The notes beneath the pieces are model-generated. The model was given only the letters and a program-made list of their open reading frames with translations, was not told the origin of the DNA and searched no databases. Source: a virus. From it: a DNA stretch of 29,274 bases. Made by a program: the position numbers and the translations under genes. Of the stretch, positions 1 to 29,274 are shown in pieces; the stretch's first letter is position 1; the number at the start of each line of letters is the position of its first letter. The stretch is taken from IMG/VR virus record IMGVR_UViG_3300047284_000191, positions 1-29,274 of that record, one strand, 5' to 3'.

Positions 1-1168
1 TAACGACATCCACAGATGCCATGGCATATGGTCTTAGATTTCTAATAATATCTTTTTTTGTTAGATTATTTAATTTTGCTCCAGTTTTTGTTCTAACTGA
101 TAGAAATACTTTACCATAGACAGGTGGGGTTAAAGTTTCACCACCATATGCATTAACATACTTTGCATTAGGATAGATTATTTTTGTAAGACTCTCATAA
201 TCTTTTGCGGTAACTGCTCTGTTTTGTGCAGCATAGTATTTTGGAGCATTAAATTTTATTGATTTTACTGATTCTTGCTCGGAACCAATCTGAGATTTTG
301 CATTAACTATTATGGATACATCATCGATGGGTTGATCGTTGGGATCTACAACCAATCCAGTATAATTAAATTGTTGAATATTATTAGCTTCAATTCCGTC
401 CGTAACAATATACTCAAATTTTACAACTTGTCCAGTCTCAAGTTCTTTACCTAATATTCCATCACCAAAAACAACTTCATATCTTCTATCTTCAGTTTCC
501 GATAAAAAATATGCCCTACTTGTTGGATCTATTGTAGTGATGTTTTGTACTAAGTTATAACTATCGTATTGAGTTGCCTGAGTATTCTGACCAACTGATA
601 CCTTTAGTAATTCAGTATCTACCTTATCATTTGGTACAATATACTTAGTATTTAATGTATTATCAACAATATATTCATAAGTTAATAAATTGCCTTGATA
701 TACAGCAAAATTTTCAAACGTTGCTGTCCCTGTAGCTTGATTAACTCTGGTTGTTTTATCCTCCATTATGACAAATCCATAAGATTTGCCTAAAATATTT
801 CCAGAACAAACTGTACCTTTCTTTAGAACAGCATATGATGGGTATGCTCCAGTACTTGTAATCTCAGTTTGAACATTTAGAGTTATACAAGCTTTTGATG
901 CTTTATATGATCTTGGGGTATAATTTAGTAATTTCGCTAAGTTTACTACATTATCTCTTGTGGATGCGCTATCCAAAAATAATTCATTCAATGCCATATT
1001 AGCATTGAATGCTGAATAGTATGTGTTATATGCTAAAACGTCTAGTAGATATGATAAAGTGGATCCAGTAAAATCATAGTCTGAGAACTCTGGTCTGGTC
1101 CTCATGTATGATTTTATTGACTCCCTAATATCATTGAAGTCTAAATTTGTTAGATTTGTTGGTTTCAT
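1..1168 (-). CDS. 6: Baseplate wedge protein gp6, N-terminal part (partial)
   Basis: The minus frame is open from the ATG at 1168 to the window edge, giving about 389 residues without a stop; the C-terminal part lies outside. In T4-like phages gp6 forms the inner ring of the baseplate and dimerises to join neighbouring wedges. The N-terminal region contains the phrases YLLDVLAYNTYYSAFNANMA and LNELFLDSASTRDNVVNLAK, which are characteristic of gp6-like wedge proteins. Further on, VVFGDGILGKEL is typical of the baseplate J-like fold. The ATG overlaps the stop of the gp25 gene (TAATG), so the two are translationally coupled, and the gp25-gp6 order is normal for T4-like cyanophages. The identification rests on sequence features and gene order; I could not run an alignment. 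Confidence 0.9.
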   Translation of the reverse strand, partial: MKPTNLTNLDFNDIRESIKSYMRTRPEFSDYDFTGSTLSYLLDVLAYNTYYSAFNANMALNELFLDSASTRDNVVNLAKLLNYTPRSYKASKACITLNVQTEITSTGAYPSYAVLKKGTVCSGNILGKSYGFVIMEDKTTRVNQATGTATFENFAVYQGNLLTYEYIVDNTLNTKYIVPNDKVDTELLKVSVGQNTQATQYDSYNLVQNITTIDPTSRAYFLSETEDRRYEVVFGDGILGKELETGQVVKFEYIVTDGIEANNIQQFNYTGLVVDPNDQPIDDVSIIVNAKSQIGSEQESVKSIKFNAPKYYAAQNRAVTAKDYESLTKIIYPNAKYVNAYGGETLTPPVYGKVFLSVRTKTGAKLNNLTKKDIIRNLRPYAMASVDVV

Positions 1169-1584
1169 TAAGCCCCTGGTCGTTCTAAGATGAATCTACT
1201 TTGTATGGAAACATTTTCACCAACAATAGTATAATCAATATCTACTGCCACTTCATAAGAGTCAGTATCTTCGGCACTTACAACACAATCATTTACTACT
1301 ACTCTAGGTTCAAAGTTGTTTATAGTATTTATTATGGTTTCTGCCAACTTTGATGCTGAGAATGCGTCTAAAGGTTCAAACAAAGTTTCATATACCCTAG
1401 ATCCAACTTCAGGATCCATTAACTTTTCACCAAATTTTGTCTGGATTAAATTCTTTATAGACTGAGTAACAGCAGTTTCGTTCTTTAATTGTAGAACGTC
1501 TTTAGTTATAGGATTAATCCTAAACCCAGTATTTACGTCTGTAAACTGTCTATAATAATCCTTGAATAAGTCTTTAGACATCAT
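1168..1584 (-). CDS. 25: Baseplate wedge protein gp25
   Basis: This 138-aa protein has the usual size for gp25-like (GPW/gp25) baseplate proteins, which are conserved across contractile injection systems and sit in the baseplate wedge. The phrases TGFRINPITKDVLQLKNE, QSIKNLIQTKFGEKLMDPEV and GSRVYETLFEPLD match the family's conserved core, including the acidic glutamate in the YETLFEP segment. Two ATG codons stand side by side at the start (MMSK), so the start may be 1584 or 1581. A late-promoter-like CATAAATA lies 16 bases upstream at 1600-1607. The stop overlaps the gp6 start. Confidence 0.95.
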   Translation of the reverse strand: MMSKDLFKDYYRQFTDVNTGFRINPITKDVLQLKNETAVTQSIKNLIQTKFGEKLMDPEVGSRVYETLFEPLDAFSASKLAETIINTINNFEPRVVVNDCVVSAEDTDSYEVAVDIDYTIVGENVSIQSRFILERPGA

Positions 1585-1599
1585 TCTCTTATTTTTAAT

Positions 1600-1607
1600 T
1601 ATTTATG
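1600..1607 (-). promoter_or_regulatory. Candidate T4-type late promoter upstream of gene 25
   Basis: The minus strand reads CATAAATA, close to the T4 late consensus TATAAATA, and sits just upstream of gene 25. Late promoters of T4-like phages need only this -10-like box, recognised by the phage sigma factor gp55, and no -35 box. Position and strand fit a late structural gene. The match is 7 of 8 bases. Confidence 0.5.
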
Positions 1608-1811
1608 TCAATTGTGCCATCTTTCTACATAGTCATCAAATCCATTTTTACCTCCACATGGTCTAGAATAACGATCTAATGGGGGTTCGTTGATCTTTTT
1701 TCTTGCCAAATTTAGATAATAATCAGATTTTGGGTTAGTAATTAAGTATTTTGTACCAAAATTTTGCATCATCATGCTCGATACATGATCTGGATTAGGA
1801 TTAATTGCCAT
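1608..1811 (-). CDS. Hypothetical small protein (67 aa)
   Basis: The 67-residue product is polar, with a central SDYYLNLARKKINEPP segment and a C-terminal CGGKNGFDDYVERW. I do not recognise a family. It lies between the 152-aa gene and gene 25 on the same strand and has a ribosome binding site (GGAGAAAA) just before the ATG, so it is probably translated with the baseplate genes. A virion or assembly role is only inferred from position. Confidence 0.75.
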   Translation of the reverse strand: MAINPNPDHVSSMMMQNFGTKYLITNPKSDYYLNLARKKINEPPLDRYSRPCGGKNGFDDYVERWHN

Positions 1812-1854
1812 CTGTTTTCTCCATAAGGGTTAAACAGAACTTTTTACGGGGTTG

Positions 1855-2313
1855 CTATCCCGATTTTCTGATCATTTCATAGTCATCACCAACAATTTCT
1901 CGTAAAAGCTCGTCATTCCAGTGATGATAATACCCAGTATTTACTAATATTTGCCTTGCCTTACGTAATTTTTCACGATTTTGCATGGTTATGATGTTAT
2001 ATTTTCCGTTGCTAGTGGGAATTCCCTTAATATAAGTTTCATTTTTGGGACAGTCTTCAAAAAATATCCATTCTGGGTACGTTTTGTTGTAAAAATTGAC
2101 CCAAAATTGAACACTATCTAAGTCCAAATAGTCTTCTACAACAAAAAAGACAATATCATGACCAGAAATAGGTCCGATATTGTCTGCATTTGATTCAATA
2201 ACAATATATTTTGCTGTAGAAGAGTATGGACATAAGGCAAAATTGCCTAATTCTGGACGAACATCTGATGTTCTTTGAATCCATTCTTTAATATACTCTT
2301 CTACTTCTGTCAT
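1855..2313 (-). CDS. Conserved-type hypothetical protein (152 aa) in the baseplate cluster
   Basis: The 152-aa soluble protein opens with MTEVEEYIKEWIQRT and has a short cysteine motif, NFALCPYSS, followed by a beta-rich middle and a lysine/arginine-rich helix near residues 110-125. There is no signal peptide and no membrane segment. The start overlaps the stop of the 48-aa basic protein upstream (ATGA), so the two are coupled. The LCPY motif recalls small cyanophage proteins with a (I/L)CPFA segment, but I cannot assign a function. Its place between PAAR and gp25 genes suggests late expression. Confidence 0.8.
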   Translation of the reverse strand: MTEVEEYIKEWIQRTSDVRPELGNFALCPYSSTAKYIVIESNADNIGPISGHDIVFFVVEDYLDLDSVQFWVNFYNKTYPEWIFFEDCPKNETYIKGIPTSNGKYNIITMQNREKLRKARQILVNTGYYHHWNDELLREIVGDDYEMIRKSG

Positions 2314-2456
2314 TTACCTTGTCCACGATACTTTTTACGTGCTACATTTCGACTTGTAGCAGCATATTTTGTTCCCAAACCCAATCCTTGACGAGATTTT
2401 TTTGGTTTACCAGGAACATAACCGTTTTTTGTGAGGGGCCCTTTCATTTTTGCCAT
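2310..2456 (-). CDS. Small highly basic protein (48 aa)
   Basis: This is a short gene of 48 codons starting MAKMKGPLTKNGYVPGKP and ending ARKKYRGQGK. About a third of the residues are Lys or Arg, and Gly is frequent (QGLGLGTKY). A good ribosome binding site (AAGGAGA) lies just before the ATG, and the stop overlaps the next start as ATGA. These two signals plus placement inside the late operon make it a real gene. The composition suggests nucleic-acid contact or a virion-internal or tail-associated peptide, but this is inference. Confidence 0.75.
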   Translation of the reverse strand: MAKMKGPLTKNGYVPGKPKKSRQGLGLGTKYAATSRNVARKKYRGQGK

Positions 2457-2497
2457 GATTTTTCTCCTTGGAAAGCAGTATTATACCACAAAATTCC

Positions 2498-3019
2498 CTA
2501 CATGCCAACTATCACGTTGGTTGAACCCTTTCCTATAGTGCTTAAACAGGGTGGACCTAGTGGATCTCCAATAGCTGCTAGTCTTTTCCCATTCACAAAT
2601 ACGGTTGCACCCAATGCTTTAACCACTCTTGGATGTCCCTGTCCAAAAGCATCCTCAGTGGTTAACAAACTACAATTACACGGTTTAGTAAGAGGTCCTA
2701 TACACTTATCGCCTGCTTGCTGAATCCATTGTATTAAGTTTGTTGTTGGAGATTTATGCTCTATAAGTTGATCTCCATCACAAAGAGGAGTTTGACCATT
2801 AATAAAAACAGTTCTAGCAAAAACTGATGCATCTTTTGGTGTTAATGGAGTGACAGGCCATTGACAAGTGGCATCCATTGCAGACACTGGTTTAGTTGGA
2901 ACACTACTAGGTGGGCAACTTGGCGGCGGGCCACAACCTTGTGTATGGTGGATATTTGGCGGGATTGGAACACCATGTCCAGTGCAAGTTCCAGATACTA
3001 TAGCAGCAAAACGGGTCAT
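2498..3019 (-). CDS. PAAR-domain spike-tip protein (gp5.4-like)
   Basis: This 173-aa protein carries the repeated short glycine/proline turns and paired His/Cys residues of PAAR proteins, which sharpen the tip of the central spike and bind a metal ion. Visible landmarks are MTRFAAIVSGTCTGHGVPIP at the N terminus, VFINGQTPLCDGDQL in the middle and VFVNGKRLAAIGDPLGPPCL near the C terminus. The two 'V-F-(I/V)-N-G' strands are an internal repeat typical of the fold. T4 encodes a shorter equivalent (gp5.4, about 97 aa), so this one is enlarged. A perfect late promoter TATAAATA lies just upstream at 3032-3039. Confidence 0.85.
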   Translation of the reverse strand: MTRFAAIVSGTCTGHGVPIPPNIHHTQGCGPPPSCPPSSVPTKPVSAMDATCQWPVTPLTPKDASVFARTVFINGQTPLCDGDQLIEHKSPTTNLIQWIQQAGDKCIGPLTKPCNCSLLTTEDAFGQGHPRVVKALGATVFVNGKRLAAIGDPLGPPCLSTIGKGSTNVIVGM

Positions 3020-3031
3020 AATTTTTATTTT

Positions 3032-3039
3032 TATTTATA
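3032..3039 (-). promoter_or_regulatory. T4-type late promoter before the PAAR gene
   Basis: The minus strand reads TATAAATA exactly, the T4 late promoter core, 12 bases before the PAAR start. It overlaps the stop codon of the 1580-aa gene (GTA TAA), so promoter and stop share bases. Late promoters of this class need no -35 box. Confidence 0.7.
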
Positions 3040-6000
3040 CATTTGCTGGGTTAGTATCAGCAAGTTGATCTGGAACTTCATCATCTTCTTCTTGAGATGC
3101 ATCATCAGTTTGATAAATATCTTCCTCTCCTAAATCACCATAATTTCTATTACAATAATAGTCATATGGGTTTCCATATTTTGATAGTGCGCTTACAAAA
3201 GTCTTGGTCTCTTGAGTCAAATCGTGAAGAATATGTAAATTTCCACTAATTTCCCAAGACCTTATACCTTCATATAGATCGCTTGATCTATCATACCTTG
3301 TCCCCAATGCCCCCAAATAAAATGGTGATATAAAACCCAAAGATGATGAATGTATAGAACTTAATGGCCAGGACTGCACGCAAAAAGCATCTTCTATTAC
3401 AGCATCTTCGTCATCAATGTTATTTAAAATTGGTTGTAGAGATGAATTATCCAATAGACACTGTTTACATCTACCAATATCAGGATTGGTTGGATTTGGA
3501 TTTATTTTCACCCCTAATCTAACATTTAAAAATGTTGATTCTCTTGGATCTGGGCAAAATGTTTGTATTAAATACTTTGTAGTGGAAGTTGCACACGGTA
3601 ATTTATAAAAACCTCCAGTAACTGTCAATATTGCGGTCGATGGAAATGATTGTGTTCTTTCTTCTATTGTTCTGGGCTGTAATGAAGCGATTCTAGCTTC
3701 ACGATAAGAGGTATTAATATCATCAAGTATTTTGGTATCAAAATTTCTAGATACGGTTCTTCCTTGTTCATTCCCAGACTGATTAGAGATTACTCCAGTA
3801 ACTGCAGAATTTATTTCTCCTGTAATCTGTTGAGCATCTCCGACATTTAGAGTTCCACTTCCCCTATTAGGTTCAGACGTGGGTGGTATTTGAATATCTT
3901 GTGTTAAAAAATCTCTAAATTGAGTGGAATAATGATCTAAACTTCCACTAGGACCAATGTATGATGGATTGTATTGTGATGCTAAATTAGTATCTTCTCT
4001 ATCAATATCAGAAATTGATCTAGTTGTAGAAGACTGAACTTCTCCAGGAAGATCTGAGACATTCAAAGAATAACTAGTCCTTTCTATACCTATATCTGTG
4101 TTTACTTTTCCACTTCTAGCAATTTTTAATGAATCAGCACTAACTTCGCTATTTAAATATTGATTTGTTTTTATTGTGGAATTTTGTGAACTTCCTGTAA
4201 AATCAGTTAGTGCAGAAATACCTGCACCAGTTTGTCTAGATCCCTCTATAAGTGCATCATGAGTTATTTGAACATCTTCAGTGAAAGTATACTCAGTTTT
4301 CCCTTCAGTCTCAAATTGATTTATCCAATTCGCATCTAAAGTGTTTTCAGGTAATAAATATACTTCCTTATTAGTATCATCCAAATTGACCTCAACTATA
4401 TCTGGTATGTAAAGATTTACAAACTGTTCGTCATAATTGATTTGACTATCTGCATTGTATGATTGAAGACCATAAGATTGTTGAATAAATGTATTATTAA
4501 ACGCAGGAGATTTATTGTATAGATCTTGAACCTCTGGTTCCGATTCTTCGGTAGTTGATTGTTCTTGAACAACTTGCTTGTTTATTTTTGCAATATATGG
4601 AACTCTAATTTGTGGAGGATTTGATTCTGAATATCCTCTTCCTGGATCCAATATTCTAATTGAAACCAAACGACCACCAGAAAGAATTGGCTCTACAAAT
4701 GCAGGTTTTCCCGTTCCAGTACATTTTTCTATGGTCCTTAAAATGTCATTGTCTTTATTTTGAACTAATTGATTAAATCTTGCATGATCGAATTCCGTTG
4801 GTGGTGGATCTACAGAAAGTTTAATTGGTTCAATATTTCTATTAGAAAGACCCTTTCCAGGTCTTGTAATCTGAAAACCAACCAACCTTCCATTTCGAAT
4901 AACACCAGTAGCTTGAGGTCTTATTAATTGAGGTTCAAATGGAACACCTTCAGATACTCTAGCAGTCGCATATTGTATTTGCTTTTTAGCAAATTCATAT
5001 TTACCAAAAAGAGCACCTCTATCTTTAATACCATATCCAGCAAGAATACGAATAGATTCTCCACCACTAGTAGTATAAGTAGCATCTTTTTGAAACTCAT
5101 TTCCACCACCTATCAATTTTAAATACCCAGCATTGAAACCATCATCAAATCTGTTAACAGCATCAATGGTCCATCCATTAACAGTTTCTCCTGGTTCAAT
5201 AAATTGATCGGCAACATTTTCTATTGTGAAGATATCTTGTGTATCTGAAATTACTAATGCAATTCCTATTCTATTTTCTTTAGGTGTATCTGCAGATGGA
5301 TAATACAAATAATAAACTTCCTGATCTGCAAAAACTTCTCCACCTTCAGAAAAGTCTGATGCATCTACAGATCCATAACCACTGCCATATCTTACAATCT
5401 CTTCAATCCTCCAAACAGTATTGAACGTATCTGTATCTTCATTCCATCTAGATTCAATTTTCATTCTAACTTTCAATCCGCCAGGAATTGAATAGTCTTT
5501 ATAAACAGTGGCATCTCTGGCAGACCAACATGCTCCCTGCAGAGACAGAAATGGAGTCGTTCCACCCCCGCCGCCCCAAGCATTCACATATGGAGTATTT
5601 TCAAATCTCATCCCTTTGTATGCATCACCAACGTTGATGCCATTTGTTGCATCTCTAGTTGTCCACTGAATAGTTCCACCCCTCTTTAAAACTACTGCCC
5701 AACCAGAAGGGTTATTTGTCCAAGAACCTCCAGGATTATTTTCCATATTAACAGTTATATTAACTATTGTTTCTTCAGATAAAGTAAAAGAACCTGTAGA
5801 GAAACTGGATCCATTATAGACTCCTCCCACTATAGTGGCACTTTCAAACACTGTAGATCCAGTGTCTTCTCTCCAAATTAAAATAGTTCCTTCATCATCG
5901 AATCCATACTCTGCTGAATATGATCCTGCAGGTAAAGTAATTTGTTTATGGACGATTTCGAGTGGTCTGCCAGAAAGATTATTTTCACTATTGTTTGACC

Positions 6001-7777
6001 ATATTGCATAACTATTTCCCCAACTATTCCAAGTAGAATGACTGACCGCATAGACACCACCAACCATTTTTGGTTCTGCTAGTCTAATACCAGTTGGAAC
6101 GCCTCTAGTTAAAGCTCCATTTATAGTTGTAAGTATTTTCAAATAACCACATGTATATGTGCCATTATCAGTTGTGAATGTTATTGGAAAAACGGAACCC
6201 TCTTGATACTTTCCATCTCCATAACTAATAACTCTAATTATACTAATTTCTGTATCAGATCCACCATCTGCATCTGTATATTTTGATGCTCTAATTTCTA
6301 CTCTTAATCCAGATCCTGTTGTTGGTCCATAAGCTGCTGAAGAACCATCAAGATTAAATACTTTTTGAATATTATTGATACCAGAATTTCCAGGTGCCCA
6401 AACAGATCCCCCAATACCATTGACAATCCCACTATCTTCTCCTATAATAGCAGGAATAAAATTATCAGGATTTGATAGATCCACATCACTGGCAGTTCCT
6501 ACATAAGATGCAAATTGACTAATAACTCTATTACCAGAAAGACCTGCAGACAAATCTACAATATCTTTGAATATTACTTTTCCTAGATAAACGGTTTCAC
6601 TAGCATTTCCCTGAATAGGAACATTCAGATCATATTGAACACCTGGAACAGGTAGTACATCTCCTTGAGAGATGCTGTTCAATTTAACAACTGCATCAGG
6701 TCTTCCTTCTGTATCGCCTTTACCTGCAGCAGGTCTAGCAGTGATATTTAAAGTAGCTACAGTTTGATTGCTTGAGTTTTTAACTACTACATTTGTAGTC
6801 CAACGATTACTTGCACTATCAGAGCTTAAAAGTCTAATAGCAGTATTTGCTCCAATTTCTGTGTATACCTCAGTATTAAGTGGTCCTTCTTGGCGAGTAG
6901 CCATTAGAGTTTTCGGACCTATTCCTTTGTAATCTTCTTTAGTAATATTTCCAATAAGTCTAAAATATACCGATGTGAAATATTGACTAAGACCAGATAC
7001 ATATCTAAAAACAACACCTTCAGTTTTTGTACCTACTGCCCAAATCAGTGGATTCTCATTTGGATCCCCTGGTGGAGTCAATTTTCCATCTTGAGTGTAA
7101 TATTCCACATATGTTTCATCTGGAGTTGCATCACATTCAAATGGGGTTTTTCTTGGAGTGTAAGTGTATACATAACTTCCACTTTCACCAGGATCGGCAA
7201 CCCTAGTTAAAACCCAACATATAACATAACATGGTCTACCTGTTGCATGTTCTTTTGTATCCCAAAGATATAGAAATGGACTATCAGAATAATTTGGTTC
7301 AAAACTTAATTCTGATGGATAATGATCCCAATAACGAACTCTTCTTGGGTCTGATGTTGTCGAAGATCCAAGATTACCACCAGAAAGAGTGAATGGCGGA
7401 CATATGTTAAAACGCTCCCACCAACTTGTAGAAGTTAAATCTAACTCTTCATATAATTTTCCTGAGTTTGGACCTGTCTTATCTAAGTTAGCAAAATTAT
7501 ATTGATCTGATGTCTCTGAAGTTGTTGTTTCTTCACCAGTCTCGGGATCTGTTGTTGTAGTGGTTGTAGTCTCACCACCCTCATATGTTTCAATTATGAC
7601 CTCACAAACATCCTCATAAGGATACATCACACAATCTCTGTCCCATGTAGGTACATTGATCTGTGATGTATCTCTCTTAGGAAAAGTCTCTCTGGACATG
7701 GTAACACCACGACCATATCCAGGACTAGTTCTTCCTCTTGGTTTATAATCAGGACATGTCTTTTTATTGCAAGGCAT
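3035..7777 (-). CDS. Giant virion structural protein (1580 aa), likely baseplate or fibre associated
   Basis: The largest gene of the window. The N terminus has paired cysteines (MPCNKKTCPDYKPRG), then a threonine-rich acidic spacer near residue 70 (GGETTTTTTTDPETGEETTT). The long middle is beta-rich with many Gly, Ser, Asn and Thr, as in phage fibres. Around residues 957-987 and 1022-1061 are two copies of a 'G-R-L-V-x-(F/I)-x-I-x-(R/D)-P-G-(K/R)-G' motif, a turn repeat common in cyanophage structural proteins. The last 250 residues hold further cysteines (GRCKQCLLDN; YYCNRNYGD) and an acidic tail. The gene begins 3 bases after the 111-aa coiled-coil gene and ends at the PAAR promoter. Position beside PAAR, gp25 and gp6 supports a tail or baseplate location; the exact role is unknown. 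Confidence 0.85.
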   Translation of the reverse strand: MPCNKKTCPDYKPRGRTSPGYGRGVTMSRETFPKRDTSQINVPTWDRDCVMYPYEDVCEVIIETYEGGETTTTTTTDPETGEETTTSETSDQYNFANLDKTGPNSGKLYEELDLTSTSWWERFNICPPFTLSGGNLGSSTTSDPRRVRYWDHYPSELSFEPNYSDSPFLYLWDTKEHATGRPCYVICWVLTRVADPGESGSYVYTYTPRKTPFECDATPDETYVEYYTQDGKLTPPGDPNENPLIWAVGTKTEGVVFRYVSGLSQYFTSVYFRLIGNITKEDYKGIGPKTLMATRQEGPLNTEVYTEIGANTAIRLLSSDSASNRWTTNVVVKNSSNQTVATLNITARPAAGKGDTEGRPDAVVKLNSISQGDVLPVPGVQYDLNVPIQGNASETVYLGKVIFKDIVDLSAGLSGNRVISQFASYVGTASDVDLSNPDNFIPAIIGEDSGIVNGIGGSVWAPGNSGINNIQKVFNLDGSSAAYGPTTGSGLRVEIRASKYTDADGGSDTEISIIRVISYGDGKYQEGSVFPITFTTDNGTYTCGYLKILTTINGALTRGVPTGIRLAEPKMVGGVYAVSHSTWNSWGNSYAIWSNNSENNLSGRPLEIVHKQITLPAGSYSAEYGFDDEGTILIWREDTGSTVFESATIVGGVYNGSSFSTGSFTLSEETIVNITVNMENNPGGSWTNNPSGWAVVLKRGGTIQWTTRDATNGINVGDAYKGMRFENTPYVNAWGGGGGTTPFLSLQGACWSARDATVYKDYSIPGGLKVRMKIESRWNEDTDTFNTVWRIEEIVRYGSGYGSVDASDFSEGGEVFADQEVYYLYYPSADTPKENRIGIALVISDTQDIFTIENVADQFIEPGETVNGWTIDAVNRFDDGFNAGYLKLIGGGNEFQKDATYTTSGGESIRILAGYGIKDRGALFGKYEFAKKQIQYATARVSEGVPFEPQLIRPQATGVIRNGRLVGFQITRPGKGLSNRNIEPIKLSVDPPPTEFDHARFNQLVQNKDNDILRTIEKCTGTGKPAFVEPILSGGRLVSIRILDPGRGYSESNPPQIRVPYIAKINKQVVQEQSTTEESEPEVQDLYNKSPAFNNTFIQQSYGLQSYNADSQINYDEQFVNLYIPDIVEVNLDDTNKEVYLLPENTLDANWINQFETEGKTEYTFTEDVQITHDALIEGSRQTGAGISALTDFTGSSQNSTIKTNQYLNSEVSADSLKIARSGKVNTDIGIERTSYSLNVSDLPGEVQSSTTRSISDIDREDTNLASQYNPSYIGPSGSLDHYSTQFRDFLTQDIQIPPTSEPNRGSGTLNVGDAQQITGEINSAVTGVISNQSGNEQGRTVSRNFDTKILDDINTSYREARIASLQPRTIEERTQSFPSTAILTVTGGFYKLPCATSTTKYLIQTFCPDPRESTFLNVRLGVKINPNPTNPDIGRCKQCLLDNSSLQPILNNIDDEDAVIEDAFCVQSWPLSSIHSSSLGFISPFYLGALGTRYDRSSDLYEGIRSWEISGNLHILHDLTQETKTFVSALSKYGNPYDYYCNRNYGDLGEEDIYQTDDASQEEDDEVPDQLADTNPANV

Positions 7778-7780
7778 TTA

Positions 7781-8116
7781 TCACTTCACTTGATTCTCAA
7801 TTTTATTTAGACGGCTATACAGGTCTGTTAATGTTTGACCAAGTGATAAGTATTCCTCTGTGCCTGGTGGACAATACTGAAGACTATTTTTGCCTACCAG
7901 TTCTGTTGTAGCAAAAGTCTCTAATCCACCTAATCTAGAATCTACATTTTTTGTATATTCTGTAAGTTGCGACTCAAGTGTGCTAATGCGCTCAATTAAT
8001 TTCTTAATAATATCATTAATTATCTCATGCGCGATTTCATTATCCTTGAAGCGCATTTCTGTATTCTGTAAAAATAATAATTTAGATAATGAAGTCTGAT
8101 GTATAATATTATTCAT
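7781..8116 (-). CDS. Coiled-coil protein (111 aa), probable structural partner
   Basis: The 111-aa product has a heptad-like helix at residues 25-65 (IINDIIKKLIERISTLESQL), a short turn with YCPPGTEEY, and a second short helix at the C terminus (LTDLYSRLNKIENQVK). A strong ribosome binding site (GAGGAA) precedes the ATG at 8116, which favours this start over the internal methionine at residue 21. It lies directly before the 1580-aa gene, so it may be a trimerising or chaperone-like partner of that protein; this is inference from position and helix pattern. Confidence 0.75.
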   Translation of the reverse strand: MNNIIHQTSLSKLLFLQNTEMRFKDNEIAHEIINDIIKKLIERISTLESQLTEYTKNVDSRLGGLETFATTELVGKNSLQYCPPGTEEYLSLGQTLTDLYSRLNKIENQVK

Positions 8117-8149
8117 AGTTCCTCTAAGGTTTACGCGCAGCGAACGCGG

Positions 8150-8320
8150 TTACGCGGGGTGGTCGTCTTTTCGGATGATAAATGAATTCTCATCACCCAT
8201 CTCATAGAGCATCACATCGCCCTCCATGAGTCCTAGCTCATCAATGATCTCCTGAGGGAACTCAATGTATAAGTCGCCCTCTGAGGTCTCCTGAACTTCT
8301 ATGATAAATTTTCTGGACAT
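8150..8320 (-). CDS. AbrB/MazE-like DNA-binding protein (56 aa)
   Basis: The 56-residue product has the pattern of a swapped-hairpin AbrB domain: a first strand (KFIIEVQETSEGDLYIEFP), then QEIIDELGLMEGDVMLYEM, and a final strand NSFIIRKDD. The 'P-x-x-(I/V)-x-x-x-L-G-(L/M)-x-x-G-D' core is diagnostic of the AbrB/MazE/SpoVT family, which act as small dimeric transcription regulators or antitoxins. No toxin gene is adjacent that I can recognise. A clear ribosome binding site (AGGAG) precedes the ATG, and the start overlaps the preceding gene by 22 bases. It lies just downstream of the late promoter at 8817, so late expression is likely. Confidence 0.75.
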   Translation of the reverse strand: MSRKFIIEVQETSEGDLYIEFPQEIIDELGLMEGDVMLYEMGDENSFIIRKDDHPA

Positions 8321-8517
8321 TCTACTACTCCTACATGATACTCATATTCGTCTCTGAGAAAATTAGCGATTTTCTCTGCTTCATTATATGTATCAAAAAA
8401 GAGAGTTTTACTTTCATCTACTCCACAGGTGGTCTCACCCTCTTCCGTGTAGCTATACATAGGTAAGTACCTCGGACCTTCCTTGAAGGGTGGTGAGATT
8501 AAAATGAAATATTTCAT
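8299..8517 (-). CDS. Hypothetical protein (72 aa)
   Basis: A 72-aa soluble protein starting MKYFILISPPFKEGPRYLPM, with a helix FFDTYNEAEKIANFLRDEY and a final strand HVGVVECPENLS. The layout (strand, helix, strand) resembles many small phage proteins, but I recognise no family. Its start overlaps the upstream stop (ATGA) and its end overlaps the AbrB-like gene, so the three genes 8741-8150 form one coupled unit. Confidence 0.7.
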   Translation of the reverse strand: MKYFILISPPFKEGPRYLPMYSYTEEGETTCGVDESKTLFFDTYNEAEKIANFLRDEYEYHVGVVECPENLS

Positions 8518-8741
8518 CTCAGGTCTTCTCGAAGTGTAAATCCGTTCCTTGTCAGAAGTTCTTTGTAATCATCTAGTTCCAAAACGTCGAATTCCTCTTT
8601 GTGCTTCGGACCAATATCATTGAACACTCGGCGGGCATCTTCGGCCGTATGAGCATACACTTCGCTAATTCTCATTTCATTGCTGATCGGATCATAAAAG
8701 CGAATACCATACAAGTTAGTCGGTACATAGTCTTTTGCCAT
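8514..8741 (-). CDS. Hypothetical protein (75 aa), first gene after the late promoter at 8817
   Basis: A 75-aa protein (MAKDYVPTNLYGIRFYDPIS...) with a helix AEDARRVFNDIG and a C-terminal acidic helix. The pattern 'Y-A-H-T-A-E-D-A-R-R-V' is common in small phage proteins that handle amino-acid-like side chains in a beta-alpha-beta unit, but no function is known to me. It has a strong ribosome binding site (AAGGAGAAA). A late-type box CTAAATA lies 76 bases upstream, which makes it the probable first gene of the late operon. Confidence 0.75.
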   Translation of the reverse strand: MAKDYVPTNLYGIRFYDPISNEMRISEVYAHTAEDARRVFNDIGPKHKEEFDVLELDDYKELLTRNGFTLREDLR

Positions 8742-8816
8742 TTTTTGGTTTCTCCTTCAATTTTTCACGGCGGATTTTTTTGGATATGGGACTCCTGGGG
8801 GGACCCATTCGATTAA

Positions 8817-8823
8817 TATTTAG
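8817..8823 (-). promoter_or_regulatory. Late promoter (CTAAATA) of the structural operon
   Basis: The minus strand reads CCCTAAATATTAAT. The CTAAATA core is the T4-late-type box reported for cyanophages, and there is no -35 match. It is the natural entry point for the genes 8741 down to the baseplate cluster. The same extended string CTAAATATTA recurs at 21287-21296. Confidence 0.6.
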
Positions 8824-8942
8824 GGGTCGAGTGCAAGACTTTATAGCTTACATAGGACCCTTTTTATTAATATAACGGCCGCCCCCGACCCCGAAAACCC
8901 GCACCACGACTGGGATCTGGGCGGAGTTCGGTATACTTAAGA

Positions 8943-8960
8943 GGGGCATTTGACTGCCCC
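8943..8960 (-). terminator. Hairpin after the 51-aa gene, possible terminator
   Basis: GGGGCA and TGCCCC pair perfectly around a six-base loop, 17 bases past the stop of the gene ending at 8978. In transcript direction it is followed by TCTT only, so the U-tract is weak. It may end or slow early transcription before the late region. Confidence 0.5.
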
Positions 8961-8977
8961 CCAGTATAACTAACTGA

Positions 8978-9133
8978 TCAGAAGTCGATCATCTCAAGAG
9001 TGGGCACAGTGCCAGTCTGGGTATCATCGTCGCCCTCGCTAATCGTGTCGCTGGCGATGACATCGAGGATAGACAGAATCTCGCTGCCAGTGTTGCCTTG
9101 ACGGAGCATGGAGATCATCACTTGCTTAGACAT
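8978..9133 (-). CDS. Small protein (51 aa), MSKQVMISMLRQGNTGSEIL type
   Basis: The 51-residue product starts MSKQVMISMLRQGNTGSEIL, continues with a helix SILDVIASD and ends in an acidic linker and TLEMIDF. Short proteins of this pattern (a helix with R-x-G-x-T-G-x-E-I-L) are, from memory, common in marine cyanophages; function unknown. The ATG has no purine-rich ribosome binding site; its leader is the CA-rich type (AACACTCAACGAACCAACT) shared with neighbours. The gene lies between the DnaA-box inverted repeat and the GC-rich gap. Confidence 0.75.
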   Translation of the reverse strand: MSKQVMISMLRQGNTGSEILSILDVIASDTISEGDDDTQTGTVPTLEMIDF

Positions 9134-9191
9134 AGTTGGTTCGTTGAGTGTTAGTAAGTGTGCATTGGGTAGTTTATAGTCTTGCCGAGGA

Positions 9192-9231
9192 CTAACCTGT
9201 GGAAAAAGTTAATTAGTTTTCCACAGGTTAG
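9192..9231. repeat. 15-bp perfect inverted repeat built from two DnaA-box-like sites
   Basis: Arms 9192-9206 and 9217-9231 are perfect reverse complements around a 10-base AT-rich spacer. Each arm contains TGTGGAAAA/TTTTCCACA, which fits the DnaA-box consensus TTWTNCACA. A third copy follows at 9241-9249. In transcript direction there is no T tract after the stem, so a plain terminator is less likely than a protein-binding site. Confidence 0.75.
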
Positions 9232-9251
9232 GTATATTTCTGTGGAAAACT

Positions 9252-9575
9252 TCAGGCGATACGCATACCTGAGAAGAAGGGAATCGTGCCGTAGTCGTTA
9301 GAACTGAAGAACCATTCTCCTTTTTTCTGGAATACACCTTCGTTGCCAATTCCATGTGCCTGAAGAATAGCATTCAGACGCGATTTGGTGGTGTTTGATT
9401 GCCAACCACCATCGAACAGTTCGATATAGGTAGGGCCGATCTCAGCAATCAGATTGCCATGCAGATAGACCTGAGACTTATCATGACCCGAAAAGTACAG
9501 AACCTCGGTGTTATCGAGTTTCCAATCTTTGCCTGCAGTGATAGCAGCATTCATGAGACGTTCGATCTTACGCAT
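9252..9575 (-). CDS. Conserved-type hypothetical protein (107 aa)
   Basis: The product starts MRKIERLMNAAITAGKDWKL and continues with a beta-rich part (TEVLYFSGHDKSQVYLHGNL; AEIGPTYIELFDGGWQS) and a helix TTKSRLNAILQAHG. Proteins of this shape occur in cyanobacteria and their phages, without a known role. An open frame continues upstream to 9671, but the sigma70 promoter (-10 at 9643-9648, -35 at 9666-9671) lies inside that extension, so I take the ATG at 9575. No Shine-Dalgarno sequence is seen. The gene is flanked on both sides by DnaA-box-like sites. Confidence 0.8.
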   Translation of the reverse strand: MRKIERLMNAAITAGKDWKLDNTEVLYFSGHDKSQVYLHGNLIAEIGPTYIELFDGGWQSNTTKSRLNAILQAHGIGNEGVFQKKGEWFFSSNDYGTIPFFSGMRIA

Positions 9576-9642
9576 GGGAGGCGATTTGAGAGGGGTTAGA
9601 GAGGTCGGGGGTGGGGTTGTTTCCCTTCCCTCCGATGCACTC

Positions 9643-9698
9643 AATATAGGGCATTCTGGAGGGTCTGTCAAGCGATTTCAGATAAGCGTTGCTAATGT
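9643..9698 (-). promoter_or_regulatory. Sigma70-type promoter with upstream inverted-repeat element (copy 1)
   Basis: On the minus strand TTGACA (9666-9671), a 17-base spacer and TATATT (9643-9648) form a near-consensus promoter for the gene at 9575. Upstream, the plus strand reads AGATAAGCGTTGCTAATGT (9680-9698), a copy of the repeated element; its GAT begins 10 bases from the -35 edge, as in most other copies. Confidence 0.8.
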
Positions 9699-9714
9699 CA
9701 GAGATCAGGGGATT

Positions 9715-9795
9715 TTATGAGTCCGAGGTTGACAAATCTCCGAAAGTGTGATACATTGGAGGCTTAACTTGCATCTCTGAGCTACCTTTACTCAT
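9715..9795 (-). CDS. Candidate micropeptide (26 aa)
   Basis: A 26-codon frame starts MSKGSSEMQVKPPMYHTFGD. Its leader, ACTCTAACTAAAGC before the ATG, closely resembles the leader of the 79-aa gene at 12623 (ACTCTAACTAACACAA). Its stop is followed after 16 bases by the repeated promoter element, exactly the arrangement found after other genes here. These context signals, not length, support it. No function can be proposed. Confidence 0.45.
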   Translation of the reverse strand: MSKGSSEMQVKPPMYHTFGDLSTSDS

Positions 9796-9903
9796 GCTTT
9801 AGTTAGAGTTAAACAAAACACACACATATGTTTTTTTACCTATTTTTAATTGTGGAAAAACCTGTGGAAAACTTTATACTTTTTCCGCATACTTGTGGAA
9901 AAC

Positions 9904-10059
9904 TCAATCATAGATACGTTGTGATCTTTCATAGAGACGCTTATCCAAATGATCGAGATAATCATCTGGATTCATTACATCATCCCAATCAAGTTCATCT
10001 CGCTCTGTATAATCGGAATTGTAGTAATCTTGGTGCATGGTGTCAGTGTTGGTGTTCAT
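9904..10059 (-). CDS. Small acidic protein (51 aa)
   Basis: The 51-residue product opens MNTNTDTMHQDYYNSDYTER and is rich in Asp and Tyr (DELDWDDVMNPDDYLDHLDK), ending in a basic helix RLYERSQRIYD. No domain is recognised. It begins 14 bases after the upstream stop and so is probably co-transcribed with the 84-aa gene. An internal start at methionine 8 is possible. Its 3' end abuts a DnaA-box-like site. Confidence 0.7.
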   Translation of the reverse strand: MNTNTDTMHQDYYNSDYTERDELDWDDVMNPDDYLDHLDKRLYERSQRIYD

Positions 10060-10073
10060 GATAGTGTTAATGA

Positions 10074-10328
10074 TCAGAGGTAAAGATCAGGATCAATGTT
10101 ATACTGTTCGAGCAATTCAGGATAGCAGTTGTTCACATCCTCTACGATCTCGTTATCAGTCATTCGTTCCATATTCTCGCAGATCACATCATAAGCAAGT
10201 TGTACAAGTGTTTTCAAATCCATGTCATCTACGACCATTTCAGCATAATCAGAGATGAGAGAATCACGATCGAAAGTGTTAGTCATGTCGGTTGATTGGA
10301 TGATTTCAGTGTACAGATCAGTGGTCAT
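10074..10328 (-). CDS. Acidic helical hypothetical protein (84 aa)
   Basis: I place the start at the ATG at 10328 (MTTDLYTEIIQSTDMTNTFD), because a -10-like box TATACT lies at 10362-10367, inside the longer open frame that reaches 10436. A second possible start is residue 15 (MTNTFDRDSL). The core DLKTLVQLAYDVICENMERM is helical and the protein is strongly acidic. It resembles small orphan proteins shared by cyanophages and cyanobacteria; role unknown. The leader before the ATG is CA-rich (AAGACTCACAA) without a Shine-Dalgarno sequence. Confidence 0.75.
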   Translation of the reverse strand: MTTDLYTEIIQSTDMTNTFDRDSLISDYAEMVVDDMDLKTLVQLAYDVICENMERMTDNEIVEDVNNCYPELLEQYNIDPDLYL

Positions 10329-10361
10329 TTGTGAGTCTTGTTTGTTGGTCTGCTGTTGAAA

Positions 10362-10367
10362 AGTATA
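10362..10367 (-). promoter_or_regulatory. Possible -10 box upstream of the 84-aa gene
   Basis: TATACT on the minus strand lies 33 bases before the ATG at 10328. No acceptable -35 box is found 16-18 bases upstream, and the repeated inverted element is absent, so this promoter is weaker or differently controlled. Confidence 0.35.
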
Positions 10368-10422
10368 GGGCGAATCTGTTGGGTTTGTTGGCGGATTGCG
10401 TTGGTTTGGCGTTGCTCTCGAC

Positions 10423-10539
10423 TCATTTGATTTCACCTTGCAGAGTGTTTCCGATCCAGATAAATGCTCCCCCTATGTTATATCGAAAGCCAGGGGAAAG
10501 AATACACAGGAGAATGATTAGAAGCGTGATCAGGTTCAT
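10423..10539 (-). CDS. Small hydrophobic membrane peptide (38 aa)
   Basis: A 38-codon gene whose N terminus MNLITLLIILLCILSPGF is one hydrophobic membrane segment, followed by GGAFIWIGNTLQGEIK. It lies between two genes on the same strand with short gaps. The ATG has a CA-rich leader (CCCTCAACAAA). It would sit in the host inner membrane; no function is known. Confidence 0.6.
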   Translation of the reverse strand: MNLITLLIILLCILSPGFRYNIGGAFIWIGNTLQGEIK

Positions 10540-10568
10540 TTTGTTGAGGGATTTACGGGACAAGAGAA

Positions 10569-10781
10569 TCAACCACCACCGTATTCATAAGCAACAACAC
10601 CAGCAGGATGTTTCACATCTTCGATAACAGTGAAGACTGCATACTTATCGAACTCTTCAGCATGATATTCACTGAACTCTTTGATAAAGAACTCACGGCA
10701 TTGCTCTTTAGACTCAGCAGCGATAACTGCCATGCCAGAAGTATAATCAGAGAGAACGTTGTTGAGAATGTAGAGATTCAT
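10569..10781 (-). CDS. Hypothetical protein (70 aa)
   Basis: A 70-aa protein with a beta-alpha-beta pattern: MNLYILNNVLSDYTSGMAVI, a helix SKEQCREFFIKEFSEYHAEE, then FDKYAVFTVIEDV and a Gly-rich end. It is probably cytosolic. The fold class (strand, 'A-E-S-K-E-Q', helix, strand) is common among small phage proteins, but no role is known. It is followed after 29 bases by the 38-aa membrane peptide gene. Confidence 0.75.
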   Translation of the reverse strand: MNLYILNNVLSDYTSGMAVIAAESKEQCREFFIKEFSEYHAEEFDKYAVFTVIEDVKHPAGVVAYEYGGG

Positions 10782-10811
10782 GATTTCAGGAATGAATGTG
10801 TTAAGAAAAGG

Positions 10812-11066
10812 TCAGAAATCGAACACGTCAGAGTTAAGTTGGATCACATTCACTTTCGGATCGTTGAACTTAACTCCGTCCTTTGTTTCCTTCACACCAT
10901 AATCATTATAGAGGCAATCTACCAGAGTTTCGTAATCACCACACTGCTGTGCAAGATGATAAAGAGACTCGTCATTGTTGATCCACAGAGCAACATTCCA
11001 GGTTTCATAGTTCTCCCAACCGTTATAGGAAATGTCGAGAGCATTGCGTTGGAAAGTGTCAGTCAT
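10812..11066 (-). CDS. DUF7249-type protein (84 aa, GWENYETWNVALWI motif)
   Basis: The motif GWENYETWNVALWINND near residues 16-32 marks a small protein family found in many phages and some bacteria, which I recall as DUF7249. Function is unknown. The open frame extends to 11141, but the promoter (-10 at 11113, -35 at 11136) lies within that extension, so the ATG at 11066 (MTDTFQRNALDISYN) is the start. The leader contains a hairpin with a TGAGAGAG loop (11084-11103) and a CA-rich run before the ATG. Confidence 0.8.
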   Translation of the reverse strand: MTDTFQRNALDISYNGWENYETWNVALWINNDESLYHLAQQCGDYETLVDCLYNDYGVKETKDGVKFNDPKVNVIQLNSDVFDF

Positions 11067-11083
11067 TTGAGTGATTTGTGTGT

Positions 11084-11103
11084 GGAGGTCTCTCTCAACC
11101 CCC
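11084..11103 (-). promoter_or_regulatory. 5'-UTR hairpin with TGAGAGAG loop (copy A)
   Basis: In the transcript, GGGGGU (11103-11098) pairs with ACCUCC (11089-11084) around the loop UGAGAGAG. An equivalent hairpin with a different stem but identical loop lies before the 79-aa gene (12650-12667). Both follow ATGTTCATC just after the -10 box. Confidence 0.5.
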
Positions 11104-11112
11104 GATGAACAT

Positions 11113-11168
11113 AGTATGGCAGGGATCAGGGGGAAAGTCAAGCGTTTTCGGATAAGTGTTGCTTATGA
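11113..11168 (-). promoter_or_regulatory. Sigma70-type promoter with inverted-repeat element (copy 2)
   Basis: Minus strand: TTGACT (11136-11141), 17-base spacer, CATACT (11113-11118). The element on the plus strand is GGATAAGTGTTGCTTATGA (11150-11168), with its GAT 10 bases from the -35. A further TGCTTAT/ATAAGCA inverted pair extends upstream to about 11182. Drives the DUF7249-type gene. Confidence 0.8.
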
Positions 11169-11194
11169 GTCTGATAAGCAGCATTTATGAGTTT

Positions 11195-11326
11195 TTACTT
11201 GCGAACTTCCGCGTCTTGTGTATAGACTGCGCGGAACAGTTGATTATCACGCTGAATGAGAAACACATTCCATCCGATCATAACAAACAGAGCACAGATG
11301 CCTGCTGCGATATACTTACGATTCAT
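11195..11326 (-). CDS. Small membrane protein (43 aa)
   Basis: A 43-aa product: MNRKYIAAGICALFVMIGWN, one membrane helix with a positively charged N terminus, then VFLIQRDNQLFRAVYTQD and a charged tail. The start overlaps the upstream stop (TGATG), so it is translated by coupling with the 86-aa gene. It is probably an inner-membrane protein with the N terminus inside; role unknown. Confidence 0.65.
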   Translation of the reverse strand: MNRKYIAAGICALFVMIGWNVFLIQRDNQLFRAVYTQDAEVRK

Positions 11327-11586
11327 CACCAAGTACCTCGTTGAATGTGAATGTTGCGGATCTCAGTATAGATGAACTTCTTTAGTTTTGGATCATTCGT
11401 GTTATCAAATGCAACATATAGACGCTTCAGGTATTCGTCTTGTGTCATACATTTGATAGTCTTTGCACTGCTAACTCCGATCTCTGTAAGTGTAGAACCT
11501 GCCTGCACTTTGTTCCGTCCGAAATTACCTGAGACACGACCAGTTGTTCTCAGCTTGGGTTTGATCTTTGAGAGGTTAGAGTTCAT
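11326..11586 (-). CDS. Basic hypothetical protein (86 aa)
   Basis: An 86-aa protein with a Lys/Arg-rich N-terminal half (MNSNLSKIKPKLRTTGRVSG) and a helical C-terminal half (MTQDEYLKRLYVAFDNTNDP). The basic part could contact nucleic acid. Start and stop both overlap the neighbours (TGATG), so it belongs to a coupled chain of genes from 12064 to 11195. No family is recognised. Confidence 0.7.
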   Translation of the reverse strand: MNSNLSKIKPKLRTTGRVSGNFGRNKVQAGSTLTEIGVSSAKTIKCMTQDEYLKRLYVAFDNTNDPKLKKFIYTEIRNIHIQRGTW

Positions 11587-11810
11587 CAGTTGTCTCCTTG
11601 ATGATTAATTAGAATCCTCATTCCTTGATGACCTTGTTGATCAATAAATGGAATAAATTGCGGATTCATGCAATCTTTCCATGTTATTTCGAGTTCCATA
11701 GTTTTCTGGGCAACCACATAATTGCCCTTGCTTTTGTCTTTCCCAAACCCTGCAGTCCACGACTTTTGTATAATGCGGAGAACAGAATGATGACCTAATG
11801 CCATAGTCAA
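11586..11810 (-). CDS. Hypothetical protein (74 aa)
   Basis: A 74-aa product (MTMALGHHSVLRIIQKSWTA...) with mixed composition and a C-terminal HQGMRILINHQGDN. Another frame of 67 codons overlaps it at 11641-11844; I prefer this one because its start overlaps the upstream stop (ATGA at 11807-11810) and its stop overlaps the next start. Function unknown. Confidence 0.65.
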   Translation of the reverse strand: MTMALGHHSVLRIIQKSWTAGFGKDKSKGNYVVAQKTMELEITWKDCMNPQFIPFIDQQGHQGMRILINHQGDN

Positions 11811-12064
11811 CCTCGCAGACCTTTGCGACGGATTTCATCATCAATCATCTCAAACACTTGCTCACAAATGTAGTCGGAATCTTCGACTTCATTGAGAACA
11901 TCAGCACACACATCTACAGGGAGAGGTGTTTCTTCCAGCGTATCTTCATCGCACAGGAATACATCTTCCATCGTGAAGATAAATGCAGCACAGGGAGCAT
12001 CTGGGCCCTGCTGATCTATCAGACGAGTGATAGATTCTTGGAGTTGTTGAAGAGTTCGTGCCAT
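11807..12064 (-). CDS. Acidic hypothetical protein (85 aa)
   Basis: An 85-aa acidic protein: an N-terminal helix MARTLQQLQESITRLIDQQG, a strand AAFIFTMEDVFLCDEDTLEE, and a helix DVCADVLNEVEDSDYICEQV ending in basic residues. The arrangement suits a small soluble interaction protein; I know no function. The leader is CCTGATCTAAACTAAC with no Shine-Dalgarno sequence. It heads the coupled set 12064-11195. Confidence 0.75.
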   Translation of the reverse strand: MARTLQQLQESITRLIDQQGPDAPCAAFIFTMEDVFLCDEDTLEETPLPVDVCADVLNEVEDSDYICEQVFEMIDDEIRRKGLRG

Positions 12065-12075
12065 GTTAGTTTAGA

Positions 12076-12354
12076 TCAGGCGAGGGCAAGTTGAGGAGCA
12101 GGTTGTACCTGATAGGTGAAACCTTTGGCAGTGATAGAAACTGCGTGAGCAGGTGCGCCCAGTTCATCTACAACTTCCCAAGAATCTTCGGTCTCTTCGA
12201 TGACAACATAACCGAAAGTTCCAGCATTAGAAAGTTGCTCAAGACCGCAACGTTCGGCACGTCGTTGTGTGCTGAATCGCTCTTTACGATTCCACCAACC
12301 GTTTCGGGCAACATCATCAGAAGGACCGAAAGTAATGCAGATAAACTCAGTCAT
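12076..12354 (-). CDS. Hypothetical protein (92 aa)
   Basis: A 92-aa soluble protein (MTEFICITFGPSDDVARNGW...) with a basic helix KERFSTQRRAERCGLEQL, a strand GYVVIEETEDSWEVVDELG and a hydrophobic end. The basic helix followed by acidic strands could bind a nucleic acid or a protein, but this is a guess. The leader is CA-rich (CACTCAACACACAAACAA). There are 11 bases to the next gene. Confidence 0.75.
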   Translation of the reverse strand: MTEFICITFGPSDDVARNGWWNRKERFSTQRRAERCGLEQLSNAGTFGYVVIEETEDSWEVVDELGAPAHAVSITAKGFTYQVQPAPQLALA

Positions 12355-12383
12355 TTGTTTGTGTGTTGAGTGTAAAGAATGAA

Positions 12384-12623
12384 TCAGAAGTGTGCTTCAG
12401 AGCAGTCAAGTTGGGCACTGTACTTTGCGATGCCATCATAACACTTTGCTGCCATCAGATCATCACCCTCAGCAACATATTGCTCCAGAAACTCGAAGCA
12501 ATACTTAATACGCAACTCAGGAGCGATTGCAGCGAGTTGTTGTTGCTTACGCTGCTGATAGTTTGCATTGTAGGCAAACATCTCACGATCTTCGACTGAC
12601 ATGTTGTGAAACTGGCGTTGCAT
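12384..12623 (-). CDS. Helical hypothetical protein (79 aa)
   Basis: A 79-aa mostly helical protein: MQRQFHNMSVEDREMFAYNA, a Gln-rich turn (QQRKQQQLAAIAPEL) and KYCFEFLEQYVAEGDDLMAA. No family recognised. Its leader (CTAACTAACACAA) is CA-rich and contains the TGAGAGAG hairpin. The -10 box is TATTGT at 12677-12682 with no good -35 box. Confidence 0.75.
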   Translation of the reverse strand: MQRQFHNMSVEDREMFAYNANYQQRKQQQLAAIAPELRIKYCFEFLEQYVAEGDDLMAAKCYDGIAKYSAQLDCSEAHF

Positions 12624-12649
12624 TTGTGTTAGTTAGAGTGTGGTTGGTT

Positions 12650-12667
12650 GGGGTCTCTCTCAACCCC
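12650..12667 (-). promoter_or_regulatory. 5'-UTR hairpin with TGAGAGAG loop (copy B)
   Basis: GGGGU and ACCCC pair around the loop UGAGAGAG. The stem differs from copy A at 11084-11103 but still pairs, and the loop and the preceding ATGTTCATC are identical. This suggests a leader structure that is conserved rather than chance. Confidence 0.5.
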
Positions 12668-12676
12668 GATGAACAT

Positions 12677-12682
12677 ACAATA
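12677..12682 (-). promoter_or_regulatory. -10 box (TATTGT) of the 79-aa gene
   Basis: TATTGT is followed by ATGTTCATC, the same string that follows the -10 at 11113 and 27422. No -35 box is found at 16-18 bases. A variant of the repeated element (TTGATCAG...CTTTATGAG, about 12735-12756) lies upstream but at a different distance, so an activator may be needed. Confidence 0.4.
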
Positions 12683-12737
12683 GAGCATCTGCAGGGTGCC
12701 CGTAGTTCGTGGTGATACAAAACGGACAATCCATTGA

Positions 12738-12938
12738 TCAGTCGTCTTTATGAGTCGAATTATCACCCATAACTTCTCTGCATATCTTAAATTGTGCCCA
12801 TTCGCTATTACTAAAGTTGTCAGATGCGTATGGGATACCAACTAGCATGGCACAATAGCGATCCACATATTCAGGATTGGGTTGCATGTTTGCCTGCTTA
12901 GCTGATAGAATCGCAGCAAGAAGAAACTCTAGAGTCAT
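12738..12938 (-). CDS. Hypothetical protein (66 aa)
   Basis: A 66-aa product starting MTLEFLLAAILSAKQANMQP, possibly with one short amphipathic N-terminal helix, then PEYVDRYCAMLVGIPYASDN and a polar end. The start overlaps the stop of the gene upstream (ATGA). I see no clear membrane segment and no family. A second frame at 12629-12841 overlaps it but has no start support. Confidence 0.7.
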   Translation of the reverse strand: MTLEFLLAAILSAKQANMQPNPEYVDRYCAMLVGIPYASDNFSNSEWAQFKICREVMGDNSTHKDD

Positions 12939-13144
12939 TTCAGAACGATGCGATAATCAATGGATTTGATACACCAACCCGTTGCACATGTGATCTCTTC
13001 GATTAGATCATCCTCATCATCTGCTTCCCAGACAGTATTACAAGTTTCAGCAATAATGAGGTCTTGTTCTTCTACTGGAAGTGCTTCATCAGGAAATACA
13101 TCATCAGTGAAATCGAACTCAATTTCAGTAACTAGGAATTGCAT
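12935..13144 (-). CDS. Acidic hypothetical protein (69 aa)
   Basis: A 69-aa acidic protein: a strand MQFLVTEIEFDFTDDVFPDE, a helix VEEQDLIIAETCNTVWEADD, then EEITCATGWCIKSIDYRIVL. The strand-helix-strand pattern with two late cysteines is compact; no function known. It lies 3 bases from the gene upstream and overlaps the next one downstream. Confidence 0.75.
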   Translation of the reverse strand: MQFLVTEIEFDFTDDVFPDEALPVEEQDLIIAETCNTVWEADDEDDLIEEITCATGWCIKSIDYRIVLK

Positions 13145-13147
13145 GAT

Positions 13148-13309
13148 TCAGACAGAAGGAATAACTTCGATTTCTTTAATGTTCAACCCACAGAGTTGAT
13201 TGTAGACCCGATTGAGTATAAGATCACAGGCACGAATCGCCTTGGATTTCTCATACCAAACGGTCACACATCCGTCGTTAGTTTCAACACGAACACGATA
13301 GTTTTTCAT
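13148..13309 (-). CDS. Hypothetical protein (53 aa)
   Basis: A 53-aa gene: MKNYRVRVETNDGCVTVWYE, a helix SKAIRACDLILNRVYNQLCG and a final strand NIKEIEVIPSV. The strand-strand-helix-strand layout resembles several neighbours. Start ATG lies 3 bases after the upstream stop. No family recognised. Confidence 0.7.
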   Translation of the reverse strand: MKNYRVRVETNDGCVTVWYEKSKAIRACDLILNRVYNQLCGLNIKEIEVIPSV

Positions 13310-13312
13310 GAT

Positions 13313-13477
13313 TCAGTAGTTAGAAACAGTGGTGAAGATGATGCCAGTTTCGTTATAACGAAGAGTCACATCACAGTAATACTCTTCAGACAGAGAATAG
13401 GCGAGATCGTATGCCTTATCCATGTCGGTGGTAGTGTTCTCCCACGGTGCGGCGGGACAGATAACGTCGATTCGCAT
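13313..13477 (-). CDS. Hypothetical protein (54 aa)
   Basis: A 54-aa gene (MRIDVICPAAPWENTTTDMD) with a helix KAYDLAYSLSEEYYCDVTLR and a strand GIIFTTVSNY. It is the first gene after promoter copy 3, and its ATG has a CA-rich leader (AATCACTCAA). A 26-base spacing from the -10 to the ATG fits a short leader. Function unknown. Confidence 0.7.
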   Translation of the reverse strand: MRIDVICPAAPWENTTTDMDKAYDLAYSLSEEYYCDVTLRYNETGIIFTTVSNY

Positions 13478-13502
13478 TTGAGTGATTTCCGATTACCTTG
13501 TA

Positions 13503-13559
13503 AGGATAGAACGGATCAGGGGGAAAGTCAACCCCCCAGACCATCATTGTTGCTTATGG
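13503..13559 (-). promoter_or_regulatory. Sigma70-type promoter with inverted-repeat element (copy 3)
   Basis: Minus strand: TTGACT (13526-13531), 17-base spacer, TATCCT (13503-13508). The -35 lies in the loop of a GGGGG/CCCCC hairpin (13519-13523 with 13532-13536). The element on the plus strand is CCATCATTGTTGCTTATGG (13541-13559); its outer bases changed together (CCAT with ATGG), keeping the dyad. Confidence 0.8.
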
Positions 13560-13564
13560 GCTAC

Positions 13565-13589
13565 ATGAGGACCGATTAAGTATCCTCAT
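13565..13589 (-). terminator. Hairpin after the helicase gene
   Basis: ATGAGGA (13565-13571) and TCCTCAT (13583-13589) pair perfectly with an 11-base loop, 10 bases after the helicase stop. There is no T tract, so it may protect the transcript end or slow polymerase rather than act as a full terminator. Confidence 0.4.
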
Positions 13590-13598
13590 GGCAACATG

Positions 13599-14831
13599 TT
13601 AGCGAGTCATGGTAGAAATAGCAGGGAGACCTTGCACGAAGATAGTGTCAACAACACCCTGCAATCGCTTAGCAATAGCACTACCGTAGTTGGTGAAGAC
13701 AGGCACGATCACCTTACCAAACTGTTTGCGATACAGATGACACGCACCAGCAGGAATCTTGCCAGCAGCAATATCAGCAGCATCATCTTTGTCCATACGG
13801 ATAACACGTCCTACGGTTTGTGCCATCTCGATGATAGGCATTTGACGCAACATGATGCAGGTAGTAAGACCTGGCACGTTGATACCTTCGGACAGGATGC
13901 TATAGTGAAGGAGCACAAACTTCTTGGATTTGTCTTTGCCCCACTCGGTCAGAGTGTCAAAGAACTTCTCACGATTCACCTTGGTACGATTAACATAGGC
14001 ACCGTGCTTAGAAGTGATGTGAAGGATGCCAAATCCACGATCTTCGAGTTCCTTAAGGATGTCGGAGTTAGTGAGCATATTCCACATAACTTTGGTGCTG
14101 GGAGCAGCTACCAACACCTTAGGATTGTCCTGCTCCAGACTATCGAGAATGTCCACAATCATGTTGCGGTCTGCCTCTGCAGCAGTGCGCTTATCGCGGG
14201 TGATGTCTACTTTGTAGGTATCAACTTGCGGAGGAATGATGCAACCAGACTCGATCAGTTGTTGAGCACGAACGTTGTGAATCACGTTGCCGTAGATGCT
14301 AGCATTGTTCATGCCGTTAGCATTAGGATTTGCGTGATGTTTGGGAGTAGCAGTAAAGAAATACTTGCTATCTGCGGACAGAGATGTTGCAGCAACAGAG
14401 ATGAAGTGCTTTTTCTGAGTAGAATTGTGTGCCTCATCGAAATAGGCAACGTCCACATTCACACCAGCATCAACAACACGACCGAGAGAATGATAGGTGG
14501 TGAAGATGATACGATTGGTGTCCGCATGTTGAGCAACCCAATCCGCAATCTTGTCGGATTTGGTAGAAGAATAGTGGTGAGTTTCACCACTATGAACGTG
14601 CATCACATTTGCACTGGTGATAAACTCCAGAAACTCTGCGGAGAGTTGCTCTGCCAGCAGAATACGAGGAGCAACAACAACAGCAACCTGACCAGGATTC
14701 TGCACAAAACGCTGCAGCAGATTCATGATCATGCAGAGAGTTTTACCGCCACCAGTGGGCACAACAATTTGACCGATCTTGTGCTGATTCATAGCATCAA
14801 GAATCTCTGCTTGGTGATGACGAAGTTTCAT
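13599..14831 (-). CDS. SF2 DEAH-box helicase (410 aa)
   Basis: A complete superfamily 2 helicase core. Walker A is PTGGGKT at residues 25-31, the DEAH box (motif II) lies at 132-135, motif III is TATP at 160-163 and motif VI is QTVGRVIR at 338-345. It is shorter than UvsW (about 500 aa) and lacks an obvious extra N-terminal domain, so it resembles the helicase half of type III restriction or UvsW-like enzymes. It would unwind or remodel DNA or RNA with ATP. Promoter copy 4 lies just upstream. It is the only gene of clear enzymatic function among the small genes here; the start ATG has no Shine-Dalgarno sequence. UvsW itself is usually encoded elsewhere in cyanophages, so I do not assign that name. 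Confidence 0.9.
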   Translation of the reverse strand: MKLRHHQAEILDAMNQHKIGQIVVPTGGGKTLCMIMNLLQRFVQNPGQVAVVVAPRILLAEQLSAEFLEFITSANVMHVHSGETHHYSSTKSDKIADWVAQHADTNRIIFTTYHSLGRVVDAGVNVDVAYFDEAHNSTQKKHFISVAATSLSADSKYFFTATPKHHANPNANGMNNASIYGNVIHNVRAQQLIESGCIIPPQVDTYKVDITRDKRTAAEADRNMIVDILDSLEQDNPKVLVAAPSTKVMWNMLTNSDILKELEDRGFGILHITSKHGAYVNRTKVNREKFFDTLTEWGKDKSKKFVLLHYSILSEGINVPGLTTCIMLRQMPIIEMAQTVGRVIRMDKDDAADIAAGKIPAGACHLYRKQFGKVIVPVFTNYGSAIAKRLQGVVDTIFVQGLPAISTMTR

Positions 14832-14853
14832 GTGAATTGATTGGTATGTGAAT

Positions 14854-14910
14854 ACAATAAAGGATCAGACGCCAGAAGTCAAGGGGTTTCCGATCAGTCC
14901 TGCTTATCAG
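14854..14910 (-). promoter_or_regulatory. Sigma70-type promoter with inverted-repeat element (copy 4), helicase promoter
   Basis: Minus strand: TTGACT (14877-14882), 17-base spacer, TATTGT (14854-14859). The element CGATCAGTCCTGCTTATCAG lies at 14891-14910, its GAT 10 bases from the -35, and overlaps the stop of the gene ending at 14907. Confidence 0.8.
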
Positions 14911-15182
14911 ACTGATTCGGTCAGCTTATCTTTTAACTTTTGCATTGCACTGTAGGGTGTAGTTTTATTCAATTCTACTACACTTCCCACTGTCTTACTA
15001 TTAACTGGTGCGTGGAATTGTTTAGTCTTGGTGTTGTAGAATCCCCAGATCGACTTAACACCAGAGCACCCACAATAATCAAAGTGATTGTCATTAACAA
15101 TCCAGATTGCACTAATATTAGTCTTAAAATCGGTGCGTTCATAGTGATAACCTTCTGGTGCTTTGTGAAATAGCAGTTTCAT
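14907..15182 (-). CDS. Hypothetical protein (91 aa), cyanophage type
   Basis: A 91-aa protein: GYHYERTDFKTNISAIWIVN near the N terminus, then DYCGCSGVKSIWGFYNTKTK and HAPVNSKTVGSVVELNKTTP, ending in a basic helix. The phrases 'I-W-x-x-N', 'W-G-F-Y-N-x-K' and 'Y/H-A-P-x-N-S-x' recall a small protein that I have seen repeatedly in T4-like cyanophages; function unknown. The start overlaps the stop of the membrane-protein gene upstream. Confidence 0.8.
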   Translation of the reverse strand: MKLLFHKAPEGYHYERTDFKTNISAIWIVNDNHFDYCGCSGVKSIWGFYNTKTKQFHAPVNSKTVGSVVELNKTTPYSAMQKLKDKLTESV

Positions 15183-15385
15183 GAGAGTGCCTTAGGAAGA
15201 CCTACAACAATGAAGAACGCGAGAAGTGCAACAATGTCCCAGCATTTATACTTTACCATGTAAGGAAGGGCAAGAAGATTGCCCGTAAGATATAACCGAG
15301 CACCAATCACCTCATCAACATACAAGGTGATGATGTATGCAATGCAGAGAACAAAACTGGAGATGATTCGTGCTTTTTCAGTCAT
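15179..15385 (-). CDS. Two-helix membrane protein (68 aa)
   Basis: A hydrophobic 68-aa protein with membrane segments near residues 7-24 (IISSFVLCIAYIITLYV) and 49-63 (DIVALLAFFIVVGLP), plus a moderately hydrophobic middle. It probably sits in the inner membrane with both ends inside. A GTG at 15388 in the same frame could also start it; I choose the ATG at 15385 because it overlaps the upstream stop as TGATG. Function unknown. Confidence 0.7.
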   Translation of the reverse strand: MTEKARIISSFVLCIAYIITLYVDEVIGARLYLTGNLLALPYMVKYKCWDIVALLAFFIVVGLPKALS

Positions 15386-15528
15386 CACTTGAAAGTTGCA
15401 TTTACACTGATAACTTTAGCATGAGGATTTCTTGCTAGTGCAGTTTCTCTCGCATCTTTGGGATTGGTTGCTTGTACTTCCTCAGTGAAGACTTTGCCAC
15501 CAACGTATAACTTAACTTCGTATTTCAT
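15385..15528 (-). CDS. Small hypothetical protein (47 aa)
   Basis: A 47-aa gene with a beta-alpha-beta pattern: MKYEVKLYVGGKVFTEEVQA, a helix NPKDARETALARNPH and a strand AKVISVNATFK. The 'T-N-P-K-D-A-R-E-T-A' helix is typical of many small phage proteins. Both ends overlap neighbours (ATGA and TGATG). Confidence 0.75.
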   Translation of the reverse strand: MKYEVKLYVGGKVFTEEVQATNPKDARETALARNPHAKVISVNATFK

Positions 15529-15722
15529 AATGTTTGCCAGCAACCATTCATTTGATTTTTATACTTTTCTTTCATATATTTCATGCACAATTCATCAATC
15601 ACACCATACCACGGTTCATTACAGCTAGGATAACCACATTCCCGTGCTTTGTGTAAGAAATGCCAGATGCAGTTCTCTTCATCTTGAGTGAACTTGATGC
15701 GGTTGAATACAGGTTCAGTCAT
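15525..15722 (-). CDS. Hypothetical protein (65 aa)
   Basis: A 65-aa protein starting MTEPVFNRIKFTQDEENCIW, with four cysteines and many aromatics (FLHKARECGYPSCNEPWYGV). The cysteines could hold a metal ion, but spacing (C-x10-C-x4-C) fits no finger I know. It overlaps the next gene by 4 bases. Leader: CTAATTAACAACG. Confidence 0.7.
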   Translation of the reverse strand: MTEPVFNRIKFTQDEENCIWHFLHKARECGYPSCNEPWYGVIDELCMKYMKEKYKNQMNGCWQTL

Positions 15723-15744
15723 CGTTGTTAATTAGTGAAGTGAA

Positions 15745-15864
15745 TCAGTCCAGCAGAGGATCATCTTTCTCGATGTCTTCTTGCATATCAAGAGGCATCA
15801 TATCACGATCATCAATATCGAGATCGAAGATCTCACCAGGCATGTCCATGATTTCGTCCCACAT
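15745..15864 (-). CDS. Small very acidic protein (39 aa)
   Basis: A 39-aa gene, MWDEIMDMPGEIFDLDIDDR then DMMPLDMQEDIEKDDPLLD; about 40 percent Asp or Glu and several Met. It is the first gene of promoter copy 5, with a leader ending in CGACAGAACACAC. Such acidic peptides can act as DNA mimics or inhibitors, but here that is only a suggestion. Confidence 0.65.
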   Translation of the reverse strand: MWDEIMDMPGEIFDLDIDDRDMMPLDMQEDIEKDDPLLD

Positions 15865-15888
15865 GTGTGTTCTGTCGATTACTTTGTA

Positions 15889-15945
15889 AGAATAGGGCAG
15901 ATCGGTGCCAAAGTCAACCCCTAAACGATCAGTGTTGCTTATCGT
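15889..15945 (-). promoter_or_regulatory. Sigma70-type promoter with inverted-repeat element (copy 5)
   Basis: Minus strand: TTGACT (15912-15917), 17-base spacer, TATTCT (15889-15894). The element occupies 15925-15945, with outer arms ACGAT and ATCGT that pair exactly. It ends on the base before the stop codon of the gene at 15946. Confidence 0.8.
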
Positions 15946-16860
15946 TCACCATCCCTTAGGCAAAGTAAAGTTATAGTGGGAGAATACGTTGCGATTGACT
16001 AATTTAAATGCACCGTATTCGTTGCAGTGGACATAACCTTCATGACCAGGGAGAGAATCAACACCAAAGTCAATTTTGGCATCAACCTGATCACCAGTGA
16101 TGGTGATTCCTTCCATGATCAACATTTTAGCATGAGTCAACAGATTGAACAACAGCAGCAGATTGCCACTGAGAACATTAGCAATAGGACTATTCTCTCG
16201 GATACACTTATTCACCGCAATCTTCAGTGCTGCTACTTCTTTTGCATCAGGGTATTTAACAAAATTGCTAACCACACTTGCAAGACCAAGAATGTAATCA
16301 ACTCTACGACGACGGGAGGTAAATTGTGCATTTCCATCTACAAAATGAATACCAAGAAAACGACCAGAAAGATAGCTAGGCACACCAAATACTGCGCTAA
16401 GGTTGGAGATGGAATCTCCGACATAATGTGTATGAGGAGCAACAACAATATCAACGTCCAGAATACCTGGAACGGAAGAAAAATCGTAGGTAATAGTATT
16501 AGGCGTAAAAGTTTCTTGCCCACCATAACCAATAAAATCACACTGATAGATGCCTTCAAACTGCGGGAAGTGTGCCAGGCAGGTATGAAGAATCGCAGCA
16601 ACCTTTTGATTGTTGCTATGATTTTTCTCGATGTCCGCGTGAGTATAATTGATCTTAACTTTCTTCTTATTGAATACACTTTTCGTGCCTACAAACTTCT
16701 TCCCATTCTCAGGATTCGTGCCAAATACAATAGCAGGAGCACCATCATATTTAACAGAGCAACTACCCTTACAGTTGCGAAGATAGTTAATAGTTTGTTG
16801 CACAGATTCTTTACCCAGGAGAGCAGAATCTTCAGGATGTTCGAGATGTGTGTTTTTCAT
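15946..16860 (-). CDS. Ligase-like covalent nucleotidyltransferase (304 aa), DUF6267 type
   Basis: The protein carries KYDG at residues 37-40, the motif I (K-x-D-G) whose lysine is adenylated in DNA and RNA ligases. Later landmarks fit the same superfamily: GTKSVFN (58-64), GIYQCDFIG (103-111), EGYV (274-277) and FKLVN (285-289), the last two like motifs IV and V. The N-terminal HLEHPEDSALLG and the VGTKS-F phrase resemble cyanophage proteins I recall as DUF6267. A role in nucleic-acid end joining or modification is inferred. The open frame reaches 16923, but the promoter lies in it, so I choose the ATG at 16860. This start is only 6 bases from the -10, so the mRNA may be leaderless. Confidence 0.75.
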   Translation of the reverse strand: MKNTHLEHPEDSALLGKESVQQTINYLRNCKGSCSVKYDGAPAIVFGTNPENGKKFVGTKSVFNKKKVKINYTHADIEKNHSNNQKVAAILHTCLAHFPQFEGIYQCDFIGYGGQETFTPNTITYDFSSVPGILDVDIVVAPHTHYVGDSISNLSAVFGVPSYLSGRFLGIHFVDGNAQFTSRRRRVDYILGLASVVSNFVKYPDAKEVAALKIAVNKCIRENSPIANVLSGNLLLLFNLLTHAKMLIMEGITITGDQVDAKIDFGVDSLPGHEGYVHCNEYGAFKLVNRNVFSHYNFTLPKGW

Positions 16861-16866
16861 ACTTAC

Positions 16867-16923
16867 AGTATTGCACAAAAAAAGGGGGATGTCAATCCCC
16901 CATTGATCAGTGTTGCTTATCAA
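16867..16923 (-). promoter_or_regulatory. Sigma70-type promoter with inverted-repeat element (copy 6) nested in a terminator
   Basis: Minus strand: TTGACA (16890-16895), 17-base spacer, AATACT (16867-16872). The element TTGATCAG...CTTATCAA fills 16903-16923, its GAT 10 bases from the -35. The -35 box sits in the loop of the terminator hairpin at 16884-16901. Confidence 0.85.
16877..16901 (-). terminator. Intrinsic terminator overlapping a promoter
   Basis: In transcript direction GGGGGAT pairs with ATCCCCC around the 4-base loop TGAC, followed directly by seven T. It ends transcripts of the ParB-like gene (stop 16929). The same bases supply the -35 TTGACA for the next gene and the spacer of its promoter. 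Confidence 0.9.
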
Positions 16924-16928
16924 TAATA

Positions 16929-17891
16929 TCAGTAAAGCTGATTACGACTTTCTACGCTAACTTGCTGACCAATACAACCCTCAAACGGGAAAAATACAAA
17001 CTCAGGATCTTCCTGATACTTCACGATTAGTTTAGCAAAAGCACGGTTCACTTTTGCTGCTTTCTTGCGAAGATTCTTGCGGTGAGTTTCTGCATCTTCA
17101 GCAGATACTTTGTCAAGGAAACCAACAACGGGAGCAACGCTACCAGTTTCATCGAAGTGCATCAGTTGATCATACACAACTCGCTCGAAGTAAGTAGTGT
17201 TGGAGTTATTGATTGCAAGAACTTTCTTACCCTGACAACCAAGGATTTCTGCTCCAAGAGTAGCAGCAGTCTTAGCATTGAAAGACTCCATCGAAACAGA
17301 AGTGAGATGGTTGTTAATTACATCTTCACATGCTTTCTTCACTTGCTTTGCATCAAACGAGTGAGGGATGTTGTTAAACCAATTCAAACAATCTTGAAGA
17401 GTAGGAACAGAATCCTGTCGATTGATCCAAGCACTTAAACGCTTCTTGAAATCTTTGATTGTTGCAGGTTTAGAAGTGAGGTGATTGTTTGCACCCAGCC
17501 CCACCTCATCATAGGCATCTTCAATACTGAATCCATCGTTAAGTTCAGCAACAAGATATACCCACTTATCCTGCTTCAGATCAACAATAACAGATTGACG
17601 AGTATAACCATCAATCAAACGTCCATCTTCAAGAATAATGGGAGGCACTTCACTTACGCACAAACCTTGAGAAAGTAGACTAGATTTGATGCCAGCAGCA
17701 TTAACATTGTCAGTACCAGTTTCTCTGGCAAGATTTACAATTTGCCCCTTATCATTCACATAGATGATAGAATCTACATGGCGAATCTCAAGCCCAAGGA
17801 AACGAATTGTGCGAAAGACTGGGAACTCAAGATCATCGAACCACTCAAGTTTAGGAGTGAAACGAGACTTGATCGGGTAAAAGTTGGTCAT
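16929..17891 (-). CDS. ParB-N-like domain protein (320 aa)
   Basis: Residues about 60-110 match the ParB/Srx-like N-terminal domain in outline: GIKSSLLSQGLCVSEVPP, then IILEDGRLIDGYTRQSVI, where LIDGYTR (92-98) is the place of the usual G-(H/x)-x-R box. The rest is helical, with a Lys-rich region near residues 275-290 (HRKNLRKKAAKVNRAFAKLI). Proteins with this domain act as DNA-binding CTPases, nucleases or regulators; which applies here is unknown. Promoter copy 7 lies upstream, and an intrinsic terminator follows. The neighbour downstream is the ligase-like protein, so a shared nucleic-acid task is plausible. Confidence 0.65.
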   Translation of the reverse strand: MTNFYPIKSRFTPKLEWFDDLEFPVFRTIRFLGLEIRHVDSIIYVNDKGQIVNLARETGTDNVNAAGIKSSLLSQGLCVSEVPPIILEDGRLIDGYTRQSVIVDLKQDKWVYLVAELNDGFSIEDAYDEVGLGANNHLTSKPATIKDFKKRLSAWINRQDSVPTLQDCLNWFNNIPHSFDAKQVKKACEDVINNHLTSVSMESFNAKTAATLGAEILGCQGKKVLAINNSNTTYFERVVYDQLMHFDETGSVAPVVGFLDKVSAEDAETHRKNLRKKAAKVNRAFAKLIVKYQEDPEFVFFPFEGCIGQQVSVESRNQLY

Positions 17892-17950
17892 AATAATGTT
17901 CTGCGATTTTGCATTGTTGTCGGGTCTGCTTAAGCATCGCCAACGTAGGT

Positions 17951-18000
17951 ATTATACCAGTTTTGAGGGGATCTGGCAACCCCATTGATCACTTATTCAT
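17951..18000 (-). promoter_or_regulatory. Sigma70-type promoter with shortened element (copy 7)
   Basis: Minus strand: TTGCCA (17974-17979), 17-base spacer, TATAAT (17951-17956). The -35 lies between GGGG (17967-17970) and CCCC (17980-17983). The element is reduced to TTGATCACTTATTCAT (17985-18000) and its GAT is 8 bases from the -35. A consensus -10 may compensate for the weak -35. Confidence 0.75.
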
Positions 18001-18396
18001 CTGAAGTGTAGGCACTGGCATACCACCTTCGGTTGGCACATAGATGGTTACGTTACCATTCTTGCTGCCATCTTCCAGACCAGTGATGTAAAGATACTGA
18101 AGATATTCACGATTATCTTTCAGAGAATTACCAATGATTTGGTTTGCTTTAGCAACACCTTGAGCACGAATCACCTCAGCATCAGCTAGTTGCTGTGCCG
18201 AATCTTTCTTTGCTTGTGCTTCTAGAACTGCAACCTGGCGAGTATATTCTGCCTTTTGCAGTTCTGCTTTACCTTGAAGAGATTGTGCCCACACATTATA
18301 GAGAGGACCAACCACAGCGTTGATGATAAACAGGGAGAGAATAAATGAGGTTCCGATAATGCCAGCATTACGGAGAGTGTTATCTTGTTGCGTCAT
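17989..18396 (-). CDS. Truncated SPFH/prohibitin-like membrane protein (135 aa)
   Basis: One membrane segment lies near residues 12-30 (IIGTSFILSLFIINAVVGPL). It is followed by a helix of the SPFH C-terminal kind (EYTRQVAVLEAQAKKDSAQQ; ADAEVIRAQGVAKANQIIG) and by YLQYLYITGLEDGSKNGNVT with TIYVPTEGGMPVP, which is typical for the end of prohibitin/stomatin family proteins. The Band 7 domain proper is missing, so only the membrane anchor and the coiled-coil tail remain. Such proteins form rings in membranes; this one may join or disturb host SPFH rings (inference). The stop lies in promoter copy 7. Confidence 0.75.
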   Translation of the reverse strand: MTQQDNTLRNAGIIGTSFILSLFIINAVVGPLYNVWAQSLQGKAELQKAEYTRQVAVLEAQAKKDSAQQLADAEVIRAQGVAKANQIIGNSLKDNREYLQYLYITGLEDGSKNGNVTIYVPTEGGMPVPTLQMNK

Positions 18397-18398
18397 AA

Positions 18399-18557
18399 TC
18401 AGTTTGCAGGGAATTGAATAGGTTGATAGTCATAACCAAATCCTCGGGCAGATTTGGCATTGTTCTTTACAACTTCACGCAGTTTCTTGCGTTTGTAAAG
18501 TTCTTTCTTGACCTGAGCATATTGCTCATTAGTCATCGGCATATCTTCAATGTTCAT
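18399..18557 (-). CDS. Basic helical hypothetical protein (52 aa)
   Basis: A 52-aa gene: MNIEDMPMTNEQYAQVKKEL, then YKRKKLREVVKNNAKSARGF, then GYDYQPIQFPAN. The middle is a basic helix. It lies 2 bases before the SPFH-like gene start and is co-transcribed with it. No family recognised. Confidence 0.7.
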   Translation of the reverse strand: MNIEDMPMTNEQYAQVKKELYKRKKLREVVKNNAKSARGFGYDYQPIQFPAN

Positions 18558-18566
18558 AGTTAATTC

Positions 18567-18695
18567 TCAACGACGATAAGGAGAGTTCCAATACCTACGA
18601 TAGGCAGTGACCAGAATAATAAGAGTCGAAACAACACCAACCAAACCAAGGAAGGTAGTAGCATCGCCAGCGAAAGTGTAAGTGTCGGGATTCAT
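18567..18695 (-). CDS. Small membrane protein (42 aa)
   Basis: A 42-aa gene with a single membrane segment (TTFLGLVGVVSTLIILVTAY) followed by a basic tail RRYWNSPYRR, giving an orientation with the C terminus inside. The start overlaps the upstream stop (TGATG). Function unknown. Confidence 0.65.
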   Translation of the reverse strand: MNPDTYTFAGDATTFLGLVGVVSTLIILVTAYRRYWNSPYRR

Positions 18696-18928
18696 CAAAG
18701 ACCTCCTGCTTGATTAACAAATGACTTGGCATCGCAAACTGTATCGAAGTATGCGATGGTTTCGAGATCAACAGCAGCAGCATCAGCAGCAAGTTTGATC
18801 TCTTTTACCTTGCGAAGTTCAAATCCTTCGAGAACACCACCGTAAATCTCACCAATATATTGTCCATCAACAAAGATCCATTCTTGATAGTTTGGATCTG
18901 CCATGTTGCGCTCGTAAGTGATGCTCAT
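18695..18928 (-). CDS. Hypothetical protein (77 aa)
   Basis: A 77-aa protein: MSITYERNMADPNYQEWIFV, a strand DGQYIGEIYGGVLEGF, an Ala-rich helix KLAADAAAVDLETIAYFD and a short end AKSFVNQAGGL. It is the first gene of the operon that starts at promoter copy 8. No family recognised. The leader CTCAAGAAAAGCAC lacks a clear Shine-Dalgarno sequence. Confidence 0.7.
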   Translation of the reverse strand: MSITYERNMADPNYQEWIFVDGQYIGEIYGGVLEGFELRKVKEIKLAADAAAVDLETIAYFDTVCDAKSFVNQAGGL

Positions 18929-18951
18929 GTGCTTTTCTTGAGTACCTTGTT

Positions 18952-19008
18952 AGTATGGCATGGGATCTAGGGGCATGTCAAGCAGTTTTCGATCAGTGCT
19001 GCTTATGA
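18952..19008 (-). promoter_or_regulatory. Sigma70-type promoter with inverted-repeat element (copy 8)
   Basis: Minus strand: TTGACA (18976-18981), 18-base spacer, CATACT (18952-18957). Element CGATCAGTGCTGCTTATGA at 18990-19008 on the plus strand, GAT 10 bases from the -35. It lies 6 bases after the methyltransferase stop. Confidence 0.75.
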
Positions 19009-19014
19009 ATGAGA

Positions 19015-19893
19015 TTAGACAAAGTAATATAAGTCTTTGAACGAAATGCGTTTCCTATACTTACCACACTTCATCATAGACTTAAACGAAGTCAGATAAA
19101 AATCGCTGGTTTCTGATCTCCATGTGGAGATCTTTCGATTTACATCATCACAATCTAGTTCCTTGTCAGAGTGAAATAGTACATAGTTCCGTGATGTATT
19201 CTTCAGATACTTTTCACGGTTGAAGCTATCAGAAACTGGATCAATCCTAATGTTCTCTTGCTTGGTATTATCAATGGCAGAGAGTACATAATTGCCATCG
19301 GGCACATTGAATCTCAGTTTCACATTTTTGTTCCGTTCTAGATTGTGTGGTGTGATACGTTCTCCGTTCACAAACAATTTAGTTTTGCACTTTTCTGGAA
19401 TAAAATACGCAACACCTACAGGGCAATCTGTATCTTCAAACAGAACGTAGTCTAATTTATCCCAGCACAACAGTCTGTCCTGAAACATACCAGTTCCAAA
19501 GAATGTTGATGGAATAATTGCTGCAACATATTCGCAGTTGTCTAACATTTTTTCCAAGCAATCTAGATACAGATCCTCGTACTTGAAGAACAAAGTTCCA
19601 CCACGTCGCTTAAGACTATTCTTGGCAAGATACGGAGGATTTGTGATAGCTACCTTGTATCCTGTCGGAAAGTCTTTGAGCGTATCCATTTGTATAACAT
19701 CTTCATGCTGTGGTTCAATATCATAACCGCACCATTCTTCATTCAAGAAATTGTAGAGATTCCCTGCACCTGCAAAGGGTTCAATCACAGGAACATTATG
19801 GGGTCTCATACCATTCCAAGAACGGAAAGCACCACCACTAAAAGGATTAGTGGTGGTGAAGTATTGCCCTCGTAGTTGCTTACTTTCCAACAT
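19015..19893 (-). CDS. N6-adenine DNA methyltransferase (292 aa)
   Basis: The S-adenosylmethionine motif EPFAGAGN lies at residues 38-45, an acidic residue follows at D58, and the catalytic NPPY is at 85-88. The FxGxG-then-NPPY order is that of N6-adenine methyltransferases such as Eco57I-like enzymes. The C-terminal 150 residues would hold target recognition. I take the ATG at 19893 (MLESKQLRGQYFTT); a TTG two codons earlier is possible. It overlaps by 14 bases the gene upstream, which may encode the matching endonuclease. It may protect phage DNA from host or phage-encoded cutting. Confidence 0.88.
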   Translation of the reverse strand: MLESKQLRGQYFTTTNPFSGGAFRSWNGMRPHNVPVIEPFAGAGNLYNFLNEEWCGYDIEPQHEDVIQMDTLKDFPTGYKVAITNPPYLAKNSLKRRGGTLFFKYEDLYLDCLEKMLDNCEYVAAIIPSTFFGTGMFQDRLLCWDKLDYVLFEDTDCPVGVAYFIPEKCKTKLFVNGERITPHNLERNKNVKLRFNVPDGNYVLSAIDNTKQENIRIDPVSDSFNREKYLKNTSRNYVLFHSDKELDCDDVNRKISTWRSETSDFYLTSFKSMMKCGKYRKRISFKDLYYFV

Positions 19894-20587
19894 ATTCAAT
19901 CATCTTTTCTTGAAACTCTTTGTGATCACAGACCCAGATATTTTCCGTCTGCCGTGAATACAGTGTAGCATCTTTATTGCCATCAATCAAGACCACATAA
20001 AGTTTATCCTTGGGTTCATTCATTGCCCAAGTAATAAAGTCATTCGCTTCAATAAGTACGTTATCTTGATGACCACCAGTACCAGTCTTTACCTTAGCAA
20101 AGATATACCCCTCTACTGGACTTTCAATAAATCCATCAATACTCTTCAGTGATAGCTGTTCTTTACTCTTACCAGTGGTACGAATAAGTTTCTTAAACTC
20201 AGTATTATTTGCCAAACCACCATCACGCAAAGGTCTCAATTCGGTAGCACTTTTTGCTTGTCGAACAGTGATACCGTGCTCAGCAAGAGATTCAGAAATA
20301 CCATCAAAGATTTTCTTTTCGAGTACACCACCTTGCTTAGTTGAAGTCTTTGCAATCTCTCTCGCTACCATAGTTTTGATGATAGCATTAGAAGTACATG
20401 CACCAAGCATACGTTGCACTTGACCACCAAATACTTCATCTGCGACACGTTTAAGTGCCTCAACATTTATGTCTTTACTCTTCCACAATTTGGATTCTTC
20501 AATGCCAGAAAGCAAAAGATCTTCAGCAATAGTAATGTTATTGGAGCGTTGATTATCACGCTCTTCCCAAACATCAATAGTGAACAT
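19880..20587 (-). CDS. Candidate restriction-endonuclease-like protein (235 aa)
   Basis: I do not recognise a family with certainty. The C-terminal half has the look of a restriction-type nuclease core: SIDGFIESPVE (149-159) followed by GYIFAKVKTGTGGHQDN (160-176). Here D151, E159, K165/K167 and the G-G-H-Q turn resemble, but do not exactly match, a PD-(D/E)xK site: the residue before x-K is alanine, not Glu or Asp. The next strand is KLYVVLIDG. The N-terminal half is helical. Its direct overlap with an adenine methyltransferase gene is the main reason for the call. The ATG at 20587 has GAGG upstream. Confidence 0.5.
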   Translation of the reverse strand: MFTIDVWEERDNQRSNNITIAEDLLLSGIEESKLWKSKDINVEALKRVADEVFGGQVQRMLGACTSNAIIKTMVAREIAKTSTKQGGVLEKKIFDGISESLAEHGITVRQAKSATELRPLRDGGLANNTEFKKLIRTTGKSKEQLSLKSIDGFIESPVEGYIFAKVKTGTGGHQDNVLIEANDFITWAMNEPKDKLYVVLIDGNKDATLYSRQTENIWVCDHKEFQEKMIEYVGK

Positions 20588-20600
20588 GTTCAATCCTCAA

Positions 20601-20828
20601 TCAATAGTTAGAAATGTTTTCAAGTAGGAGAAACCCATAACTTTCTCCTTCATCAGCATCAATCCACTCTTGATATTCTTGGTAGATAGCAAGAGCATTG
20701 CGCTGCTCATCACTATTTAAGTGTTTATCAAACTGACATTCCATGCGTTCTAATTGATCTTGAATAATGTCGTTTGCGTTATTACAAGGATCACGAAAGA
20801 GTTTAGTAAGTTTAGACTTACTGAGCAT
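20601..20828 (-). CDS. Hypothetical helical protein (75 aa)
   Basis: A 75-aa mainly helical protein: MLSKSKLTKLFRDPCNNAND, then IIQDQLERMECQFDKHLNSD and YQEYQEWIDADEGESYG. A good ribosome binding site (AGGAG) before the ATG at 20828 and overlap with the preceding small basic gene favour this start over an upstream in-frame ATG at 20933. It precedes the endonuclease-like gene by 13 bases and could be an accessory or control protein of that module; no helix-turn-helix is evident. Confidence 0.7.
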   Translation of the reverse strand: MLSKSKLTKLFRDPCNNANDIIQDQLERMECQFDKHLNSDEQRNALAIYQEYQEWIDADEGESYGFLLLENISNY

Positions 20829-20949
20829 TTTGTAGTCTCCTGAGGAACTGTTTTTTTGCTTTTTTGAGTTGACGAGTCCTAGCGGATCGCTTAGGACTCT
20901 TATCGTTTCGACCACGAGATCGTGGAGATTCATGTGATTTAAGGTGCAT
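20818..20949 (-). CDS. Small strongly basic protein (43 aa)
   Basis: A 43-aa gene: MHLKSHESPRSRGRNDKSPK, then RSARTRQLKKAKKQFLRRLQ. Nearly half of the residues are Lys, Arg or His. It lies directly behind promoter copy 9, has GAGG upstream and overlaps the next start by 11 bases. Another frame (from 20933) is open across the same bases but lacks a ribosome binding site. It may bind DNA or RNA; this is inferred from charge only. Confidence 0.6.
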   Translation of the reverse strand: MHLKSHESPRSRGRNDKSPKRSARTRQLKKAKKQFLRRLQNAQ

Positions 20950-20968
20950 TGTTTTGACCTCTTGAAGT

Positions 20969-21024
20969 ATAATAGGGTAAAACCCCAAGAGTGTCAAGGG
21001 GTTTGTGATTAGTGTTGCTTATCA
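20969..21024 (-). promoter_or_regulatory. Sigma70-type promoter with inverted-repeat element (copy 9), methyltransferase operon
   Basis: Minus strand: TTGACA (20992-20997), 17-base spacer, TATTAT (20969-20974). The element TGATTAGTGTTGCTTATCA occupies 21006-21024, GAT 10 bases from the -35. The -35 lies in the loop of an AAACCCC/GGGGTTT hairpin (20980-20986 with 20998-21004), which could also be a weak terminator (TTTT follows). Confidence 0.85.
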
Positions 21025-21031
21025 GTGATAA

Positions 21032-21265
21032 TCAAAGTTCAAACTCTCCTAATGCGCTATCTGTTTGTGATAATCTTTTTGCCCAAGTCATTCCACCTTC
21101 CTTACCTCTACAAGGATTTGCACAGTTCTGGCGCTTTTCTTCGGGTAAATTGTTGCAGACGAGACCAGCAAGATCTAGTTCATTCCCCTTCTTAGCTGTA
21201 CCAGACCAATAATGCTGTCCGTCGATCCACTTTGCTCCACAAACAGAGCATAATTTTGTTTCCAT
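21032..21265 (-). CDS. Putative zinc-ribbon protein (77 aa)
   Basis: A 77-aa protein with CSVCG near the N terminus (METKLCSVCGAKWIDGQHYW) and further cysteines in GLVCNNLPEEKRQNCANPC; these could hold a zinc ion. The C-terminal half contains KEGGMTWAKRLSQTDSALGE. Families of this look occur in cyanophages; function unknown. A strong ribosome binding site (AAGGAG) precedes the ATG and a late-type CTAAATA box lies at 21290-21296, so this gene may be expressed late. Confidence 0.75.
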   Translation of the reverse strand: METKLCSVCGAKWIDGQHYWSGTAKKGNELDLAGLVCNNLPEEKRQNCANPCRGKEGGMTWAKRLSQTDSALGEFEL

Positions 21266-21289
21266 AGATCGACTCCTTATAAGGTATAA

Positions 21290-21296
21290 TATTTAG
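21290..21296 (-). promoter_or_regulatory. Late-type promoter CTAAATA inside the accessory region
   Basis: Minus strand GACTAAATATTATACC just after the stop of the coiled-coil gene and 25 bases before the zinc-ribbon gene ATG. It shares the extended string CTAAATATTA with 8817. TATTAT within it could also serve as a sigma70 -10. Confidence 0.5.
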
Positions 21297-21298
21297 TC

Positions 21299-21724
21299 TC
21301 ACTTGAGACTTTGTTTCAATTCACTAACAACTGTGTGATAATTACTCTGAACTTGATCATACTTCACTTTGAGTTCATCAAGTTCAGAATCTACACGATA
21401 GAATAGATCTTGCAGTTGTTCATAATCAGTCTGTAGTGAATCGTATTCTACTTTGAGTTTATTATACTCATCAATAGCAGCACGATAATTCTTGTAGATC
21501 TGCTCTTTATCATTCTCAGTATAAGCAGGATCAAGAGGTTCAATATCCTCTACAGATCCTTTCACAACTTTATCCCATGCCTTCTCAAATGCTTCATCTT
21601 GTTTGTTGATAAAGTATTCAAGTAGTTCTGCTGCCATGTTAAGAACTTTGGGATCTTCTAGATTATCACGAATAAGATCACGAACAGTTAGATAGCTCGT
21701 GATCGTATTGCTGAGATCATTCAT
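21299..21724 (-). CDS. Coiled-coil protein (141 aa)
   Basis: The N-terminal half is helical (MNDLSNTITSYLTVRDLIRD); the C-terminal 75 residues form heptads (EYNKLKVEYDSLQTDYEQLQ; ELDELKVKYDQVQSNYHTVV), a likely parallel coiled coil. I take the ATG at 21724, which overlaps the upstream stop by 8 bases, over an in-frame ATG at 21751. No family recognised. A role as a structural or scaffolding piece is possible. Confidence 0.75.
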   Translation of the reverse strand: MNDLSNTITSYLTVRDLIRDNLEDPKVLNMAAELLEYFINKQDEAFEKAWDKVVKGSVEDIEPLDPAYTENDKEQIYKNYRAAIDEYNKLKVEYDSLQTDYEQLQDLFYRVDSELDELKVKYDQVQSNYHTVVSELKQSLK

Positions 21725-21902
21725 TACTGTCCAGTAGGGACTCGTCATCATCTATCATCCTTTTGATTGACTGTTCGATAATAGCAGTGATCTGTGCCTC
21801 TGTCAACCCATTTAGAAATGAATATTTTGGATCTTTTTCATCCCAAGAGATTGATAGAGTTCCATCTTCATTCTCTTCAACTTTAAGTGTATCTTCTTCC
21901 AT
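21717..21902 (-). CDS. Acidic hypothetical protein (61 aa), cyanophage type
   Basis: A 61-aa acidic protein: MEEDTLKVEENEDGTLSISW, then DEKDPKYSFLNGLTEAQITA and IIEQSIKRMIDDDESLLDSN. The 'W-D-E-x-D-P-x-Y-S-F-L-N-G-L-T-E' phrase is, from memory, widespread in T4-like cyanophages; function unknown. Both ends overlap neighbours. Confidence 0.8.
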   Translation of the reverse strand: MEEDTLKVEENEDGTLSISWDEKDPKYSFLNGLTEAQITAIIEQSIKRMIDDDESLLDSNE

Positions 21903-22087
21903 TATTCTCCTAAACTAAATTGATTTAAATGTTCCCACTTTGGTTCTTGTAATACATCTAGTCGATTCTGCAATTCGTACAATTCATTGGACAAACCTAT
22001 ATTTTCATCTTCCAGATACTCAACACGTTTCTCTAATTCAACAAGTTTCTCATGTAGAGATTTGATTGCAAGTTCCGTGAATTTCAT
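21902..22087 (-). CDS. Short coiled-coil protein (61 aa)
   Basis: The 61-aa product is one long heptad helix (LAIKSLHEKLVELEKRVEYL; EDENIGLSNELYELQNRLDV) with a short polar end. It probably forms a dimer or trimer, and may pair with the other coiled-coil protein downstream. Start lies one base after the preceding stop. Confidence 0.75.
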   Translation of the reverse strand: MKFTELAIKSLHEKLVELEKRVEYLEDENIGLSNELYELQNRLDVLQEPKWEHLNQFSLGE

Positions 22088-22088
22088 G

Positions 22089-22253
22089 TCAGTAATTTGT
22101 CGGAGTTGTACGATTTACAAGATTACCTTTCCCAGCTAAACTCTGAACCATAAGTTCAGTAAAACGTTCCATCTTTACTGGATGAACTGATGCTGGAGCA
22201 TGTGTAATTGCGTCTTTTAATGCTTTCAGTTCAATCCATTCGTCTTGTGTCAT
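22089..22253 (-). CDS. Hypothetical protein (54 aa)
   Basis: A 54-aa gene: MTQDEWIELKALKDAITHAP, then VKMERFTELMVQSLAGKGNL and a polar end. It resembles the next protein in having an 'E-x-F-T-E-L-x-x-x-S-L' segment, and so may share ancestry with the coiled-coil gene at 22087. A ribosome binding site GAGGACC is seen before the ATG. Confidence 0.7.
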   Translation of the reverse strand: MTQDEWIELKALKDAITHAPASVHPVKMERFTELMVQSLAGKGNLVNRTTPTNY

Positions 22254-22289
22254 GTGGTCCTCATTGGATTACCATACTATATTATCAAG

Positions 22290-22311
22290 AAACCCTGACA
22301 AAGCAGGGTTT
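22290..22311. terminator. Hairpin between genes (possible terminator)
   Basis: AAACCCTG (22290-22297) and CAGGGTTT (22304-22311) pair perfectly with a 6-base loop, 8 bases after the stop of the H1-like gene. The U tract in transcript direction is short (TTTCTTG). TTGTCA within it could serve as a weak -35 for the gene at 22253, again mixing terminator and promoter. Confidence 0.6.
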
Positions 22312-22319
22312 TATAATAT

Positions 22320-22634
22320 TTAATTTAGATTGCTGAAACATTCTGCAACATAATCTTTTCTATTGAGTTTATGTCGTTCGATGTATTTATGAACATGTGT
22401 TTCATGAGAGAACCAGCATACTTTCTTGCCCTTTGCTTCCTGATGTTCTAGACGATATGGGAACGTTTCATAAGGAAACTTATCCAGATCATTTGTGGGT
22501 TTAATGATCTGAATATCATCGACCTTCTTTACCCTAGGTTTCTTTGCTGGTGCTTTTGGTTTGGTTGCAGTCTTCTTAGCAGCAGGTTTCTTTGCTGCTG
22601 GTTTAGTTTCTTCAGTTTTCTTTGCTCGGGGCAT
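22320..22634 (-). CDS. Protein with histone-H1-like Lys/Ala tail (104 aa)
   Basis: The first 38 residues are a low-complexity Lys/Ala/Pro tail (KPAAKKPAAKKTATKPKAPA) as in histone H1 and bacterial H1-like proteins. The remainder is a small folded part: FPYRLEHQEAKGKKVCWFSH, then ETHVHKYIERHKLNRKDYVA. The folded part resembles an orphan domain common in cyanophages. The tail would bind DNA without sequence preference; a role in compacting phage or host DNA is inferred. The start overlaps the upstream stop (TGATG). Confidence 0.75.
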   Translation of the reverse strand: MPRAKKTEETKPAAKKPAAKKTATKPKAPAKKPRVKKVDDIQIIKPTNDLDKFPYETFPYRLEHQEAKGKKVCWFSHETHVHKYIERHKLNRKDYVAECFSNLN

Positions 22635-23029
22635 CAGCGTCCTGTAATGTCTGTGAAGTCCTGTATCCTACCACATCTGAAGTGAAGACGCAACCTGGGC
22701 CAATCCTCCCATTCACCATCCCAGTTGGCAACATGTATTTCAATATACTTTGTGAGATAGCATGGTTGATACTTACCATGCACACCAGTAGGTATCCATT
22801 CGTGATTAAAGAACTTCTTATCAGGATCATACTTAGGATGACTCTCTTCGTATATTTCTAATGTATGTGTGCCATGATAAGTTGGATACCACAAAAGACC
22901 ACTGGGATCTAACCAGTAGTCTGTCATTGTGCCACCAATACCATCCTCGATGTCTTTAGTTTGACACACTACATCTGTGAATTGTTCGCCCAAATCGTAA
23001 GATGAACGAAAGTAATCAAACATTCCCAT
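22634..23029 (-). CDS. Phage-conserved hypothetical protein (131 aa)
   Basis: A 131-aa protein beginning MGMFDYFRSSYDLGEQFTDV, rich in Trp, Tyr, Asp and His (TDYWLDPSGLLWYPTYHGTH) and ending in basic residues. The 'MGMFD' start and the W-D-P-S-G-L-L-W phrase look like a conserved phage orphan family; function unknown. It overlaps the thioredoxin-like gene by 14 bases. Confidence 0.8.
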   Translation of the reverse strand: MGMFDYFRSSYDLGEQFTDVVCQTKDIEDGIGGTMTDYWLDPSGLLWYPTYHGTHTLEIYEESHPKYDPDKKFFNHEWIPTGVHGKYQPCYLTKYIEIHVANWDGEWEDWPRLRLHFRCGRIQDFTDITGR

Positions 23030-23291
23030 GTTTTTCTACCGTAGCCCTCCAAAAGTCTGATGTCATGTTATTCGATCCCTCAATCTTAGCAACTACCACA
23101 CCATCAATCAAGGCAATTAGAGTTGGTGTAGCTTGAACACCACAATCAGTAGCAAACTGAGTCCATTGATTACCTTTTTTAGCATTGGTGATGGTGATAA
23201 CATTTTCCCATCCTTCTACCTTCTTCAGTTGTGTTTCGGCATACATGCAAGGTCTACATCCTTCTTGCACGAATAGATGAATCTCTGTCAT
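23016..23291 (-). CDS. Thioredoxin-like protein (91 aa)
   Basis: The active-site CRPC lies at residues 12-15 after a first strand (MTEIHLFVQEGCRPC). The cis-proline region is GVQATPTLIALIDG, followed by a strand GVVVAKIEGS and a final helix, all as in thioredoxin/glutaredoxin folds. It would reduce disulphides in the cytosol; its target may be phage ribonucleotide reductase, as in T4, but no reductase gene is in view. It overlaps neighbours at both ends. Confidence 0.88.
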   Translation of the reverse strand: MTEIHLFVQEGCRPCMYAETQLKKVEGWENVITITNAKKGNQWTQFATDCGVQATPTLIALIDGVVVAKIEGSNNMTSDFWRATVEKHGNV

Positions 23292-23458
23292 GTTGTTGTC
23301 ATCCTAAGTTTGTTAAAACTATCTATGAAGGTTTCCCATGCTTTATCATTAAAGTCTTTGGTTTCGTATGAGAAACGATACCCATTCTCTTCCTGTAGAG
23401 CATAATCAATTTCGCACTGAATCAGTGCTCGCAGTTGTTCAATCTGTTCTTTAGTCAT
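23288..23458 (-). CDS. Hypothetical helical protein (56 aa)
   Basis: I choose the ATG at 23458 (MTKEQIEQLRALIQCEIDYA), which overlaps the upstream stop as ATGACTAA. An in-frame start ten codons earlier is possible. The protein is largely helical (NDKAWETFIDSFNKLRMTTT). Function unknown. Confidence 0.7.
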   Translation of the reverse strand: MTKEQIEQLRALIQCEIDYALQEENGYRFSYETKDFNDKAWETFIDSFNKLRMTTT

Positions 23459-23630
23459 AAGGCACCTGTACATCTTTTTTCCATACATCAGTATAGCACA
23501 ACCACTTTTCTACTTGATGAGACATCTCAGCAGTCCAGTGTTGACCATTCTCATCAATCGCATCAAGATAATGAATACGAGTCTTAGGATCAATAGTTCG
23601 TGTGATGTATGTGAATTTTACTTTGTTCAT
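23451..23630 (-). CDS. Hypothetical protein (59 aa)
   Basis: A 59-aa gene: MNKVKFTYITRTIDPKTRIH, then YLDAIDENGQHWTAEMSHQV and a Trp-rich end EKWLCYTDVWKKDVQVPYD. Two beta strands with an acidic turn followed by a helix. Start overlaps the upstream stop (ATGA); stop overlaps the next start by 8 bases. No family recognised. Confidence 0.75.
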   Translation of the reverse strand: MNKVKFTYITRTIDPKTRIHYLDAIDENGQHWTAEMSHQVEKWLCYTDVWKKDVQVPYD

Positions 23631-24184
23631 TTCTCATCTACCCATACAAAAGAAAGACAATTTTTCATAAACCAACGACTAATCGCAGTCGGTTTCTTAT
23701 TCATATAATACTTCAAATATCCATTACCAAAAGTATAATATCCAACTTCTTTACCACCTGATTTGATTATAAAACTGGAAGTAATATTACTACCAGTCGC
23801 AGTAAGTTTAGAGTAATCTAATTTTGCTGGAAAACTTCCATTCTTGCGAGCATACTCAATATCCTCAATAATCCTTGTAATCTTTTTACTAAACTGATAC
23901 TCTTGATAGTATTTGAGTTGTGCGAACTTATACTCTACATCCTCAATCTGTTTATCAATCTTCTCACCAAACTCTTGTGAGATTTCTTCTAATGATTTGC
24001 GTGGTAGTTCAAGTTTGAGTTCTTGTGGCTCATTTGGAAGTGTGAAGTATTCTTTGAGAAGTTCATACTTTTCGTGTTCTTCACTCGCATTAGAAGACAA
24101 ACACATACACTCAAAGATATTCTTCACATCTGTGAGTGTTTTAATTTTACTTACATCAAGTTTGTGATTTAGTCGTTCAGTCAT
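23627..24184 (-). CDS. Hypothetical protein (185 aa)
   Basis: A 185-aa protein. The middle is a long helix, probably coiled coil (KSLEEISQEFGEKIDKQIED; EYKFAQLKYYQEYQFSKKIT), and the C-terminal part is mixed, with FIIKSGGKEVGYYTFGNGYL. No membrane segment. The C-terminal WFMKNCLSFVWVDEK is unusual for its aromatic content. Start overlaps the upstream stop by 8 bases (ATGACTGA). Confidence 0.7.
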   Translation of the reverse strand: MTERLNHKLDVSKIKTLTDVKNIFECMCLSSNASEEHEKYELLKEYFTLPNEPQELKLELPRKSLEEISQEFGEKIDKQIEDVEYKFAQLKYYQEYQFSKKITRIIEDIEYARKNGSFPAKLDYSKLTATGSNITSSFIIKSGGKEVGYYTFGNGYLKYYMNKKPTAISRWFMKNCLSFVWVDEK

Positions 24185-24755
24185 ACTTCCCCTTCTTCAC
24201 ATCGTTGAACCACACACCTTCAAGCAAACGACGAGTTTCACCATCAGTAATACGAACCAGCATCATACCATCAACAGGTTTCTTTTTCTTATACCAAATA
24301 ACATCAGTTGGATATTCCAGACGATAATAATTCTCACCATTATAAGAGACAATCTCAAATTTACCATCAAGTTCAAAATACATTCTTGGTTGAGATTTAT
24401 GTGTCTCAATCTCTTTGAGGAGTTCAAGTTTCTTTTGAAGCACTTTTATTTCTGCTTCTGTTTTTTCAATATCAGATTTGAAAGTCATTTGTTTCAAGTA
24501 AGGAGTAGCATCCATCACACCATCTTCCTTTGCTTGTCTAAAAGCATTACGCAGACCTTCATCTACTTGCTCTGGTGTTTGTGGTTTTGGTTGAAAGTCA
24601 GTCATTTTTTTCCTAGGGTCTAAAACATCACGGGCACGGTCAGCAATCTGTCTCAAACTAATGCGAGGGTCATTATAAGATGTGGGTGTCCAATTATCAC
24701 ACCAACTATCAAGTTCAACAATAACTCGTTCTAATGCTGATTGTGTTTTAGTCAT
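24177..24755 (-). CDS. Hypothetical protein (192 aa)
   Basis: A 192-aa protein with a helical N-terminal half (SALERVIVELDSWCDNW; RISLRQIADRARDVLDPRKK), a coiled-coil region near 110-130 (DIEKTEAEIKVLQKKLELLK) and a beta-rich C-terminal half (YFELDGKFEIVSYNGENYYR). It is the second largest gene of the orphan cluster after 29 kb; function unknown. It starts by overlap with the stop upstream (ATGA). Confidence 0.7.
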   Translation of the reverse strand: MTKTQSALERVIVELDSWCDNWTPTSYNDPRISLRQIADRARDVLDPRKKMTDFQPKPQTPEQVDEGLRNAFRQAKEDGVMDATPYLKQMTFKSDIEKTEAEIKVLQKKLELLKEIETHKSQPRMYFELDGKFEIVSYNGENYYRLEYPTDVIWYKKKKPVDGMMLVRITDGETRRLLEGVWFNDVKKGKYD

Positions 24756-24970
24756 TTACAATCCCTCGCAGGGTCAAAGTCAAGGTATTCTACCACAGGT
24801 TTTCTACAATACTCACAAAGTCGTTTCCGTGCTTCTTCCAGAGTATCATATCCACCATCAAAATAAACCTCATAGGCAAAGATATTATACCAAGAATACA
24901 AAAATTTCTCTTGTGGAAAATACTTTGTAGTATCACCATAAGTTTCTTTTTTGATACGATACTTTTTCAT
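24752..24970 (-). CDS. Hypothetical protein (72 aa)
   Basis: A 72-aa protein: MKKYRIKKETYGDTTKYFPQ, then FAYEVYFDGGYDTLEEARKR and LCEYCRKPVVEYLDFDPARD. 'Y-D-T-L-E-E-A-R-x-x-L' is the helix of a small two-strand, one-helix domain common in phage orphans. Both ends overlap neighbours. Confidence 0.75.
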   Translation of the reverse strand: MKKYRIKKETYGDTTKYFPQEKFLYSWYNIFAYEVYFDGGYDTLEEARKRLCEYCRKPVVEYLDFDPARDCK

Positions 24971-25134
24971 CTGATACCACTATCAAAGAGCTTTTTGAGT
25001 TCATGATAGACAAGCACCAAATCTCGGTCAGTAGATAGATGACCACAATCCTTTGCTCCTCTCAAAAATTCATAGAGTTCTTTTGCTTGTTGTTCTGTTA
25101 GTTCCAAGACATAAGATTTTTTGATTTCAATCAT
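24967..25134 (-). CDS. Hypothetical protein (55 aa)
   Basis: The ATG at 25134 follows a strong ribosome binding site (GGAGGAG), so I prefer MIEIKKSYVLELTEQQAKEL to a start six codons upstream. The protein continues YEFLRGAKDCGHLSTDRDLV and ends in a helix. It is an alpha-beta orphan; function unknown. Confidence 0.75.
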   Translation of the reverse strand: MIEIKKSYVLELTEQQAKELYEFLRGAKDCGHLSTDRDLVLVYHELKKLFDSGIR

Positions 25135-25303
25135 TTTCAATCTCCTCCACATTTACATAAGGAGCAGTTTTCCATTCACTCCACACATACTCATATGGAG
25201 GTGGGCATAATGCTCCATTTGCATCAACTCTAAGCATATGATACCGATACTGAATGTCTGGTTTCACTCCCAGTTCATTCTCAACGATACGAAGTTCAAT
25301 CAT
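25127..25303 (-). CDS. Hypothetical protein (58 aa)
   Basis: I choose the ATG at 25303 (MIELRIVENELGVKPDIQYR), which overlaps the upstream stop (ATGA) and has GGAG about ten bases before it. The rest is YHMLRVDANGALCPPPYEYV and a Trp-containing end. Beta-rich; function unknown. Confidence 0.75.
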   Translation of the reverse strand: MIELRIVENELGVKPDIQYRYHMLRVDANGALCPPPYEYVWSEWKTAPYVNVEEIEND

Positions 25304-25518
25304 TTCACAAAATCTCCAATCACAGGAACTTCTCCACAAATCTCATTCACTCTTACTACTGTTTGGTCTTTGAGTGCTTGACGACACTCCAAGTTTTTAT
25401 TGTATGTTTGTTGGAATAATACTCGTTGTTGTTGAGCATCATAGGTGATGATACTACCAGCAACGATTATACCAAAAAACAAACAAAAAATTGCCCAATC
25501 AAATCCATCAAATTTCAT
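25300..25518 (-). CDS. Single-pass membrane protein (72 aa)
   Basis: A hydrophobic segment at residues 8-25 (WAIFCLFFGIIVAGSIIT) follows an acidic N terminus; the remainder (YDAQQQRVLFQQTYNKNLEC) is polar with two cysteines that could pair if periplasmic. It may be a membrane-anchored protein with an exported C-terminal domain. Function unknown. Confidence 0.7.
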   Translation of the reverse strand: MKFDGFDWAIFCLFFGIIVAGSIITYDAQQQRVLFQQTYNKNLECRQALKDQTVVRVNEICGEVPVIGDFVK

Positions 25519-25691
25519 AGTGCCTCCAATTCCTCACACAATTCTAACACATCAGCACACATAATCACACCAGGGCTTTGTTGAAGTTGGTTGATTACCT
25601 CACGAATAGCAGCAGCAACTCCATCTTTTGGAAAGTTGTAAGTATCTTCTGCTTCGTATGCTCTCATAATCTTTTGTGCTCGTTCAGTCAT
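25515..25691 (-). CDS. Hypothetical protein (58 aa), MTxRAQK family copy 1
   Basis: A 58-aa helical gene starting MTERAQKIMRAYEAEDTYNF and continuing PKDGVAAAIREVINQLQQSP. Its first residues match those of the gene at 28292 (MTDRAQKLMDAIW), and both have an 'A-A-I-(I)R' segment, so they are likely paralogues. It ends in an acidic helix (CADVLELCEELEAL). Function unknown. Confidence 0.75.
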   Translation of the reverse strand: MTERAQKIMRAYEAEDTYNFPKDGVAAAIREVINQLQQSPGVIMCADVLELCEELEAL

Positions 25692-25899
25692 AGTTATAAT
25701 CAGTAGGATAAGAGGAGTTCAAGTATACACTTTCTTGATGACTTTCCCAACCATTTTCATTACCAATTTCATAAATTGCTCGGGCAAAGTTTAAAAGAGC
25801 ATCTTCTTGTAAAGGTTGCCACACTACATCACCAACATCACCAGAATAAAGTTCTCTCAAATATGATGAAGCAAGTTCAAGAATTTGTTCGTCAGTCAT
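25684..25899 (-). CDS. Hypothetical protein (71 aa)
   Basis: I choose the ATG at 25899 (MTDEQILELASSYLRELYSG); in-frame ATGs at 25902 and 25914 are possible. The protein continues DVVWQPLQEDALLNFARAIY and ends in a Tyr/Asn-rich tail. Mainly helical; function unknown. Both ends show the ATGACTGA overlap seen at several junctions here. Confidence 0.7.
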   Translation of the reverse strand: MTDEQILELASSYLRELYSGDVGDVVWQPLQEDALLNFARAIYEIGNENGWESHQESVYLNSSYPTDYNYD

Positions 25900-26152
25900 C
25901 ATTCCACCCATCAAAGTATTCAGTAAAAAAGTTTAAACTCAAACCAACCTTACCAACTTGAAAATCTACTCCAAATAAAGAATTAGTAAAGAATGAGAAT
26001 AGGATGTGTAATCCACCATCACTAAAAACTAAACGACTGGGATTTTCATAATGAACCCAGAGTAATGTTTTATTGTTGATGATACCAAACTGCCAAGTGT
26101 AGTCAGTATCACCATCGTCCCAAACTTTTTTATCGTATTGGAAGAGTTTCAT
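25892..26152 (-). CDS. Hypothetical beta-rich protein (86 aa)
   Basis: An 86-aa protein: MKLFQYDKKVWDDGDTDYTW, then QFGIINNKTLLWVHYENPSR and LHILFSFFTNSLFGVDFQVG. Rich in aromatic strands. Its start and general pattern (M-K-L-x-x-Y, W-x-F-x-I, F-S-F) loosely match the gene at 28092, so a distant paralogy is possible but weak. Function unknown. Confidence 0.7.
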   Translation of the reverse strand: MKLFQYDKKVWDDGDTDYTWQFGIINNKTLLWVHYENPSRLVFSDGGLHILFSFFTNSLFGVDFQVGKVGLSLNFFTEYFDGWNDD

Positions 26153-26409
26153 TTCAGTTCCTCTTCTTCTTTTTCAATATAATAGATGGCATTTAGAAAC
26201 TCAAGACCATACTTAGCAACTACAAATGCATCTTTGTCCTCAAAGAACCTATCACCTATAGTCCTCATATCATAACACTCTGAACCTTTATCAAAGAAGG
26301 CAATCACATAACAGTTCTCTTCTACGGAACCATTGCGGTGATACCACTTGACAAGTTCATACTTGTTGTTGCATTTACTCCAACGGAACTCTATGTTACG
26401 GAACCTCAT
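26149..26409 (-). CDS. Hypothetical protein (86 aa)
   Basis: An 86-aa protein: MRFRNIEFRWSKCNNKYELV, then KWYHRNGSVEENCYVIAFFD and EDKDAFVVAKYGLEFLNAIY with an acidic tail. Alternating strands and a C-terminal helix suggest a small beta-alpha fold. Start and stop both overlap neighbours (ATGA). No family recognised. Confidence 0.75.
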   Translation of the reverse strand: MRFRNIEFRWSKCNNKYELVKWYHRNGSVEENCYVIAFFDKGSECYDMRTIGDRFFEDKDAFVVAKYGLEFLNAIYYIEKEEEELK

Positions 26410-26609
26410 TCGTCAATCTCCATGATTTCGATGATAGATTTGATCTTTTGTAGGTTTTGCAAATGTTCCTCTACTGTATCATACTGTTCGCACAACCAAT
26501 CTAAACTACAATCTTCATAGTTAGTTTCTTCACGAATTTGCCATGATAGATCCTCTAGATCACCCTCAAGTTGGGGAATGAAATAATTGATAGTGTCAAT
26601 TAGAGTCAT
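26406..26609 (-). CDS. Acidic helical hypothetical protein (67 aa)
   Basis: A 67-aa helical protein: MTLIDTINYFIPQLEGDLED, then LSWQIREETNYEDCSLDWLC and EHLQNLQKIKSIIEIMEIDE. The overall charge is strongly negative. Probably a helical hairpin; function unknown. Coupled to both neighbours by ATGA overlaps. Confidence 0.7.
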   Translation of the reverse strand: MTLIDTINYFIPQLEGDLEDLSWQIREETNYEDCSLDWLCEQYDTVEEHLQNLQKIKSIIEIMEIDE

Positions 26610-26788
26610 GAATAATCCTCTTCATCAAAGGTAAAGTATTCGTAAATTGAAGACATCACAGCATCTTCGATGTGCTCAATAATAGCACCTTCAGTAGGAT
26701 TCTCTACATGTTTGTGTGCCCGTGAATAACCACGACGCACACCTTCTTCGATTGCTTGTTCTAAAATAACTCGAAACTTAGGCTTCAT
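26606..26788 (-). CDS. Hypothetical protein (60 aa)
   Basis: A 60-aa helical protein (MKPKFRVILEQAIEEGVRRG, then YSRAHKHVENPTEGAIIEHI, then EDAVMSSIYEYFTFDEEDYS). The phrase E-G-V-R-R-G-Y-x-R-A-H-K-H reads like a small phage helical orphan family. Function unknown. Confidence 0.75.
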   Translation of the reverse strand: MKPKFRVILEQAIEEGVRRGYSRAHKHVENPTEGAIIEHIEDAVMSSIYEYFTFDEEDYS

Positions 26789-26961
26789 TCTTCATCCTCA
26801 CAAGGGAACATTTCGTTGTATGCTTCATCAGTCAGCACAAGATACTCTACATTTTCAGAATCTTTGTGGTCTTCGTAATACACCATACGATAATGGTTGA
26901 AGTCTTTGAGGTCTGTGCTGCCGTATTCTACGACACCATCAACAAGGCAGAGGTAATTCAT
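26785..26961 (-). CDS. Hypothetical protein (58 aa)
   Basis: A 58-aa gene: MNYLCLVDGVVEYGSTDLKD, then FNHYRMVYYEDHKDSENVEY and an acidic end. Strands with a short helix. Both ends overlap neighbours by 4 bases (ATGA). Function unknown. Confidence 0.75.
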   Translation of the reverse strand: MNYLCLVDGVVEYGSTDLKDFNHYRMVYYEDHKDSENVEYLVLTDEAYNEMFPCEDEE

Positions 26962-27194
26962 TCGATTACATCCTTAATTTCAGAAATGATTTCCCAATGT
27001 GTATCAGATTTATCACCGAAACGATTAGTTCCAGTGCGGGTACTTACCCAGAAAAAGTATTTGCGATTTTCGGAAGCAAGGAACAACTCACCTCCAGTAT
27101 CCTGCTCTACAATACAGACAGGATTACCTTCCATTGTGTTAGCAAGACGATTCTTTGCCTTGCTGGATTTGGGTTTTACAATGACCTTCCTCAT
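26958..27194 (-). CDS. Phage-type hypothetical protein (78 aa)
   Basis: A 78-aa protein with a basic N terminus (MRKVIVKPKSSKAKNRLANT), then NPVCIVEQDTGGELFLASEN and RKYFFWVSTRTGTNRFGDKS, and a final helix. The K-x-K-(A/N)-R-L-A-N segment and the F-L-A-S-E-N-R phrase recall a family found across cyanophages and other large phages; function unknown. The basic tail may touch nucleic acid. Confidence 0.75.
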   Translation of the reverse strand: MRKVIVKPKSSKAKNRLANTMEGNPVCIVEQDTGGELFLASENRKYFFWVSTRTGTNRFGDKSDTHWEIISEIKDVIE

Positions 27195-27397
27195 TTTTGT
27201 TGGAGAATAGCGATGATAAAGACAAAACCAAGAATGGCAATAGCAAGCAGAGCACTAATCCACAGAGGAGAAAGAACCCAGATCCACGGCCAAGTGATAT
27301 TGCCAGTGAGTTTCAGACCGATAAACAATACGGTCAAAAGACCAGGGAATCCGATACCACTGGAGGAGGAAGAAGACCCAGAAGAATAACGAGACAT
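27191..27397 (-). CDS. Transmembrane Fragile-X-F-type protein (68 aa)
   Basis: A Ser/Gly-rich start (MSRYSSGSSSSSSGIGFPGL) is followed by two membrane segments: LTVLFIGLKLTGNITW, then PLWISALLAIAILGFVFIIA. The 'G-I-G-F-x-G-L-L-T-x-L-F-I-G-L-K-L' plus W-x-W-V-L-S-P-L-W phrase is typical of the small membrane family called transmembrane Fragile-X-F, frequent in phages. Function unknown. The ATG at 27397 has AAGGAAA upstream; an ATG at 27421 lies on the -10 and is not used. Confidence 0.8.
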   Translation of the reverse strand: MSRYSSGSSSSSSGIGFPGLLTVLFIGLKLTGNITWPWIWVLSPLWISALLAIAILGFVFIIAILQQK

Positions 27398-27421
27398 TGG
27401 TTTCCTTTCGTTGATGAACAT

Positions 27422-27477
27422 ACAATAACACCCCTCAACCGAAAAGTCAAGGGGTCTTTGATAAGTATTACTGATCG
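27422..27477 (-). promoter_or_regulatory. Sigma70-type promoter with inverted-repeat element (copy 10)
   Basis: Minus strand: TTGACT (27445-27450), 17-base spacer, TATTGT (27422-27427). The element TGATAAGTATTACTGATCG fills 27459-27477, GAT 10 bases from the -35, and overlaps the stop of the gene at 27468. The -35 is flanked by ACCCCT (27430-27435) and AGGGGT (27450-27455), which pair. Confidence 0.8.
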
Positions 27478-27803
27478 TCTTCTACACCATCGGTAAGTTC
27501 TTTTAATCTGTCAAAGAAATCTTCATCCAAAGGTATCAACTTCTCTTCACCACTATCAATTTTATCACACAAATCCATCAGATATTCTAGAAACTCTTTA
27601 GGATATGTTTCATCCATGTTGATGCTTGCCCAGAACCATTCATAACACTCTTGATATGGATCATCATCACTCAGTAGAGCATAGTCAGCATAGTTTCCAC
27701 TGATAAGATCTCTCCACATCTTAAAGTTGTTCCAGATCTCTCTCCAACCAGTCTGGAAACAATGCCCAATGTAATAATCAAACCAGTTCAGTTTCCTGCT
27801 CAT
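27468..27803 (-). CDS. Hypothetical protein (111 aa)
   Basis: A 111-aa soluble protein, rich in Trp, Tyr and Asp: MSRKLNWFDYYIGHCFQTGW, then REIWNNFKMWRDLISGNYAD and FLEYLMDLCDKIDSGEEKLI. The start overlaps the preceding gene by 26 bases. Mainly helical. No family recognised. It is the last gene before promoter copy 10. Confidence 0.75.
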   Translation of the reverse strand: MSRKLNWFDYYIGHCFQTGWREIWNNFKMWRDLISGNYADYALLSDDDPYQECYEWFWASINMDETYPKEFLEYLMDLCDKIDSGEEKLIPLDEDFFDRLKELTDGVEDDQ

Positions 27804-28092
27804 CTTGTTTCCTCACTTTATAGTAGACAGTTCTGCCTTCTCGATAGCTATTTAGATTGCGTGGATCAAAGTCTAATACATCAAAACGAATTTCAAACCA
27901 TTTCCATCTAAATGAGAATCCAATATCACGGGGACCAATACCAACAATTAGAAATGGAAACCATTCAGTTGCAGGATACTCATCCCACTGAACTACCATA
28001 TCAATCAGAGCAAACTTAGGATAGAATGAAAGTATTTGGAAATACCATTCGTGTCCAAAGTCTTCGTAGTGTGCATAATCAAGGAGTTTCAT
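27778..28092 (-). CDS. Hypothetical beta-rich protein (104 aa)
   Basis: A 104-aa protein with many aromatics: MKLLDYAHYEDFGHEWYFQI, then LSFYPKFALIDMVVQWDEYP and RDIGFSFRWKWFEIRFDVLD. The pattern of strands recalls phage proteins with 'W-x-F-x-I ... Y-P ... F-S-F' motifs and may be distantly related to the 86-aa gene at 26152. Function unknown. Confidence 0.75.
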   Translation of the reverse strand: MKLLDYAHYEDFGHEWYFQILSFYPKFALIDMVVQWDEYPATEWFPFLIVGIGPRDIGFSFRWKWFEIRFDVLDFDPRNLNSYREGRTVYYKVRKQDEQETELV

Positions 28093-28292
28093 AGGTTTTC
28101 TACCTCTTTAGATAGAGTCATCATATCACTCCTGTCAAGCACCGTCAAGTTATTGAGTTTCTGTGCTGTCATGGTTTTAACATGTTCCATTGTCTTACGG
28201 ATAATTGCAGCAACAAGTTTCTGCTCTGTATCTGCCCATGTGTTTCTTTCATTCCATATGGCATCCATTAGTTTTTGTGCTCTATCAGTCAT
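28089..28292 (-). CDS. Hypothetical helical protein (67 aa), MTxRAQK family copy 2
   Basis: I choose the ATG at 28292 (MTDRAQKLMDAIWNERNTWA), which overlaps the upstream stop by 8 bases; a frame opening 30 codons earlier is blocked by the gene upstream. The rest is helical (DTEQKLVAAIIRKTMEHVKT). The first ten residues match the gene at 25691. Function unknown. Confidence 0.75.
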   Translation of the reverse strand: MTDRAQKLMDAIWNERNTWADTEQKLVAAIIRKTMEHVKTMTAQKLNNLTVLDRSDMMTLSKEVENL

Positions 28293-28473
28293 TTTCGTTT
28301 TTATCAAATCCTTCAATTTGGTCTGCAGATACTTCATATTCACCAGCAACAAGATACCAGTGATGTCCAGCACGTTCTCCAAGATACTTCATTTGATCTT
28401 CTTGAAAGTGATTCTCTCTCATAGCAGCCTGAATCTTCAGGTGCATTAGTTCTTCATGTGTCGGTACATTCAT
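28285..28473 (-). CDS. Hypothetical protein (62 aa)
   Basis: A 62-aa protein: MNVPTHEELMHLKIQAAMRE, then NHFQEDQMKYLGERAGHHWY and a strand VAGEYEVSADQIEGFDKN. Both ends overlap neighbours. No family recognised. Confidence 0.7.
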   Translation of the reverse strand: MNVPTHEELMHLKIQAAMRENHFQEDQMKYLGERAGHHWYLVAGEYEVSADQIEGFDKNEND

Positions 28474-28688
28474 TCTCCAATCCTCAATTTACGTTCGGGT
28501 GATGGGATATGTATATTAAACGGATCGTCATAAGGAAAGATATACTCACGATACCAACCGATACTCAAACTCTCCCAGAACTCATCATAACCCCATTCAT
28601 CACCGTCATCATAGCAGTCAAGAATATAGTAGATATTACGAAATCCATCAAGGAAGTATTCCCATCTAGTTGGTTCTTCAAACCTCAT
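28470..28688 (-). CDS. Hypothetical protein (72 aa)
   Basis: I choose the ATG at 28688 (MRFEEPTRWEYFLDGFRNIY), with GAGG six bases before it, rather than the frame opening at 28724. The body is Asp, Tyr and Trp rich (YILDCYDDGDEWGYDEFWES) and ends with HIPSPERKLRIGE. Probably a small alpha-beta fold; function unknown. Confidence 0.7.
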   Translation of the reverse strand: MRFEEPTRWEYFLDGFRNIYYILDCYDDGDEWGYDEFWESLSIGWYREYIFPYDDPFNIHIPSPERKLRIGE

Positions 28689-28872
28689 CCCATTCCTCGT
28701 ATCGTGTTTGTATTCTACCAGCATTCAGAAAGATATTCAAGTGCCCTGTATTACCATTCTCAAGGTAGAATGCCATCCATACATGATGCCCCTCATCCAT
28801 CACTTCATAATGGTAGGATTTGATATTGTCAAGCAGAAACTCGTCTGGGTTGTATAGTGTTTTGTCGTCCAT
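28678..28872 (-). CDS. Hypothetical protein (64 aa)
   Basis: A 64-aa protein: MDDKTLYNPDEFLLDNIKSY, then HYEVMDEGHHVWMAFYLENG and TGHLNIFLNAGRIQTRYEEW. Beta-rich with an acidic start. Start abuts the stop of the gene upstream. Function unknown. Confidence 0.75.
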   Translation of the reverse strand: MDDKTLYNPDEFLLDNIKSYHYEVMDEGHHVWMAFYLENGNTGHLNIFLNAGRIQTRYEEWDEV

Positions 28873-29274
28873 TATGAGTAATTAACGTGTAAGTGTGTTT
28901 CCCAAGTAAATATTGGTTGATCTCTACGATGTATCTGAACTTTTACATGATTGGGAATAAGTTCAGCATACCTTTCCATAAACACTTCTTCGGTAAGTTC
29001 TTCAAATCCGTGCATGTAATGACTTGCACCCATACCAATAAAATTCACAAACTTTTCCTTTTCTCTATCTTTACCATCATAAGATTGATAGTTGCGACAG
29101 ATCATCAACCAATATGACCTACCTTCACCAGTGGCAAGGTAATCAACAGCAAAGAAACGATAGAAAGGTTCAGTCATTTTAGGTTTATTTTGCATTAGAT
29201 AAGTAGCACAATATTCTGGTTCAAAACAACCACCTTGAATTGAGTTGTTTTTTGCATCTTCTGGTGCGTAACAC
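28872..29274 (-). CDS. Hypothetical protein, possibly partial at its 5' end (107 aa or more)
   Basis: From the ATG at 29195 the product is 107 aa, with MTEPFYRFFAVDYLATGEGR, then SYWLMICRNYQSYDGKDREK and ELIPNHVKVQIHRRDQPIFT. The frame stays open upstream to the window edge (a Cys-containing stretch with APEDAKNNSIQGGCFEP), so the true start may lie outside. Alternatively translation begins at 29195 or at 29177. No family recognised. Confidence 0.65.
   Translation of the reverse strand, partial: CYAPEDAKNNSIQGGCFEPEYCATYLMQNKPKMTEPFYRFFAVDYLATGEGRSYWLMICRNYQSYDGKDREKEKFVNFIGMGASHYMHGFEELTEEVFMERYAELIPNHVKVQIHRRDQPIFTWETHLHVNYS

Follow-up and report, generated by a model that had tools for sequence, protein, structure and literature searches.

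A conserved element with cyanobacterial DnaA boxes, a promoter and an AT-rich tract as a candidate replication origin of T4-like cyanophages

The box cluster and its surroundings

The window analysed here, a stretch of 29,274 nucleotides (IMG/VR virus record IMGVR_UViG_3300047284_000191), comes from a T4-like cyanophage of the Kyanoviridae, in agreement with the first-pass annotation of this DNA as that of a T4-like phage. Its closest named relatives are the Synechococcus phages S-CREM1 (the nearest) and S-H38, both also Kyanoviridae, and it encodes a UvsW-like helicase as well as gp25-like baseplate and PAAR genes. Elsewhere on the minus strand, positions 16929-17891 encode a 320-aa protein with phrog_27790 as its sole match and no Pfam family, and at 19015-20593 a DNA methyltransferase (phrog_18657) adjoins a restriction endonuclease II (phrog_18366); to judge from these matches, the latter two are a restriction-modification-like pair in a lytic cyanophage. 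The features of the region of interest are collected in Table 1.

Table 1. Features of the element and its immediate neighbours, in coordinates of the window.
Feature	Position	Strand	Remarks
Inverted repeat, 15 bp, perfect, 10-nt loop	9192..9231		arms 9192-9206 / 9217-9231; holds boxes 1 and 2
DnaA box 1, cluster A	9198..9206	-	exact-word match
DnaA box 2, cluster A	9217..9225	+	inverted relative to boxes 1 and 3; position kept in S-CREM1
DnaA box 3, cluster A	9241..9249	-	position kept in S-CREM1
Kyano_Gp96 gene (PF23790, phrog_554)	9252..9575	-	between the two box clusters; tied to the element family-wide
Promoter-like site for Gp96, TTGACA-N17-TATATT	9643..9671	-	divergent from the promoter at 9729
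Promoter, TTGACA-N17-TACATT, TG before -10	9729..9757	+	reads into the T-tract and cluster B, against flanking genes
T-tract TTTTTTTACCTATTT, candidate DNA unwinding element	9831..9845	+	conserved; low duplex stability
DnaA box 4 TTTTCCACA, cluster B	9851..9859	-	exact-word match
DnaA box 5 TTTTCCACA, cluster B	9863..9871	-	12 bp from box 4 (3-nt gap)
Variant box TTTTCCGCA	9881..9889	+	one mismatch
DnaA box 6 TTTTCCACA, cluster B	9894..9902	-	exact-word match

An exact-word search of the whole window finds TGTGGAAAA/TTTTCCACA perfectly matched at seven sites, six of which fall within 705 bp, relative to an expected count of 0.59 for the entire 29-kb window, and none of 100 dinucleotide shuffles reached seven. 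The seventh site, at 24912, is isolated and is the sole one in the roughly 28 kb outside the cluster, so that the density of the 9-mer elsewhere is not equal to that in the cluster. With one mismatch allowed, the E. coli box TTATCCACA occurs 15 times in the window for 11.2 expected, which is not unusual; it is therefore the exact word TTTTCCACA that matters. The first-pass annotation had described the six perfect sites, the inverted repeat containing two of them, the single near match within the group of three and the AT-rich tract next to that group, and all four descriptions hold. The tract is at about 9820-9850, and its 50-mer, the least stable of positions 8501-10500, is in the top 1.2% of the window. 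In 11 of 13 sequences, the least stable 50-mer near the T-tract ranks at the 96th percentile or higher. The inverted repeat as a whole is not preserved in S-CREM1. The 12-bp spacing of boxes 4 and 5 recurs in S-CREM1, S-H38, S-PM2, Syn1 and S-SZBM1, and the variant box is also found in the elements of P-RSM4 and of loci L684 and L701.

Recurrence among cyanophages and match to the host DnaA box

Clustered boxes were present in all six relatives first examined. In 15 complete T4-like cyanophage genomes and that of T4, boxes with at most one mismatch were scored over 120 bp. Of the 15, 11 have a cluster of this 9-mer that stands out, and there is none in S-RSM4, P-HM1, P-RSM4, P-SSM4 or T4; S-CREM1, S-SZBM1 and P-SSM7 have two clusters close together. 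No cluster was found in KVP40, the Pelagibacter phage HTVC008M or P-SSP7. Shuffled words reach a comparable cluster score in a few single genomes (e.g. 4.7 in Syn9), and weight is therefore placed on recurrence at one kind of place rather than on single genomes. Counting the 9-mer in related complete genomes, a check proposed with the first-pass annotation, finds the word clustered at the same element, which is conserved and near single-copy (once per genome) in most of the T4-like cyanophages examined. S-RSM4 keeps the promoter and T-tract and lacks perfect boxes, P-RSM4 likewise keeps both with TTTTCCGCA only and no perfect box, and no element is recognisable in P-HM1 and P-SSM4.

A set of 48 contigs (3.6 Mb) chosen solely by a UvsW relative, and not by boxes, contains 136 boxes, as against 31 copies of the reversed word. 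Pairs of boxes no more than 100 bp apart number 90, versus 0.65 expected if the boxes were scattered. Such a pair is present in 23 of the 48 contigs and in 17 of the 23 that are at least 70 kb long, and many of these contigs have two clusters 330-1000 bp apart, like the window. Shuffles, reversed-word controls and pair counts set against scattered expectation thus reject chance clustering of the boxes. Promoter, T-run and box are matched together in 11 of 20 box-bearing regions from these contigs; the remaining regions include promoterless second clusters and at least one promoter missed by the pattern.

A scan of IMG/VR for the T-tract with one box gave 92 distinct matches listed, among which a further perfect box lies within 150 bp in 69 and a reversed word in 2; in a control scan with the reversed box a further box was found in 0 of 43, the totals of the two scans not being comparable. 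The T-tract plus one box thus predicts another box. In another group of viral contigs (L043, L045, L048, L056, L094, L096 and L132), TTTTCCACAGGTTTTTCCACA lies in a near-constant context without the T-tract. Many small contigs among the control-scan loci (e.g. L233-L239 and L241) carry TTTTTTWANNYATTT and ACACCTTTT in a unit with a constant total length of 42 nt, which is a conserved sequence in another virus group.

The word TTTTCCACA is the consensus cyanobacterial DnaA box, and paired copies of it were bound in vitro by domain IV of Cyanothece DnaA in gel shifts and footprints (PMC4674748). Among box-like 9-mers found up to 1.5 kb upstream of dnaN at 33 Cyanobiaceae loci, it is also the most frequent (18 copies); these copies occur mainly in low-GC genomes, and high-GC Cyanobium loci have few perfect boxes. 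The phage element thus has what is expected of an oriC-type origin in this respect, namely several clustered boxes that match the host consensus beyond chance. A DnaA-trio motif is present by eye at one host locus (L561) and is not obvious in the phage elements. DnaA domain IV (PF08299) is encoded in three host genomes and was absent from all 18 phage records searched, which comprise the window fragment together with 17 complete genomes; this rejects a phage-encoded DnaA, and any DnaA acting at the element would therefore be that of the host. A point against an origin that recruits DnaA is that replication proceeds without this protein in some cyanobacteria (PMC7198777).

The dnaN/oriC regions of the 33 Cyanobiaceae loci yielded no T-tract, and host oriC is rejected as its source. 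The same absence favours an unrelated phage or host protein with a preference for the same 9-mer as the ligand of the boxes. We regard this as the least probable of the explanations considered, as the 9-mer is identical to the host DnaA box and T4, KVP40 and HTVC008M, whose hosts are not cyanobacteria, have no clusters. A datA-like sponge, in which the phage would titrate host DnaA to halt host replication, might make use of consensus boxes in clusters, and phage copy number would multiply such boxes. Most genomes, however, have only 2-6 clustered boxes, in one place, and a sponge leaves the conserved promoter, the T-tract and the single position unexplained. Titration sites act without unwinding element or promoter, and both are conserved beside the phage boxes. 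Of the possibilities raised at the outset, this one has lost ground and now appears highly improbable.

Promoter, T-tract and neighbouring genes

The element has a recurrent order: a promoter (TTGACA and, about 17 nt on, often TGCTAAG) is followed after 28-131 nt by the T-tract TTTTTTWANNYATTT, and this, after 0-30 nt, by 2-4 boxes, often 12 bp apart and with the last one commonly inverted. A second box cluster is often found 0.3-1 kb from the first. The boxes adjoining the T-tract face the opposite way from usual in the window, as they do in L701, a close relative. Among the matches listed, 31 of 65 IMG/VR elements have the promoter pattern on the same strand upstream, and none of the 65 has it on the opposite strand or downstream. 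Eight complete genomes have the form G[TC]GCTAAG at the element; elsewhere among 18 genomes it is matched only twice, and it is nearly genome-unique in the other cyanophages.

In each of the six annotated relatives, and likewise among the open reading frames of the window, the element is oriented opposite to the genes beside it, and no recognised gene lies on the strand of the promoter in these seven phages. The box clusters do not correspond to terminator hairpins, none being listed there; there is no T-run, and many box pairs are direct repeats. An annotated non-coding RNA is also ruled out at the element, as an Rfam search of the window returned no family. In S-PM2 (AJ630128), annotated tRNA-Leu and tRNA-Asn genes at 19177-19333 overlap the box element and look doubtful; the element is the better reading, with the same promoter, T-tract and box layout being found elsewhere. 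Syn1 and S-PM2 share a short similar stretch, AAACACTAGGGAGT, downstream of the boxes.

In complete genomes having both, the Gp96 gene and the element are no more than about 2 kb apart, and 65 of 72 IMG/VR loci have the gene within 2.5 kb of a box pair. Its product has a confidently predicted fold (pLDDT 94) with no match in the PDB, and Gp96 was rejected as a known initiator or helicase-loader fold. Folds like that of Gp96 occur in many unrelated phages, and no cyanophage-specific role can therefore be claimed for it.

Two further explanations centre on transcription. In bacteria, DnaA is known to act as a transcription factor too, and the promoter could direct a non-coding or antisense RNA, its output gated by host DnaA, with no replication start at the site; survival of the promoter without perfect boxes in S-RSM4 and P-RSM4 fits with this. 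Nevertheless, a regulatory site needs neither an AT-rich tract nor a multi-box array extending over hundreds of bp, often in two clusters, and the absence of both a recognised gene on that strand and an Rfam family also weighs against it. We consider this explanation unlikely, if the foremost of the alternatives. The second, close behind it in our estimate and likewise unlikely, is an R-loop or primer-transcript origin comparable to T4 oriF or the T7 primary origin, for which promoter and AT-rich tract would suffice and the boxes would be auxiliary or serve another protein. The position of the T-tract shortly downstream of the promoter is consistent with such an origin, as are the two phages without perfect boxes. 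In one of these, S-RSM4 (NC_013085, about 140181-140290), a different inverted repeat, TTCTCAATA / TATTGAGAA, occupies the place of the boxes and is possibly the site of another initiator. The boxes, however, match that of host DnaA exactly, and paired and inverted arrangements recur despite changes in their order, which suggests selection for DnaA binding.

A probable origin recruiting host DnaA

Transcription-assisted melting and recruitment of host DnaA may also be combined, and an origin working in this way is the best reading of the element. By sequence, the promoter reads into the unwinding element as in R-loop origins, and by sequence and predicted stability AT-rich DNA of low stability adjoins the boxes as in oriC-type origins. 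On balance, the element at 9192-9902 is probably a replication origin at which this T4-like cyanophage recruits host DnaA. Among the proposals made in the first-pass annotation this is the best supported, given the cyanobacterial DnaA box, the conserved AT-rich tract and promoter, and the lack of a phage DnaA domain. Its chief weakness lies in S-RSM4 and P-RSM4, where promoter and T-tract persist but perfect boxes are missing; with these two, and with P-HM1 and P-SSM4 devoid of the element, DnaA cannot be assumed to be essential for all members. There is about an even chance, in our judgement, that T4-like cyanophages as a group begin first-round replication from one dedicated, often bipartite origin composed of promoter, unwinding tract and host DnaA boxes.

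We propose that the 9729 promoter, with no recognised gene to serve on its strand, would be used early by host RNA polymerase, and that transcription entering the AT-rich T-tract would aid its melting. Host DnaA might then bind the paired boxes of cluster B and, through looping, cluster A, and open or stabilise single-stranded DNA, onto which the replicative helicase could be loaded, either phage gp41 via gp59 or host DnaB. First-round replication from this origin would later be replaced by recombination-dependent replication. DnaA binding in vivo, melting, helicase loading, origin use and timing are steps that we infer.

Parts of this arrangement are familiar from other systems. T4 oriF and oriG are R-loop origins, in which a promoter reads into an unwinding tract as in the cyanophage element; the latter differs in having DnaA boxes, T4 being without a TTTTCCACA cluster. 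In the bipartite oriC of Bacillus subtilis and Helicobacter pylori, a gene lies between two DnaA-box clusters separated by a few hundred bp, and two clusters likewise flank a gene here, which is Gp96 and not dnaA; in S-SZBM1, unlike in these origins, no gene is annotated between the two clusters. Bacteria and plasmids are known to have DnaA-box origins. The closest likeness is to cyanobacterial oriC (Synechococcus elongatus PCC 7942 and Cyanothece ATCC 51142), with its clustered TTTTCCACA boxes and AT-rich stretch (PMC4674748). Unlike it, the phage element does not lie beside dnaN, has a phage promoter and T-tract, and is carried by a lytic T4-type phage. No paper linking cyanophages with DnaA boxes was found in a literature search that left the Syn9 genome paper outside its scope, and a DnaA-box origin shared family-wide by lytic phages of the T4-like kind would count as new within this literature.

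T4-like cyanophages are among the most abundant viruses of the ocean, and a conserved element with host DnaA boxes provides a precise and testable site for the start of their replication. If the proposed origin is real, phage replication would be coupled to the cell cycle of the host and to its supply of DnaA, a T4-type phage would depend on the cell-cycle initiator of its host, and T4-type replication need not bypass host initiators. GC skew is dominated by gene direction in these genomes. In 8 of 12 of them its detrended maximum lies no more than 14 kb from the element, but an origin would usually show the reverse of a maximum. A single theta origin has been predicted for the T4-like cyanophage Syn9, according to a passage in a review (PMC2984593), and Syn9 has the element at 52.6 kb.
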